Part shown: positions 1 to 64,000 of the stretch, one piece after another
How the letters are laid out: each line of letters opens with the position of its first letter
Position numbering within the stretch: position 1 is the stretch's first letter
From: Allocoprobacillus halotolerans
GTDB taxonomy: Bacteria > Bacillota_I > Bacilli_A > Erysipelotrichales > Coprobacillaceae
Length of the DNA stretch: 64,000 bases
Direction: 5' to 3'
NCBI RefSeq assembly: GCF_024399475.1
Contig: NZ_CP101620.1
Span: 2,771,608-2,835,607 of the forward strand
Program-made: the position numbers and the translations under genes
The notes under the pieces: generated by a model
Seen by the model: only the letters and a program-made list of their open reading frames with translations
The model's database searches: none
What the model was told of the DNA's origin: nothing

Positions 1-335
1 TTAGTATCAGCATTTGCATAAATGATCTTGTTTATCTTTTTTATTCTTATAATCTTTTTACGGATTGTTCCAAAATCATAATGCTGTTCAGTCTTTATAT
101 TTTCTTCAGTTAATGTACCCAGTGCACAATGATTATAAAAATCTAAATCACTAAACACATTACGAACACCAGCAAGATGAGCAAAATCTTCCTTGTGAAA
201 ACAAACAACAACTGAATCTCCATCTTCTGTTATAACCAAAAACTCATTAGGTACAAGATATTTTTTGTATAATCTTGCCCCACTAATAACATCATTTTTT
301 ATTCTTTTTTTACTGGATTGATTCAAGTTATGCAT
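1..335 (-). CDS. PBECR4-like putative nuclease-domain protein (partial, runs off left edge)
   Basis: My translation of the minus strand gives an open frame of 111 residues from an ATG at 335, preceded by the ribosome site AAGGGGA, to the edge of the window. The fragment has the pattern YKKYLVPNEFL, then FHKEDFAHLAGV, then DFYNHCALGTLTEENI, and ends in a lysine-rich KKIIRIKKINKII stretch. It resembles, from memory, small ICE proteins annotated with the PBECR4 domain (Barnase/EndoU/ColicinE5/RelE-like fold). No activity can be shown from sequence, and the C-terminus is missing. It lies directly downstream of a tandem-hairpin element and two terminators, so its expression is probably controlled by read-through. 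Family assignment is tentative. Confidence 0.5.
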   Translation of the reverse strand, partial: MHNLNQSSKKRIKNDVISGARLYKKYLVPNEFLVITEDGDSVVVCFHKEDFAHLAGVRNVFSDLDFYNHCALGTLTEENIKTEQHYDFGTIRKKIIRIKKINKIIYANADT

Positions 336-356
336 TTTTATTTTCCCCTTATAAAC

Positions 357-379
357 AAAAAACAGGTCAACATGACCTG
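357..379 (-). terminator. Intrinsic terminator/attenuator before the PBECR4-like gene
   Basis: On the minus strand CAGGTCA, a 3-nt loop and TGACCTG form a perfect 7-bp stem followed by TTTTTTG. The U tract ends about 22 nt before the ATG at 335, leaving no room for another promoter. Either this is an attenuator or the gene depends on read-through. Confidence 0.75.
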
Positions 380-395
380 CTAATACTATCAAATT

Positions 396-414
396 AAAAA
401 CAGGTTTTATCCTG
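396..414 (-). terminator. Second, short terminator-like hairpin
   Basis: On the minus strand CAGG, a 6-nt loop and CCTG are followed by TTTTT. It lies between the tandem-hairpin element and the stronger terminator at 357-379. The stem is only 4 bp, so it may be weak. Confidence 0.4.
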
Positions 415-420
415 GTCGCC

Positions 421-452
421 AGGCTCGTATATTCTTCAATATACACTCGGAC
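421..452. repeat. Tandem hairpin repeat, copy 1
   Basis: Exact 32-nt match to 504-535, containing an inverted repeat (tatatt/aatata) that would form a hairpin on either strand. Confidence 0.9.
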
Positions 453-503
453 GAGATTATTTTTAAGACTATCTCTTGTCTACAGTATTGTTTCCTTACT
501 GCT

Positions 504-535
504 AGGCTCGTATATTCTTCAATATACACTCGGAC
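504..535. repeat. Tandem hairpin repeat, copy 2
   Basis: Exact 32-nt match to 421-452, with the same inverted repeat and partly similar flanks (aaggttgttttta here, gagattattttta at copy 1). Confidence 0.9.
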
Positions 536-787
536 AAGGTTGTTTTTAATTCTACCTTTTGAATTCGACTTTTTACGGTGCCTGTTCACCGAGAATGTTA
601 CCATTCCTAATGTATAATATGCTATTATGTACATCATTATACATAATAATTATTACCATTTTTTTGAGATAAATTCTTTCTTTATCTTCACTTAGATTAT
701 ACAATAAATTGTTGAAAATTCAAGTTTTCTTATTAATTTTTTTATTATTTTTTCATCTTTATTTGTCTTTAAACTGATTTAATTGTT

Positions 788-1228
788 CTAAAAATATTTT
801 CGAATACTCTTATAATTTTTAATCCATTCATCATCATTTCTTAATAGCTTTATATCTAAAAAATTATCATCATGACTAAGATAATCCATGATAACATGCC
901 ATCCCATTGGATATTCTATAAAATCTTTTAAAAGCATATTCATATCCTTTTTAAAATGATTAACCAATAAATCCAGATCATCTTCTTCATTAAACTTATA
1001 GTAATCACATGTAAATTCCTTATGACAGGCTTCATTAAATTTAAGCTGAATATTTCCATCAGCATAGATGTTAATCTTAAAATCACACTGATAGCGATGA
1101 ATCCAAAAATAAATACTTTGTGCTTTTACTTCCATTTTATAACTGATACTGCGATTAAATACAACTTGTTTTTGAATACATTTTAAAACTTCATTAACCA
1201 TTTTTCTTTTTAATTCTTTTCTTTCCAT
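788..1228 (-). CDS. Hypothetical ICE protein, 146 aa
   Basis: This is an open frame of 146 codons with an ATG start and the ribosome site GAAAGGAAAAC. The protein is soluble-looking and rich in charged and aromatic residues, with acidic stretches (EEDDLDLLVNHF, DEWIKNY) and no transmembrane segment or signal peptide. I do not recognise a family. It follows the TOPRIM gene by 30 nt on the same strand with no terminator between, so the two are probably co-transcribed. The downstream side is an AT-rich noncoding stretch leading to the tandem-hairpin element. Confidence 0.7.
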   Translation of the reverse strand: MERKELKRKMVNEVLKCIQKQVVFNRSISYKMEVKAQSIYFWIHRYQCDFKINIYADGNIQLKFNEACHKEFTCDYYKFNEEDDLDLLVNHFKKDMNMLLKDFIEYPMGWHVIMDYLSHDDNFLDIKLLRNDDEWIKNYKSIRKYF

Positions 1229-1258
1229 ATTGTTTTCCTTTCATTTTTTAACATTCAA

Positions 1259-2212
1259 TTATCTTGTAATGATTTGATGACTTAATACTTTTCTTGCAAG
1301 CACATCATTTATGTCCTTGCAGTGTTTTGGTCTGCAGTCTTGAATCTCATATCTGTCTGCTAAATGATATTTAATTTTCTCACTTGTTTCCAGTCCTGCA
1401 CGATCATTATCCAGATGTAAAACCAATACCTTGATATGGGGATGTTTCATTAAAAACCATTCCAAAGCAACAGGTATTTCACTATGACTAATATCATTTC
1501 CAATTAATGAAGCTCCATCAATTGCAAGATAATTATCTTTATTCCACTCTTGCTTTTTCATCTTCTGCATTGTCTGAAATGACATCAAATCAATTGGACT
1601 TTCAAAAATATGAACAACATCACTGAATGAATTTTCTAATCTGAAGCTGTATCTTTTATCACTTCCAGAAAGATTGCGACGTTCATCTCCTGTGATAGAA
1701 CGCTTAGATGCAAAGCATGGCTTATGATTATCATTGCACCCTACAAAGATAATCGCATGGTCATATTGAGCTTCATAAAGCATATCCCTTTGAAAATAAT
1801 AAGTTACAATCTCCTTATCAATATGACGCTTATTTGTTAAATAATCATATATCTTAAGTGGAAAAGAACTTTTTGGAGGCAGTTTAAACTCTGATTTATC
1901 ATAAAAGATTTTGTGGATTTCTTTGATAACTGGCTTTTCTTTAGTGATGCATTCATCAACAAGCAGTGCAGCTTCTAAGAAGCTCAAGCCCTCCACTTTA
2001 ATAAGGTAATCCAATGCTGTTCGTCCTCCAATATTTTTTACCCACCATGTCCAAAGACCATTTCTTATTGTTAGGCTGGAGTGTGTTTTTGTACCATAAG
2101 TATCCCTTCCATATTTAACAAGTTCATTAGGTTCATAGTTATATAGATAAGTCAGCAGATCTATCTTTTTTACTTCAGCAAGTTCTTCTGGTGTTAAATA
2201 TTTCTTTTTCAT
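1259..2212 (-). CDS. DUF3991/TOPRIM-domain primase-like ICE protein
   Basis: This 317-aa protein has the layout of ICE proteins annotated as DUF3991 and TOPRIM. The N-terminal half (about 1-95) has the pattern LTIRNGLWTWW...GGRTALDYLI, typical of the zinc-finger-like, primase-associated DUF3991 region. The C-terminal half holds the TOPRIM signature: Glu204 in HIFESPID and Asp268/Asp270 in LHLDNDRAG. TOPRIM domains bind Mg2+ and are used by primases and topoisomerases, so a role in replication or processing of transferred single-stranded DNA is likely but inferred. It starts 15 nt after the terminator of the giant helicase gene and is followed by the 146-aa gene. Confidence 0.85.
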   Translation of the reverse strand: MKKKYLTPEELAEVKKIDLLTYLYNYEPNELVKYGRDTYGTKTHSSLTIRNGLWTWWVKNIGGRTALDYLIKVEGLSFLEAALLVDECITKEKPVIKEIHKIFYDKSEFKLPPKSSFPLKIYDYLTNKRHIDKEIVTYYFQRDMLYEAQYDHAIIFVGCNDNHKPCFASKRSITGDERRNLSGSDKRYSFRLENSFSDVVHIFESPIDLMSFQTMQKMKKQEWNKDNYLAIDGASLIGNDISHSEIPVALEWFLMKHPHIKVLVLHLDNDRAGLETSEKIKYHLADRYEIQDCRPKHCKDINDVLARKVLSHQIITR

Positions 2213-2226
2213 TTGTGTTCCTCCAT

Positions 2227-2261
2227 AAAAAAAAGCTGGTATTCTTTTATTGAATATCAGC
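2227..2261 (-). terminator. Terminator between the giant helicase gene and the TOPRIM gene
   Basis: On the minus strand GCTGATATTC and GAATACCAGC form a 10-bp stem (one G-U) followed by eight T. It follows the stop of the helicase gene by a few nt and lies only 15 nt before the next start codon, so the downstream gene must rely on read-through. Confidence 0.85.
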
Positions 2262-2264
2262 CTT

Positions 2265-4138
2265 CTATCTTGTATGTGATATATTTTTTGTTTTTACTTC
2301 ATTGCTTATTTCTTCTTCAGATAGCTCGACATCCGGTTCATTTTGAGCACCAATATCAAGTTCCTTATTTAATTTAGACAGCTTATTGGTAGCTTCAATA
2401 TATTCATCTTCTTTTGCAAATGGCTTAAGGATTTCCTCCTTTGCATTTTCAAACTGCTGTTTCATTTCTTCAAGAAGCTGTTTTTCTACTGTTAGCTTTT
2501 TATCAAGACCATCAATAACATTATCAATTCTTTTGATATTTCCAAATACATCCTGACCAAGCTCAACAGTATGATTCAACTTGTTTTTTAAATACAGCTT
2601 ATGATAATGCTGGAAACTGTCATAGACCATGCTCATTTCAAAACCACGATAATGACCTAGATAAAACAAATCTTCTGATTTATTTTGCTGACATGCAAGT
2701 AGGATTGCCTGACCTGCTTTTTCTTTTTCACTGTAGGTTATATTCTTAATAGTCATTGTAAATTCTTCAGGTGTTATCCTTGCTTGAACATCTTCTTCAA
2801 GTCCAGTTATTCTAAATTGAATGCGACTGATTTGCTGTGGATAATATTCAGCAACCTTGTCCTCAAGTTCATATTTCTGACCAAAATAGTTTTCTCTAGC
2901 AAGTCTTAATTTTTTAACCTGCTCATCTAAATTCATCTTTTCCATGACTCGTGGATCACCACTGGCAATAGATTTAACCATTGCATAATTCATGCACGCC
3001 TCATCAATATCTTCTGCACTTCGTACTGGTGATTTGCTTGTCATAATCTGTGAAATGAATTTTTGTTTATTCTCCACAAGCTGATATAAATAGGCATCAA
3101 ACGTTCCCTTTGTTACATAACGATAGATATAGACATCACTGTTTTCATTACCCTGCCTGATAATTCTTCCACCACGCTGTTCCAAATCCGAAGGACGCCA
3201 TGGACAGTCAAGGTCATGAGAAGCAACAAGCTTAGTCTGTACATTGGTCCCTGCTCCCATCTTGGAAGTTGAACCAATAAGTATCCTTACCTTTCCATCT
3301 CTGACCTTTGCAAACAGTTCTTTCTTTTGAATGTCACTATTGGCATTATGAATAAAGGCTATCTCTTTTTCATTGATTCCCCTTTGCAGTAGCTTTTCCT
3401 TGATATCTTCATAGACATTAAAGACTCCGCTTTTTGGAGTTGACATATCACAGAAAATTAACTGAGTTGATTTTTGAGTGCTAGTTTCATGATAAATACG
3501 CATGACATTATTGATACAAGCATTGACCTTGCTTCCATCATAGTCATCTAAGGAATTATCAGTAAGTCGCTGTTCTAAAGCTAATTTTCTACCATCGTTT
3601 GTAACTTTCAGCATGTTATCTTCAGTAGGATCAACATGGCCATCACGAATAGATTCAGCTCTTTTTGCTAAGATATTGACCATTTCTTTTTGTTCAGGAC
3701 TCGCTTCAACTGCTACAGTTTCATAGTGAGCATTGGGTACTGGCAGATTCAGCATATCTGATGTTTTTATATCAGCAACTTCCTTAAACATTGCAATCAG
3801 CTCAGGAAGATTATAAAAACGAGCAAATCTTGTTTTCATGCGATAGCCAGTTCCTTCAGGAGAAAGTTCAATTGCTGAAACAGTTTCACCAAATGTACTT
3901 GCCCAGCTGTCAAAGTTCTGCAGGTTTTGTTTTTGCAGCAGATTAAACTGCAGATACCTTTGCATCGTATACATCTCAGTCATTGAATTACTGATAGGTG
4001 TTCCAGTTGCAAAGACAATTCCCTTGCCATTGGTAATCTCATCAAGATATCGACATTTCATGAACATATCACTTGATTTTTGAGCTTCAGTTGCTGCTAG
4101 ACCTGAAACATTACGCATCTTGGTAAAAAGAAAAAATA
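2265..4138 (-). pseudogene. Giant ICE methylase/helicase gene: 3' exon (helicase C-terminal domain)
   Basis: Downstream exon starting at LFFLFTKMRNVSG. Joining it to YYKN across the intron gives YYKNLFFLFTKMRN, which matches the uninterrupted family. It carries GKGIVFATGTPISNSM, the helicase C domain with MGAGTNVQ and LEQRGGRIIRQGNE, and a C-terminal coiled-coil rich in Lys/Glu ending at 2265. An apparent ATG further upstream, at about 4205, lies inside intron domain V and is not a real start. The next gene begins 53 nt downstream after a terminator. Confidence 0.85.
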
Positions 4139-4181
4139 GTGATAGGTAAGGCTTTGAAGCTATCTCCACCTTTTCCCCACC

Positions 4182-4220
4182 CCACACCGGGCGTGCAACT
4201 TTCATCGCACCCAGCGTACC
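4182..4220 (-). ncRNA. Group II intron domain V
   Basis: The minus strand shows a hairpin with TGCGATGAAAGTTGCA around a GAAA-type loop, followed by CCCGGTGTGG, as in catalytic domain V. It is followed after a short spacer by domain VI (GGTGGAGATAGC...CCTTACCTATC) and the intron end. Confidence 0.8.
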
Positions 4221-4294
4221 ATCAAACTAACTTACTACCCTCCATCGGGGTTCAACACTTTATGCCCTCACAGTACATATCGTGCTTACAAATT

Positions 4295-6062
4295 TCACTT
4301 TTGTTTATACTTTTGAATCTTCTTTAATACCTTTTCATCTATGTTTGGCGGTATCGGACCGTTGTTGACCATTCGATAACAGTCATTGCATAGCCATACA
4401 AGATTTTGCACTTTGTTTACTTTTCCTAACGGAAGTTCCCTTTGACGTGATAACAATACTTTTTGTTATCTAAAAACAGCGGTTTCTTACAGTACTTACA
4501 CTTGCCTTTATCTCTGTTGTACGCATATTCCCTGTTCATGAAGTATTCAAAATTATATACGGTCTTTGCATAGACCGAAAGCTGTATATCCCTTGCGGTA
4601 TTCACTGACGGTCTATCACATGGAAGAGGCTTGCTTCTGCTACGGTAATAACTGTAAATTCGTCTGCCCTCCTCCGTATAAGGTGTCATGCGTTGGTCGA
4701 ATGGCTTGCTTTCATACTTACTATGGGTAATAAACGCCATAGTAATTCCAAACCACTCTCCCTCAATCGGAACAGCAAATGTTTTACTTTTGTATCCCTC
4801 ATGCCTATGCGGTAGGTTACAGAGCTTTTCCATTGGTATTTGATACTTATTGTAGTGTCTGGGAAATCTCTTTTTCCATACTGCCAATGCTGTATTATTG
4901 ATTCTTCTGTCTATGATATGAAGAGCATGAGAGCATATTGAGGGTTGTAAATACTGTGCTAGCCCCACTATCATGGAATTCACACGCTGTATCTGTGCCG
5001 CCTGTACGCTCCTTTCTGTGGATTCTCCAATCACTCGGACTTCGTCAGCAATCTTCTGTATTTTATCTTTCAATCGCTCCATGTCTGGTAATGGTTTACC
5101 CACCAGATTTTCCGTCCACGTTTGGGGGTCAGGGGTTTTCCTCTTTTTCTCCGCTTTGACCACAAAACCGAGGAAATGGATTCCCTCCGTTCTAAGGTCT
5201 GTTACAAACGTCTTTTCCTGTGATAATTCCAGTTTCATTTTATTTCTAAAATATTTTGTCATCACACGTTTTAATCGGTATGCTTCCTGTTCTGTTGATG
5301 TTAAGATAACCCAATCATCTGCAAAACGAAAATTGTACTTTGGAGTTACTCCCAACCATTTCAATCGTCGTGTATCATTACACTTATGTTTGCATTTCCT
5401 ATGGGGTTCCATATACATTCTTCCTACATACCAGTCAAAATCATTCAGATATACATTTGACAGCAATGGAGATAAAATTCGCCCTGCATTGTGCCGAGTT
5501 TTGTATCATTCCTAGCACCGCTTTCTATATATCCAGCCTTTAACATCTGTTGTATGATTTTAATCACTCTTTTATCGTGGATTCCAATACGCCATATCTT
5601 CTGTAACAGGATTCTGTGGTCGATATTGTCAAAACACCCTTTAATATCTCCTTCAACCGCCCATACAGGCTGGTCTTTTGAATAAGTAGAAGCATTGATG
5701 ACATTGATAATATCTCTGACAGCGTGTTTCTGTGCCCTGTAAGGTCTAAATCCGTAACTGTGCGGATAAAATCTTGCTTCACATATAGGCTCAATAATAA
5801 TTCTCACACATTCCTGTATAATTCTGTCCAAAACTGTTGGAATACCCAGTGGGCGTTTCTTTCCATTCTTTTTCGGGATATATACTCTTTTTGCTGGCTT
5901 CGGTCTGTAATTACTGAAATTATCTCTTATTAGTGCAATTAGTTCCTCTTTTGGCATTTGCAGATATTTGTCCATTTTCATCTGGTCTACGCCAGCCGTT
6001 TTACTGCCTTTATTAGACTTAATGTTATGAATTGCGGTAACAATAGTAACTTCATTTACCAT
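4295..6062 (-). pseudogene. ltrA: Group II intron reverse transcriptase/maturase (LtrA-like), frameshifted
   Basis: The intron-encoded protein is split into three frames. The first (to about 5475) has SNKGSKTAGVD, RPLGIPTVLDRIIQ, and YGFRPYRAQKHA, typical RT motifs 0-3, then EGDIKGCFDNIDH. A missing G in ATGCAGGGCGAATTTT breaks it at QG; restoring it gives GTMQGGILSPLLSNVYL. The second frame has the RT catalytic motif FADD (a YADD variant) and maturase domain X. A second break near 4445 separates an HNH endonuclease: CKYCKKPL in one frame, then CNDCYRMVNNGPIPP in another, ending at 4295. The coding frame extends upstream of 6062 to about 6165 with no clear ATG, so the true N-terminus is uncertain. 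Confidence 0.85.
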
Positions 6063-6902
6063 TGCTTCAATAAGACCTGTGAAAGAGATTCCTTCTTTCG
6101 ATTTTACATAAAGAAAATCTAAGGTCTGTTTTAATTCACTTCTGTTGAAAATCTGACGTTCAAATGCACAAGGCTATCACCTCGCAGTTCGTCACCCATA
6201 TTTCAGGGAGTTTTTCTTTTCTTATTTTGTGAAATTTGTAAATTAGTTTGACTAGTCCCCTTCGCCATGAGTATTTCAACTCTTGTGACTGGCTTTCCCA
6301 ATCTCAGACTACTATAGGACTGCTGACTTCTTGTGTTTTCATCACTCTGTACAGCTCCCACACAAGCTCTCAAACGTTCCTAAATCTCTATCCTTTTGTA
6401 GATTTAACTACTTGAAGACCTTAGGCTGCTACCTTACACCGTAGGGACAAATACACTTTGAAACATAGTTGTTGTGTACTCTGTATGATATTTCATTCAC
6501 ACAGGAATGTATTGAAAAACCAGCAATACACTCTTCCCTAATCTTTCGTCCTTTCGGACGCCTACTACTCTTACGATGCTGCATAGCTTCTTCTACGTGT
6601 AACCATAGTCTTCGGAAGACCGCACTATATATTCCATATCCCGCAGGACTTAGGACTTCAAGTTACGACTTCTTCACGCTTTATACGTGGGTGGATACAG
6701 CCACCTCGCATAGTGAAGTATTATCTCGCACACCACCTATAGCTTTGATATGCTATCATCAGTGTTGTTTCTGTGTGGCAAGGGTAATTCTCCCTTGATT
6801 TCGAGATTTAAGTTCTAACAGTTCATTCTTATTTCTAAGTGATTTCTGTCGGTCGATTTCGGTAAGTTTATCAGACTTACCTTGTGCGACAACGTTTCGC
6901 AC

Positions 6903-9900
6903 GGTTCTTATAATAATGTGCCTCATCGACAAAAAGATGATCGACTCCTAATTCCTCAAAGGTAATCAAATCATCTTTTCTATCAGTTTTATTGAGTTTT
7001 TCCAGTCTTGTTTTCAAATTCTTTTTTGTCTTTTCCAATTGCTTGATTGTAAAGTTAGCACCATTTGATGCCTTTAAATCCTGTATTCCTTTTGTTATTG
7101 TTTCAATCTCATCAGTTATCGTTTTTGCCTGTCTTTCAATTGACATCGGTATTTTTTCAAACTGACTATGACCAACAATAACAGCATCAAAGTCACCAGT
7201 GGCAATACGAGAAAACAGTCTTTTTCTTCTGTCTTTTTGAAAGTCACGCTTAGAGGCAACAAGAATATTGGCACTTGGATAAAGTTGAAGAAATTCCGTT
7301 CCCCACTGCTCCACAAGATGATTCGGAACAACAAACATGCTTTTTTGAGCGAGTCCCAGTCTTTTCAGTTCCATGCAAGCTGCTACCATCGAAAACGTTT
7401 TGCCAGCCCCCACTACGTGTGCAAGCAGAACATTGTTTCCATATAAAACATGTGCGACAGCATCCTTTTGATGTGATCTCAGATTAATCTCTGGATTCAT
7501 CCCAGGAAATGTAAGATGCTCTCCATGATATTCACGAGGGCGAATAGAATTGAATTGACTGTTATAAACCTCAACCAACCTTTTTCTTCTTGAAGGGTCA
7601 TTCCATATCCAGTTTTGAAAGGCTTCCTTGATGGCATCCTGCTTTTGCTGGGCAATCATCGTTTCCTTTTTATTTAGAATCGCTTCTTTTTTTCCATCAT
7701 CATTGTATTCATAATCATAGATCTTTGTCTGTCTTAAATTAAGGCAATCCTCAATCAATCGATAGGCATTGGTACGATAGGTTCCAAAAGTTTTTTACTT
7801 TGATATTTCCTCTTTCAAAGGTCTTGCCACTAACATTCCAGTTTCCAGTATGCTCAGAATAGGTAATTTCTATATACCTCTTAGAAAAAACTGACGTTCC
7901 AAGCAGTTCATACATAAAATCATTGTATATATCAACTGGCACCCATGTTGCTCCTATTCTCACTTCAATTTCAGTTGCACTAAGTTCCTTAGGCAATGCT
8001 CGTGTCAATGCCTCAACATGCTCCTCATAGCTGGAATCAAGTTCAGCGGCCAGCTTTGCTTCAGATAGTTTTTCTCGTATGTTCCCACTTAAATATTCAT
8101 CTGCAGTTACATAGACTTCCTGATTTTTATCTAGAACATTGGGCAATTTATAGATAAAGGTATGCAGTTCATCAATAATATTTTCTTTTGGCTGGTGATA
8201 CAGTTCACTCATGTAATCAAGGTCGACTTTTCCTTTTTCAGCCAAAGAAATCATTAATGCCTCGTTTGCATTTTCTGCATGATGAACTTCTACTTTTTTG
8301 CGTATTGTTCTTTTAAAGAACATATCAGCTTTTGATTCCAGCTTTCCATCTTCATCAATATTTTCCAAAGAAGATAATAAATAAAAGGAACTGTCCTCTC
8401 TAAAAACCTGCTTATTTCCTCTTGAATTAATAAGTCCATAGTTTTGGATAAATTCGTCATAGATTTGGTTTAACTTAACCTGTTCCTGCCTGATATCATC
8501 ATCAGGGTAATCTTCACTTTGAAGTTCGATCAAGTGTCTTACAGACTCTCTAATGGCGATTAAACCTAATACCCTATTCCTTGCTGTTGAAGATAATTCT
8601 ACCTTGTTCATCATGCTGTTGATTCGATAATAGATATCTCCATCAACAACGCTATAGCTGTAGTTTCTTACCAAAGGGTCAGCAGGAATGCTGTCTATTT
8701 CCTCTTTAGCATCTATAGTTTCATCAACGATATAATCATCAATAGTTCCACTAATGTGACTGACTGTCTCATCTAATGATTCCTTTAATGAACGATCTTC
8801 AAAAGGAACAACTGTGATATCCTCTCTGCCATGCATGGCCTTGCATTTTTCAATTGTTCCTAAAACCATTTCAGGATGATCTATAAAATACTGATTGATA
8901 ATATTGCCATCTTCATCGATTCCAGTTGAAATCCAATGCTCATCATTAACAATTGGTCTTTCCCTTTTCTTGAGGACAATGATATCACTCACAACTTCAG
9001 TACCTGCACTTTCCTTGAATGCAGTATTTGGAAGTCTGATTGCCCCTAACAGTTCAGCACGTTCATTGATGTATTTTCTAACCGTACTTGTCCTTTTGTC
9101 CATCGTATAACGAGATGTGATGAAAACAATCAATCCGCCTGGTCTGACCTTATCTATCGTCTTTGCGAAGAAATAATCATGAATATTGAAATTGAGCTTA
9201 TCGTATCGTTTATCCAGTACCTTGAACTGACCAAATGGCACGTTGCCAATCGCTACATCAAAGAAACTATCAGAAAGATTTGTATTTTCATATCCCTCAA
9301 CTGTTATATTCACTTTTTGATATAACTGCCTCGCAATTCTTCCTGTAATGGAGTCAAGTTCAACACCGTACATATGCGACTCATTCATGCTTTCTGGAAC
9401 TCTCCCAAAAAAGTTACCAATGCCACAGCTTGGCTCTAGAATATTGCCATAATGGAAGTCAAGATGATTAAGTATCTGATAGACTGCATCAATGACAACT
9501 GGTGATGTATAGAATGATGATAATGTTGATTCTCTTGCAGCTGCATATTCTTCATCATTGAGAAGATTTTTTAATTCATGATATTCATTTGACCAGTTTG
9601 ATTTATTCTCATCAAAGACATCAGCAAGTCCACCCCAGCCAACATACTTTGCAAGAACTTCCTGTTCCTCTTTTGTTGCATAATGCTTATCCTTTTCCAA
9701 CAAAAAAAGCAGCCTGATAGCTGCAATGTTATTTCTATATCTTTCTTTTGTTGTACCAGCACCTAAATTATCATCATTGATAACATAGTTTGTTTTATTA
9801 ACTGGTTGAACCGGCTTTGGTATCGGCTGTTTAATTGAGGAAAGATAAGATAGATTACTGTAATCAAGCTCACTAATCAACTGTGGCTTTCCATCTTCAT

Positions 9901-11771
9901 AGACAATGGCTTCATTCAATAGAAAATCATATATTTCCTTATCCGCCCATACATTATCCCCATCCTTAGCAACAATAAAATCCCTATCCGTATCCCATTC
10001 TAATTTAATATCTTCAATACGCAATGCCGACAGTACATTCTCAACTGTCCTGATTTCAGTTTCAGAACGATAGTCATCAGACAGGTGAATATCATTTTCC
10101 TCACAATATTTTATAACTTCTTTTAAAGGCATCTGATGTCCATAATAAAACTGGTTGCCCTTATCTATATCAATATCGTAAATACCATCGTGAAGCTCAT
10201 TTTGATAATACTGCTCATTGGCAAGATAATAATGCTTATCTAAAATATTTTGTAGCCATCTTTTTGCATAATCATCCATCTGTTCCTGTACAAGTTTAGT
10301 TCCTAATAACGATTCTTCTCTGATATCCATTGTGAGATTTAAATCACTGTTTTCATAATAGACAGGCTTTAATATTCGCTCATTATCATTGACTGTAAAT
10401 TCCATCATCGGTGAATCCATTTCCAGTTCACCAAAAGGCTGTACATGAAACATCTTAATTAAATTAGGTTCATCATCATGTCTGGTGATAATTAGTGAAT
10501 GGTCACGTTCTCCTGCCTTCATCAGCATGTAACAGCTTTTCCCCTGAATGATGTGAGGTGCAATTTTATTCAGCTGATCATAAAGTGAATGATAACTATT
10601 TGCATCTTCATTTAAATTATCTTGACTGTAATCCTGATAAACATTATCAATGATTTCATCAATAAGCTGTTCTCTAAAAGTCATATCTTCCATGTAGGCA
10701 AGATACAGTTCTCGATTGGCATCATTATGAGATGATACATAAGCAAGAAGCTCTGAATGAATCAAGTCACTTGCTTCATCAACATCGGTATCTCTATCTC
10801 TCAAGGCATCATAAGCAGGACTTGATTGAATGTATTTTAAAATATCTGAATAATTTTCCTTTAACAGCAAATCATTGTTTTTTTCTAAAGCATTGTGGTT
10901 TTCTTGACTGGTTTCTTCTACCTCAATGACATCACGCAACAGCTTATCATTAAGGGCACTTTCCTTAAGAACATCTAAAAATTCAATTTTGGTAAATGTT
11001 TTTGAAAACAGCGGAAAATTCTTATCAGAAACATAGATTTCGTTATCACTTATATCTATGATGGTATATTCATCAATGCCTAAATAAAAATCATCACCAG
11101 CCTTATAGAAATATTCCTTCTTGATATGAGCGTCAACAGTGGCTTGATTTTCTTCAGCATCATTAGTAATTATTTCCTTTTCTAATTGCAGTCGCTTGGT
11201 TTCCAATTGTGCCTGCATCTGTTTTTCAAGAAAGATAGGATAGTATTCCATTTCTTCCTTGCTCATATAACGACCAACTGCAATCAATTCTCTTATACGC
11301 TTGCTGACCTGCGTCCATTTTAACGTAACCTTGATTTCTTCCTGACCTATTTCTCTTTCACGAATCAGGGTCAATCCCTTAGCACTATGACTTTCAGAAA
11401 TAACGCCATGATATGCTGAATGACCAACTGTACCATATTCACGTTTTAAAAACTCTGCATTTTCCTTATCGGATAGATTTTTTTGCATCTGCTGGTAAAT
11501 TCGATATTTGTCATCAACAGTTGAACTCCCTCTTAGAATGATTCTGTCAACTTCCTCCTGCGAAAAGTAGATGCCTTTTTTTAACTGACTTTCATTTTCA
11601 TAAATAGCATTCTTCTGTTCCTCAAGTGTTGGTATCTGTACCAATGGATCATAATATCTTGATACAATCAAGCCATCAACTTCCTGTGCTGCATGTTCCC
11701 AATCATATTCCTCAGAAACAATGATGGTAGAATAAAAACTGTACAAGGTAAATGACAGAGAAAATCATTGA
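6903..11771 (-). pseudogene. Giant ICE methylase/helicase gene: central fragment (N6-methylase and helicase motifs I-II)
   Basis: About 1,600 codons between the IS and the intron. The methylase has motif I EPSCGIGNFFG and the catalytic motif NVPFG, a variant of NPPF/Y, followed by HDYFFAKTIDKVRPGG and the AIRLPNTAF pattern of helicase-linked ICE methylases. Near 7795 the frame shifts: AACTTTTGGAACC has one T too many, and removing it restores [18 protein letters not shown]. The helicase part then begins with LRSHQKDAV, Walker A HVVGAGKT and VPNHLVEQW, and ends with VDEAHYYKN at the intron 5' splice site. Confidence 0.8.
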
Positions 11772-11823
11772 TGGTACAATGTCATATGAATTATAAAACA
11801 AACAGAATGAGAGGAAGAAACAT

Positions 11824-12114
11824 ATGGCAAAACATACTTATGATAAAGATTTTAGAGAAGGAGTGATTCAGTACTGTTTAGATCATCCAGATGAATCATA
11901 TGTAAGTGTATCAAAAAGATTTGGAATTCATGATACGACGATTGGTGGATGGATGAAAAGTTACAAGAAAAATAATGATGAAGTGATTATAAGAGGAAGT
12001 GGAAATTATTCAAGTGATGAAGCTAAGGAAATAGCCAAATTAAGAAAAGAACTTAAAGATACAAAGGATGCATTAGAAATCCTAAAAAAGGCTATTGGCA
12101 TACTGGGAAAATAA
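11824..12114 (+). CDS. IS3-family transposase OrfA
   Basis: This 96-aa protein begins YDKDFREGVIQYC and has an HTH region VSVSKRFGIHDTTIGGWMKSY that binds the element ends, followed by a leucine-zipper-like coiled coil (EIAKLRKELKDTKDALEILKKAIGIL). The ribosome site AGAGGAAG precedes the ATG. In this family OrfA is made alone or fused to OrfB by -1 slippage at AAAAAAG; that run is present near the 3' end. It appears intact. Confidence 0.9.
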   Translation: MAKHTYDKDFREGVIQYCLDHPDESYVSVSKRFGIHDTTIGGWMKSYKKNNDEVIIRGSGNYSSDEAKEIAKLRKELKDTKDALEILKKAIGILGK

Positions 12115-13036
12115 ACCAAAAGGACATCTACGAAAGTGTTAAAGAATCAAAAAAGAAAGATTCAACAATTTCGATTTCCAGTGTGCTAAAACAGTTAGAT
12201 GTCAGCAAATCAGGTTATTATGATTACATTAATAGAAAGCCAAGCTATACAAAACAAAGAAGAGAAAAATTACAAAGAAAGTTGAGGAAATTTATAGAAA
12301 TTCTCATGAAATATATGGCTCACCAAAAATAACAGAGATGCTCAATCAAAATGGTGAAAAAGTCAGTCAAAGATACATTTATTCCATCATGAGAGAAAAC
12401 AGCTGGAAGGCTAGATATGTAAAGCCATACGTTCAAACAACAATAAGTGAGGATTTCTCTTCAAGGCTTAAAAATCTGCTCAATAGACATTTTAATCCAT
12501 CAAGACCTGATTGTGCCTGGTGTACAGATATAACTTATATAAGAACAGTTGATGAAGGCTTTGTCTATTTGACAAGCGTCATGGACCTATACTCAAGAAA
12601 AATCATATCATGGGTGCTGACAAAAACGATGGAAACAGATGAAGTTCTAAAAAGTATTGAAAAGGCAAAGGAAAGAAGGAAGGTAGAAAAACCATTAGTG
12701 GTGCAAAGTGACAGGGGCGTGCAGTTCACATCAACTAAATATCAGGAGATGACAGAAGGATTTGTAACAAGTTACTCAAGAAAAGGAACACCATGGGATA
12801 ATGCCTGTATAGAATCATTTCATGCATTAATCAAAAGGGAGTGGTTGAATTTTTATAAGATAATGAATTATGAAGAAGCATATCAACTTGTATTTGAATA
12901 CATAGAGGGATTCTACAATACAATAAGGATTCATTCACATTGTGGGTATCAGTCACCCAACGAATACGAGAAAAACTATATGTTAGCAGTGACTAACAAA
13001 AATCAAACAACTTTTATTACAAATTCTGCAATTTAA
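12115..13036 (+). pseudogene. IS3-family transposase OrfB (integrase core), one frameshift
   Basis: The frame after OrfA reads INQKDIYESVKES and continues to DVSKSGYYDYINRKPS. Near 12275 GAGAAAAATTAC seems to lack one A; restoring it gives EKITKKVEEIYRNSHEIYGSPKIT and joins the rest of OrfB. The remainder has the rve integrase core with DDE residues: CTDITYI (first Asp), VQSDRGVQF (second Asp) and IESFHALIKREW (Glu). As sequenced OrfB is broken; with one A restored it would be complete. Confidence 0.85.
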
Positions 13037-13063
13037 GTTGTCCGAAATCTTGACATAGTACCA

Positions 13064-14881
13064 CAATCTGATTATCATATGTTCCCATATAGATAAGCAA
13101 ATAGTCATCTTCACTTTTCACCCCTAAAGAAATACCATCTGCAGTCCATTCAATCGGCTCTTTGGGATAACAGCTCTTAAGATAATGAGCATTTTCCTCG
13201 TCACTATGCTGTCGCTTAAAATATGCAATGATTTCCTGTGAAGGAACCACCATTTCATCTTGATAAGCAAAAAGATGTACCATAGCATTTCTATTCAGTA
13301 TCTTCATACGGTAAGCCTGTTGAAGTCCGTTCATATTACGCCATGCTGGTAACATATAGTCACCACTGTCAATCAGTTTAGCAATTTCAAACTGAAGTTC
13401 ATAGAAACTAAGATGACTAAATGTCTGGTGTTTAAGATAAGTCCCACTCCAGATGTCCAACCCATCATCCTTTTTTCTGTAACCTATATGTGTAAAATCA
13501 AAATTTTCTGGTCGTCTGAATACTTCAACCAGAGTATCACTGTATGCTTCAGCAAGATAATCAGCACGTTCTCTTTCATCGGTATGATGAATAAAAAATT
13601 GATATATTTCTTCCTTTGAATGATTCATCGCAATATCCTCATAAAGAAGATTAGGCAAATCATCCAAAGAAAAAGGCGGTATCTTTGGTTTTTGTACCAC
13701 CTCGATATCGCCTAATTCCAGGTCTAGTTGTAAATGAGCTGAGTGAGAATGATTTCCTCCACCTGTTCCTTGAGGCTGTTCATATGTCCCACCCAAGCCA
13801 TTTGATTGGTTTTCTTGTCTGGTGCTGGGTTTTTGATTAACATCTGTTCCATTAACTGCTCCATCATCATTTCACTTCCACTTGAATTTGTTGCAAGTGT
13901 GTGTTCAATTGATTCCTGCTCATGAGAGCGAACAAGTGTCCTGGCTGATTCTCCTTGAGATAAGCTCGACGCATCATTGCGTATTTCCCAGTTATCTTCG
14001 TTTTGTCCATCTTGAGATTTGGAAACTGATAATCCTCTACCTGACTGTATGTTATGCTCATCTGTTATTCCTCCTTCACCTTTATTTTCAACTTCATTGT
14101 CTAACTTTTCTGATGATTTTTCAAATGTGCGATTTTGATTTTTGATTAAATCTCTTGCAATCACGCCTATTTTTGACAGAACTTCATCTGACATATCTCG
14201 ATGTGCATTTCCTAACACACCAATTGTATCAGGTGTATCAAGCAGCTCAATTCCATTAAAATCTTCTTCATCAAAATAAAGATTTGTATCTAACTGACAT
14301 CTTTTCATCAGTGCATAGCTTAATGAATTTTCCATCAGCCTTACTAACAGCTGTTTAATTTCATGTTCACCATATAACATCAGCGAACTGTCATCAATGA
14401 ATTTATTTAACTGAATAAGATAATCCGAATAGCTACCCTCTACTAATTGTTTTGAAACATGAGTTAAAACTTCTTCTAGATTTGTGCTTTTTATATCCAG
14501 CTTAAACTCATTACTTAACTGTTCAATTACCACATCATGCATAGATTCATCAATTGACCATGTCCTGACTGGCTTTTTGTTTGATTCAGTATCAGAAACA
14601 TCAAAAACATATCGCAATCCATAACCGTATCTAGTTTCTTGAATCAATGCAATTCCTTTAGAACCTTTCTTGATCCACCTGCCCATTCTGTTATTCCATG
14701 TATCAAAGGACGCACACACTGTTGCATCTGGTCTTTGAGCATGAATCAATATCTGATCGGTAAAGCTGTATTTAAACATGTAGCACGTTGTATCAAGAAA
14801 TTTCATCCAGCTTGTACCATCATGAGTAATCTTTTGTGATGTTTCTTCTAAAAGACTGCTTATATATTCCAATTTATTCAA
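13064..14881 (-). pseudogene. Giant ICE methylase/helicase gene: 5' fragment (LtrC-like N-terminal region)
   Basis: Frame from the TTG at 14881 encodes WMKFLDTTCYMFKYSFTDQILIHAQRP and WIKKGSKGIALI, the pattern found at the N-terminus of LtrC-like ICE proteins. Near 13870 GAAATGATGATGG appears to have lost one A; restoring it joins the first frame to the next through NGLGGTYEQPQG and a Gly/His-rich linker. The second part (about 250 aa) includes two similar alpha-helical units (YQFFIHHTDERERADYL and IAYFKRQHSDEENAHYL) typical of the repeated middle region of these proteins. The frame then runs into the IS end at 13063. Confidence 0.75.
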
Positions 14882-14903
14882 TCATTATCACCTCTTTCCT
14901 GAC

Positions 14904-14928
14904 AAAAAAAGAACTCAAAAATGAGTTC
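14904..14928 (-). terminator. Intrinsic terminator/attenuator before the giant helicase gene
   Basis: On the minus strand GAACTC-ATTTTT-GAGTTC is followed by seven T. It lies 23 nt before the TTG start at 14881, so transcription of the giant gene from upstream needs read-through. Confidence 0.85.
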
Positions 14929-15076
14929 CAATTGTAAATGAAGTATCTATTTAATTTACGTTGTTTATTATATACATTTTCTAACTATATAGAATTTAAT
15001 TACCATATATTGTATGATATTTTATTTGACAATTCATTAATATCAAGTCCATATTGATAATAATAGCTCATAGTTT

Positions 15077-15950
15077 CTATCCTAAAGATATCCAATAATT
15101 GATTTTTTCGCTATCACTCATTTTATTAATGATACGTGGACTAATCATAATATTATCAGCTAACAATGGGATAATTATATTAAATCTCTTAAGAATCGAT
15201 TTTTCTGAAAACATAATAAATTGTTGCATAAATGCTTTAAAATATTTTTCGTTTTCTTTTAAAGATGAAATTAGTATATAGCTTTGATTCTCCGTTGGAA
15301 ATATCGAAATATGAAGAAGTGGAAAATTATTATTTTCCTCTCCAAAGAAAGAGCCGTCTAGTTTTCTACACATATTGATTGAAGTACTTACAGCAGATTC
15401 AATCACTTTATTTATCGTAATAATTCTACAAAGCAACTCTTGGTATTGTTTTGTATGATAAATTTGCCAAAAAAGTTCCAATTCTTCAGCATATGCTTTT
15501 TGATCTTCTAATATCTGTTGACTAATTTGAGTACCATTATATTTATCTGCAATATCAGCATCATTATATTTAGACCAATATGTGTGCAACAAAGCTTTTA
15601 AAGCATATTGAAAACATTGTTTTGGTTCCTTAAGAAATTCTTTTTTCGATATCAGCAAATAATATTTCATCATGTTCTTTACACAAGCATTTAAAAATAG
15701 ATGCTTCTTGTGAAATTCCTTTAGCTTTTAAGTCATATTCAAATATTTCCTGACCTTTGGTAGTTTCTCCTAAACAATACACAATACCATTTTCAGCAAG
15801 TTGTGATAAAATTCCATTATGCTGAATTGAATGAGACTTTATTGATTTTTTACCACACAAAATACCATCACTATCAGGTACAATACAATTCATTTTGAAT
15901 TTTCTATGCTTTTTTCTTGCATCAGCTAATGCTTGCATTGATGAATGCAT
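15077..15950 (-). CDS. Cys/His-rich protein with SHSIQ motif, cargo next to the kinase (frameshifted)
   Basis: The start is the ATG at 15950 after GAAGGGGAG. The first ~100 residues hold conserved-looking metal-ligand residues: Cys22, Cys32, SHSIQH, and a CLCKEHDEILFADIE block. I recall this C...SHSIQ...C..HD..LF..IE pattern from unnamed bacterial proteins, but know no function. The second ~190 residues are helical and end KINYWISLG. The two parts are in different frames; a run of six A after ATATCG where five would keep frame (near 15647) explains it, giving about 290 aa in all. It is the second gene of a two-gene cargo after the kinase, with a hairpin between them. Zinc binding is inferred. 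Confidence 0.6.
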
Positions 15951-15973
15951 ACAACTCCCCTTCATTCACGTAT

Positions 15974-16011
15974 AAAAATAGTAGGTTTTATATCAATAAA
16001 ATACACTATTT
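15974..16011 (-). terminator. Hairpin terminator/attenuator between kinase and SHSIQ gene
   Basis: On the minus strand AATAGTGTATTTTAT and ATAAAACCTACTATT pair almost fully around a TGAT loop, followed by TTTATA. It follows the kinase stop by 12 nt and precedes the next start by 24 nt. Confidence 0.65.
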
Positions 16012-16022
16012 ATAATACGTTT

Positions 16023-18286
16023 CTATTTTTTCAAAAGTTCATCAACATTTCTTTCTTCATCCACATAATCAGCACTCTGATGTTTTCCAGTTTCTAAATA
16101 CATAATCCAGTTCTGTAATGAAGAAATATAATTATCATCCAAAGTACCTAACTTAGAATATTTCCCAACATAATTATTTCCTGCTTCCCATATTTCATGA
16201 GATACAGGATATAAGTGGCCAAGTCTAGTATCATTTATTATATGTGCATAACCATTCTCATCAATCACTAATTGATTATTAACTCTATCATCAGCCTGCA
16301 TCATTACATATTGAATTTCTTCTTTTGTAAACAAATGGGAAGGACGTCCATTTCTTACGAGTGATATAGAAAAATAACTTTCATATTTTTTCAATTCAGC
16401 CAATTCCCTTTCTTGAAGAAAGTCTATCACTCGTTTCGTTAACATATTTTGCATTTCTATTGCTTTTGTTCTGTCTGAAAGAGAAAAACAATCATCAATA
16501 GATAACTTTAATTTTTTGATATATCCATCTTTACAAAGATAATAACATTTATCACTTATTAAATCAAAAATATCATTATCTATTGCTTTAAATTTAAAGG
16601 TGAACTTTATATTAGTTGAAGCTGAATCAATATATTCTGAAATAATATCTGTAAAATTCCAATTCATAAAATTACTTTCTATATATTTAGAAATCATCTC
16701 TTCTTGTTTTATTTTTTCTTTTATTCTTAGTTCTTCTATATGATTTACTTTCTCACTAAAAGGATTTTTATTAAAAAATTCTAATCGAAGTATCCTTGCT
16801 TCAATTTCATCTTCAGAAAGATTATTAAATTCTTTATTTTGCTTAATATAGGTATATGCTTTTGAATAATATTTAACCAAATTATCTATATACCTTCGAA
16901 ACTCATCAATTGTACAATCTCCATGTCTCCCATCATAAGTTCCATTAATTCCATTATAAGGCCCTGTTTTCATTACAATCATGATTCTACCCTTAACAAA
17001 ACGTTCTATCACCTCAAACCCTTTCGGTAGAAGCATTCCACTATCATAATCATAAACACCATATTGAGCATATTGCGCTGAAACATAATGTCCTGGTATA
17101 TCCTCTACAAGATTTTCACGATCAAAATATACTGGGGTTTCAAGAATTGGTTCTAATTCATCTAATTCTAACAAAAAATAATTCCATTTATAATTTTTAT
17201 TAAAACCTTCAAAATATAATCTCTTTGGTTTGACTATATAACAAAAACCTATCGTATCATATAGTTTAATGCAGTTATCTTCATTTGCTTTTTTTGCATA
17301 AAACAAATCCAATCCACCATTTGTATGAAAAAGCATATGATTATACGCTGGTATACTAGTAATAATATTTAATATTTCTACTATTGAATTGATATCTTGC
17401 CATGATGAAGAATCCGGAGGATACAATCCAAATAACTGTTTATTAAGAAATTTCCAATCACTAGCTTGTGATTTATTCAAATCGGATATAATCTCAATCC
17501 AAAGTAACAGTTTTTCTTTAAATTCTTTTATTGTAGGACGCAAATTTGGATCATTATTAGTTGATTCTTGAAAAAGTTCTTCTATTTCAACAAGATGTAT
17601 ATCTTTATAATCTTTAATAAAATGTAATCCATGTGTTGAATCTTGGAAGTTATATACACCATCATACCCTTTTTCATTTTTGGTTAATAACATCCACATT
17701 GTTTTAGCCAAAGAAAAAACATCTGCCTTTTTCCCATCAGCATCTTTAGGATTTCGCTTCATTTCAGGAGCAATGGTAAAAATAGCTCCTAAACCTCTAT
17801 CTGACCTAGTAAGATTATTGATATTATCAGGAAAATCAACTAAACCAAAATCTCCAAAGCAAAACCTATCGTTATAATAATAAATATTAGATGGTTTAAT
17901 ATCTCTATGAGATATTCCTTTTTCATGTAATTTTTCTAAGGTTTCACATAGTTGAATTATCCCTAGCACAATTTCATTAATACTAGTTTTTTCTCTAAAT
18001 GGTCTAAAATCGGTGTAGCAATAGGCATACTATACCAATATTCATTATATGAAAAATCATAAATGGGCATAACTCCTTCTATTTCTTTATAATTATTTAC
18101 CATAATTTTAATTTCATCTGTAAAACGTTGTTTTTTTTCATAAAATTGTTTATTTGTTAAAAGTTTCAAAGCAAAATCCTTATTATTCTTTTTATTTTTT
18201 ACGTGTAATACTGTTGCATTCCCACCTTTTCCCAACTTTCCAATTTCTTGATATATACTTTCATATCTACACTTATGATTTGACAT
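16023..18286 (-). CDS. Hanks-type Ser/Thr protein kinase with large unknown C-terminal domain (one frameshift)
   Basis: The start is the ATG at 18286 with AGGAGG six nt upstream. All kinase motifs are visible: glycine loop GKLGKGGNA (16-24), ATP-binding Lys in FALKLL (about 41), catalytic HRDIKPSN (127-134), DFG (146-148) and APE (174-176). The frame breaks near 17984, where GAGAAAAAACTAG seems to lack one A; restoring it links DHLEKK to TSINEIVLGIIQL. About 480 residues after the kinase fold match no domain I recognise and have no membrane segment, unlike PASTA kinases of the cell wall. Total length would be about 754 aa. It is ICE cargo, paired with the Cys/His-rich gene. A defence or signalling role is a guess. 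Confidence 0.8.
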
Positions 18287-18539
18287 AAATACCTCCTTAC
18301 ATATTATTAAACCGAACACTCTGCACATTAAATAACAGATTAAAACTGCAAATTAAAATAACTTAAAGGGTATGATAAATGTCAATAAATTATTTTTTAT
18401 AATAAACTACATCATGCTCATTTATAAACTACTAATAAAATATCATTTTATTTGTCTTTCAAAAATTATATCACTGAAATCGTCAAAATACTATATTAAT
18501 ATAAGTTATAAATAATACATAAAACCTTTTTATTTATAG

Positions 18540-19253
18540 TTATAGTACATAACTAGCAACTTGTTTTTTTATTGGATTGAAATATTGTTGAAGTGACATT
18601 ACACCCTCATTTATATCTACTAAATCCTTACCTTCTATGATTTTTATATAGCCATCTTCATTAAGTTTCAGCCTTCTTGAAGATAAGATAGTACCCCAAT
18701 GATTAACAACTATATTCTTAGCTAATTCAACCATATTGCCTGATTCATCATTTCTTACTTCATATTTATAGATTCCTTTAGGAAGCAGTTCTTCATGAAT
18801 TCTTAATGGAGTAAACAGGACTTTATGATTAAAAAGATAATATGTTTCATATTTAAGTTCATTTGGATTAGGTAATGATGGTTTATGACTCTCACGATTA
18901 TTCATCGTTTCCAGCTGAAACATGATATAGTCAACATAACATTCACTTATATCTTGATAATTATCGTAATGATCTAAAAAGTATTGAATATAACTTTCGT
19001 CAAGTAATCTCCTGCACTGAATACAAAACAAATCAACACTATCACCTTCCTTAACAAGTGATACAAGTTTCTTTAATACATCATTTGATACTTTGGTAAA
19101 GCGTATCTTTATGACATCATCATTGAATTTAATATTATGAAGATATTTTTTGCTGTCTATGTCTTGAATTGCCTTATTAATCTTTTTACTTTCACCATAG
19201 AAATCTACATAATGCCTTTTTCCATTGCCTTCTATAACTGCACGAAGCTTCAT
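18540..19253 (-). CDS. ICE protein with LPD28-like C-terminal domain
   Basis: This 237-aa protein has an N-terminal region (MKLRAVIEGNGKRHYVDFYG) of unknown type and a C-terminal half with FTPLRIHEELLPKGIYKYEVRND and VVNHWGTILSSRRL...EDGYIKI. That second pattern resembles LPD28, a large-polyvalent-protein-associated domain common in ICEs of gut Firmicutes. Its start overlaps the stop of the upstream gene (ATGA), indicating translational coupling. There is no terminator downstream, only an AT-rich 250-nt gap before the kinase. The function of LPD28 is not established. Confidence 0.65.
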   Translation of the reverse strand: MKLRAVIEGNGKRHYVDFYGESKKINKAIQDIDSKKYLHNIKFNDDVIKIRFTKVSNDVLKKLVSLVKEGDSVDLFCIQCRRLLDESYIQYFLDHYDNYQDISECYVDYIMFQLETMNNRESHKPSLPNPNELKYETYYLFNHKVLFTPLRIHEELLPKGIYKYEVRNDESGNMVELAKNIVVNHWGTILSSRRLKLNEDGYIKIIEGKDLVDINEGVMSLQQYFNPIKKQVASYVL

Positions 19254-19993
19254 CGTTCTATCTCTTTCTTTCTAAATCTTGCTTTAAACTTTGAATGCTT
19301 TAGCTCAAAGTAATGTTCAAAAATAGATTGACTTCGTTTCTTGAAATCAGCAAAGGCTTTTCCTGAAGTTGTAAAATAATGACCAATATCATATCCATTA
19401 TGACGATCTGGTGTTGTTCGCCATGTAACAAATTCCTTATGATTGGGCTTATCCTTCATTGCTAAAACAACAGTTCGATTTCCACATGTAAACTCATCAA
19501 TAACTTCAAATCCAGCATTTCTTTCTGGATATAGTGAACTGATATCAACAGAATCAAGTCCAAGCAGCTGCTTAAACAGTGATGGGTTGATTCCTGTACT
19601 TTGACAATGACTGATATAGTTTTGAAGTCCTTTCAAACATCGAATATCCTCTTTACAGTTATCTTCAATAATGCTCCACATTCCATAATGCTGTTCTATG
19701 CTCATGAATTCTAAATGATAATCCTTTTCAAAATATTCTAAGAAGTCACTATTCATATCATAGCTCCATTCCAAGATTTCATAGACGTTATCTTTGTTAA
19801 GTTTAATTTCATTGGTTTCATGACCAATATAGCGAATCATTGTTTGCTGATCGTTGCTCACACCAAAAACAATGATTTCCTTTTCACCTTTTTTATCTTT
19901 AACAAAGATATAGGCTGGTTCATAATCGTTATACTCACTGTTTGACATTTCAAAACATGCTTTACTATAAATACTCCAATTTTCCTTATCCAT
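19250..19993 (-). CDS. ICE hypothetical protein, paralogue of the gene at 20182
   Basis: The start is chosen at the ATG at 19993 because AAAGGAGG lies seven nt upstream. The 247-aa protein is soluble and has a middle block SHCQSTGINPSLFKQLLGL and a C-terminal block EFVTWRTTPDR...GHYFTTSGKAFADFKKR. Both correspond in order and spacing to blocks in the 274-aa protein encoded at 20182-21006 (FCKKTGINNQLLAYHTGL; AVENAYADYKNHFF), so the two look like diverged duplicates. I do not recognise a named family. It belongs to an overlapping gene string with 20182 and 18540. Confidence 0.7.
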   Translation of the reverse strand: MDKENWSIYSKACFEMSNSEYNDYEPAYIFVKDKKGEKEIIVFGVSNDQQTMIRYIGHETNEIKLNKDNVYEILEWSYDMNSDFLEYFEKDYHLEFMSIEQHYGMWSIIEDNCKEDIRCLKGLQNYISHCQSTGINPSLFKQLLGLDSVDISSLYPERNAGFEVIDEFTCGNRTVVLAMKDKPNHKEFVTWRTTPDRHNGYDIGHYFTTSGKAFADFKKRSQSIFEHYFELKHSKFKARFRKKEIER

Positions 19994-20192
19994 CAGTTTC
20001 CTCCTTTCCATTTGTTTCTAAAATGAATTCTTCATTATCTACAGTTAAATAAGCTATTGCTTTTTCCCTTTCTAAAGAAGAATACTCATTACCTGAATGT
20101 GAGATAATGAGTAGACTTGTTTTTCTTAGATGAGGATTTAAACGCAAATCAGAAATCATGCAGTTTAATGTATCAGCAATATCATCCAACAA
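19986..20192 (-). CDS. Small ICE hypothetical protein, start uncertain
   Basis: An open frame of 60-70 codons lies between the two paralogues and overlaps both (stop 19986; upstream gene ends 20182). The best-placed start is a TTG near 20189-20192 behind AGGAAAGAC, within the end of the upstream gene. The peptide has CMISDLRLNPHLRKTSLLIISHSG and then EREKAIAYLTVDNEEFILET, and looks like a real protein rather than a shadow. I recognise no family. Confidence 0.45.
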   Translation of the reverse strand: MLDDIADTLNCMISDLRLNPHLRKTSLLIISHSGNEYSSLEREKAIAYLTVDNEEFILETNGKEETDG

Positions 20193-21006
20193 TGAATGTC
20201 TTTCCTGAGTGTTCCTCAATGACTTTTTTAAATGCCTTGATTGTTTCATCATCAGCTTTTTCCTTTTCGATATAATAAGAGTAGCTTAATCCAAAGAAGT
20301 GATTTTTATAATCGGCATAAGCATTTTCAACTGCTCCATGATAATCGTTATACTCAATAGAATAATCATTCTTATTCAAAACAGTAACTCGATACGTGAT
20401 ATCTTCTGTTTGCTTGCGACTTTGATTGTTGAAAAGAATCATATGTCTTACTCCAAGCATAAGTTTCTTGTCACCGATATCCTCAGAAATCAAGATATCA
20501 AAATCTTCAAATTGATTTTCAATGAAAACATATAAAATATCATTCACTGGCAAGCCAGTATGATATGCTAATAATTGATTGTTGATACCTGTTTTCTTAC
20601 AAAAACGAAGATAGCTATATAAACCTCTATTGACCATTCCAATAACATCTAATGAATGATCAATATAATTCCATAGATAGCCATGCGTATCTATGTTCAT
20701 GTAATAAAGACTGTAGCCTTCATTTAACTTTGAAATGATGAACGCCTCAATACCTGGTTCAAGATAATAGCTGTATTTCCTCTTGATTTGAATATCCTTG
20801 AAAGCAATTGTTTTTTTCTTTTCTTCAGGACGATAGATAAATTTATCAACACCTACTTCAATACCTACAATGTATTTTTCCTCATTATCTTTTTTCTTTG
20901 ACATGATAAACAGTAAATCAGTAAACATTGTATCCTCACTTAACATTTGCAAAACTTCATCCACTCTTTTATTTACTTCAAATAATTCCATATATTTCTC
21001 CTTCAT
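20182..21006 (-). CDS. ICE hypothetical protein, 274 aa
   Basis: The ATG start is preceded by AAGGAG. The protein is soluble, with an N-terminal region (MELFEVNKRVDEVLQML), a central GLYSYLRFCKKTGINNQLLAYHTGLPVNDILYVF block, and a C-terminal AVENAYADYKNHFFGLSYSYYIEKEK block. It shares the order of these blocks with the protein at 19250-19993. It is the first gene of an overlapping cluster (20182, 19986, 19250, 18540) and lies behind a terminator-like hairpin. Function unknown. Confidence 0.7.
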   Translation of the reverse strand: MKEKYMELFEVNKRVDEVLQMLSEDTMFTDLLFIMSKKKDNEEKYIVGIEVGVDKFIYRPEEKKKTIAFKDIQIKRKYSYYLEPGIEAFIISKLNEGYSLYYMNIDTHGYLWNYIDHSLDVIGMVNRGLYSYLRFCKKTGINNQLLAYHTGLPVNDILYVFIENQFEDFDILISEDIGDKKLMLGVRHMILFNNQSRKQTEDITYRVTVLNKNDYSIEYNDYHGAVENAYADYKNHFFGLSYSYYIEKEKADDETIKAFKKVIEEHSGKTFIVG

Positions 21007-21011
21007 AGCAT

Positions 21012-21037
21012 AAAGAGGGAGTTAATATTACTCTCTC
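21012..21037 (-). terminator. Weak terminator-like hairpin before the 274-aa gene
   Basis: On the minus strand GAGAGAGT, a 7-nt loop and ACTCCCTC pair with one mismatch, followed only by TTTA. It lies just before AAGGAG and the start at 21006, matching the placement of stronger hairpins elsewhere in the ICE. Confidence 0.4.
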
Positions 21038-21060
21038 CTCCTTTTATCTTTTTATTTTCT

Positions 21061-21150
21061 TCATTTTTTAATCTTTCTTACTGCAAGATATACTTTAAGT
21101 GCCAATAGCACACTTAAGATCAATAAAATAATATAAATATTATCTATCAT
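21061..21150 (-). CDS. Small membrane peptide, 29 aa
   Basis: This is a 29-codon frame of my own translation: a short hydrophobic segment (IYIILLILSVLLALKVYLAV) then RKIKK. Its ATG overlaps the last codons of the adhesin gene (shared ATGATAGATAA), indicating coupled translation. It would be a single-pass membrane peptide with a cytoplasmic basic tail. Its role is unknown. Confidence 0.45.
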   Translation of the reverse strand: MIDNIYIILLILSVLLALKVYLAVRKIKK

Positions 21151-24100
21151 GTGATTCACCTTTATCTTGAGATTTCTTCTTTTTGATAAAACAGATACAT
21201 CCTATACCTGCAATAGTAACACCACATGCATACAATCCAATCATTGAATTATCACCAGTTTTAACCACTGATTTCTTGATTGGTTGATCTTTCATGACAA
21301 CCTTTTGAATTTTCCCAGTTTCTTCAACTGTAAATGCAATATCTTCAGCAACTTCATAACCATCAGGAGCTGTTATTTCTCTTAATGTATATTGTCCTGC
21401 TGGCATTTTTTCAAATAGATGTGGTTTATCAGTTGTTATCCATTCATGAATCACTTTATTGCTTTCATCTATAATCTGTAATTTAGCACCAGGTAATTCC
21501 TTACCAGTTACAATATCCTGTTTAGAAATCTCTACTTTAATGACATCGTCAATCATTTCAACCTTTTGTACTTCTGTAGTGTTGTTGACAGTAAAAGTAA
21601 TATCTGATGCCTTGACATATCCAAGTGGTGCAAGGTCCTCACGAAGTCTATATTTTTCATCAACTAATAATCCTTTGATGATATGAGGTTCATTTGTTGA
21701 AGTCCACGTTTCAATAACGTGATTATCTTTATCCAATAAAGTTAACTTAGCACCTTCTAGCTCTTTTCCATTAGTGATATCTTTCTTTGAAATTTCAATT
21801 TCAGTTTTTTGATTGATTACATTCATTGAATGAGTGTAAACTGTTTTATCACTGCCATCATAAGATAAATCAATCGTATAGATTGTTTCATCTTTAACAT
21901 ATCCTTCTAATGCCTGCGTTTCCTTTAGTTCATATTGACCTAATGGCAATTCAGAAATATTAATTTCACCAAGTTCATTAGTGACATACAATCCATCTTC
22001 ACTGATGTCTTTTGAAACTTGTTGACCTTTTTCATAGATTAAAGTATTTCTTCCATCCAAGCTATAGATATCTTCTTTAGCAGTTAACTGATAAGTGACA
22101 CCTCCTAATAAATCTTGAGTATCTTTATCTGTCTTGACAAGATGAATTTCACCCATTGGAGCAATATTAGTTACATTGACTTCAACAGTATATAGCTTTG
22201 TAGTTGTATCATTTTGTTCAATGACAATATCATGAACTGTTTGAGAAAGAACATAGCCTTCATTTGTTAAGGTTTCCTTTAACTCATAACGACCCATAAA
22301 CAAATCATCAATGATGATTTGACCATTTTCATCAGTTGTTCCTTTTTCAACTACTTGACCATTTTTATAAAGAATTGAACCATCAATGGCATTGATAATA
22401 TCTTCTTTTGCAGTTAATTCATATTCTACACCTTTAAGTGCATCTCCTGTTTCCTTATCTGTCTTAGAAATAATAATCTTTCCTTTAGGCTGAGCATTTT
22501 TTACTGCTACTTCTAAAATTGGATCATCATCTTCATCAACATCATAATCATACTGATTAGTTATTGTGAAAGTTAATGGTTCCTCTAATTCAAGGAAGCC
22601 TTCCGGTACTTTAATTTCTTCAACAGTATAAGTTCCAGCATCTAGCTGTAAAGGTAAAGTCACTTCACCCTTATCACCAAACAATGCTGTTATTTGATTT
22701 TTTGAATTGGTAGTAAACGTATCAATTTTTTGTCCAAAGACTTTTTGTGTTACATAGTTTCCATCTTGATCTTTGATTTTAAAGCTTGCTGAATTAAGAG
22801 TAACTATTTGATTTGTGTCCTTATCCTTTTTCACTAGCTTCACTTGAGAAGTAAATGGACGATTGTTAATATTAACAGTTTTAATTTGTTCAACATCAAT
22901 ATGTTCACTATAATCATCTGTTACTGAAATAGTGAAATCTGGTGCTGTTATATAATCCTGAGGTGTTTTTGTTTCCTTAACAAGATAAGTTCCGTATGGC
23001 AAGTATCCAGTTGTTGCATAGCCATCCTTATCAGTTGTAATCATAGCGTAAGTTTGAGCATTATCCCATCCTACATGATCGACTTCACTTTTTAACTTGA
23101 AAGTAAACTCTGCACCCTGTAATCCTTTGACGATACCACTGATACCATCTTTTTCACCGCTTTTAAAGACTCTGATTTTTTGCATGTTGACTTTGTCTGA
23201 AGTCTCTTTTTGACTGATTACTTTCGAAACAGTTTGTCCCTGATATTCAATAGCAACATCAATAATTTTTGTATTTAACACAAGTGAATCATTACTTTTT
23301 GATTCCTTGATATAATAATTTCCTAATGGAAGATCATCCCATTCAATTTGACCATTTTTATCTGTTTTCTTTTCTGAAATCATTTGATCCTTTTCATAGA
23401 AAACCTTTGTACCTGCTTTGTTGGTAATTCTATCTTTTGCATATAACTGATAGATATTTCCTTCAATAAAGGCATCACCAGTAAGATTGTTCGTTTGACT
23501 GGTATCAATTGATTTATACAATATAATCTTGCCAACTGGTTCTTTATTTTCTACAGTCAATGATTCATAAACGACTTCTGTATGCTGATCTTTATATTTT
23601 AAAGTGATAAACTGTTCTGCTGGATTTAATAGATATCCTTCAGGAGCCTTGCTTTCTATAATTTTATATTTTCCAAGTGGCAATGGTTTTGTTGTATATT
23701 CACCATTAGATGATGAAGTTAATGTTTGAACAGTATCACCTTTTTGATAATAAGTCTTTGTTCCTGCCTTGTTTGTAATTACTTCATCAGCAATAACATC
23801 AAATGTCGCACCATTAACTCTGTTGTCACCTAAATCATTTGTCTTATAAACAGTGATAATTCCTTTAGGCTCATCATTTGTGACTTCCAATGTTGTTGTT
23901 TCACCTGGCTTTATTTCAAAGTTAAACTCATTGACATTGATAAGGTATCCACTAGCTGACTTTGTTTCTACAGCCTTGTAATCTCCCAACATAAGACCTG
24001 TTAAATGAATTTGACCATTTTCATCAGTAGTCAATGTCTTATCAAATCCGTTTTCTCCAGTAATTCTAAATGTCGTATGAGGTATTGCTGCACTTTTATC

Positions 24101-24946
24101 ATCATTGAATTTCTTCAATAACAGCTCGCCAGTTCTATTGACTTTTACCTTAATACTGACTTCCATTGGATTGCTGACTTTAAAAGAAGCAACGCTTTGA
24201 CAGTCTGGAGCTGTATAAACAATACTTGTTCCTACTTCGCTGTCTTTAATGTTCTTCTTTAATACGATTGTTGCTTCATCAACACTGCTGTTTCCTTTGA
24301 TGATAAGCTTGTTATCTTGAATAGATACATCTAATCCTCCATTTTGAGCAATAGCCATATCCTTTAAAACACCATTAGTATCATTTAATTCAAGTGTCTT
24401 GTTTGAATCCACTTCATGTGTTGAACTGGCAAAAGATGGCTTGACATAATATCTGTCAACATCAGCTAAGATTTCATCCCATGCCTTTTTTGTAGAAGCA
24501 AAATTTGGTGTAATGCTTGTACGAATATATTTTAAACTATCATCGTTATGAATAACTCTCCATAACAACCCTTGAGTAATGGCATACCAGTCTCTGCTTG
24601 TTCTACCTGGTACTTTCGTTCCATAGTAAGCAATAAGACTTAATCTTTTAGCAGTTGGCTCACTGATTCCAGCATCAGCAAAAGTTCCCTGTGTTACAGT
24701 TTTACCACTGTGAAATGCCGTATGGTAATCAACACAGAATACTGGTTCCTTATTGACCATAAGATATCCTTCAACGCCATCAGTCTTTTCAGTCACTGGA
24801 TCAGCCATCTTCCATTCTGGATAGACAATTGAGCTTGTTGTTCCTGTTAAGGCATAAGCATTTGTTGTTAGAGTGCTTATAGCTAGCACTGCACTTGCTG
24901 CACCAATCATCAACTTCCTTGATATTTTCTTTATTTTACTAATCAT
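21140..24946 (-). CDS. Thioester-domain, multi-Cna-B (SpaA-like) cell-surface adhesin
   Basis: This 1268-aa secreted surface protein begins with a signal peptide (basic KIKKISRKL, hydrophobic core, cut near Ala32). Residues 45-180 resemble a thioester domain: Cys71 in FCVDYHT and Gln125 in YAITQGLLW are the pair that forms an internal thioester able to bind host surfaces covalently. Then about nine Cna-B repeats (roughly 275-1220) each start K-x-x-K and end in an E-(T/S)-x-A-P-x-G-Y-type block, expected to form isopeptide-stabilised stalk domains. The end has VVKTGDN, a 20-residue hydrophobic segment and KKKK, a sorting signal without canonical LPXTG. It probably mediates contact or mating-pair adhesion for the ICE; that role is inferred. 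Confidence 0.85.
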   Translation of the reverse strand: MISKIKKISRKLMIGAASAVLAISTLTTNAYALTGTTSSIVYPEWKMADPVTEKTDGVEGYLMVNKEPVFCVDYHTAFHSGKTVTQGTFADAGISEPTAKRLSLIAYYGTKVPGRTSRDWYAITQGLLWRVIHNDDSLKYIRTSITPNFASTKKAWDEILADVDRYYVKPSFASSTHEVDSNKTLELNDTNGVLKDMAIAQNGGLDVSIQDNKLIIKGNSSVDEATIVLKKNIKDSEVGTSIVYTAPDCQSVASFKVSNPMEVSIKVKVNRTGELLLKKFNDDKSAAIPHTTFRITGENGFDKTLTTDENGQIHLTGLMLGDYKAVETKSASGYLINVNEFNFEIKPGETTTLEVTNDEPKGIITVYKTNDLGDNRVNGATFDVIADEVITNKAGTKTYYQKGDTVQTLTSSSNGEYTTKPLPLGKYKIIESKAPEGYLLNPAEQFITLKYKDQHTEVVYESLTVENKEPVGKIILYKSIDTSQTNNLTGDAFIEGNIYQLYAKDRITNKAGTKVFYEKDQMISEKKTDKNGQIEWDDLPLGNYYIKESKSNDSLVLNTKIIDVAIEYQGQTVSKVISQKETSDKVNMQKIRVFKSGEKDGISGIVKGLQGAEFTFKLKSEVDHVGWDNAQTYAMITTDKDGYATTGYLPYGTYLVKETKTPQDYITAPDFTISVTDDYSEHIDVEQIKTVNINNRPFTSQVKLVKKDKDTNQIVTLNSASFKIKDQDGNYVTQKVFGQKIDTFTTNSKNQITALFGDKGEVTLPLQLDAGTYTVEEIKVPEGFLELEEPLTFTITNQYDYDVDEDDDPILEVAVKNAQPKGKIIISKTDKETGDALKGVEYELTAKEDIINAIDGSILYKNGQVVEKGTTDENGQIIIDDLFMGRYELKETLTNEGYVLSQTVHDIVIEQNDTTTKLYTVEVNVTNIAPMGEIHLVKTDKDTQDLLGGVTYQLTAKEDIYSLDGRNTLIYEKGQQVSKDISEDGLYVTNELGEINISELPLGQYELKETQALEGYVKDETIYTIDLSYDGSDKTVYTHSMNVINQKTEIEISKKDITNGKELEGAKLTLLDKDNHVIETWTSTNEPHIIKGLLVDEKYRLREDLAPLGYVKASDITFTVNNTTEVQKVEMIDDVIKVEISKQDIVTGKELPGAKLQIIDESNKVIHEWITTDKPHLFEKMPAGQYTLREITAPDGYEVAEDIAFTVEETGKIQKVVMKDQPIKKSVVKTGDNSMIGLYACGVTIAGIGCICFIKKKKSQDKGESHDR

Positions 24947-24969
24947 TTTTCTTCTCCTTCAATTTCAAT

Positions 24970-24994
24970 AAAAAAAGAGAACATTTCTGTCCTC
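24970..24994 (-). terminator. Terminator/attenuator before the adhesin gene
   Basis: On the minus strand GAGGACA-GAAA-TGTTCTC (one G-U) is followed by seven T. The U tract ends 24 nt before the adhesin ATG, just upstream of GAAGGAG. Confidence 0.75.
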
Positions 24995-25017
24995 CAAATC
25001 TCAATAGCATTAAATAA

Positions 25018-25155
25018 TCAGTCACTTAGATAGGGCTGAATATTCTTTTCAATCTGCTGTACATTGTTTTCTTTTTGTACCTCTTTTTCTTCACTGTCCC
25101 ATGTCATAAATACCACAAATCCAATAAGCAATAACACAATCACTAATTTCTTCAT
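25018..25155 (-). CDS. Small single-pass membrane protein, 45 aa
   Basis: This is a 45-codon frame translated by eye, with ATG at 25155 after AAAGGGTGAAG. An N-terminal transmembrane segment (LVIVLLLIGFVVFMTW) is followed by a charged external or cytoplasmic tail rich in Glu/Lys/Gln. It sits just upstream of the adhesin gene on the same strand. It could be an accessory membrane peptide of the conjugation or adhesin locus; no family recognised. Confidence 0.5.
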   Translation of the reverse strand: MKKLVIVLLLIGFVVFMTWDSEEKEVQKENNVQQIEKNIQPYLSD

Positions 25156-25262
25156 ATTCTTCACCCTTTTCATGTTGCTTCTTTCAACATGATTTTACGT
25201 CTTAAGAGTATAAAAAACAAATTTACGATTTTATAAAGCTATGCTTATTTCTTTTGACTGGT

Positions 25263-25331
25263 AAAAGGGAAAGGGGTTCTTAGGGGAAAACCGAGTCACA
25301 CTTTCAGTCAGAATAGCCCCTTGCCCCTTTT
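25263..25331. repeat. Long G-rich/C-rich inverted repeat between ParB and the small membrane gene
   Basis: AAAAGGGAAAGGGG at 25263-25276 pairs with CCCCTTGCCCCTTTT at 25317-25331 (about 13 bp with one bulge and one mismatch), enclosing a 40-nt loop. It is the most GC-rich short stretch in the ICE part. It could be a terminator for parB, a structured regulatory RNA or a transfer-origin or partition site; I cannot tell which. Confidence 0.55.
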
Positions 25332-25383
25332 CAAGTGGTTTTTTAGACTGTACTATTTTCATAGTCACATGTATAACTCTTAA

Positions 25384-26340
25384 TTACCTAGAATGATCCT
25401 TGTTCCTTCTTTTATACCACCCCTCCAGCAATCTGATGATAGTATCACTCTTTTGTTTAGGTGTATATTCCTTTGGAAAATAACAATTGATATCCTCCAT
25501 TTTTAATGTGATTTTTTCCTTTTGATTAGGCTTTTCCTCAGTCATGATTGAATAGATGACATTTTCATCTAATCTGCCTTTTTTAGACAATTCCTTCATT
25601 CTAATTGTCTGTGCATGTGATGGTGTCACTTCATAGTCATCAATCATCTTGACAACATCTTTTTGATTTTCTTTTGAAAGGTAAGATAATTCAACTGCAG
25701 GATTCAAGGCAATCTTCTTACCATCATTACGCACTCCATCAACTAGGTCCTTTAATGGCTCGATTAACTCTGTTAAACGAATGTATCTATAAATCTGATT
25801 TTTAGTTTCTCCTACTTCATCAGCTAACTGTTCAAAGGAGTATTTCTTTGTAGACTTTTTCCCAAGTTGGGAAAAAGTTAAATCAGTTCGTTGTCCTTGC
25901 CTATTCATAGCATCAAGCTTCATCTTATATGCCATGCCACGCTCACTGGGTAGAATGTTTTCACGCTGAATATTGGAATCCACCATGATGATTGTTGCCT
26001 GATCATCTGTTAAATCACGTATGATTGCTGGAATTGTATCCATTTGATTTAATTCAGCTGCTTTCATACGTCGATGACCTGATACCATCTCATAGCCATC
26101 TTCATATGGTGAAGGTCTGACTAATGCAGGCAATAAAACACCATTCTCATTTACACTTTCACTTAATTTTATCATATCTTCATCCATTCTTACCTTAAAT
26201 GGATGATTTTTAAATTCATGAATTTCCTTAATGGATATATTCATTATCTTTTCTAACTTATTTTCCTGACGCTGTTCCTCACTCGTAAACAAATCATCGT
26301 ATGTGGGAATTTGAATGTCTTGAACGTTCTTTTTCGCCAT
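25384..26340 (-). CDS. parB: ParB/Spo0J-like partition protein
   Basis: The 318-aa protein has the N-terminal ParB/sulfiredoxin CTPase domain: LPALVRPSPYEDGYEMVSGHRRMKAAE (about 85-115) contains the GxRR-like GHRRMKA box. The HTH follows (SFEQLADEVGETKNQIYRYIRLTEL, about 165-190). It binds centromere-like sites and, with ParA, helps maintain the element when it is extrachromosomal. Its start lies inside the 3' end of parA (47-nt overlap in another frame), so the pair is coupled. Confidence 0.9.
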   Translation of the reverse strand: MAKKNVQDIQIPTYDDLFTSEEQRQENKLEKIMNISIKEIHEFKNHPFKVRMDEDMIKLSESVNENGVLLPALVRPSPYEDGYEMVSGHRRMKAAELNQMDTIPAIIRDLTDDQATIIMVDSNIQRENILPSERGMAYKMKLDAMNRQGQRTDLTFSQLGKKSTKKYSFEQLADEVGETKNQIYRYIRLTELIEPLKDLVDGVRNDGKKIALNPAVELSYLSKENQKDVVKMIDDYEVTPSHAQTIRMKELSKKGRLDENVIYSIMTEEKPNQKEKITLKMEDINCYFPKEYTPKQKSDTIIRLLEGWYKRRNKDHSR

Positions 26341-27115
26341 TCAAAAACACCTCCCTTGTAAGCTGTTCATAAGCTCTGGTTGCTGAACCTTTAGGGTCAT
26401 ACTGAAAGATACTTTCGCCAACACCAGTTGATTCAGCAGCTTTAATACATCGAGGAATTGTTTTATCAAAGATTTTTATATGCTTACCAAAATTCTTATG
26501 AATATCCTGCGTTATCTTTTTTGATAGATTTGTTCTTTCATCAGTCATTGTAATTAAAATACCTTCTACCTTCAAATTAGAATTAAGATTACGCTTAACC
26601 ATATTAATTGAACGCAGTAAATCTGCCATCCCTTCAACACCGTAAGGCTCTGCCTGAACAGTAATAATAACCTTATCTGATGCAGTCAAGGCATTGATAG
26701 GAAGATTATCCAATGATGGATTTGTATCAATAATGATATAATCATAATCTTCTTTAATGGTATCAATAAATCTCTTGACAACTGTCTCTCGACACATGGC
26801 ACTCTCTAATAAAGAATTAATACCTGCAAGAGAAATATTAGCTGGTACGATATCAACTCCCTCGTTACTGTGAAGAATTAACTGTTCAGTATCAATTAAT
26901 TGATCGTTGATAACTGAGATAATAACATCTTTCATGGATAAAGGATATTCATTCATATTCCTATATCCAAATGCCTTTGTAGAATGCCCCTGTGGGTCTA
27001 AATCCATTAATAATACTTTCCTTTGGTGCTTGCTAAGACAGGCACTTAAACTTACAGATGTCATCGTCTTGCCCACACCACCTTTTTGATTTGCAATAGC
27101 AATCACTTCTCCCAT
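26294..27115 (-). CDS. parA: ParA/Soj-like partition ATPase
   Basis: The start is set at the ATG at 27115 because GAGGTGG lies seven nt upstream; an upstream in-frame ATG has no ribosome site and would cover an attenuator hairpin. The 273-aa protein has the deviant Walker A KGGVGKT (residues 11-17), Walker A' DLDPQGHSTKAFG and Walker B YIIIDTNPSLDNL. It is a dimerising ATPase that positions DNA through ParB. It lies at the right end of the ICE, as in several Tn1549/CTn-like elements. Confidence 0.92.
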   Translation of the reverse strand: MGEVIAIANQKGGVGKTMTSVSLSACLSKHQRKVLLMDLDPQGHSTKAFGYRNMNEYPLSMKDVIISVINDQLIDTEQLILHSNEGVDIVPANISLAGINSLLESAMCRETVVKRFIDTIKEDYDYIIIDTNPSLDNLPINALTASDKVIITVQAEPYGVEGMADLLRSINMVKRNLNSNLKVEGILITMTDERTNLSKKITQDIHKNFGKHIKIFDKTIPRCIKAAESTGVGESIFQYDPKGSATRAYEQLTREVFLNGEKERSRHSNSHIR

Positions 27116-27143
27116 TGTTCCACCTCTTTTCAAATTTGGGCAT

Positions 27144-27176
27144 AAAAAAGCAGAATGCAAAAAAACTACATTCCAC
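27144..27176 (-). terminator. Terminator/attenuator before parA
   Basis: On the minus strand GTGGAATG and CATTCTGC pair (8 bp, two G-U) around a T-rich loop, followed by TTTTTT. It ends 29 nt before the parA ATG. Confidence 0.6.
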
Positions 27177-27260
27177 CATCAATAAATATGAAATTGTTAT
27201 GAAAACTATCCTCCTTTCCTGCTGAAATACCAGCTATGTATACAGTCACATATATGACTG

Positions 27261-27719
27261 TTATCTTTCTATTCCTTTATCCTTTTTCTTTTCATAGTTT
27301 TTAAAATTTAACCCTTTTGATTTAATATGTTCAAGCATATCTTTTAAATCTTCCTGATTCTCACAAGCAACAATATAATCAAACTCAATTCCATTCCCCT
27401 TTTGAATAGGATTAACTGTAGAAATCAATCTGCCACCACTTTCCAATACATCATACTTTATAGCTGAAGTCCTATCCTTAATTAGATTTAAATTTCCTTC
27501 ATAGAATAAGACGAATGGTGGGCACTCAACACTCTTTAAATAATTTGGATATTTATCATCCAGTATTGTAACATGTGGATAATGAACATCTTTTTTTAAT
27601 CTCATAAACTCATCAATATCAAATTTTTCTCTTGTTGCTAATGAAGAATAAATCTTATCGAAATCTCCATTATATTTTAACGCAAAATAATATAATACTT
27701 TTTTCATATCTTCATTCAT
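27261..27719 (-). CDS. DprA-like small ICE protein
   Basis: The start is the ATG at 27719 after GAAAGGAG. The 152-aa protein has a block HYPHVTILDDKYPNYLKSVECPPFVLFYEGNLNLI that strongly resembles the entry to the Rossmann-like domain of DprA/Smf proteins, which load RecA on incoming single-stranded DNA. The rest of the DprA fold (about 290-360 aa in full-length members) is absent, so it is a short variant. It is the outermost recognisable ICE gene, upstream of parA, and might handle transferred single strands; that is inference. Confidence 0.65.
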   Translation of the reverse strand: MNEDMKKVLYYFALKYNGDFDKIYSSLATREKFDIDEFMRLKKDVHYPHVTILDDKYPNYLKSVECPPFVLFYEGNLNLIKDRTSAIKYDVLESGGRLISTVNPIQKGNGIEFDYIVACENQEDLKDMLEHIKSKGLNFKNYEKKKDKGIER

Positions 27720-27742
27720 AATATGTCTCCTTTCAACCAATC

Positions 27743-27771
27743 AAAAAAAGGAATGCTTTTTAAAACATTCC
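27743..27771 (-). terminator. Terminator/attenuator before the DprA-like gene
   Basis: On the minus strand GGAATG, a 10-nt loop and CATTCC are followed by seven T. It lies 24 nt before the ATG at 27719. Confidence 0.75.
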
Positions 27772-27837
27772 CAAAAATTAAAATATGAATTTTTACCATA
27801 AAACACACATGTAAATTGCTTTTATCGAGAAATCGCA

Positions 27838-27956
27838 ACTACACCATTTTGACTATTTCAAATTCGTTACTACACCATTTACTACACCATTTTCTGCATC
27901 AAAACATGATAATTCTTAATAAATTACGTGAATTTCTTTGATGAAAATGGTGTAAT
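27838..27956. repeat. Iteron-like ACTACACCATTT repeats near the ICE right end
   Basis: ACTACACCATTT occurs three times in direct orientation (27838-27849, 27869-27880, 27881-27892; the last two abut) and once inverted as AAAATGGTGTAAT (27944-27956, one mismatch). The stretch 27772-28026 contains no gene and lies between the last ICE gene and leuS. The repeats could be ParB or integrase/excisionase binding sites near an attachment site, or replication iterons. The exact ICE end is not resolved. Confidence 0.6.
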
Positions 27957-27964
27957 AAAAAGCA

Positions 27965-27994
27965 GAAAAACATTGATGTTTTCAACGTTTTTTT
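27965..27994 (-). terminator. Terminator downstream of leuS
   Basis: AACGTTG and CAATGTT (one non-Watson-Crick pair) flank a 7-nt loop, with A- and T-runs on both sides, so it may work in both directions. Confidence 0.6.
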
Positions 27995-28026
27995 ACTTTT
28001 CTTTACGTAAGTCTACATATGTTATT

Positions 28027-30423
28027 CTATTTAACAACGATGTTGACAATCTTATTTTTTACCACAATGATTTTCACAATGTTTTTACCATCTGTATGTG
28101 TCTTCACATTGTCTTGAGCTAAAGCTGTTTCTTTAACAACTTCATCATCTTCATCTTTATTGACTGTGATTTTAGCACGAAGTTTTCCATTGACTTGAAC
28201 AGCCATTTCAATTGTTGCTTGTTCCAACATCTTTTCATCATATGTTGGCCATGTTTCATAAGCTAAAGTATCTTCATGTCCTAATAATTGCCACATTTCT
28301 TCACAAACATGTGGAGCGATACAGCTTAACATTTTCACTAAGTTTTCAATATATGGACGATATACAGTTTTTGCTTTATAAGCTTCATTGACAAAAATCA
28401 TCATTTGTGAAATAGCTGTATTAAATCCTAATGTTTCATAATCATGTGTAACTTTTTTCACTGTTGAATGATAGATGAAATCTAAAGAATGATCATTTTC
28501 ATCACTTAATTTATCTGATTCAACAACTAAACGATAAACACGATCCAACCATTTTCTTGCACCATCAACTCCTGTTTCACTCCAAGGCTTACTTGCTTCT
28601 AATGGTCCCATAAACATTTCATAAACTCTTAATGTGTCAGCACCATAAGCTTTGACAATATCATCAGGATTAATGACATTGCCTTTAGATTTACTCATTT
28701 TTTCACCATTAGAACCTAAAATCATCCCTTGATGATAAAGTTTTTGGAATGGTTCTGGATGAGATAAATATCCTTTATCATATAAGTAACGATTCCACAT
28801 ACGAGAATAAAGCAAGTGTCCAACAGCATGTTCAGGTCCACCAACGTATAAATCAACAGGTAACCAATGATCCAATAACTTTCTATCAGCAATCGCATTT
28901 TCATTATGTGGATCAATATAACGCATATAATACCAGCTGCTACCAGCACTTCCAGGCATTGTACTTGTTTCACGTTTTCCTTGTTTTCCATCCACTGTCA
29001 CATTGACCCAGTCAGTTGCCTTATCTAGTGGTGAAGCGCCACTCTTAGATGGAGAATAATCTTCCAATGGTGGTAAAATCAATGGTAACTCATCATCTGA
29101 TAAAGCAACTGAAGTTCCATCATCAAAATTAACAACTGGAATAGGTTCACCCCAGTATCTTTGACGAGCAAAAATCCATTCTCTTAAACGATAATTAATT
29201 TTCTTTTCCCCACATCCATGTTCACTCAACCATTGAATCATTGTTTCAATCGCATCTTCTTTATTCATTCCATTTAAGAAATCAGAATTAATGTGTGTTC
29301 CATCTTGTGTCCATGCTTCTTTTGTGACATCACCACCTTCAAGCACTGGAATAATGTCCATTCCAAATTTTTTCGCAAATTCCCAGTCACGATCATCATG
29401 TGCCGGTACAGCCATAATTGCACCTGTTCCATATCCAGCTAAAACATAATCTGAAATCCAGATTGGAACTTTCTTTTGATTCACTGGATTAATCGCATAA
29501 GCACCCGTAAACACACCAGTCTTTTCTTTATTTAATTCAGTACGTTCTAATTCAGATTTTGTTGCACAAATTTTAACATAATTATCAACAGTTTCTTTTT
29601 GTTCTGGTGTTGTAATTTTTGTAACCAATTCATGTTCTGGTGCTAAAACACAATATGTTGCTCCAAATAAAGTATCACAACGTGTTGTAAATACTGTAAA
29701 CTTGTCATCATGTCCATCCACTTGAAAATGAACATGGGCCCCAATAGATTTTCCAATCCAGTTTCTTTGAATTTCTTTTGTTGATTCTGGCCAATCAATT
29801 GTTTCTAATCCTGCTAATAATTTTTCAGCATATGCTGGAATATCAATCACCCATTGTTTCATATTTTTTCTAACAACAGGATAACCTCCTCGTTCACTTT
29901 TTCCATCAATGATTTCATCATTCGCAAGAACTGTTCCTAATTCTTCACACCAATTGACAGGAATATCGATATTTTTAGCTAATCCATCTTCATAAAGTTG
30001 TTTAAAGATCCATTGTGTCCAATGATAGTAATCTGGATCACAAGTAGAAACACATTTATCCCAGTCAAATGAAAAACCTAACATTTTTAATTGAGTTGTA
30101 AATGTTTCAATATTTTTACGTGTAAATCCTTCAGGATGATTTCCTGTCTTAATTGCGTATTGTTCAGCTGGTAATCCAAACGCATCGAATCCCATAGGAT
30201 GTAAAACATTATATCCCTGCATTCTTTTCATTCTTGATATAATATCCGTTGCTGTATAACCTTCAGGATGTCCTACATGCAACCCTTGTCCAGATGGATA
30301 TGGAAACATATCCAAAGCATAGTATTTTGGTTTTGAAAAATCCCAAACATCAGTATAGAAAGTTTGATGTTCGTCCCAATATTTTTGCCATTTCTTTTCA
30401 ATGGCCTGATGATCAAATGACAT
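28027..30423 (-). CDS. leuS: Leucyl-tRNA synthetase
   Basis: This class I synthetase attaches leucine to tRNA-Leu in the cytoplasm. The 798-aa length is normal for Firmicutes. The HIGH motif is HVGH (49-52) in [15 protein letters not shown] and the KMSKS motif is KMSKS at about 574-578. The editing domain lies between them ([19 protein letters not shown]). The start is the ATG at 30423, nine nt after AAGGAGGG, rather than the GTG before it. It is expressed alone behind a leucine T-box, and is the first chromosomal gene next to the ICE. Confidence 0.97.
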
Positions 30424-30445
30424 CACTTATCCCTCCTTATAATAT

Positions 30446-30672
30446 AAAAAGCCGTCCCTCTAAGGACGACTTTATCGCGATACCACCTTAGTTCATATAT
30501 GAAATATATCATATATGCTCTCAACACTTTAACGCAGCGTAACGACAAAAACTACTTCATTCATCTTTGTATCTCCAAGGCGAGTTCATTACATAACCTA
30601 TCTGTTTACACCAACCACAGACTCTCTTGAAAGTATTTGTAACTACTACTCCTTTTCATAGAATTTAGAACA
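30446..30672 (-). promoter_or_regulatory. Leucine T-box riboswitch upstream of leuS
   Basis: The minus strand carries the T-box core AAGGTGGTATCGCG (30489-30476), which pairs with uncharged tRNA-Leu ends. It is followed by the terminator GTCGTCC...GGACGGC with TTTTT (30470-30446). The likely specifier codon is CTC (30584-30582) in AATGAACTCGCCTTGGAG. When tRNA-Leu is uncharged the antiterminator forms and leuS is transcribed. Confidence 0.92.
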
Positions 30673-30678
30673 TAGAAT

Positions 30679-30706
30679 ATTATATCATATGTTTTATATT
30701 TTGCAA
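30679..30706 (-). promoter_or_regulatory. Sigma-A promoter of the leuS T-box transcript
   Basis: On the minus strand TTGCAA (30706-30701), a 16-nt spacer and TATAAT (30684-30679). Transcription would start near 30672, at the beginning of the T-box leader. Confidence 0.75.
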
Positions 30707-30714
30707 ATCTTTTC

Positions 30715-31436
30715 TTAAATTTTAGGAAAATGATACATCACAATCGTTCCAGCAATTGCCACATTTAATGATTCAATACTTTGAATAGGAATATACAAAG
30801 CATGATCACAAGCTTCTAATACACTTTGTGAAACACCCTGTCCTTCATTTCCTAAAACAAATGCCATATGTTTTTGAGGTTGATATTGAGAAATAGGCAA
30901 TGCCTCATGTAAAGATGTCCCATAGACAATCACATCATGATGATGCAATAATTCAATCGCTTTTTTTAACTCCATTTGACAAATAGGCATTTGAAACAAT
31001 GCTCCTTGCGTGGCACGAATGACCTTATCATTATATAAATCCACACTATCTGGTGACATAATAATCTGGTCATATCCTAGAGCCAAACTACTGCGAATAA
31101 TCGTTCCTAAATTTCCAGGATCTTGTATATTATCCAATAAAAGATAGCGTTCTTGATTAAATTTTATAGCCTGAGGCTTCTTTGTACAAACAGCCATTAT
31201 CGGTTGAGGTGTTTTGGTAAAAGCTATTTTTTCCATCACTTTTTGAGAAATATACAGTGTATCTTCCATAAAGCTTTCATCAAGTGTTGTCAAGATGGTT
31301 TGAATACACCCTGCCTTTCTTGCTTCTTCAACCAAATGATACCCTTCAACAAGAAACAAATCCTGTTCATCACGATATTTTTTTGTTTTAATTTCATTAT
31401 TTTTTTAATTGTTTCATTTTGAATAGATGTAATCAT
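30715..31436 (-). CDS. TrmH/SpoU-family 23S rRNA or tRNA 2'-O-methyltransferase (one frameshift)
   Basis: SPOUT-fold methyltransferase. Motifs are LLLDNIQDPGNLGTIIRSS (motif 1), FVLGNEGQGVS (motif 2) and IPIQSIESLNVAIAGTIVMYH (motif 3), which form the knotted SAM site. The true start is the ATG at 31436, overlapping the previous stop (ATGA). MITSIQNETIKKIMKLKQKK must join YRDEQDLFLVEGYH, but CAAAAAAATATCG seems to lack one A near 31375. Without that correction the protein would lose 26 N-terminal residues. The substrate nucleotide cannot be told from sequence. Confidence 0.88.
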
Positions 31437-32098
31437 GTATGTTTCCCCTTTAAACGTCTTTGTAATTGTTGATAGTTTGGTAATCTCTTGGCGATTTCCC
31501 GATAAAACAAAGCAGAATGATCATGATAAATAAAATGACATAACTCATGTACAATCACATAATCAATCAACTCTTTGTCCAAATGGATTAAACCTAAATG
31601 AAAAGAAATACGTTGTTCCTTATAATAACAACTACCCCATCGACTTTTATATTTTTTGATATCAATATGAGGCATATCTAAATCAAAATCATGAGCCAAA
31701 TAATGAATAACTCTTTCTTCAATATATTCACGTAATAATCTTTGACATTCCTTTTCAACACATGATTGAATATCATGATGATACACATACAAATCAGTCC
31801 CATGAAATTGACATCGTTTGATTCCCACATCTCTGATAACCAGGTGATAACGTTGATTAAAAATCAAAACAAAGCCATTTTCTGCATATTGAAAATAAGG
31901 TTGATAAGCATGAATCTGGTCTAATAAACGTTGACGATATGTATAAATCATCATTTCAATATATTTTTGAGGTGTTCCATAAGGTGCACTAATGACTAAA
32001 AGACCATCACGTACACGCATACGAACATTTTTAATATGTTTATAAGTTAACTGATAAGTCACAATCTCATCATTTAATTGCATTTGATATTCTTTCAT
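31433..32098 (-). CDS. YgjP/WLM-type zinc metalloprotease (DUF45)
   Basis: The 221-aa protein has the zinc-binding HELCH motif in YVIVHELCHFIYHDHSALFY and the upstream KSRWGSCYYKEQRISFHL block that marks the YgjP (M48-related, SprT-like) family. No signal or membrane segment is visible, so it is cytoplasmic. It overlaps the TrmH-type gene by four nt, forming a two-gene operon. Its substrate is unknown. Confidence 0.88.
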   Translation of the reverse strand: MKEYQMQLNDEIVTYQLTYKHIKNVRMRVRDGLLVISAPYGTPQKYIEMMIYTYRQRLLDQIHAYQPYFQYAENGFVLIFNQRYHLVIRDVGIKRCQFHGTDLYVYHHDIQSCVEKECQRLLREYIEERVIHYLAHDFDLDMPHIDIKKYKSRWGSCYYKEQRISFHLGLIHLDKELIDYVIVHELCHFIYHDHSALFYREIAKRLPNYQQLQRRLKGKHT

Positions 32099-32107
32099 AA
32101 ATCTCCT

Positions 32108-32137
32108 TGTATAAAACCCGTGAAATATCCCATATTA
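32108..32137 (+). promoter_or_regulatory. Sigma-G-like promoter of sspI
   Basis: TGTATA (32108-32113), a 17-nt spacer and CATATTA (32131-32137) match the forespore sigma-G pattern (TGNATA - 17/18 - CATACTA-like). The start codon follows 21 nt later. Confidence 0.6.
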
Positions 32138-32158
32138 TATAAGAAAGGACTGATAAAA

Positions 32159-32350
32159 ATGCGTGAAGCACTTTTAATGAATCTTAAAGGATTTTCACCT
32201 GCACAACTGCAAGAAACCATAGATGAGGGTATTGCATCTAAAGAAGAAACCATTTTAGTTGGTTTAGGTGTTCTCTTTGAACAATACTATAATTCTTTAG
32301 ATTCGGTTTCTAAACAACAATTCTTACAAAATCTAAGTTCTCTTTTATAG
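32159..32350 (+). CDS. sspI: Small acid-soluble spore protein I (SspI)
   Basis: The 63-aa protein starts at the ATG at 32159, behind AAGAAAGGA; the longer frame upstream lacks a ribosome site. The sequence has the SspI layout: REALLMNLKGFSPAQLQETIDEGIASKEETILVGLGVLFEQ matches residues conserved from Bacillus SspI (DAI..GEE..LPGLGVLFE). The group is expressed only in the forespore and packaged into spores. A sigma-G-like promoter upstream and a terminator downstream make it a single-gene unit, on the opposite strand to its neighbours. Confidence 0.85.
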   Translation: MREALLMNLKGFSPAQLQETIDEGIASKEETILVGLGVLFEQYYNSLDSVSKQQFLQNLSSLL

Positions 32351-32370
32351 ACCATTTATGGTCTTTTTTT
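32349..32370 (+). terminator. Terminator of sspI
   Basis: GACCAT-TT-ATGGTC followed by seven T, starting at the sspI stop codon. Confidence 0.85.
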
Positions 32371-32754
32371 ATGAATCCATAATTGTTTCACTTGCCTTAA
32401 AGCAATAAATAAACATAAGAAAATAAAATTCCATTGAAATAAATCCATCATCGGAACACAATATATAATGACTGCGATAATACATAAAATAAGACATAAT
32501 TTATAAGTTAAAATAGATTCATAAGTATCATATATGATTTTTGAAATTTCAAAAATCATATAATCTAATAACCATAACAATAAAAAATATAAGGTTGTAT
32601 AAATATTAACTAAAAATAAACGTTGCACTGCTTCAACAAATGAACACTCATAATATGAAATTAATGAAATCATAAAAGATACAAAAGCAATGACAAGAGT
32701 AGAAAAAGCATTTCTAAACATATAGAGTGTTATTTTATCTTTTTGTGTAGCCAT
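32356..32754 (-). CDS. Hypothetical membrane protein, four predicted helices
   Basis: The 132-aa protein is strongly hydrophobic, with about four transmembrane segments (TLVIAFVSFMISLISYY; LFLVNIYTTLYFLLLWLLDYMIF; LTYKLCLILCIIAVIIYCV; FIFLCLFIAL) and short charged ends. It starts two nt before the stop of the upstream gene at 32757, so the two are co-transcribed. No family is recognised; it may be a small partner of the anchored protein encoded upstream. Confidence 0.75.
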   Translation of the reverse strand: MATQKDKITLYMFRNAFSTLVIAFVSFMISLISYYECSFVEAVQRLFLVNIYTTLYFLLLWLLDYMIFEISKIIYDTYESILTYKLCLILCIIAVIIYCVPMMDLFQWNFIFLCLFIALRQVKQLWIHKKRP

Positions 32755-32756
32755 TG

Positions 32757-33595
32757 TTATTCTCCTTTACGTACAGGATTTAAAGGTAACATAAAAGTAT
32801 AAGGTTCTATATCATCTTCACTTTTCATTAATGTAATGACACAGCATAATTGCATATCTAATAAAGATTCAACACCATCATAATAACCAATATCTTCTAT
32901 TTGACCATTTAAAAAATCTTCTGTTTTTCCTTTTAAATAAACAAAACGTTCATAATCATTAATTTGATCTTGTTGTGTTTTATCTTTAATGTAAAGATAA
33001 TTAATGATCATATAAGGATATTTTTTTGCTAGTTCTTGGTCTTTACATGAAAAAGCTCCTGTCTTCAACCAATTCTTTGTGACATAAATATTGGTTAAAG
33101 TATAATCTTTATTCGCTGAAGTATAGGTTGACATATCTTGATTTTTCATCTCAATCGTTTGATGATAAACAGATTTGTTCTGTCTTTGAATTTCTATTTG
33201 TAACTTAGCATTTTGAATGCTTTGTTCATCAAAAATATGTTTACCCGTTTGTTCCTCTAAATAAACCACCTGATTATCATTTTCAATCTTGAGCATTTGA
33301 CTCAATGACTCATCTTTTAAAATCAGTGTGACAATCATCTCATCATTCTTTTTAAAAAACTGTGGTTGCACTGCTGTGATACGTCCACGACCATAGCCTT
33401 GTACTTTGCCTTTTTGATAAAATTCATAACCATCAATGATCAATTCCTCATTTTCACCATGCATACAATATTGATAATCGACCTTTTCAACATAGGTATG
33501 AAACATAAAATTAGGATACCAGAAAAAAGCGTTGCAATTAAAAATGCCAGTAAAATAAATGACAAAGTGAATTGTTTTTTGACTTCTTTATTCAT
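32757..33595 (-). CDS. Membrane-anchored hypothetical protein (one frameshift)
   Basis: The true start appears to be the ATG at 33595: MNKEVKKQ followed by a hydrophobic helix (FTLSFILLAFLIATLFSGIL). One T seems missing from CTAATTTTATG near 33515; restoring it joins the helix to FMFHTYVEKVDYQ and about 250 more residues. The outer part is polar and beta-rich with no recognised motif (GEMEELIIDGYEFY-like; YTLTNIYVTKNW; YLKGKTEDFLNG). The protein is probably displayed outside the membrane by an N-terminal anchor. Upstream is the htrA region on the same strand; downstream is the four-helix membrane protein. Confidence 0.65.
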
Positions 33596-33627
33596 ATAAT
33601 CACCAACACCCATTATATATTCTTTAT

Positions 33628-33655
33628 AAAAAAAGGAAAGAACTTTTCTCTTTCC
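33628..33655 (-). terminator. Terminator of the HtrA-like gene
   Basis: On the minus strand GGAAAGAG-AAAAG-TTCTTTCC followed by seven T, directly after the stop codon. Confidence 0.85.
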
Positions 33656-34768
33656 TTAAGAAGAACCTAATGTGACATTGACAGTAGATGTCGAACCATT
33701 ACGATTAACCGTTAATTTTACCGTATCTCCTGGATTTTTAGAATAAAGCTGTGTTAAGAAATCTTTATAAGATTCAATTTCTTGACCATCAAATTGTGTA
33801 ATAACATCGCCTGCTCTAATACCTGCTTTGCTGGCAGGAGAGTTACTTTGCACATCAGCTACATAGATTCCTTTATTTAAATTTGTTTGAATACGATACA
33901 TATATAATTCATATGAAGAATAGCTATCCAATGATAAAGCTGAAATACCAATTGTAGGACGATTGACTTTTCCAGTATCAATAATTTCTTCTACTAATTT
34001 TAAAGCATCATTAATTGGAATCGCAAATCCCATACCTTCAACTTCTTCAGAAGCTAATTTCATAGAAGTAATACCGACAAGTTCACCAGCCGCATTGACT
34101 AAAGCACCACCACTATTTCCTGGATTAATCGCTGCATCTGTTTGAATAACATTCATATCCCAGTCTTCACGACCATCATCATTTAAGTCGACAGAAACTG
34201 TTCTTGATGGAGCAGAAACAATTCCTTGAGTGACAGTTCCAGCATATTCAATACCTAATGGACTTCCAACTGCTAAAACAGGTTCCCCAGCCTCTAACAG
34301 ATTAGAATCTCCAACTTTAAAAGCTGAAACTTCAAAATTAACTGTCATTTTTAAAACGGCAATATCACCATATTCATCACTACCTAAACACTGGGCTTTC
34401 ACTGATTCCCCATTAGCATAAATGACTTCAATAGATTGAGCATTTTCAATAACATGATGATTTGTAATCACATAAACTGTTTTACCATCAACTTTATAAA
34501 TAACACCACTTCCACTACCAGCAAGCTGATTGTTTTGATAAACAGCTACACCTACTGAAGATTCTTTGGCACTTTCGATAATTTCTGTTAAATCAGATTT
34601 TACATCATAATTCACATTTTGAACAGCTGTTCCCGAGTCTGAAGAACGACTACCTTGATTTTCTCCTAAAACTTTATACATTAAAAACCCATTGCACCCT
34701 AACGACACAATCAATAAAAGCACAACCACAAATTTAAAAACTTTATTTTTATTCATATGTTTCATCAT
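33656..34768 (-). CDS. HtrA/DegP-like membrane-anchored serine protease with PDZ domain
   Basis: The 370-aa protein has an N-terminal transmembrane anchor (about 11-31), a trypsin-like S1C domain and one C-terminal PDZ domain (about 298-365). The catalytic triad is visible: His105 in TNHHVIENA, Asp135 in YGDIAVLK and Ser219 in NPGNSGGALV. The PDZ carboxylate loop region is KGIYVADVQSNSPASKAGIRAGD. The family degrades misfolded envelope proteins. The start is the ATG at 34768 behind GAAAGGAAAG. It has its own promoter and terminator, so it is a single-gene unit. Confidence 0.93.
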   Translation of the reverse strand: MMKHMNKNKVFKFVVVLLLIVSLGCNGFLMYKVLGENQGSRSSDSGTAVQNVNYDVKSDLTEIIESAKESSVGVAVYQNNQLAGSGSGVIYKVDGKTVYVITNHHVIENAQSIEVIYANGESVKAQCLGSDEYGDIAVLKMTVNFEVSAFKVGDSNLLEAGEPVLAVGSPLGIEYAGTVTQGIVSAPSRTVSVDLNDDGREDWDMNVIQTDAAINPGNSGGALVNAAGELVGITSMKLASEEVEGMGFAIPINDALKLVEEIIDTGKVNRPTIGISALSLDSYSSYELYMYRIQTNLNKGIYVADVQSNSPASKAGIRAGDVITQFDGQEIESYKDFLTQLYSKNPGDTVKLTVNRNGSTSTVNVTLGSS

Positions 34769-34839
34769 CAATCTTTCCTTTCTTTCATCATCCGATGATT
34801 TCTTTTTATAGCTTTATCATAATATAGAAATACCTCAAC

Positions 34840-34868
34840 ATTATTTTAAAAGTGTGTGAAAATGTCAA
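34840..34868 (-). promoter_or_regulatory. Promoter of the HtrA-like gene
   Basis: On the minus strand TTGACA (34868-34863), 17-nt spacer, AATAAT (34845-34840). The leader of about 70 nt contains no obvious terminator. Confidence 0.65.
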
Positions 34869-34876
34869 AATAATGT

Positions 34877-35719
34877 CTATTCTAATATTTTTTTGATGTC
34901 TTCCATATAATCTATTGCAAGTTGATAACCATAATGATAAAGACGATCTATCTTTTGTAAGTCTTTTTCAAAAGAATCAATTTGAAATTCTTCATGTGGT
35001 CTTAAAATCAGTGCTTTTCCTTCTCTTTCTAATTGTTCACAATAAGCAATAGTTTCATTATATAAAAGATGTCTTGTCAATAATGGCTGTACCAAGTTAG
35101 GATATTTTCTTTTTAAAAGACGACTTGCAACAATATTGGCTTTAGATAATGTCTTTTGATAACCTTTGGGTCTGGTTAAAACAATTAACAATTTCTCATG
35201 TCCATCTGCCATCGCTTTTTTGACTGGAATAGGATCACAGATACCACCATCATAGTATTTTTTCCCATTTAATGAAATCACTGGAAAAGCAAAAGGAATG
35301 GCACAAGTAGCTTTCAACATTGTACATTTTCGATCCAATTCTTTACCATCTAAATATTCACATTGTCCTGTTTCTACATTAGTGACACCCACTCTTATTT
35401 GAGCTGGATTATTTAAAAATGTTTCCCAATCAAAAGGATAAATGTCTTGAGGAATCGTTTCATAAGCATAACGTAATCCAAATAAACTACGATCATGGAT
35501 ATAATTACGTAAACCTACATAGCGTTTATCATGACGATGATTCATTAAAATATGATAATTACGTAAAGGCTGTTTAGATACATAAGAAAAACCATCAGTA
35601 ATACCTGCGGATACGCCTATCACATAAGGGAAATCAATATCATGATCATTTAAGGCATCCATCACACCACTTGAAAAAATCGGGCGAAATGTGCCACCTT
35701 CTAAAATTAAAGCTCCCAT
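34877..35719 (-). CDS. Patatin-like phospholipase
   Basis: The 280-aa protein has the patatin signature: an oxyanion-type N-terminus GALILEGGTFRPIFSSGVMDAL, the nucleophile elbow GVSAG with Ser37 (35-39), and the dyad Asp157 in YYDGGICDPIP. This Ser-Asp dyad fold hydrolyses acyl esters of lipids. There is no signal peptide, so it is likely cytoplasmic or membrane-associated. Its start overlaps the stop of the M42 peptidase gene (TAATG), so they form a two-gene operon. Confidence 0.93.
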   Translation of the reverse strand: MGALILEGGTFRPIFSSGVMDALNDHDIDFPYVIGVSAGITDGFSYVSKQPLRNYHILMNHRHDKRYVGLRNYIHDRSLFGLRYAYETIPQDIYPFDWETFLNNPAQIRVGVTNVETGQCEYLDGKELDRKCTMLKATCAIPFAFPVISLNGKKYYDGGICDPIPVKKAMADGHEKLLIVLTRPKGYQKTLSKANIVASRLLKRKYPNLVQPLLTRHLLYNETIAYCEQLEREGKALILRPHEEFQIDSFEKDLQKIDRLYHYGYQLAIDYMEDIKKILE

Positions 35720-36777
35720 TAACGTTTATCCTCCAACATTTGTTGATACATACTTTCATCGAATGTTTTTAAGAAATGAACAAGCATGTCAACAGTTGCT
35801 TCAAAATCATCAAGATGAACCATTGTATAATGAGAGTGCATATAACGTGTAGGAATGGAAACTGTTAAGTTCATCACACCAGCATTGACTTTACTTAATT
35901 CACCTGAATCTGTTCCACCTGCCAAATCCATATCTAATTGATAACGAATATGATGAGCCTGACAAATTTTTTCTAATTGCTTTAATAAACCACTATGTCC
36001 AATCACACTGCCATCCATAACGCAAAGAGCAACACCATTACCTAATTTCACATCATTTTGTTCACCACCAGGTAAATCATAAGAAAATGTCACATCTATC
36101 GCAATGGCCAAATCAGGCTGTACCATTTGTGCCACTGTTTTTGCCCCACGTAATCCTACTTCTTCTTGGACTGTACCTGCACCATAAAGCGTTGGATAAA
36201 TCTTTTCATGTTGTAAACGTTGCATCACTTCAATAATGACTGCCACCCCAATGCGATCATCCCACGCTTTAGAAAGCAAACATTTGCCTTGATTCATTTC
36301 TATAAAATGAGAAACAGGTGTGATAGGATTCCCTTTTCTAATACCCATATCAAGTACATCTTGCTTAGATAAAGCCCCAACATCTAAATACAAATCACTA
36401 ATTTTCAAAGGTTGGTCTTTTGATGATTTTGATAAAACATTCATAACACCTTGAATACGTTCTCCCTCACGTGTTTCAACATTCATTAATGTTGCTGGTA
36501 AATTTTGAGGATTCCAGCCACCCACAGCTTGAACCTTTATATAACCTTGTTCATCTATATCTTTCACTAAAAAACCAATCTCATCAACATGAGCCGTCAA
36601 CAAAACTTTAAAAGGACTTGAACCCTTTTGAATAGCGACTAAACTTCCTAATCCATCATATTCAAATTGATCAACAATATCTTCAAGATATGATTTCATC
36701 AATCTTGTCACATATTTTTCATGACCAGATATCCCATCAACAAGACTCAGTTGTTTTAACATATCTTTATCTACCAT
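35719..36777 (-). CDS. M42-family (FrvX/PepA) metallo-aminopeptidase
   Basis: The 352-aa protein is a dinuclear-metal cytoplasmic peptidase. Metal and catalytic motifs appear in order: TAHVDEIGFLV, KAWDDRIGVAV, TVQEEVGLRGA (catalytic Glu-Glu), AIDVTFSYD, GTDSGEL and the histidine region TRYMHSHYTM. Such enzymes trim peptides after proteolysis. The gene lies downstream of the ribosomal operon terminator and overlaps the patatin gene. Confidence 0.92.
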   Translation of the reverse strand: MVDKDMLKQLSLVDGISGHEKYVTRLMKSYLEDIVDQFEYDGLGSLVAIQKGSSPFKVLLTAHVDEIGFLVKDIDEQGYIKVQAVGGWNPQNLPATLMNVETREGERIQGVMNVLSKSSKDQPLKISDLYLDVGALSKQDVLDMGIRKGNPITPVSHFIEMNQGKCLLSKAWDDRIGVAVIIEVMQRLQHEKIYPTLYGAGTVQEEVGLRGAKTVAQMVQPDLAIAIDVTFSYDLPGGEQNDVKLGNGVALCVMDGSVIGHSGLLKQLEKICQAHHIRYQLDMDLAGGTDSGELSKVNAGVMNLTVSIPTRYMHSHYTMVHLDDFEATVDMLVHFLKTFDESMYQQMLEDKR

Positions 36778-36861
36778 TTTTCAAACCTCCTGTTCCTTAT
36801 TATACCTCTTTTTTATATCATCACAAGAGTCTTAAAAATTATTCCCACTTTTTAGATAAAA

Positions 36862-36886
36862 AAACAAAAAAGAGGTTGCCCTCTTT
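36862..36886 (-). terminator. Terminator of the infC-rpmI-rplT operon
   Basis: On the minus strand AAAAGAGG-GCAA-CCTCTTTT followed by TTG then seven T, just after the rplT stop. Confidence 0.85.
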
Positions 36887-36887
36887 T

Positions 36888-37247
36888 CTATTTTGTTAAT
36901 GCTTTTTTAGCTGTATCAACAATTGCTGTGAATCCTTCTGGATCTGCAATTGCAATTTCAGATAACATTTTTCTGTTGATGTCAACGTTTGCTAATTTTA
37001 AACCGTGCATTAATTTTGAGTAAGAAATATCATTCATTCTTGCAGCTGCATTAATACGTGCAATCCATAATCTTCTCATTTCACGTTTTAAATTTCTTCT
37101 ATCTCTATATGCATATTCTAAAGAGTTCATGACTTGTTCATGAGCAGTTTTATATAATGCATGTTTAGAACCAAAATATCCTTTGGCTAATTTTAAGATT
37201 TTCTTTCTTCTACGTCTAGTCGTATATCCACCTTTAACTCTTGCCAT
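36888..37247 (-). CDS. rplT: 50S ribosomal protein L20
   Basis: The 119-aa protein has the L20 pattern: [26 protein letters not shown], a long basic helix, and [17 protein letters not shown] ending in [16 protein letters not shown]. It binds 23S rRNA early in assembly and, in Firmicutes, represses its own operon through the leader. It is the third gene of infC-rpmI-rplT, with a ribosome site AGGAGG and 18 nt after rpmI. Confidence 0.98.
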
Positions 37248-37265
37248 TTTTTATCCTCCTATTTA

Positions 37266-37460
37266 TTACCCTTGTAATCTTGATTTAATACGTTTCATAT
37301 CTGAAGGGTGTACTAAAGTTGCTTTTGCTAAATGTTTCTTTTGTTTATGAGTTTTGTTATGAGATAAATGTGAAACATAAGCATGTCCACGTTTATATTT
37401 TCCTGAACCAGTTCTTTTTAAACGTTTTTTAAGTCCACTATGAGATTTCATTTTTGGCAT
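37266..37460 (-). CDS. rpmI: 50S ribosomal protein L35
   Basis: The 64-aa protein matches L35: [20 protein letters not shown] then [22 protein letters not shown], with the usual basic composition. It is the middle gene of the operon, 17 nt after infC and 18 nt before rplT. Confidence 0.98.
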
Positions 37461-37477
37461 AATTCAATATCCTCCTG

Positions 37478-38011
37478 TTATTTTTTCTTTGGCGCTAATA
37501 TAGCAGTTAATGTTCGTCCTTCTAATTTCGCAGGTTTTTCAATGACACAATAATCTGCACATTCAGCGACGAAATCATCCAGTATTTTTTGACCAATATC
37601 AATATGAGCGAGTTGTCTACCTCTAAAACGTACTGCAATCTTTACTTTATCTCCAGCTTCAAGCCACTTTAATGTTCTTTTTAATTTGACATTCTTATCA
37701 TGAACATCAATTGTTGGAGATAATTGTGTTTCTTTTAAAGATACCGTTTTAGAATTCTTTTTCATTTCTTTTTGTTTCTTTTGTTGTTCAAAACGATATT
37801 TTCCATAATCCATAATACGACATACTGGTGTTTTGGCTTTTGGAGCGACACACACTAAATCTAAATCCTGATCATATGCCACATTAATAGCTTGATTACG
37901 TGACATGACACCTAATTGGTCACCATTTTGATCAATGACTAAAACTTCTTTGAAACGAATCTTTTCATTAACCAAATCGTCATTTGATTGATTGTTATAC
38001 TTGCTAATAAT
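37478..38011 (-). CDS. infC: Translation initiation factor IF-3 (predicted AUU start)
   Basis: The 177-aa protein keeps the IF-3 N- and C-domains: LDLVCVAPKAKTPVCRIMDYGKYRFEQQKK and the C-terminal KVKIAVRFRGRQLAHI. It prevents premature subunit joining and checks the initiator tRNA. The GTG at 38017 overlaps the Shine-Dalgarno AGGAGG and is unlikely. Reading from the first ATT at 38011 gives (M)ISKYNNQ, aligning with the MISK start of B. subtilis IF-3. AUU starts are known in infC genes, where IF-3 autoregulates by rejecting the rare codon. Confidence 0.95.
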   Translation of the reverse strand: MISKYNNQSNDDLVNEKIRFKEVLVIDQNGDQLGVMSRNQAINVAYDQDLDLVCVAPKAKTPVCRIMDYGKYRFEQQKKQKEMKKNSKTVSLKETQLSPTIDVHDKNVKLKRTLKWLEAGDKVKIAVRFRGRQLAHIDIGQKILDDFVAECADYCVIEKPAKLEGRTLTAILAPKKK

Positions 38012-38017
38012 AGCCAC

Positions 38018-38168
38018 CTCCTATATCATTTGTAGTTGAAATAAAAAGTGAGCACATAAAGTACCCACAAATCGACATTAAGATATTCATCTTAGTGACA
38101 TAAAGCCTAGCGTCATCAACACTCAGGCGAGAAGTAGGCACTTCTTCTTTCCACTACTTTTCATTTAC
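38018..38168 (-). ncRNA. L20-type leader RNA of infC-rpmI-rplT, with attenuator hairpin
   Basis: The minus strand has a 5' structured region with GTAGTGGAAAG...GTGCCTACTTCTCGCC, resembling the L20-binding leader of Firmicutes, and then GTGGGTAC-TTTAT-GTGCTCAC followed by TTTTTATT, a transcription attenuator. L20 binding is expected to favour termination. The match is from memory of the Rfam L20 leader. Confidence 0.7.
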
Positions 38169-38174
38169 TAATAT

Positions 38175-38203
38175 ATCATAATCAATTTTTACTTATATGT
38201 CAA
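38175..38203 (-). promoter_or_regulatory. Promoter of the infC operon
   Basis: On the minus strand TTGACA (38203-38198), a 17-nt spacer and TATGAT (38180-38175). A near-consensus sigma-A promoter with start near 38168. Confidence 0.8.
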
Positions 38204-38210
38204 CTCTTTT

Positions 38211-39065
38211 TTAGCATATTTTTTGTTTCTTTGTATCAAATAATCTTTCAAAACTTTGTGGTGTTGGTGAGACAAAACGCATTTCTTTTTGTGTGAATGG
38301 ATGAATAAACATGAATTCATGCGCATGTAATCCTAAACGTTTTAATGGATTGGTTGTTGATTGATATTTGGTATCACCCACAATGGGATGATGTAAAGAA
38401 GACAGATGAACACGAATTTGATTTTTACGACCTGTATCTAAATAAATTTCCAACAAGCTATATTTTTGATTCGAACGAATGACACGATAATGGGTAATAG
38501 CTCTTTTTCCATTTTGTTTATTGGTTATATAGACATTTTGTGTCTTTGATTCTGCCAAATAATTATCAATTGTACCATGTGTTTTTTTCATGCGCCCTTC
38601 AACAACTGCCACATAACCTCTTGTTTTGACATATTGATCCCAATGATGTGTCAAAATATCGTAAAGCTTTTTATTTTTCACAAACATTAAAAGACCTGAA
38701 GTATACTGATCTAAACGATGGACTAGAAAAATATTCTCATGATGTGATGTTAAATATTTTTTAACAATCATATAAGCTGTCTTTTGACTTTCTTTAGCTG
38801 TTTCCTCACTTAATAAACCACATGGTTTATCAATCACAATGATGTCTTTATCTTCATATACAATAGGAAAAGGAAGAACATCTTTCTTTTTACCAATGGA
38901 AACAATCTGTCCCTTCTTTAAAGGATATGCATAATGTGTCTGAATATGTCCATCAACATAAATACGTTCAAATTTTAAAAGATTTTTTAATTCTGATCTT
39001 TTCTTAGATGTTTGTAATAAAAGAAAAGATAATAATGTCGTATCACTGTCTACTTTATATTCCAT
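38211..39065 (-). CDS. RluA-family ribosomal large subunit pseudouridine synthase
   Basis: The 284-aa protein has an N-terminal S4-like RNA-binding domain (about 1-60) and the RluA catalytic domain with HRLDQYTSGLL, where Asp119 is the catalytic residue. A second motif, GRKNQIRVHLSSLHHPIVGD, is also standard. It isomerises uridines in rRNA; the exact target (RluA/C/D-like) cannot be fixed. Its start overlaps the end of the glycerate kinase gene by 11 nt, so they are co-transcribed. Confidence 0.93.
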   Translation of the reverse strand: MEYKVDSDTTLLSFLLLQTSKKRSELKNLLKFERIYVDGHIQTHYAYPLKKGQIVSIGKKKDVLPFPIVYEDKDIIVIDKPCGLLSEETAKESQKTAYMIVKKYLTSHHENIFLVHRLDQYTSGLLMFVKNKKLYDILTHHWDQYVKTRGYVAVVEGRMKKTHGTIDNYLAESKTQNVYITNKQNGKRAITHYRVIRSNQKYSLLEIYLDTGRKNQIRVHLSSLHHPIVGDTKYQSTTNPLKRLGLHAHEFMFIHPFTQKEMRFVSPTPQSFERLFDTKKQKIC

Positions 39066-40171
39066 GAATCATATCCTCCATATGTTTCAAAACACTTTGT
39101 TTTAAATTCTCTTTTCCTTTTTCTAAAGCTTCACACAAAGGCATTGTTTTAGGTGTAATTGCCCAAACATTTTGAAAACCTAAAGCTTTTAAAACTTCTA
39201 AATCTTCTACTTTACCACAGAAAGCATAAACAGGTTTATGATATTTTTGAGCTAACTGTAAAACGCCATATGGTGTTTTACCAAATTGTGTCTGATAATC
39301 CATTTTCCCTTCTCCAACAATCACACAATCACAAGTTGAAATAGCATTTTCCAGTTGAGAAATACGACTAACGACATCAAAGCCACGCTGTAAATGTCCT
39401 TGACACAATAATAAAGCATAACCTAAACCTCCTGCAGCTCCTGCACCAGGTACATATTGTAAACAAGGTTGTGTTGTTTCCACAATAGATGCATAATGTT
39501 GCATGGACTGATCAATGATTTCACACTTGTCTAAAGGTAATCCTTTTTGTGGTCCATAGACATAAGTGGCACCTTGATGTCCACATAAAGGATTAGATAC
39601 ATCACAAACGCCTATGAGTTCTATATGTTTTAATCTTGCATCTAAATGACTCCAATCAATTTCAAAAACATCTTTCAATCCCTGCATTGTTAATGGTACA
39701 GGTTGATGTTGTTGATTCAAAAGGAAACACCTAACGCCGATAACATTCCCATTCCACCATCATTCGTAGCACTTCCGCCAAGACTAACCATGATACGTGA
39801 TACACCTAAATCCAAAGCTTTTAAAATCAATTCACCCAGCCCATAAGTCGTTGTCAAAGTAGGATTTTTTGATTTTCATCTAACAATTCCAAACCACACA
39901 CCTTCGCACATTCAATAATGGCACAATCTCCAACAATCCCAATAGGAACTTGACGTTTTTCAAATTGAACACCTGTGACTTGATATTCTTCCATCCTTCC
40001 AGATAATGTTGACATTAAAGTTTCCAGTGTTCCTTCACCACCATCAGCTAAAGGGATGCATTGCGTCAATATTGTGTTGTCATAATCATTGATAGCTGCT
40101 TGTATTTGTAAACTGGCATCTATTGCACTCATACTTTCTTTAAAAGAATCCGGAGCAATCACTATTTTCAC
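39055..40171 (-). CDS. glxK: Glycerate kinase (two homopolymer frameshifts)
   Basis: Product of about 370 aa of the GarK/GlxK family, phosphorylating D-glycerate. The N-terminal 105 residues are [20 protein letters not shown]...[13 protein letters not shown]. After ENQK one A seems missing (near 39862), and after GVSF one T (near 39721); restoring both links [15 protein letters not shown] and [20 protein letters not shown] to [11 protein letters not shown]. The final third has [17 protein letters not shown] and [15 protein letters not shown], which are typical of this family. Both defects are short A/T runs one base short, so they are more likely sequencing errors than decay. Confidence 0.85.
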
Positions 40172-40183
40172 ACTTTCACCTCC

Positions 40184-40207
40184 AAAAAAGAGTAGACTTC
40201 TCTACTC
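40184..40207 (-). terminator. Terminator of the P-type-ATPase-like gene
   Basis: On the minus strand GAGTAGA-GAAG-TCTACTC is followed by six T, just after the stop codon. Confidence 0.85.
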
Positions 40208-42156
40208 TATAAAATACATGTAGAATTACGTATGACAAAAGCCTTTAACAAGATTTCAATCAACACAATAGCCCATAAAGGAACCATAGTCCAGCTTAAG
40301 GCTGTGACAAGCATTGCAATCTTGATTACAACTGTCAAAATGTTATTTGCTACAGCAATTGTACGCATTTTTCTTGCAATTACAAATGTTTCATAAACTC
40401 TATTTAAGTCAGCATCAATTAAAACAATATCACTGTTTTCAACAACTTTAGGATCAGCTAACCCACCTCGCGAAATACCAACATAGCTTTTTTGCAACAA
40501 TTCAATATCTTTAAAAGTATCCCCAATATAAACAACTGGTCCTGTTAAAGAATCCATTGTTGCTAATTTTTCCTCATTCGTTAAATCATTATAAATTTTA
40601 TACTGATCATCTTCCAAAGCCACTGGTCCATCATTATAAATCACAAGTGATCTTCCCATATGAGAAAGTTTCTTGAATAAACTTAATTCCTCATTTGTCA
40701 CTTCAACCCCATCAAAACGATCATAAACAATTGTTTGTGCTGCATTCACGGAATCCAATCCTAATGATGATTCTACAATAATACCATTTTGAAAAGCTTT
40801 CGCAAAACCTGCCAGCATTCCTAAAGATGTCGCTTGATCACTTGATAAAGCGCCTGATATAACTAAGAAAACAGCACCGACATGAATAAACGAACTATAT
40901 TCTTCAAAATCAATCATTGGCAAAACAAATCCTAACAACAATCCTAAAACAATCATCACAGGTGTATAGAATTTTGCTAAATTTTTTGTATATTTTTCAA
41001 CTTTTGATTCATAAACAGGCGCAATACTTGCAATATTCATTAAATTCATATAATTTGAACTTTCATAAGTTTCATCAACTTGAATATAAAGTTCACTTTC
41101 GCCAACATTGACATCACCACTGCTAACATGACTTCCCTTTTTCACAACAACGGGTTCATAAGTACTTGTATTAGAATAGGTACTCATAGCAGAAACACCT
41201 TTATCAACAATACCAGGAATAGAGACTGTTTCACCAGGTTTAACAATCAATATATCTCCAATTTCCACATCATACAAAGATACTTTTTCTTCCAGTTCAT
41301 CACGATAACGTATACCAGTTTCTGGCATTTCTACTGCATTGTCAATTTTATGTAAAGAACGTTCAAGTACTTTATTTAATAATGGCGTTGATAATTCATA
41401 AATAATCAAAGCTACACATGTTTCAATATAAGCACCTGAAACAACACCAAAAATCATCGCAATAAATACTAATAATGATTCACCGAAATACTTTTTGGAT
41501 AAAATATCGCCCCATCCTTTTTGAAGCAAAGATGTTCCTAATAGCACAACTGTCACAAACCATAAAATCGGTGTAATAATAGTATCATCTTTAGATGTAA
41601 CAAGGGCTAAAGCAATCACCACCAGTAAAATACCAATACGCATATACATATGTAAGAACTTTTGATTAAATACATCTTGTGAACGAATTGGTCGATGATG
41701 TTCAATGATTTCTACAGATGGATTAATTTTAAACAATTCTTTTCTTAATAAACTTAAAACATCACGTTGTGATGATGTCAACAATAATAATTTATTTTGA
41801 GCATCATAACGGACGTTTTGATAACGTCGATCTTGTTCAATTCTTTCAACTAACACATAAATATCATCTTCTGTCAACATATTTTTAAACATGAAATAAT
41901 ATTGACGTTCTTTTCTTTTCGCAAAATCATATTCACGTTTCTTTCCATCCACGACTTCTTTAACAACTAACTCTTTATTAATACTTTGAATTAAGCTTAA
42001 TAAAGTATCAATATCTAAACAATGAAAAACAATACTGTCTTTATTGACTTTAATATGAGAAACTTGTTCTTTTTCATTTAATTTTAAACTTAAATGATTT
42101 AATTCTTCAACTGATTGAATATTTGAAATTTCAAAAGTCTTTTTCTTCAAACTCAT
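40207..42156 (-). CDS. P-type (P1B-like) ATPase homologue with altered catalytic motifs
   Basis: This 649-aa membrane protein has the fold order of heavy-metal P-type ATPases: an N-terminal soluble region with two HMA-like units (about 10-150) without CXXC, helices near 170-250, an actuator domain, two helices (about 395-440), a P-domain and two C-terminal helices. Key motifs are changed. The TGE loop reads STYEP (332-336); the CPC membrane motif reads SGALSSDQ (435-442); DKTGT reads DRFDG (480-484), keeping the Asp but not the Lys or Thr; GDGxND reads GDTFKD (546-551). It may not pump ions in the usual way and may be a sensor or pseudo-enzyme. Numbering counts from one residue before this ATG. 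The small Cys-rich gene upstream is likely in the same operon. Confidence 0.8.
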   Translation of the reverse strand: MSLKKKTFEISNIQSVEELNHLSLKLNEKEQVSHIKVNKDSIVFHCLDIDTLLSLIQSINKELVVKEVVDGKKREYDFAKRKERQYYFMFKNMLTEDDIYVLVERIEQDRRYQNVRYDAQNKLLLLTSSQRDVLSLLRKELFKINPSVEIIEHHRPIRSQDVFNQKFLHMYMRIGILLVVIALALVTSKDDTIITPILWFVTVVLLGTSLLQKGWGDILSKKYFGESLLVFIAMIFGVVSGAYIETCVALIIYELSTPLLNKVLERSLHKIDNAVEMPETGIRYRDELEEKVSLYDVEIGDILIVKPGETVSIPGIVDKGVSAMSTYSNTSTYEPVVVKKGSHVSSGDVNVGESELYIQVDETYESSNYMNLMNIASIAPVYESKVEKYTKNLAKFYTPVMIVLGLLLGFVLPMIDFEEYSSFIHVGAVFLVISGALSSDQATSLGMLAGFAKAFQNGIIVESSLGLDSVNAAQTIVYDRFDGVEVTNEELSLFKKLSHMGRSLVIYNDGPVALEDDQYKIYNDLTNEEKLATMDSLTGPVVYIGDTFKDIELLQKSYVGISRGGLADPKVVENSDIVLIDADLNRVYETFVIARKMRTIAVANNILTVVIKIAMLVTALSWTMVPLWAIVLIEILLKAFVIRNSTCIL

Positions 42157-42206
42157 CACCCTTTCTACGACATCATAACATATTTTTCATAAAAAACAAA
42201 GAAACA

Positions 42207-42449
42207 TCATGATTTCTCATCAGATGTATAATGTTTTATCAAACGAAAATATTCTTTAAACTCTGTTTCACTACAACTTAAAGAAAATTCTTCTCCATAA
42301 ATCTTATAAAATGAAACTTCCATGTCACCTGTACGAATCATACATGCATAAATCTGATTCTTTTGAAAAATAATCAATTCTTCTTTACCAATGACCATTT
42401 GCATATCCTGAATACAACGACAATAACAACGTTTTCCTTCATTAGCCAC
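42207..42449 (-). CDS. Small Cys-rich hypothetical protein (80 aa) upstream of the ATPase-like gene
   Basis: The likely start is the GTG at 42449, eight nt after AGGAGG; a GTG nine nt earlier overlaps that site. The protein begins ANEGKRCYCRCIQDM, with three Cys in a CxCxC arrangement, and ends EYFRLIKHYTSDEKS. It has no membrane segment. It ends 50 nt before the P-type-ATPase-like gene on the same strand, with no terminator between. The Cys cluster might bind a metal, which would fit the neighbour, but this is inferred. No family is recognised. Confidence 0.65.
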   Translation of the reverse strand: MANEGKRCYCRCIQDMQMVIGKEELIIFQKNQIYACMIRTGDMEVSFYKIYGEEFSLSCSETEFKEYFRLIKHYTSDEKS

Positions 42450-42493
42450 AGGTGACACCTCCTTAAATGTATTCTATCACTTTTTGAATGGCT

Positions 42494-42524
42494 AAAAAGA
42501 AAAATGATACTCGGTGAGTATCAT
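42494..42524 (-). terminator. Terminator of prfC
   Basis: On the minus strand ATGATACTC-ACC-GAGTATCAT is followed by TTTTCTTTTT, at the prfC stop codon. Confidence 0.9.
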
Positions 42525-44110
42525 TTAGTTTTGAGAAAATTCAGCTAAAACAAGGTCTGGGTTTTTATCCGTTGCCCAACGTACACCCCATTCATTAGAG
42601 AATAATAATAGATATTGTCCTTTTAAATCCTGTACTTTCTTTGTATCTGAAGAAAGATTAAGCTTTTTAAAATCAACTTCATTATTTTTAATCCAGCGAA
42701 TAAATTGATAAGGCAATGGTGTACTTATAATATCGACATTATATTCATTCTTTAAACGATAAGCTAAAACTTCAAATTGAAGCACACCGACAACACCAAC
42801 AATGATTTCTTCCATACCGCCACCAAGTTCAGTAAAAATCTGAATGGCACCTTCTTGAGCAATCTGTTCTACTCCTTTTACAAATTGTTTACGTTTCATT
42901 GTATCTTTATTTCTAATCATTGAAAAATGTTCAGGCGCAAATGTTGGAATACCTTCATAGGCAAATTTATTTTTGGCTGTACATAAAGTATCCCCGATTG
43001 AAAAAATACCTGGATCAAAGACACCGATAATATCACCTGAATAAGCTTCTTCCACTTCTTCACGATTTTCAGCCATTAATTGTTTAGACTGATTGAGTTT
43101 AATTTTCTTGTTGCCTTGATAATGGAAAACTTCCATTCCCTTAGTAAACTTTCCAGAACAAATACGCATAAAAGCCATACGGTCACGATGGGCTTTATTC
43201 ATATTGGCTTGAATCTTAAAGACAAAGGCACTGAAATCTTCAGAAAATGGATCAATTTCACCAATATTACTTTGACGTGGTAATGGTGATGAAGTCATGG
43301 ATAAAAAGTGTTTTAAGAAAGGTTCAACACCAAAGTTTGTTAAAGTAACCAAAGCAAACTGGTGAAAGTTCACCTTTTTGGACACGTTCTAAATCAAACT
43401 CAGCCCCTGCACCATCTAATAATTCAATATCATCTTGTAACTGTTGATATAATGTATCGCCTAACTGTTCTTTTAAACTTTCATCTTTAGCATCACATAT
43501 CGTGACATCAACTTCTTTTTCCCACCTTGAACAGGAATAAAACGAATGACTTCATCTTTTTGACGTTCATAGACACCTTTAAAGTCTTTTCCACAACCAA
43601 TTGGCCAATTGACAGCACATGTTTCAACACCCAATTCACGTTCAATTTCTTCCATTAATTCATAAGGATCTTTGGCTTCTCGATCCATCTTATTAATAAA
43701 TGTAAAAATGGGAATATGTCGCATCGCACAAACTTTAAAAAGTTTACGTGTCTGATCTTCGACACCTTTTGAACCATCTATCACCATGACAGCACTATCA
43801 GCTGCCATTAAAGTACGATAAGTATCTTCAGAGAAGTCCTGATGTCCTGGTGTATCCAATATATTAATACAGAAACCATCATAATTAAACTGTAAGACAG
43901 ATGATGTGACAGAAATTCCTCTTTGTTTTTCGATTTCCATCCAGTCACTAACAGCATGTTTTGATTGTTTTTTCCTTTGACCATTCCGGCTTCCTGAATG
44001 GCACCTCCATAAAGAAGGAATTTTTCTGTTAAAGTTGTTTTCCCGGCATCCGGATGCGAAATAATCGCAAAAGTTCTACGTTTTTGTACTTCTTCTTTAA
44101 ATTCTGACAT
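42525..44110 (-). CDS. prfC: Peptide chain release factor 3 (three frameshifts)
   Basis: RF3 is a GTPase that removes RF1/RF2 from the ribosome after peptide release. The G1 motif SHPDAGKTT, the switch region [26 protein letters not shown] and NKMDRE are all present, and the total fits a normal 528-530 aa protein. Three frame breaks occur. GGAAAAAACAATC lacks one A near 43970, and GGGAAAAAGAAG lacks one A near 43520. A further indel near 43355 lies at the SPVxFG...LTNFG junction. Three independent small indels in one conserved gene, two of them in homopolymers, argue for sequence errors, though a real pseudogene is possible because prfC is often dispensable. Confidence 0.88.
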
Positions 44111-44171
44111 GATTTTCCTCCTTCATATCTCCAAGAAAACATATTAAAGAAAATCTGAATATTTGTCAATT

Positions 44172-45388
44172 TTAAAATGCAAAGTTTCCATCTTTAAAAA
44201 TCACAAATGTACTTCCATCTTCTAAAGTTGCTTCAATGGATAAATCTTTTGTCCCAATCATAAAATCAACATGTGTTAAAGAATCATTAATACCATGTTG
44301 ATACAATTCTTCTTTATTCATTGTTAAACCATTTTGAATGCATTCACCAAAGCCTTTACCAATCGCTAAATGACATGAGGCATTTTCATCAAATAAAGTA
44401 TTATAGAAAATCAAACCTAATTGACGAATTGGAGAATCATATGGCACCAATGCCACTTCTCCTAAATAATGGCTGCCTTCATCTGTTTCAATAATGCTTT
44501 TTAAGACATCTTCTCCCACTTTAGCATGATAGTCAACAATACGTCCATTTTCAAAAGTCATAGAAAACTCATCAATGATATGTCCTTGATAATGTAAAGG
44601 TAAAGCACTATAAACTGTTCCATTCACCTGATGAAAATCAGGTGATGTAAAAATTTCTTCTGTTGGTATATTAGGGAAAGAATAAATTCCATCCGTTGTA
44701 TAGCTACCGCCACCTGCAAAAATATAATCCGGATTCAATCCGATTGTTAAATCTGTTCCTAATTGATTATGATAATGTAAAGTTTTGATTTTCTTTTCAT
44801 TTAAGATTTGAATACGGCTTTCAAAAGAACGACGATGTTCGTTCCATGCTTCAATAGGGTTATCTGATTCACAGCGTGTCACTTTAAAAATTGCTTTCCA
44901 TAAAGCCTCAACAGCTTCTTGATTACTCATTTCAGGAAAAACTTTATTTGCCCAACCTACACTAGGTGCCCCGACAATACACCAGCGATTAATACCTAAA
45001 TCTAAAGCATCATAAAACGGCTTGCAAGCTTGACGTACAGCTTTACTCCAAGTTTGAATTTTTAGAGGATCGACATTTTTTAAATTTTCAGGGTTATCTG
45101 ATTCAATCGAAACCAATGCCACATGTCTAGAAGCATATTCATTTTTTAATTCTTTGATATATGAAGGCACTCTTTCAAAATGTTCCTGATCACAGTTTTC
45201 ATATCTTAAACGTGTCACTTCTTCATCACGATAATTGACAATGACATCTTTCGCACCAACTTCATAAGCTTTTTTGTTAGTAATCGTACTAACTGATAGC
45301 TATCAATAGACGCATCAATCATTAATTCCTGCCCTTTTTGTAAATTCACACCTTGTTTAATAATTAACTCAGCATATTTTTCTAACAT
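44172..45388 (-). CDS. pepS: M29-family aminopeptidase (PepS/AmpS-like; one frameshift)
   Basis: About 406 aa when read from the ATG at 45388: LEKYAELIIKQGVNLQKGQEL then ASIDSYQLVRLLTKK. One A appears missing in ACAAAAAAGCTTATG near 45273; restoring it continues AYEVGAKDVIVNYRDEEVTRLRYENC. The M29 signature residues are present: Glu in FMIGTKDLSIEATLEDGS-like C-terminal blocks, His in LHYHNQLGTDLTIGL, GLNPDYIFAGGGSYTTDG, and ENGRIVDYHAKVGED. It is a metal-dependent cytoplasmic aminopeptidase. It is divergent from the cold-shock gene. Confidence 0.9.
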
Positions 45389-45449
45389 CTTCAAACCACC
45401 TTTCCTATATTCAAATGATACCCTATTTTATTCTATTGTCAACAAGAAC

Positions 45450-45478
45450 TTGTACCACAAACAAGTCTATGTTATAAT
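45450..45478 (+). promoter_or_regulatory. Promoter of the cold-shock gene, with a ~120-nt leader
   Basis: TTGTAC (45450-45455), a 17-nt spacer and TATAAT (45473-45478). Transcription would start near 45485, giving a leader of about 118 nt before the start codon, as is usual for temperature-responsive csp mRNAs. Confidence 0.75.
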
Positions 45479-45603
45479 AAAAAAGCAAAGGAACATAGCA
45501 CGTATTTTTAAAAGTATTAGTTATTCTTCAAAGCTAAGATTTATTAGTCGTTTAAAAATGAAGTACTGGTTTTTTGCGAAATCTTTTAAGGAGGTACTTC
45601 ATA

Positions 45604-45813
45604 ATGAGTACAGGTAAAGTGAAATGGTTTAAATCTGATAAGGGTTATGGTTTCATTACTATGGAAGGACAAGACAAAGATATCTTTGTTCATTTTTCTT
45701 CTATTAACGCTGAAGGATTTAAAACTTTACAAGAAGGTCAAACTGTTGAATTTGATGTTGTTGAAGGAGATAGAGGACCTCAAGCTACTAACGTAACAGT
45801 TATTAGTGATTAA
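45604..45813 (+). CDS. Cold-shock protein (CspA family)
   Basis: The 69-aa protein starts at the ATG at 45604 behind AAGGAGG. It has the two RNA-binding motifs: RNP1 KGYGFITME and RNP2 DIFVHFSSI, in the five-strand OB fold. It is a single-stranded RNA/DNA chaperone. The gene stands alone on the plus strand with its own promoter, long leader and terminator. Confidence 0.96.
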
Positions 45814-45820
45814 ACCATGT

Positions 45821-45848
45821 AAAAAACACATCTTCGGATGTGTTTTTT
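45821..45848 (+). terminator. Bidirectional terminator between csp and the DUF454 gene
   Basis: AAAAAACACATC-TTCG-GATGTGTTTTTT is a 12-bp stem with a stable UUCG loop. A and T runs on both sides allow use from either strand. Confidence 0.92.
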
Positions 45849-46224
45849 ATATACTCTCTTGAGGAGCTTTGATGGTTTCAATTTTGACAAGGAAATAATA
45901 ATATTTAAAGCAATATAAACCAATTATCAATAGTCTTAGTAATAATAAATCAGTCAAAATCAAAGGAAAAGCTAACATAATACTAGCAAAACTTAAAATA
46001 CAGACTTTTGTTTTTAGTGTCATCGCACGTCTTTTTACAAACGAATCTAAATGCTTTTGATAAATCTTTGAAGAAACAAACCACTGGTGGACACGTTTTG
46101 AACTACGGGCAAAACAAAATCCAGCTAATAAAAGAAAAGGTGTTGTTGGTAAGATTGGTAAAACAATCCCAATACACCCTAATGCAAGACTCATCATTCC
46201 AATGAATAAATAGATATATTTCAT
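45847..46224 (-). CDS. DUF454 (YbaN-like) inner-membrane protein
   Basis: The 125-aa protein has the DUF454 pattern: IGIVLPILPTTPFLLLAGFCFARSSKRVHQWF near the N-terminus, with two or three transmembrane segments (YIYLFIGMMSLALGCIGIVL; VCILSFASIMLAFPLILTDLLLLRLLIIGLYC). The function of the family is unknown. It is the last gene of the CydDC-like operon, 10 nt after the YgbA-type gene. Confidence 0.85.
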   Translation of the reverse strand: MKYIYLFIGMMSLALGCIGIVLPILPTTPFLLLAGFCFARSSKRVHQWFVSSKIYQKHLDSFVKRRAMTLKTKVCILSFASIMLAFPLILTDLLLLRLLIIGLYCFKYYYFLVKIETIKAPQESI

Positions 46225-46234
46225 AAATTTCCTC

Positions 46235-46521
46235 CTATATTTTTAATGCATGACGTAAAGCCATGATGGGATGATAAAAAATCATTCTTGGTCCACTATA
46301 ACGCATAACCTGTTTAATTTGTTTTTGCATAGTCTTTTCATAACAGTGGATACGACATTGACTACAAAAAGTCTTTTCTTTCATCATTGGGCATTTTTGA
46401 ATACGTAGCGTAGCATAATTAATCAAAGTTTCTTCATCAATATCATTATGATGACGGCAGTATAAACGAATCATCAAAGTCACAATGTCAATTTCTCTTT
46501 GACGCTTTTTTCAATATCCAT
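46235..46521 (-). CDS. YgbA/nitrous-oxide-stimulated-promoter family protein (one frameshift)
   Basis: About 94 aa from the ATG at 46521, which overlaps the stop of the ABC gene. The first codons DIEKK need one more A in GAAAAAAGCG near 46507 to join RQREIDIVTLMIRLYCRHH. The Cys-rich block CPMMKEKTFCSQCRIHCYEKTMQKQI and RYSGPRMIFYHPIMALRH match the YgbA family, which is controlled by nitric-oxide-responsive NsrR in E. coli. Its biochemical role is not settled. Operon position beside a CydDC-like exporter suggests a redox or NO-stress link. Confidence 0.8.
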
Positions 46522-48170
46522 TAACTCACCCTGCCTTGATCCATATGAATCACTCTTTTGACAATCTTCATCGTTGATTCACGATGCGAAACCAAAATAA
46601 TCGTTCTTTCTTTTTCATTTTGTAATGCCTTTAAGATAATTCCTTCATTTAAAACATCTAAATTACTTGTTGGTTCATCTAATAAAATACATTCTGCCTG
46701 ACTTAAAAATGCTCTGGCTAAAGCCATTCTTTGTTTTTCTCCACCAGATAATGAACTTCCTAATTCACTAATAGGTGTTTGATAGCCTTCTGGTAATGTC
46801 ATAATCCAGTCATGTAAACTAGCTTTTTTGCAAGCTTCTTGGATTTCTTGTAATGATGCATCTAATTTAGCAATCCTAATATTGTTTTCGATGGTATCAT
46901 GGAATAAAACCGTTTCTTGCGTCACATAGGCAAACATATGGCGCATGGATGATGTGTTAATTTTTGATAATTCACGTTCATTGATTTGAATGACACCACA
47001 ATGAGGATCATAGAAACGCATAAGTAATTTTAATAAGGTTGATTTGCCACTCCCACTTTTTCCAATAATTCCTGTTATCTCTCCTTTATAAAAATCAAGA
47101 GAAAGATTTTGTAAAATTGGATCATCATCTTCATAAGCAAATGAAACATCTTGAAGTTGAATATTTCCAAAATCAATTTCTGGTTGTTGAGTCACTTCGG
47201 GAATCAATTCTTTTTCTTCAAGAATCGCCATGACACGACGTCCACTGCTTAAAGTCGATAAAAGGTTATTGGCAAGGTTGGATAAAGCCATCACTGGACC
47301 AAAGCTTGAAAGCATCAACACAACAGCTGCAATGACTCTATAAACACTGACTTCATTTTGTAAATAAAGCATATACATAACAACAAACATGATAACTGAT
47401 GAAATAGAAATCAATAATTGTGAAGAAACCAATTGTAAAGATTCAATCTTCTTCATTTGTCCTTGTAAATCCTCAATTTCATCACTTTTATGCATCATCT
47501 GTTGTAAACGTGATGATCCAGCATTATATTGAAGTAAAGTAGATAAACCACGATAACTTTCTAATAAGAAACTACTCATATTGCCAATTTCATCACGATT
47601 TTTCTGTCCAATTTCATGTCCTTGATGATGTACATAAAAAGGAATCACGATCGCCATTACTAGATAGGCAATCATCGCTATAATCATGGCATAGATATGA
47701 AGATGCGCAAAGAATTTGAGTAATATCAAAGATGTCAACAAAGCAATCATCACTGGTGAAATGGTATGGGCATAGAAAACTTCTAATAACTCAATATCAT
47801 TAGTAATAATAGAAATCAGATTTCCTTTGTCTTTACCATCTAATTTAGCTGGCGCTAAACGTCTTAAGGCTGTATAAACATGATCACGAATAATGGCTAA
47901 TAATTTAAACGCAATATAGTGATTAGTCGCCTGTTCACCATAATGTAAGACACCTCTTAAAATTGCTAATATCAGTAAAATAACCAAAAGCGAAGACAAT
48001 GGAAAATGAGAATGCATGCCCGTAACTTGTAAAACAGCCATCACGGAAATAACCGGAATCCCAATCGCACAAAGAAAACCTAAAACACCAAGTATCACCG
48101 CTCCTATCATTGGAAGTGTTAATGGTTTAACAAGTTTTAACATTTTGATAATTAATTGTACATTACTCAT
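46521..48170 (-). CDS. CydC-like ABC exporter subunit (permease-ATPase fusion)
   Basis: The 549-aa half-transporter has an N-terminal six-helix domain (about 15-310; LVKPLTLPMIGAVILGVLGF at the first helix) and a C-terminal ATPase. Walker A is GKSGSGKSTL, the signature is LGSSLSGGEKQRMALARAFL, and Walker B is ILLDEPTSNLD. Its partner is the adjacent gene at 48163-49883, and the pair resembles CydCD-type heterodimers that export cysteine or glutathione. The start overlaps the partner stop by eight nt. Confidence 0.9.
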   Translation of the reverse strand: MSNVQLIIKMLKLVKPLTLPMIGAVILGVLGFLCAIGIPVISVMAVLQVTGMHSHFPLSSLLVILLILAILRGVLHYGEQATNHYIAFKLLAIIRDHVYTALRRLAPAKLDGKDKGNLISIITNDIELLEVFYAHTISPVMIALLTSLILLKFFAHLHIYAMIIAMIAYLVMAIVIPFYVHHQGHEIGQKNRDEIGNMSSFLLESYRGLSTLLQYNAGSSRLQQMMHKSDEIEDLQGQMKKIESLQLVSSQLLISISSVIMFVVMYMLYLQNEVSVYRVIAAVVLMLSSFGPVMALSNLANNLLSTLSSGRRVMAILEEKELIPEVTQQPEIDFGNIQLQDVSFAYEDDDPILQNLSLDFYKGEITGIIGKSGSGKSTLLKLLMRFYDPHCGVIQINERELSKINTSSMRHMFAYVTQETVLFHDTIENNIRIAKLDASLQEIQEACKKASLHDWIMTLPEGYQTPISELGSSLSGGEKQRMALARAFLSQAECILLDEPTSNLDVLNEGIILKALQNEKERTIILVSHRESTMKIVKRVIHMDQGRVS

Positions 48171-49883
48171 AACTATAAACCTCCAATTCCTGCTGTGTCT
48201 GATACATTGTGTGATATAAACCTTTTTGTTGCATTAAAGCAAAATGTGTTCCTTGTTCAACCAAACATCCTTTTTGAATCACATAAATATTGTCACAATC
48301 CACAACGCTTTTTAAACGATGCGTAATAAAAATAACAGTTTTTATTTTAGATAATTCCTGAATCATCGCTAAAATATGATTTTCACTTTCCACATCAATA
48401 TTACTTGTTGCTTCATCAAAAATATAAATATCACAATCTTTCAATAACGCTCTTGCAAGATTTAAACGTTGTTTTTGTCCGCCTGATAAATTACTTCCAC
48501 TTTCTAATAAGAACGTATTTAAACCATCTTGTTCACGGAAGAATCCAGCTAAACGGACTTTTTCTAAAACATTCCATAATTGTTCATCACTATATTGTGA
48601 AAAAATATCTAAATTATCTCTTAATGTTCCTTTCCATATCATTGGATCATGTGTGACATACATCACATGATTCATAAAATCATGATCATTGATTTCATGA
48701 CGCTGATGTTTACCGATATATAAATTGCCTTTTTGATAACGATGATAACCCATAATTAATTTGGCAATTGTACTTTTCCCTGAACCACTTTCACCAACAA
48801 TACCAATAAATTGTTGAGGTTGAATCTGTAAAGAAATATCTTTAAGAATTGATCGACTTTCATCATATTGAAAATCAACATGTTCTAAAGTGATAGGACA
48901 TGGTAAAGAAAGTGTTTCAGTGCCTTGTTGTTGGGTTGGTAAATCTAAAATTTTAAAAATCTTATCACTAGCAGCGATTCCATTCATCGCAATATGAAAA
49001 AATGACCCTAACTGTCTAAGCAGTATAAAAAATTCAAAAGATACCAGTAAAATAAACAAAGCACCAAATAATGATAAAGTCTGATCTTGAAAATGCATAA
49101 TGGCAAAGAAACTGCCAAGTCCTGCTCCACCATATGCCACAATATCCATCACACTGATACTATTAAGTTGCATAATCAAAACACGCATTGTCACACGTCT
49201 GAAGTTTTCAGCTTCTTGATTCATTTGTTGTTGTTTAAAAGCATCACTTTGATAAATTTTGAGGGTTGTTAAACCTTGAAGGTTTTCTAAAAACTATCTC
49301 CTAATGTTGTATAACTGTTCCAATATTTGGCTAGTAATTTTTTTGCAAATTTTTGTACCAAAACAATAGATAGAGGAATCAATGGTACACAGATAAATAA
49401 AACCAAAGCACTTTTCCAATATAAAAAAGCAGTCAAAACAAATAATGTGAGAGGAGCTAAAACACTATAAAAAAGCTGTGGTAAATATAATGAAAAATAG
49501 GTTTCTAACTGATTAATTCCTTCAACGGATAATTGGACAAGCTCACTTGTTTTGACATCATCTTGATAATGATTTCCTAAACTCAAAACTTTTTCAAAAA
49601 CACGTTGACGTAGCGTCTTTTTAACAAGACTTGCTCCTTTATAAGAATAATAAGTTGATTTCTTTAAAACATATGCTCTGACAATAAATAATACAATCAT
49701 CAAAGCGATGATTATCATCATATGATTGATTGTCAGTTGTTCATGAAATAATTGTCCAAATAATAAACATAATAAAACGGTAAACGCAATATTCATTAAT
49801 AAGGCTATCCATTGACAGAGAACCTGTTTATATATATAAGGTTTTGCGTTTGGCATTTCTTTTAATAATCTTTTGTCAAACAT
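48163..49883 (-). CDS. CydD-like ABC exporter subunit (one frameshift)
   Basis: About 573 aa: MFDKRLLKEMPNAKPYIYK, then a six-helix domain and an ATPase with Walker A GESGSGKSTI, signature SGSNLSGGQKQRLNLARALL and Walker B IFDEATSNIDVE. The frame breaks near 49293 where GAGATAGTTTTTAG seems one T short; restoring it gives GDSFLENLQGLTTLKIYQSD. It is the first gene of the operon, directly behind an operator-like palindrome and a good promoter. It pairs with the CydC-like gene. Confidence 0.88.
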
Positions 49884-49900
49884 TCTTTTTCTCCTTTATT

Positions 49901-49916
49901 GTTAGTTATAACTAAC
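49901..49916. promoter_or_regulatory. Perfect 16-bp palindromic operator in the CydD-like 5' UTR
   Basis: GTTAGTTATAACTAAC is a perfect palindrome located about 13 nt downstream of the -10 box and 17 nt before the start codon. Position and form suit repression by a MarR- or TetR-type dimer. No regulator gene lies beside it. Confidence 0.7.
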
Positions 49917-49928
49917 CAAGCTAGAGAT

Positions 49929-49957
49929 ATGTTAGCATAGAGTAACTGTTAAGTCAA
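49929..49957 (-). promoter_or_regulatory. Promoter of the CydDC-like operon
   Basis: On the minus strand TTGACT (49957-49952), a 17-nt spacer and TAACAT (49934-49929). The palindromic operator follows. Confidence 0.65.
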
Positions 49958-49969
49958 ATAAAATTTCAA

Positions 49970-49992
49970 CAAAAAACACCTTTGTAGATGTT
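49970..49992 (-). terminator. Terminator of the LytTR/ABC-2 operon
   Basis: On the minus strand AACATC-TACAAA-GGTGTT (one G-U) followed by a T run, a few nt after the permease stop at 49998. Confidence 0.65.
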
Positions 49993-49997
49993 TCGTT

Positions 49998-50848
49998 TTA
50001 ATCTTTTCTTTTCACAAAATAGAAAGTCATTCCTAGAAAAAGAAATGTGAAAATAATCATATATAAAATATTAGAAAAAGAGGATAAAGTCACATGACCA
50101 AAAGAATAAAATACACCAAATGTTTCTTGAAAGTTTGTTACAAAAACATCAGATACATTTTGAAAACATGTTGACATAGATGTTTCCATCATGATTTGTC
50201 TTAATAACGCTGCTCCATGTGATGTTGGAAACAACTTGATTAACCATTGTAAAGCCTCTGGCAATGAACCAATGGGCACATAGATTCCTGTCATAAAACC
50301 AATTAATGTACCAATCAATGTTGTGGCTGTGGAAAAAGCATGATGACTTTTAAAAAAGAAGTGAAATAAAACATCATACTTCCATTCATAATAACAACCA
50401 GAAATAAAATCATGATGATTTTAAAAGTTGTTATCCATCCAAACCAATTGCCACCTGTATATAAAATATAGATTTGAGCAAAGAGTAAAGTTATTAAAGA
50501 TAAAACATATCCAACAATTAATCCGGCAATATAATAACTAAAAATCAATACTTTTTTATGAATTGGTGAACAATCAAAATCTTTTTCTATCATTTTTGCA
50601 CGATCTTCCACCATCATACTAAAAGTTGCAATCGTTGTTGATACAGAAGAAGTTGCTAAAATTCCTGCCATGACCCACTGATTCATTAATTGAGATGCCC
50701 CTTGAATTTGTGAAAGTGATGATGTATAGGTATCTGATAAAAATACAATATACAACACAATCATAATAAATGATGAAAGTAGAGAAAAGAATACCGCCAC
50801 TTTATCTCTAAAATAAAGTTTTAAAACTCTTAAAGTTAATATTCTCAT
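49998..50848 (-). CDS. ABC-2 type permease (one frameshift)
   Basis: About 283 aa with six hydrophobic segments, from LTLRVLKLYFRDKVAVFFSLL to IIFTFLFLGMTFYFVKRKD. The frame breaks near 50343, where TTTTTTAAAAGTCATC seems to lack one A; restoring it gives SFLKSHHAFSTATTLIGTLIGFMTG. It matches ABC-2 permeases of drug or lipid exporters, including the PIGSLPEALQWLIKLFPTSHGAALLR block. Its ATPase partner is encoded just upstream with a four-nt overlap. Confidence 0.88.
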
Positions 50849-51752
50849 ATTTTTAATTCCTTTCCCGTGACTTTTAAGAAAACATCCTCTATATTTCCTT
50901 TAATCACTTCAAAATCAATAATATCTTTTTGAAATTGTTTTAAAATATCATAAGCCTCTGTCGTATGATTCAAATAAATAACAATATAATCTTCATGAAT
51001 TTCGATAGGATAAGGCAATAACTTTATTTGTTTTGGAAATGCTTGATTTTGATAATAGAGGATAAGACGCTCTTTAGCATAACACTGTCTAAGTTGCAAA
51101 GGTGAACCTTGGGCAACAATCTTGCCTTCATCCATAATCACAATATAATTGGCATGATTGGCTTCTTCCATATAATGCGTTGTTAAAAAGATAGTCATAT
51201 GATTTTTCCTATGTAATGCCATTATCGTTTTCCAGACATGTTGCCTTGTTTGTGGATCTAATCCCGTTGTTGGCTCATCTAAAAACAAGATTTGAGGTTG
51301 ATGGATGATAGCTCTAGCAATATCACAACATCTTTTCTGTCCGCCGGATAATGTTCCATATAAGCGATTGGCATAATGTTCGATTTCCATCTCTTTCATC
51401 ACTTTTTGAACAGCATTTTTTATATCTTGATAGGAAGAATAGTATAATGCTGCTCGTGTCATGAGATTTTCTTCTACGGTCAACAAATCATCTAATAAAT
51501 GATTTTGAAAAACAATACCGATGGATTCTTTGATTTTTAGATTCTCTTTATTCAATTGATAATTATTGATAAAAACATAACCAGAATCGGCTTTTAATAA
51601 TGTACATAAAATATTGATTGTTGTACTTTTGCCTGCCCCATTGCTTCCTAAAAAGCAAAGAACTCTCCTTCATTGACATGAAAACTGACATCTTGCACGG
51701 CATGTATATGATCAAAAGTTTTCTCTAAGTGTTGAACATCAATGATTTTCAT
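50845..51752 (-). CDS. ABC-2 transporter ATPase (one frameshift)
   Basis: About 302 aa from the ATG at 51752 (MKIIDVQHLEKTFDHIHAVQDVSF). GAGTTCTTTGCTTTTTAGG near 51653 seems one T short; restoring it reads FFAFLGSNGAGKSTTINI, the Walker A. The rest has the signature LSGGQKRCCDIARAII and Walker B ILFLDEPTTGLDPQ. It energises the ABC-2 permease encoded next. It overlaps DUF3021 by 14 nt, so the operon reads LytTR, DUF3021, ATPase, permease. Confidence 0.9.
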
Positions 51753-52160
51753 GATTCCATTCCTCAATCTTCTGATTAATTTTTTGAGCAAGATATTGAT
51801 CATGATAATAAATCACAATATATGTGACGACAAATACCATCATACATATCAATGCTACTTCTATAATATATATCCACTTCCATTCAAACCAATGAAAAAC
51901 ACCACCACCGATTCCATAAACAACCATAAAAATTTCTCCTAAAATCATAAGACACTCTAACCAAAAAACGGAAATTCAAAATAAGTCGTTATCGTAATCA
52001 ATAATGAAATCAAAGTTGTAACAATGAAAAAAGAAAAATAAACTTGATGACTCCCTATCATCACAGCTGATGGAAAAAATGATAATAAAAACATAATGCC
52101 AGATAAAACTGTATATGAGATACAATCACATAAAAGAAATGATATCAGTTTTTGTTTCAT
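51739..52160 (-). CDS. DUF3021 membrane protein (one frameshift)
   Basis: About 140 aa starting at MKQKLISFLLCD (ATG at 52160, AGGAGG upstream). It has four transmembrane segments: SYTVLSGIMFLLSFF, FFIVTTLISLLITITTYF, FMVVYGIGGGVFHWF and IYIIEVALICMMVFVVTYIVIYY. CCGTTTTTTGGTTAG near 51964 seems one T short; restoring it gives EFPFFWLECLMILGE. DUF3021 proteins lie next to LytTR regulators and are thought to be their membrane partners. Confidence 0.8.
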
Positions 52161-52170
52161 AATGTTCCTC

Positions 52171-52608
52171 CTATAATCCAAATTTCTTTTTAAAGGCAGA
52201 TAAGTAATGTCGATTAATAATTAAATGCTCTTGATTCACTAAAGTGATTTCCATTCTTCCACCTAATAACGATTTTACAGATTTTAAATAATGAATATTG
52301 ACAATGGTGTTCTTACTGATTCTTACAAAAGATGTCTTTTTAAGTTGATTCTCCCATTCATATAATTTATTTTTCGAATAATAGAATTGATCTTTCGTAT
52401 AAAGAAATGTCTTATCATCTACTGATTCTATATAATAAATATCTTTTAAATAAATACAATATGTTTGAGATTCATCATAACCTAATGTTGTTTGAGAAAA
52501 TGATTGTAAGTAATGCAAGAGTTCTTTTGTTTCATAATCTAAAGGTTTATTGTGATAAATATGAACTTCTGTTTCTTGAAGTTCTTGATGATGACATATT
52601 ATTTGCAT
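52171..52608 (-). CDS. LytTR-domain DNA-binding transcriptional regulator
   Basis: The start is the ATG at 52608, with AAGGAGG eight nt upstream. The 145-aa protein has a short N-terminal region and a C-terminal LytTR DNA-binding domain (about 50-145): LKDIYYIESVDDKTFLYT, FVRISKNTIVNIHYLKSV and LINRHYLSAFKKKFGL. There is no receiver domain. LytTR-DUF3021 pairs commonly control the ABC exporter genes that follow, as here. Confidence 0.92.
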   Translation of the reverse strand: MQIICHHQELQETEVHIYHNKPLDYETKELLHYLQSFSQTTLGYDESQTYCIYLKDIYYIESVDDKTFLYTKDQFYYSKNKLYEWENQLKKTSFVRISKNTIVNIHYLKSVKSLLGGRMEITLVNQEHLIINRHYLSAFKKKFGL

Positions 52609-52709
52609 ACCATCCCTCCTTGTTTTCATTATCCTTTATCCGATAGGTATTATCAAGTGAATATCGATAAGATACCATTTTCACCCTGTCACTTACTTTT
52701 CTTCAAAAT

Positions 52710-52741
52710 AAAAAAGCTACTTATTCACAAAATAAATAGCT
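52710..52741 (-). terminator. Terminator downstream of the PPP phosphatase gene
   Basis: On the minus strand AGCTATTTATT-TTGTG-AATAAGTAGCT (one mismatch) followed by TTTTTAT. Confidence 0.85.
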
Positions 52742-52747
52742 CAATAC

Positions 52748-53563
52748 TTAAAATTTATTGTTTACAATATCATAAGCAACCCATTGATTATCTTTTTTTA
52801 TTATGCCATGATATTGAAGTGTTTGTTGATCAATTTGCAAGACATTTAAAAAATGTGTTTGAATGACTGATGAATCAATATAAATAAAATCTCCAAAACG
52901 ACAAATACGATGAAAATCGGGTTGTTTCATGATTTGATGTGTTCCCACATGCCCTGCAATGACTGTTTTATAGAATTGTCCCATACATGGTGGAAATTGC
53001 ATCAAATAATGATTGACATCAGATACCTCCTTCCAAAGTTCAGGTTGTTCTTTGATGATTTCAATACCAGCATGGACAAAAATATGATGGGATGTTTCAT
53101 AATAATATGGTAATTGTTCTAACCATGCCACTAAGGTTTGATGTCTTTGACAAATAAGTTGACGACACTTTTCATACATATTTTGAATTAACAAGAATCG
53201 GTCTTGATACAATTGACAAGCTTGTTGATAAATAGCATCAAATTCTTCTTCACTCATAAAACTTTCTAAAGTTTCAAAATGAATATCTATTTGAATATTT
53301 AAATCACTTGTACGTTGTTGCAAAAAAGCTGACAGCCATTCTTCATGGTTTCCTCTTAAAGCAATGACTTGTTGAGGATAAGTTTGTTGGAGATGATAAA
53401 TATATTGTAAAGCTTGATAAGAATTGCCTTGATAGCCACCATCAACATAATCTCCAAGTAAAATTAGTTGATCGCCTTTTTTAAAACAAACATGGGTATC
53501 AACAATTTCTTGCAATAAATCATATCTGCCATGAATATCTGAAATTGCATAAAGACATGCCAT
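52748..53563 (-). CDS. PPP-family metallophosphatase (serine/threonine phosphatase-like)
   Basis: The 271-aa protein has the binuclear-metal phosphoesterase signature: DIHGRYDLLQEI (GD-x-H), LLGDYVDGG (GDxxDRG-like) and LRGNHEEWL (GNHE), then HAGI and AGHVGTHQIM. This family includes protein phosphatases and Ap4A hydrolases, so the natural substrate is uncertain. It is a cytoplasmic protein. It lies downstream of scpB behind a terminator. Confidence 0.88.
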   Translation of the reverse strand: MACLYAISDIHGRYDLLQEIVDTHVCFKKGDQLILLGDYVDGGYQGNSYQALQYIYHLQQTYPQQVIALRGNHEEWLSAFLQQRTSDLNIQIDIHFETLESFMSEEEFDAIYQQACQLYQDRFLLIQNMYEKCRQLICQRHQTLVAWLEQLPYYYETSHHIFVHAGIEIIKEQPELWKEVSDVNHYLMQFPPCMGQFYKTVIAGHVGTHQIMKQPDFHRICRFGDFIYIDSSVIQTHFLNVLQIDQQTLQYHGIIKKDNQWVAYDIVNNKF

Positions 53564-53581
53564 AAAATCTTCTCCTTAACA

Positions 53582-53600
53582 AAAAAGCACAAATGTGCTT
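53582..53600 (-). terminator. Terminator of scpAB
   Basis: On the minus strand AAGCACATTTGTGCTT followed by TTTT, at the scpB stop codon. Confidence 0.85.
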
Positions 53601-54168
53601 ATTCTTCTGTATATTTAGTATTAAAAATATCTTCCTGATCAAAATCTTCTTTCATTTCTTTTAATTCAGGCAATTCATCTAAAGATGTTAATGAAAAAGC
53701 ATCCATAAATTCATCAGTGACTCCATATAAAATAGGTTTTCCTGGTGTATCTTCTCGTCCAACTTCTTTAATTAGTGCTTTGGCAGCTAATTTTCTAATC
53801 ATTGCATCACAACCCACTCCTCGTATTTCTTCAATACGAACACGTGTAACCGGTTGATTATAAGCAATAATAGCTAAAGTTTCTAAAGCGGCATTGGATA
53901 ATGTATTTTCATTTTGTTCTATCATTCTTTGATAATATTCATGATGTTGAGATAAGGTTGCCAATTTATAAACACCACCAAAATTAACCAATTCAAAACC
54001 TTTAATGACACGATCATTTTCTATTTGAATCAGTTCATCAAGATATTGCGTAGCTTCTTTTTTACTTAATTTGAGAATCGAAGAAATCTGTTTGACAGTC
54101 AAGCCTTCATCACCTGATAAAAACAACATTCCTTCAATAACACTTAATATTTCATTTTTATCCATCAA
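53599..54168 (-). CDS. scpB: Segregation and condensation protein B
   Basis: The 189-aa protein has two winged-helix domains of ScpB: VIEGMLFLSGDEGLTVKQISSIL near the N-terminus and ETLAIIAYNQPVTRVRIEEIRGVGCDAMIRKL in the second. The C-terminus is acidic. It is part of the SMC-ScpAB condensin that compacts the chromosome and loads at parS. The start overlaps the scpA stop by four nt. Confidence 0.96.
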   Translation of the reverse strand: MMDKNEILSVIEGMLFLSGDEGLTVKQISSILKLSKKEATQYLDELIQIENDRVIKGFELVNFGGVYKLATLSQHHEYYQRMIEQNENTLSNAALETLAIIAYNQPVTRVRIEEIRGVGCDAMIRKLAAKALIKEVGREDTPGKPILYGVTDEFMDAFSLTSLDELPELKEMKEDFDQEDIFNTKYTEE

Positions 54169-54893
54169 ACTCTCTCCTTCAAATAAATATCTTCAAAATT
54201 CCCATCTTGTTCAATGATTAATTCATTTTTATTCACTAAGACAAGAATAGATAAAAAAGTAATAACGAAAAAGATTTTCGTTGGTTCTTCAAATAAATCT
54301 TCTAATTTAACTTTTTGGTTTTTATGTAAACGAAAATATTGTCTAATTTGATCACTACGTTCATCAATAGATATTTCCACACGAGCAATTTTAGATTCTA
54401 ATGGGGCATGTAATGCTTTTCTTTGAAACATTTTTTGCATCGCACGAATTAAATCATAGACTTCTAAATTATCTGGAATCATATCTGTTGTATCAATCAC
54501 ATATTCATCCATAAAAGCAGGTGCTTTGGTATGAATATACTGTCTTTGTTCATATTTTTCTTTAAATTCATCTAAAACATCTTTATATTTTTTATATTCA
54601 ATCAATCGTTGTATCAATTGTTCACGTGGATCAGGTTGATAATCATCTTCTAATTCCACTTTTTGAGCTGGTAAAAGCATTTTACTTTTCATTTCTATCA
54701 ATTGTGCTGCCATAACTAAATATTCTGACATGGTTTCTAATTGATAAGCATCCATTTGATTTATATAAGTTAAATATTGATCGGTAATAACTGAAACTTC
54801 TAATGTTTCTAAATCCATTTCTTTTTCTTTAATTAAATGCAATAATAAATCTAATGGGCCTTGAAAATCTTCAAGAACAACTTCATATGCCAT
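54165..54893 (-). CDS. scpA: Segregation and condensation protein A (kleisin)
   Basis: The start is the ATG at 54893 behind GAGGTGG; a GTG nine nt upstream overlaps that site. The 242-aa kleisin opens YEVVLEDFQGPLDLLLHLIKEKEMDLETL, its SMC-head-binding N-domain, with a helical middle and a winged C-terminal domain (RQYFRLHKNQKVKLEDLFEE...VTFLSILVLV). It bridges SMC heads and binds ScpB. It is co-transcribed with scpB. Confidence 0.96.
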   Translation of the reverse strand: MAYEVVLEDFQGPLDLLLHLIKEKEMDLETLEVSVITDQYLTYINQMDAYQLETMSEYLVMAAQLIEMKSKMLLPAQKVELEDDYQPDPREQLIQRLIEYKKYKDVLDEFKEKYEQRQYIHTKAPAFMDEYVIDTTDMIPDNLEVYDLIRAMQKMFQRKALHAPLESKIARVEISIDERSDQIRQYFRLHKNQKVKLEDLFEEPTKIFFVITFLSILVLVNKNELIIEQDGNFEDIYLKERV

Positions 54894-54991
54894 GCTTTCC
54901 ACCTCACTTAGCTTTTGTATTATAACACAATGTCAAGATGATGTACATTGAAGATTTTATTCAAAAAGTTATTTCATAGACACGATTTATA

Positions 54992-55035
54992 AAAAAGATG
55001 AAACCACTTATAGCAAAGTAAAGTTTCATCTTTTT
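54992..55035. terminator. Strong bidirectional terminator hairpin
   Basis: AAAAAGATGAAAC and GTTTCATCTTTTT form a 13-bp stem with an 18-nt loop. It separates the scp genes from the transposon remnants. Confidence 0.8.
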
Positions 55036-55164
55036 GTCATAGTATTTTACTGTTGATATTTCTCAATAATACATTGATGCTTCTTAGATTGTTTATCATA
55101 GTTGATAGATACAAGCAACAAGTTATTGAGATGTTGTTCTAATGCTTTTGGATATTGTCTGTCT

Positions 55165-55615
55165 TTAATTACCGAATATACCTACGAAACCGTCATTACC
55201 AATCTGGACAGGAATGAGTTTCCAGTGGAAGAAATCATAAAGATATACAATATGAGATGGGGCGAGGAAACCTCTTTTCGAGAACTCAAGTATGCCATTG
55301 GGCTCAATGCACTGCATGCCAAGAAAAGACAACTGATACAGCAGGAAATATATGCACGCATGCTTCTCTATAATTTCTGCCAGAGAATTGTGAGGGAAAT
55401 CAAAGTACCCAAGAAGGACAAAATCAAATATACATACCAGATTAATTTTACAAGAAGCGTTCATATCATCAGAGAGTTTTTAAGAAAAAAGTGGAAAGAA
55501 TCCACCTGTAGAGCATCTTATAGCTAAAGAGATTCTGCCAATCGCCTCGGTAGAAAATACAAGCGACAGGTCAAGCCAAAGACTGTCGTATACTTTAACT
55601 ATAGATATGACTAAC
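55165..55615 (+). pseudogene. IS4-family transposase remnant (C-terminal part)
   Basis: The frame encodes YETVITNLDRNEFPVEEIIKIYNMRWGEETSFRELKYAIGL, the C-terminal catalytic part (YREK-like) of IS4-family transposases. The N-terminal two thirds are absent. A frameshift near 55495 hides KNPPVEHLIAKEILPI and a second near 55550 hides RLGRKYKRQVKPKT. The fragment ends YFNYRYD at about 55615. It is not functional. Confidence 0.8.
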
Positions 55616-55840
55616 CATGTCCTATTATATATCATAAGCAAAGTAGTTTCAATACTACACTTTTTGACTTTCGGTTTAACAATAGAGAGAAGCAAATCGC
55701 TTAAAGGAAAGAGATATTACTGGTGCTATCAGATCAGTAAAGGGATACAGGAAATATTAAAATATGCACAAAAGGGAATCAAGGAGTTTCAAAATATAAG
55801 AGAGAAGCAGGAATACAGGCAGCTGCAACTGAAACTATAA
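55616..55840 (+). pseudogene. Possible remnant ORF between IS4 and IS256 elements
   Basis: Open frame with a plausibly protein-like end, KRYYWCYQISKGIQEILKYAQKGIKEFQN. It has no credible start of its own and lies between two transposable elements. I do not recognise it; it may be a transposon tail or chance. Confidence 0.25.
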
Positions 55841-56087
55841 AATGAACATATAGTAAATAATAAAAAAGGTCATGAAAATGACACTTTTTCAGCTACAATA
55901 AAAAGAGAACAAAAACAAAAAAGATGATATAGATAAGAAAACAAGGGTTATGACAATAAACAACAAGACATACCCTTCAAAAAAGAATACAAAAAACCGA
56001 AAGTCAAAAAAGGTAGTAAAAAGAAAGTTGTGTAAATAACGACAAAACGTCAATACTTAAATTATAAGAAAGACAGGAGAAAACGTT

Positions 56088-57296
56088 ATGGACACAACTT
56101 TTAATTCTAAAGATTTAATCAAACAACTTGTTAAGGAACAACATTTTACATCAACAACAGATGTCATGAACTGTATGAAAGAGATGTTTGCTGATGTTCT
56201 TCAAGAAACACTTAATGCTGAAATGGATGATTATCTTGGTTTCGATAAATCCCAAAGAAGAGCAGATTCTTCTCAAGAGAAGAACTATCGTAATGGTTCT
56301 ACTAAAAGAACTCTTAAAACTCAGCTTGGTGAAGTTCAAATTAATGTACCTAGAGATAGAAATGGCGAGTTTGAATCTGGCATTATTGGGAAATATCAAA
56401 GAAATGCTGATGGTCTTGAAGAAAGAATATTATCCCTTTATGCAACAGGTATGTCCTTGAATGATATCAAAGACCAGATTAAACAACTTTATGATGTTGA
56501 TATCTCATCAGAATTGGTAAGCAAAATTACCGATAAGATTATGCCTATTGTTACTGATTGGCAAAACAGACCATTAGATAATTATTATCCATTTGTCTTT
56601 ATGGATGCAATACATTATAAAGTCAGAGAAGATCATCATATCGTGACAAAAGCATCATATGTTGTTTTGGCCATTAATGAAGAAGGAATGAAGGAAGTGC
56701 TAGGTATTTGGGTTGGTGCAAGTGAATCAAGTAAATATTGGACAGGAGTTCTTAATGAACTGAAAAGTAGAGGTGTATCCAAGGTTTCACTATTCTGCGT
56801 TGATGGATTGACAGGTTTTAAAGAAGCAATAGAAGCAGTTTATCCAACAGCTAGAGTTCAAAGATGTATTATCCATCAAATTAGAAACAGCACCAAATTT
56901 GTAAGTTATAAACATATCAAAGAATTCATGAAAAATCTTAAATTGGTCTACCAGGCAAATACAGAAGAAATGGCATTGAATCAGTTATCAGTCTTCAAAG
57001 AGAAGTGGAATAAGCATTATCCATCAGCTGTAAAGAGTTGGGAAGACAATTGGGATATCTTATCAACATATTTTGATTATCCAGTGGAAATTAGAAAGGT
57101 CATCTATACAACAAATATAATAGAAGGGTTGAATAGGCAATTTAGAAAGATTACCAAAACAAAATCATCATTTCCAACCGATGAAAGTCTAAGAAAGATA
57201 TTATATCTGGCAGTAGAAAAAATAAGTAAAAAGTGGACGGTAAGATATAGAGATTGGGATAAGATCATGGCACAATTAAGAATAATGGAAGAATAA
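56088..57296 (+). CDS. IS256-family (mutator-type) transposase
   Basis: The 402-aa protein is full length for the family. It begins MDTTFNSKDLIKQLVKE, then EMDDYLGFDKSQRR and NYRNGSTKRTLKTQLGEVQINVPRDRNGEFE. The DDE-type core follows with FVFMDAIHYKVRED (first Asp), LFCVDGLTGFKEAIEAVYP (second Asp), RCIIHQIRNSTKFV and NIIEGLNRQFRKITKTKSSFP (Glu). It appears intact and potentially active. It lies inside a cluster of transposon remnants between scpA and the chromosomal cdsB-like gene. Confidence 0.95.
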   Translation: MDTTFNSKDLIKQLVKEQHFTSTTDVMNCMKEMFADVLQETLNAEMDDYLGFDKSQRRADSSQEKNYRNGSTKRTLKTQLGEVQINVPRDRNGEFESGIIGKYQRNADGLEERILSLYATGMSLNDIKDQIKQLYDVDISSELVSKITDKIMPIVTDWQNRPLDNYYPFVFMDAIHYKVREDHHIVTKASYVVLAINEEGMKEVLGIWVGASESSKYWTGVLNELKSRGVSKVSLFCVDGLTGFKEAIEAVYPTARVQRCIIHQIRNSTKFVSYKHIKEFMKNLKLVYQANTEEMALNQLSVFKEKWNKHYPSAVKSWEDNWDILSTYFDYPVEIRKVIYTTNIIEGLNRQFRKITKTKSSFPTDESLRKILYLAVEKISKKWTVRYRDWDKIMAQLRIMEE

Positions 57297-57353
57297 GAAA
57301 TAAGTCGAAAAAACGTGATAATTTGAAAAAAGCTAAATCATTCATGAGAAAAA

Positions 57354-57410
57354 AGTCAGGAAAGTTTGATTAAGATACTTTTAAGCATCAATAATCAAAT
57401 CATTCCTGAC
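57354..57410. repeat. Long inverted repeat downstream of the IS256 transposase
   Basis: GTCAGGAAAGTTTGATTA (57354-57371) pairs with TAATCAAATCATTCCTGAC (57392-57410) as an imperfect stem of about 17 bp with a 20-nt loop. It may stop transcription of the transposase or shield the element from outside transcription. Confidence 0.6.
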
Positions 57411-57617
57411 AGTTCAAAACTTGATAAAGATCATGAAATATATTCAAAAAGACATACATTATAGTATAACCAAAAAAGAACAGGGTATACTTAAAATACG
57501 AAGAAAATATAATAATTTAAGTGGTTGTCGTACTTTGTCGTTATTTACTTACACAACATTTTACGTATTCTCTCAAAAAATATTTTTCTTTAAACTTTTT
57601 AATAAGTATGCTATATT

Positions 57618-57654
57618 AATAGTCGTAGAATAGTTAATTCTACGACTATTTTTT
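57618..57654 (+). terminator. Strong terminator hairpin right of the IS256 element
   Basis: AATAGTCGTAGAAT-AGTTA-ATTCTACGACTATT is a perfect 14-bp stem followed by a T run. Confidence 0.85.
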
Positions 57655-57884
57655 ACTATAATTATATGACTAATATAAACAGTAATTCATTTTTGTGGAT
57701 TCTGTTTTTTTAATTTTATAATAAGTAAGTTCATGACTAATATAAAAAACTTTGTTCATGTATCGTATATCCTCTAAAATAACGTATTATAGCCCTCACT
57801 TAAAACAAACTGTCAACTGGATTAAACATTCAACCATAACATTTTTATTATTATATTCATTTCACTACACATTAAATTAATCAT
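57655..57884. other. AT-rich stretch without recognisable features
   Basis: The interval between two terminators holds no open frame with a ribosome site and no repeat or promoter that I can support. It belongs to the larger gene-free stretch from the IS256 transposase stop to the toxin remnant. Confidence 0.6.
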
Positions 57885-57914
57885 AAAAAAGGATTATGCA
57901 CATAGACATAATCC
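57885..57914 (-). terminator. Terminator of the antitoxin/toxin remnant unit
   Basis: On the minus strand GGATTATG, an 8-nt loop and CATAATCC are followed by six T. Confidence 0.85.
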
Positions 57915-57981
57915 TCACATGTTTTAACAAATAAATATAATATTATGTGGTTTTCAATTATTTTTAATAAATTTACTCTTT

Positions 57982-58207
57982 TTAGAATAATCTGCTATAA
58001 TCTCTTTTTGTATTAACCATTCGATAAATATATAGTAACATCAACAAGTTTTATAGTAGCAACATATGTTTGACTGATAACATATATTCTATAGCCTAAC
58101 TGATTGAATCATTTATCTGGTATATGAACATCCACATCAGGTAAATCTTTTATTATTCTTAAAGTTTCCCATGCACGTGGAAGAATCTTAACTTTACATT
58201 TTGCCAT
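57982..58207 (-). pseudogene. RelE/ParE-type toxin remnant
   Basis: The frame opens with ATG at 58207 and reads AKCKVKILPRAWETLRIIKDLPDVDVHIPDK before a stop at 58109, giving 32 aa. The start VKILPRA is typical of RelE/ParE toxins. Further along, in other frames, GYRIYV and LLYIYRMVNTKRDYSRLF resemble the RelE C-terminal catalytic region, ending at 57982. So a roughly 75-95 aa toxin has lost its frame through at least two indels. The start overlaps the antitoxin by 14 nt, the usual arrangement of such pairs. It should not be toxic now unless the breaks are sequence errors. Confidence 0.65.
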
Positions 58208-58451
58208 TTCTTCTTTGCACAAGTGCCTTTCTAGCTTCAGCAATACTCATTGTAGGCTTTCCACTTAATCTTTCTTCTTCAGCATCAAATACACTAGCAC
58301 GCAGATTCAATAACTGTTCTCTTCTTCCAAATGCCTCAATACTCATAAATATACCATCAGCCCCGCCATTTTTTGTAATATAGATTGGTTCTTCTGATTC
58401 TTTAGCTAAAGAATAATCATTTCTTAACATTGCAGACGGTTTAATAATCAT
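58194..58451 (-). CDS. Phd/YefM-family antitoxin
   Basis: The start is set at the ATG at 58451, eight nt after AAAGGG. The 85-aa protein has the Phd/YefM N-terminal DNA-binding fold: KPSAMLRNDYSLAKESEEPIYITKNGGADGIFMS, then a C-terminal helix (EAFGRREQLLNLRAS) expected to wrap the toxin. It would repress its own promoter and neutralise a RelE-type toxin. The toxin gene that overlaps it is decayed, leaving the antitoxin as an apparent orphan. Confidence 0.85.
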   Translation of the reverse strand: MIIKPSAMLRNDYSLAKESEEPIYITKNGGADGIFMSIEAFGRREQLLNLRASVFDAEEERLSGKPTMSIAEARKALVQRRNGKM

Positions 58452-58554
58452 AATCATCACCCTTTCTGTATCAACGTTATATCATAATTGTAGACTATAT
58501 CAAAAAGTTTATATTCGAAATTAATTTTGAGATATTTTTTAATTTTATGTATGT

Positions 58555-59823
58555 CTAACGACACATCATTTTAATGATTTCTTTATCAGTTTCTTTCATA
58601 CCATCACGTGATAGTTTACCAATATTACGGATTGTATTTTCAACACCTTTTAAAACAAGACCTTCACCATCTTTAAATTCACAACCATTTTTATACATAT
58701 AATAACCAAGTATTCCAGCATCTACACTGGCTGCAATTTTACCAGCACAAGAAGGTTTGGCTCCATCACAGACAATTCCTGATACAATAGCTAAACCATT
58801 AACCATTGTATGGCAAATAGTCTCATAATCTCCACCAAGCAAATAAGCAATACCACACCCAGCTCCAATGCCGGCACTCACGGCTCCACAATAAGCTGAT
58901 AAACGTCCTATTCCCGTTTTTTGATGAATCGTACAAAGATTAGAAACAACCAAAGCACGATAAAGTTCTTCCGATGTTTTATCAAGTTCTTTAGCGTAAA
59001 CAATCACTGGTAAAGAAGCAGTCATTCCTTGATTTCCACTACCTGAATTAATAATTACAGGCATTTCACAGCCACTCATTCTTGCATCACTACCAGCTGC
59101 CGCATAGGCTTTGGCTTTAACCTTTATATCATCGCCATAAGTTTTCAATAAAATTTGTCCTACACAAGCACCCCAGTCATTGCTTAATCCTTCACAGGCA
59201 ATCGCATAATTATAATCAATCTGTCTTTGTAAAATATCTTTAACATCTTCAATTTTAACCTGACTTGCAAATTCATAAATATCTTGAATATTTAATAAAC
59301 TACGATCTGTTAAAGATTGATCTGATGAGGCTACCACACCCATTTCAAAAAGGACTTCACCATCTTTTTCAATATAAACAATATTCGTATGAAATCCAGC
59401 AATACGCACTTTTGCCTGATGATGTTTTCCAATCAATTCCACACATATATCTAAAGCACATTCACTTTCTAATGGTGAAATATCAATAGGTGTCTGTTGA
59501 AGCCATTTTGCCATCTCCTGTTTTTGATCTGCTGTCACATTCGCAATCACTTCTAACACATTTTCTGTGATGCCAGCGACAACACCTGCTGCCACACTTG
59601 AAGCAATTCCTTTTAAACCACCAGTATTAGGCACAACAACGCTTTTAACATTCTTGATAATATTTCCACTGACCTGAACATTAGCTTTGATGATTTCATC
59701 ATCTAAGACATCACAGCATTTACTAGCACAATAAGCCAACGCTATTGGTTCAGTACAACCCATTGCTGGGACCAATTCTTCTTTTAAAATTTGAATATAA
59801 AGTTGATAATTCTTTTCTTCCAT
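58555..59823 (-). CDS. L-cysteine desulfidase/L-serine dehydratase-like family (YhaM/CdsB)
   Basis: The 422-aa protein has the family's [4Fe-4S] and active-site features: MGCTEPIALAYCASKCC (Cys23), DARMSGCEMPVIINSGSGNQGMTAS and SGIVCDGAKPSCAGKIA. Known members convert L-cysteine to pyruvate, ammonia and sulfide, or act on serine. The exact substrate cannot be fixed here. It sits on its own between the antitoxin and the truncated regulator, on the minus strand, with start MEEKNYQLYIQILKEEL. Confidence 0.85.
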   Translation of the reverse strand: MEEKNYQLYIQILKEELVPAMGCTEPIALAYCASKCCDVLDDEIIKANVQVSGNIIKNVKSVVVPNTGGLKGIASSVAAGVVAGITENVLEVIANVTADQKQEMAKWLQQTPIDISPLESECALDICVELIGKHHQAKVRIAGFHTNIVYIEKDGEVLFEMGVVASSDQSLTDRSLLNIQDIYEFASQVKIEDVKDILQRQIDYNYAIACEGLSNDWGACVGQILLKTYGDDIKVKAKAYAAAGSDARMSGCEMPVIINSGSGNQGMTASLPVIVYAKELDKTSEELYRALVVSNLCTIHQKTGIGRLSAYCGAVSAGIGAGCGIAYLLGGDYETICHTMVNGLAIVSGIVCDGAKPSCAGKIAASVDAGILGYYMYKNGCEFKDGEGLVLKGVENTIRNIGKLSRDGMKETDKEIIKMMCR

Positions 59824-59931
59824 AATCTCTACTCTCCGTTACGTCTTTATTCTATCATTAAATAAAAGAACTGAAAAGAGATGTCAAGCGATTATTCAAC
59901 AAATTTCGTCATACAAAATATTTTTGAAACT

Positions 59932-60396
59932 TCACTTTTTTAATTGATACTTTGTCGTTTTTCCTTTTCCATTTTTAACAATCATATCTTTTTCAAGTAA
60001 TTTTTTGAGAACTCTATTTGTTTTTGCTTTATGAAAACCAATCATCTTATCTAATTGATTTCTCGTTAATAATTGATGTTTGTTTAAGCATTTGACAATC
60101 TCATTTTCTTTTTCTGATAAATCCAAGTAAGAATTAAAAACCGGAAGAATCACTAAAATAGAATTTTCAAACACACGGTATTTTGGTTTGACTAGACTTT
60201 CATGATATGCCTCATTTATTCTCCTTATACCTGTTCCCAATTTTTCAATATAGTTTAATCTAAAGAAAATATTACTTATGATTGGATTTCTAAATACTGA
60301 AATTTGACCATTCAAATATTCTTCAACAGAAATATCAGGCAATAAAGAACCTGGAGAACTTATTTCAATTCTATCATCAAACATACTTATTTTCAC
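59932..60396 (-). pseudogene. C-terminal fragment of an AlbA_2/HATPase_c_4-type regulator
   Basis: The 154-aa fragment starts with an in-frame GTG and no ribosome site. FDDRIEISSPGSLLPDISVEEYLNGQISVFRNPIIS and YIEKLGTGIRRINEAY are the ATPase-like C-terminal domain of putative transcriptional regulators that normally start with a Schlafen/AlbA_2 domain (about 400-480 aa). An HTH (LTRNQLDKMIGFHKAKTNRVLKKLLEKD) ends the protein. The N-terminal two thirds are missing, so this is a remnant. Confidence 0.75.
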
Positions 60397-60464
60397 ATTA
60401 GAATAGTTTTATATTATATTCGTTGCAAAACAACACGATTCTACACAAAGATATTTCATTATAC

Positions 60465-60490
60465 AAAAAATATCTTCACAAAGAAGATAT
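60465..60490 (-). terminator. Terminator of the spoVA operon
   Basis: On the minus strand ATATCTTC-TTTGT-GAAGATAT followed by six T, beginning at the last gene's stop codon. Confidence 0.85.
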
Positions 60491-61761
60491 TAATTGTGTT
60501 TTGGTTTTCGAATTAAAAATTGTAATAAAGCTTTGCCGTGAAAAGGATATAAAGGATACAAATAAGATACTCCAAAAGTTTTAATACGTGCTAATCCTAT
60601 CCATAAAATCAAATTAAAAAGAATAAATCCATAAATGTTTAAAAACATAATACCGATAATCATCATGACTTTAATATATTTATTTGTAAGAGATAATTCA
60701 TAATTAGGTGTCGCAAAGCCACCAACTGTTCCAATCGCACAAAACATGAGAATATCTTCTGAGAAAAAACCCAATTGAATAGCAAATTCACCTAATAAGA
60801 TAGCTGCAATCAAACCCATTGCATTGGATAATGATTCAGGTGTATGAACCGTCGCAATACGTAATAATTCAATGGATAATTCCATAATCAAAATTTGTAT
60901 AAAAAAGGAGTAATCCCACTTTAAAAAGGATGAACTTAAAGCAAAAATGGGAACAAGATAGATTGATAAAAAGACTGCAGCCATACGAATCAAACGAATA
61001 AACGTTCCAATCAACGGGGTTTGACGATGTTCTTCAACATGTTCTAAGATTTCAAAAAGTGTTGCTGGCAACATCACCACAGATGATGATGTATCACAAA
61101 TAATCGCAATATAGCCATGTTGAATATGCGTTGCAACAATATCTGGTCTTTCACTATAACGCACTAAGGGAAAAGGATTATAGCCTTGATTCAATAAAAC
61201 TTCTTCTATTGCACGATCACTCATAATAAATTCTTGAGCCTGTACTTGTGAAATGCGATTAAGCAGTTGCTCTAAAACTTGTCTATTGACTTTATTTTCT
61301 AAATAAGCCACTGCAATATCAATGGGATTTTGTGTTCCCATTGTTGTGAGATGAAAACATAATTCAGGTGTTTTAATACGACGACGAATCAATCCAGTGT
61401 TATTTAGAATAGATTCATTAAAACCATCTTTAGCACCACGTACACTTTTTTCTGTTTCTGGTTCTTCAATCGAACGATTTGGATAATTCTTTGTATCCAT
61501 GAGATATGTTGTTTCACCATCAAACAAAGCACAATTGCCACCTAAAACTGCTTTTTGTATCTTATATATATCATTGGTCGAAACAATCTCCACATCCCCC
61601 ATATTTAAACAGTTCTCTAAATCTCTTCCTTCTTTATTTTCAATACCTTCTACCAGTCGAGAAATTAAAACATCGTTAGATAAACTTGCTAAAAAATAAA
61701 GATGAACAAATCGTCCTTTAAAATTTAAAATACGATGTTTTAAATCATAAGAATCATTCAT
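60490..61761 (-). CDS. spoVAF: Spore germination protein SpoVAF/GerA family
   Basis: The 423-aa GerA-type membrane protein has the soluble N-terminal half with GEVEIVSTNDIYKIQKAVLGGNCALFDG-type blocks and ETEKSVRGAKDGFNESILNNTGLIRRRI, then at least four transmembrane segments in the C-terminal half (FLSIYLVPIFALSSSFL; AMGLIAAILLGEFAIQLGFF; IMFLNIYGFILFNLILWIGLA). SpoVAF proteins are GerA-like and encoded at the end of spoVA operons, as here, where the start overlaps spoVAE (ATGA). It is probably in the spore inner membrane. Confidence 0.9.
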   Translation of the reverse strand: MNDSYDLKHRILNFKGRFVHLYFLASLSNDVLISRLVEGIENKEGRDLENCLNMGDVEIVSTNDIYKIQKAVLGGNCALFDGETTYLMDTKNYPNRSIEEPETEKSVRGAKDGFNESILNNTGLIRRRIKTPELCFHLTTMGTQNPIDIAVAYLENKVNRQVLEQLLNRISQVQAQEFIMSDRAIEEVLLNQGYNPFPLVRYSERPDIVATHIQHGYIAIICDTSSSVVMLPATLFEILEHVEEHRQTPLIGTFIRLIRMAAVFLSIYLVPIFALSSSFLKWDYSFFIQILIMELSIELLRIATVHTPESLSNAMGLIAAILLGEFAIQLGFFSEDILMFCAIGTVGGFATPNYELSLTNKYIKVMMIIGIMFLNIYGFILFNLILWIGLARIKTFGVSYLYPLYPFHGKALLQFLIRKPKHN

Positions 61762-62108
61762 GATTTTGGCTTAAATATAATCGCAACAAGAAAAGCAAAA
61801 AGAATGGCTGCACTAATACCAGCGGCTGTTAAATCGAACATCCCCATCGCAATTCCAAAAATACCATACTCTTTGGTTGCTGCCATTGCGCCATGCATTA
61901 AAGAATGTCCAAAACTGGTAATCGGTATTAAAGCTCCAGCATGAAAAATTTCAACAAGACGATCATAAATATGGAAAAGATCTAAAAACGAACCTAAAAC
62001 AACAAATAAACTTGTAATATGTCCTGGGGTCAGACGACTATGATCATAAATCAATTGAGCAATCAGACATACCAAACCACTAAAGAAAAAAGCCATGATA
62101 TAATTCAT
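61758..62108 (-). CDS. spoVAE: Stage V sporulation protein AE
   Basis: The start is the ATG at 62108, overlapping the end of spoVAD; a longer upstream frame lies within spoVAD. The 116-aa protein has three or four transmembrane helices and the SpoVAC/SpoVAE motif: HITSLFVVLGSFLDLFHIYD, AGALIPITSFGHSLMHGAM and YGIFGIAMGMFDLTAAGISAAIL. SpoVA proteins form the inner-membrane channel for dipicolinic acid during spore formation and germination. Confidence 0.92.
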   Translation of the reverse strand: MNYIMAFFFSGLVCLIAQLIYDHSRLTPGHITSLFVVLGSFLDLFHIYDRLVEIFHAGALIPITSFGHSLMHGAMAATKEYGIFGIAMGMFDLTAAGISAAILFAFLVAIIFKPKS

Positions 62109-63109
62109 TCTACCGCCTCCAGACTGATTGCATGGGCAATACAAGGAATACTTTCTTTTGAGAAGTCATCATTGGTGACAATAAAGCACCAGTGGAAATC
62201 ACTAAAACACGTTTGAGTTTACGTTCTTTTAATTGAGGATAAAGCAATCCCATCGTCACTAATGCACTACAAGCACAACCACTTCCACCTTGAAACACAG
62301 GTTGTGATGATAAATCATATAACATACATCCACAGTCATTATAACGTACTACATCTATTTTTTGACGTTGTAACATTTCTTTTAAAATTTGATGTCCATA
62401 CATCGATAAATCACCAGTAACTACCAAATCATAATCATGAAAACTACGTTTTAAATCTTGAAAATGATTGATGATTGTATCAAAGGCAGCTGGAGCCATA
62501 GCACGTCCCATATCATTGGCATCTGTTTGTGAGTAATCGATCACACGTCCTAATGTCACTGCCTCTACTCTGACAGCTTGTGGTTGATTCGTTATAAGCG
62601 TTGAAACAGCACCTGTAGCCGTAAATGTTGTGGTATCTTTTTTGAATGCCATATTCCACCGGATAACGATATTGACGTTCTGCAGTGGCATTATGACTAG
62701 ATACCAATGCCACTGTCTTTTCAACAAAACCAGCTTCAATAAGCATTGAAGCCAATGCTAATGATAAAGCAAATCCTGAACAAGCACCATATACTCCTAC
62801 AAATGGGCGAGGAATTTCTCTAGCTAGATAATTCACAGAGGTAATTTGATTTAATAAATCGCTACCTAAGTATAAATCTATATCTTTATATTTCAATCTT
62901 TCTCTTTTTAAACAAATATCCAAAGCAGCTCTAAGCATTTTTCGTTCTGCTTTTTCAAATGATTTTTCACCATAATGATAATCTTGAACACTTTTATCAA
63001 AACAACTACCTAATGGTCCTAAATATTCCAATGGTCCACATACAGTTCCCGTTGAAGCAATATAAGTTTTTTCTAAAGTGACGGAATTACCCAAAAAGCG
63101 TAATGACAT
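62105..63109 (-). CDS. spoVAD: Stage V sporulation protein AD (compensating frameshifts)
   Basis: Net 1,005 nt (334 aa) is the usual length. SpoVAD has a thiolase/KAS-like fold and binds dipicolinic acid on the outer side of the inner membrane: IASTGTVCGPLEYLGPLGSCFD, FVGVYGACSGFALSLALASMLIEAGF and NDCGCMLYD are present. Frame is lost near 62638 where ATTCAAAAAAGATACC seems to have one A too many (restores GIQKDTTTFTATGAVST), and regained in the last codons near 62160 where TCAAAAGAAAG seems one A short (restores ESIPCIAHAISLEAVE). Both are homopolymer changes. Confidence 0.88.
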
Positions 63110-63530
63110 AACGAATCACTCCCAGCAAGGCAGAACTGACAATCCCATAAGTAATAACAGTTCCTCCTAATTTAAACATATTGCTGCCAATTCCCATAAT
63201 CAAACCTTCACTTTGACTATCCAAGGCACTTGATGTCATACTATTTGCAAAACCAGTAATGGGAATAAAAGTACCTGCCCCTGCTTTTTGTGCCAATTTG
63301 TCATAAAGACCCAATCCGGTCAATAAACAACTCACAAAAACTAATGTAATAATCATCATTGGTGTCGCCTCTTTTTGATCAATATCATAAAAACGCATAA
63401 AGAACTCTAAAACACCCTGTGCCAAAACACCTATCACACCACCATATAAAAAAGCAAAAAAAGCATTTTTCATTTTATGTCCAGTTGGTTTTAATGTTTC
63501 AGCTAACTGATCATATTCTTTACGATCCAT
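63087..63530 (-). CDS. spoVAC: Stage V sporulation protein AC
   Basis: The start is the ATG at 63530 behind GAGGTGAG; a much longer upstream frame lacks a ribosome site. The 147-aa protein has four transmembrane helices and FFAFLYGGVIGVLAQGV, LGLYDKLAQKAGAGTFIPITGFANSMTSS and LIMGIGSNMFKLGGTVI. It is mechanosensitive-channel-like in Bacillus. It is the first gene of the operon, overlapping spoVAD by 23 nt; spoVAA and spoVAB are not here. Confidence 0.93.
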   Translation of the reverse strand: MDRKEYDQLAETLKPTGHKMKNAFFAFLYGGVIGVLAQGVLEFFMRFYDIDQKEATPMMIITLVFVSCLLTGLGLYDKLAQKAGAGTFIPITGFANSMTSSALDSQSEGLIMGIGSNMFKLGGTVITYGIVSSALLGVIRYVITLFG

Positions 63531-63704
63531 CTTTCTCACCTCTTTTTTAGTGTTTACACTTTTTATGTTTTCAAACATAATTTTTTGAAACCTGCATATA
63601 CTCTTTTTGAAAGGGATGAGAATTTTGTCTATGAAAAACATATTGACACGTCTTTTTGAATATTTTTTGAAGTTGTTGAAGTGGATGAAGATGGTAATGA
63701 AATA

Positions 63705-63733
63705 AAAAAACAACAAGATTAAACTTGTTGTTA
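63705..63733 (-). terminator. Terminator of the ECF S-component gene
   Basis: On the minus strand ACAACAAG-TTTAAT-CTTGTTGT followed by a T run, directly after the stop codon. Confidence 0.85.
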
Positions 63734-64000
63734 TCTCTCTAATCTGATCCATATTCTTCTTAATAATGGAATTAAACTATAACCAATAAATATTTCTATT
63801 GGTAATACAGCACATTCTTTGACAACCCTAATACAAAAAGAAATTGTCCAAGGGATATGATACATCATATCCAACCATAATGGTGTTAAACATAATGTCA
63901 CAACGAGTTCTACAAGAACAACGCATAAAATCCAAGTTGAAAAAGTTTTGGCTTCCTGTTCGTTTATCTTACGTTTTAAAAATATAATGATTATCGTAAA
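63731..64000 (-). CDS. ECF transporter S component (FolT-like), C-terminal part
   Basis: My translation gives 89 in-frame residues from the right edge to the stop at 63731. It has two hydrophobic segments (STWILCVVLVELVVTLCLTPLWL; ECAVLPIEIFIGYSLIPLL) and the pattern HIPWTISFCIRVVKECAVLPIEI, which resembles folate-type S components of energy-coupling-factor vitamin transporters. The N-terminus lies beyond the window. The substrate is inferred only from resemblance. Confidence 0.6.
   Translation of the reverse strand, partial: FTIIIIFLKRKINEQEAKTFSTWILCVVLVELVVTLCLTPLWLDMMYHIPWTISFCIRVVKECAVLPIEIFIGYSLIPLLRRIWIRLER

Follow-up and report, generated by a model that had tools for sequence, protein, structure and literature searches.

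A P1B-type ATPase derivative without a nucleotide-binding domain is conserved in one Erysipelotrichaceae lineage and linked to a small four-cysteine protein

P-type ATPases are defined by a reaction cycle which requires the nucleotide-binding (N) domain, the aspartate of the DKTGT motif and the glutamate of the TGE motif. The closest described relatives of the protein analysed here are the Zn/Cd P1B ATPases of the ZntA/CadA type (TIGR01512, TIGR01525; structures 4umv and 7qbz), with which it has in common the eight-helix layout, the actuator (A) domain, the fold of the phosphorylation (P) domain and the N-terminal ferredoxin-like domains, and whose branch is nearest to it in the tree. Unlike these pumps, it has no N domain, no TGE and no CPC, and both DKTGT and GDGxND are replaced. 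The same losses separate it from the Cu P1B ATPases, among which CopA (7r0g) is its best structural match. Small HAD phosphatases share with it a minimal HAD core, the motif I aspartate and a motif IV of the GDxxxD form; unlike them, it is a descendant of P-type ATPases and retains their membrane scaffold. A limited search of open-access papers for pseudo or N-domain-less P-type ATPases found nothing relevant.

The window, i.e. the whole stretch of 64,000 nucleotides analysed from Allocoprobacillus halotolerans, contains the pseudo-ATPase gene as one unbroken frame of 650 codons (649 in the preliminary description of this DNA), which starts with GTG and has an ATG one codon downstream. A gene of about 80 codons, encoding a small protein with four cysteines (the Cys4 protein), lies 48 bases upstream. 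The two genes are bracketed by terminator-like hairpins in three genomes, and the downstream hairpin agrees with the terminator which had earlier been attributed to the pseudo-ATPase gene. The features of the locus are listed in Table 1.

Table 1. Features of the pseudo-ATPase locus (positions in the window)
Feature	Position	Strand	Basis or remark
Terminator-like hairpin following prfC; upstream limit of the two-gene unit	42502..42526	minus	also in L031 and L034
Small Cys4 protein (CRC ... YxC ... LSC), predicted small beta barrel	42207..42458	minus	upstream of the pseudo-ATPase, same unit
P1B-derived pseudo-ATPase, 650 aa, without N domain	40207..42159	minus	
HMA-like (ferredoxin-like) domain 1 at the N terminus, residues 1-76, lacking the CxxC metal motif	41929..42156	minus	AlphaFold2
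Second HMA-like domain (residues 84-153), free of Cys	41698..41907	minus	AlphaFold2 model
Family-specific motif (K/R)PxxSQDxF, residues 155-163, immediately ahead of the first membrane helix	41668..41694	minus	
A (actuator) domain, residues 275-384	41005..41334	minus	Pfam E1-E2_ATPase
TGE position of the A domain, T330-S331-T332; Glu lost in all members	41161..41169	minus	
CPC position of M4, G435-A436-L437	40846..40854	minus	
Minimal P (HAD-like) domain (residues 457-583), the best conserved region	40408..40788	minus	
DRFDG, scar of the N-domain deletion; D479, R480, D482 invariant	40708..40722	minus	
NDGP replacing TGD of motif II; invariant	40624..40635	minus	
GDTFKD replacing GDGxND; G545, D546, K549, D550 invariant	40507..40524	minus	
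Terminator-like hairpin following the pseudo-ATPase; downstream limit	40189..40208	minus	also in L031 and L034

The preliminary description recognized the P1B-like layout and the replaced motifs, and overlooked the main point, the loss of the N domain, as well as the linked Cys4 protein. The P1B-like layout is incomplete. The distance from the motif I aspartate to the motif II position is 29 residues in all 23 aligned family members, compared with 108-126 residues in canonical P1B ATPases (34 sequences from relatives), which means that the entire N domain is gone. The register of the deletion was established by profile-profile alignment to the canonical set with its N domain excised (E 9.6e-29): D479-R480 corresponds to the DK of DKTGT, and D482 to the aspartate of the second hinge. 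DRFDG is therefore a deletion scar, and although its first residue is indeed the DKTGT aspartate, it is not a point-mutated DKTGT as had been supposed.

Profile-profile alignment also places GDTFKD on GDGIND; the phosphorylatable aspartate and the Mg-binding aspartates are kept, as had been claimed. The essential Lys and Thr of DKTGT are gone, with R480 in place of the lysine and F481 at the threonine position. SGALSSDQ, DRFDG and GDTFKD all occur as first quoted, whereas STYEP lies slightly beyond the true TGE position; the loss of the glutamate itself extends to all aligned members. Motif I reads DRFDG or DRIDD in 26 of 26 orthologues and motif IV has the general form GDxxKD, with both aspartates preserved. 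D482 was also considered as the acid/base residue of HAD enzymes (D+2), and this assignment was rejected, since the profile alignment identifies it as the old hinge aspartate; the second motif I aspartate usual in HAD phosphatases is absent.

Could the protein still be a working ATP-driven metal pump, in which these alterations are tolerated? The overall P1B fold and the eight predicted helices speak for it, but there is no N domain, TGE or CPC, and the family alignment of the membrane part revealed no conserved set of metal ligands. The CPC/SPC site of M4 has disappeared together with its proline, the M5 lysine is retained in one sub-clade only, and the M6 aspartate position is occupied by Glu, Asn, Tyr and once by Asp. 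Glu245 in M2, which aligns with the conserved M2 glutamate of the Zn/Cd pumps, is the sole invariant charged residue within the predicted membrane helices. An ATP-driven metal pump is thus very unlikely, and the earlier suggestion of a transporter of something unusual is also unlikely, considering the state of M4, M5 and M6.

In the AlphaFold2 model, calculated on the family alignment (pLDDT 77.7, pTM 0.58), HMA-like domain 1 has the order beta-alpha-beta-beta-alpha-beta, and the model further contains the second ferredoxin-like domain, eight helices, the actuator domain and the minimal P domain. Pfam matched the actuator domain alone in the pseudo-ATPase (PF00122, 6.1e-15; matched in all 23 members), and its HMA model reached domain 1 in two of the 23 members (E about 0.1). 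Within the family-specific motif (K/R)PxxSQDxF, P156 and D161 are invariant among the 23 aligned members, and S159, Q160 and F163 nearly so. The best PDB matches of the model are P1B ATPases (7r0g: Z 25.9, rmsd 6.9, 454 residues), and the P domain alone resembles that of CopA (3a1e: Z 17.6, rmsd 2.7, 139 residues). The P1B fold and the arrangement of the eight transmembrane helices, which follows that of P1B ATPases, are features of a predicted model.

Common descent with P1B ATPases is supported by profile alignment (E 2.6e-32) and by the tree. Among the NCBIfam profiles the Cd/Zn profile (9.6e-40) is stronger than the Cu profile TIGR01511 (1.6e-21), and the score of 138.5 bits lies far under the curated cut-off of 346.25 for Zn/Cd-type ATPases. 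The family and two degenerate members form one clade (support 1.0) beside the Zn/Cd P1B ATPases, and the N-domain deletion therefore most simply arose once. The sequence comparisons suggest that the pseudo-ATPase derives from a Zn/Cd-type P1B ATPase, and that the N domain was lost once, in an ancestor belonging to a single Erysipelotrichaceae lineage.

This lineage of gut bacteria comprises Massilimicrobiota (placed within Erysipelotrichaceae by the NCBI taxonomy), Longibaculum, Stoquefichus, Thomasclavelia and Faecalibacillus, and a profile of the C-terminal part detected the gene as a single copy in 32 of its 43 genomes. Outside the lineage, profile searches found no pseudo-ATPase in samples of the class and the phylum; a scan of 84,980 GTDB species genomes, which was pattern based and may let remote members escape, returned only genera of the lineage, Erysipelotrichaceae, or close or unplaced relatives. 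Plasmid records yielded canonical P1B ATPases only, none of them with 80% coverage. The sole class-level match outside the family (G347, L069) was rejected as a canonical CadA-like ATPase adjoining an ArsR-type regulator.

The first search found full-length orthologues with the same replacements in 26 genomes, and the motif changes are conserved across 23 full-length orthologues of 30-90% identity, with canonical motifs absent from the corresponding columns. The four Massilimicrobiota sequences compared have an overall dN/dS of 0.08-0.12, which falls to 0.058 in the P domain; the corresponding values are 0.08 for a canonical P1B pump from this genus and 0.19 for the Cys4 gene. Invariant positions are concentrated in the P domain (27/127, 21%, vs 23/522 in the rest; Fisher p 1.4e-8, indicative only, as the rows are related), and D479, R480, D482, N508, K530, D546, K549 and D550 never vary in the 23 members. 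The pseudo-ATPase is kept under strong purifying selection. An ordinary decaying pseudogene, to which the missing hallmark motifs and some broken neighbours in the assembly might point, is hardly credible: decay was rejected given a dN/dS of about 0.1, full-length frames in all 26 orthologues first found, and the persistence of the replaced motifs in orthologues of as little as 30% identity. The preliminary view of a diverged pseudo-enzyme encoded by an intact gene is upheld, with the motif changes fixed and the family monophyletic.

The second component of the locus is the Cys4 protein, whose four cysteines (in CRC, YxC and LSC) are invariant in 20 sequences. Its model (pLDDT 82.9) is a small beta barrel, weakly SH3-like (best Z 5.7); Foldseek returned nothing below 0.001 for it, and no credible match of the protein was found in Pfam and PHROGs. 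Wherever the context of an orthologue was examined (24 cases), the Cys4 gene lies upstream of the pseudo-ATPase gene, in most cases with nothing in between; Thomasclavelia has an intervening GNAT gene, and one genome has two intervening genes. Within the class sample the protein is confined to the lineage, where 34 of the 43 genomes encode it. The other neighbours are housekeeping genes (prfC and those for IF3, L35 and L20), which give no hint of a metal pathway, and Rfam detected nothing near the operon.

The architecture (sequence and predicted model), the single origin, the purifying selection and the linkage with the Cys4 gene constitute the established part of these results. As a candidate function, we favour (with a probability of roughly 0.55) a pseudo-pump which, together with the Cys4 protein, acts as a sensor or scaffold in the membrane. 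In this view, a Zn/Cd-type P1B ATPase lost the N domain along with the TGE glutamate, the CPC of M4 and the Lys/Thr context of DKTGT, and retained the eight-helix membrane part, the actuator domain, the two N-terminal ferredoxin-like domains and a minimal phosphorylation domain. The latter preserves the acceptor aspartate, the motif III lysine and both Mg-binding aspartates, and has an arginine for the lysine of DKTGT. Such a protein would run no ATP-driven transport cycle; its remnant P domain may have Mg2+, phosphate or a phospho-compound as a small ligand, and the Cys4 protein may bind metal or sense the redox state and dock on the cytoplasmic domains. The word "sensor" is used here as a hypothesis. 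If this reading is correct, this lineage, in which the N domain disappeared once and the rest was strongly selected, would have a conserved pseudo-pump that shows, as an experiment made by nature, what an actuator, a P domain and a membrane part can do without ATP.

The invariance of D479, R480, K530, D546 and D550 could reflect residual chemistry and not binding alone. This leads to the main rival of the sensor or scaffold, an unlikely one in our estimation, in which the minimal P domain would still be phosphorylated, with a small donor such as acetyl phosphate or a partner kinase replacing the ATP held by an N domain, and this would bring about a change of conformation and perhaps transport. 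Such a machine would fit a P domain which is the slowest-evolving region, in which the motif III lysine and every acidic residue of the HAD type are invariant, and whose motif IV resembles the generic HAD phosphatase motif. However, the TGE glutamate needed for dephosphorylation is lost, F481 stands at the threonine position, motif II has Asn, the canonical membrane metal site is gone, and two remoter members (L110, L111) have lost the acceptor aspartate itself. It is also conceivable, if quite improbable, that a P-type ATPase was rebuilt as a receptor, whose N-domain-free P domain would serve as a phospho-receiver or phosphate/ligand sensor and would signal through the actuator and the membrane helices with the metal-binding Cys4 partner.

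The two remoter proteins (593-594 aa) have the same layout and lack the YDRxD and GDxxKD signatures. Their genes are located after prfC in G005 and after the Cys4 gene in G006, where the pair is still together and no longer directly beside prfC. The loss of the acceptor aspartate in these members means that the fold can be kept without catalysis, and in G005 and G006 at least, catalysis is not the reason for its retention.

A further conceivable role is that of a regulatory subunit, which would dimerise or compete with the cell's own canonical Zn/Cd P1B ATPase. An intact TIGR01512-type ATPase of 630 aa is present in the same genome and has the fold in common with the pseudo-ATPase. This possibility is nevertheless decidedly doubtful, since the two genes are unlinked and the canonical ATPase also occurs in a genome without the pseudo-ATPase (G012).

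Several minor observations concern the surroundings of the pair. In the assembly, prfC (42525-44122) and the glycerate kinase gene (39055-40171) are broken by frameshifts or stops, both being intact in close relatives (L031), and a P1B ATPase elsewhere in the same genome (G000:C1:568329-570009) is split too; these breaks are due to recent decay or to errors in the sequencing. The order prfC-glycerate kinase-RluA is largely preserved in eight relatives that lack the pair (L144-L151), seven of which carry, at the corresponding slot, an unrelated membrane protein of about 210 aa (no Pfam match for the one checked). G005 encodes a protein of the pseudo-ATPase type without the Cys4 protein. The reverse is seen in G013 (L132:4524-4745), where the Cys4 protein has no adjoining pseudo-ATPase and its gene stands beside an HD-type gene and one for a small P-loop protein.
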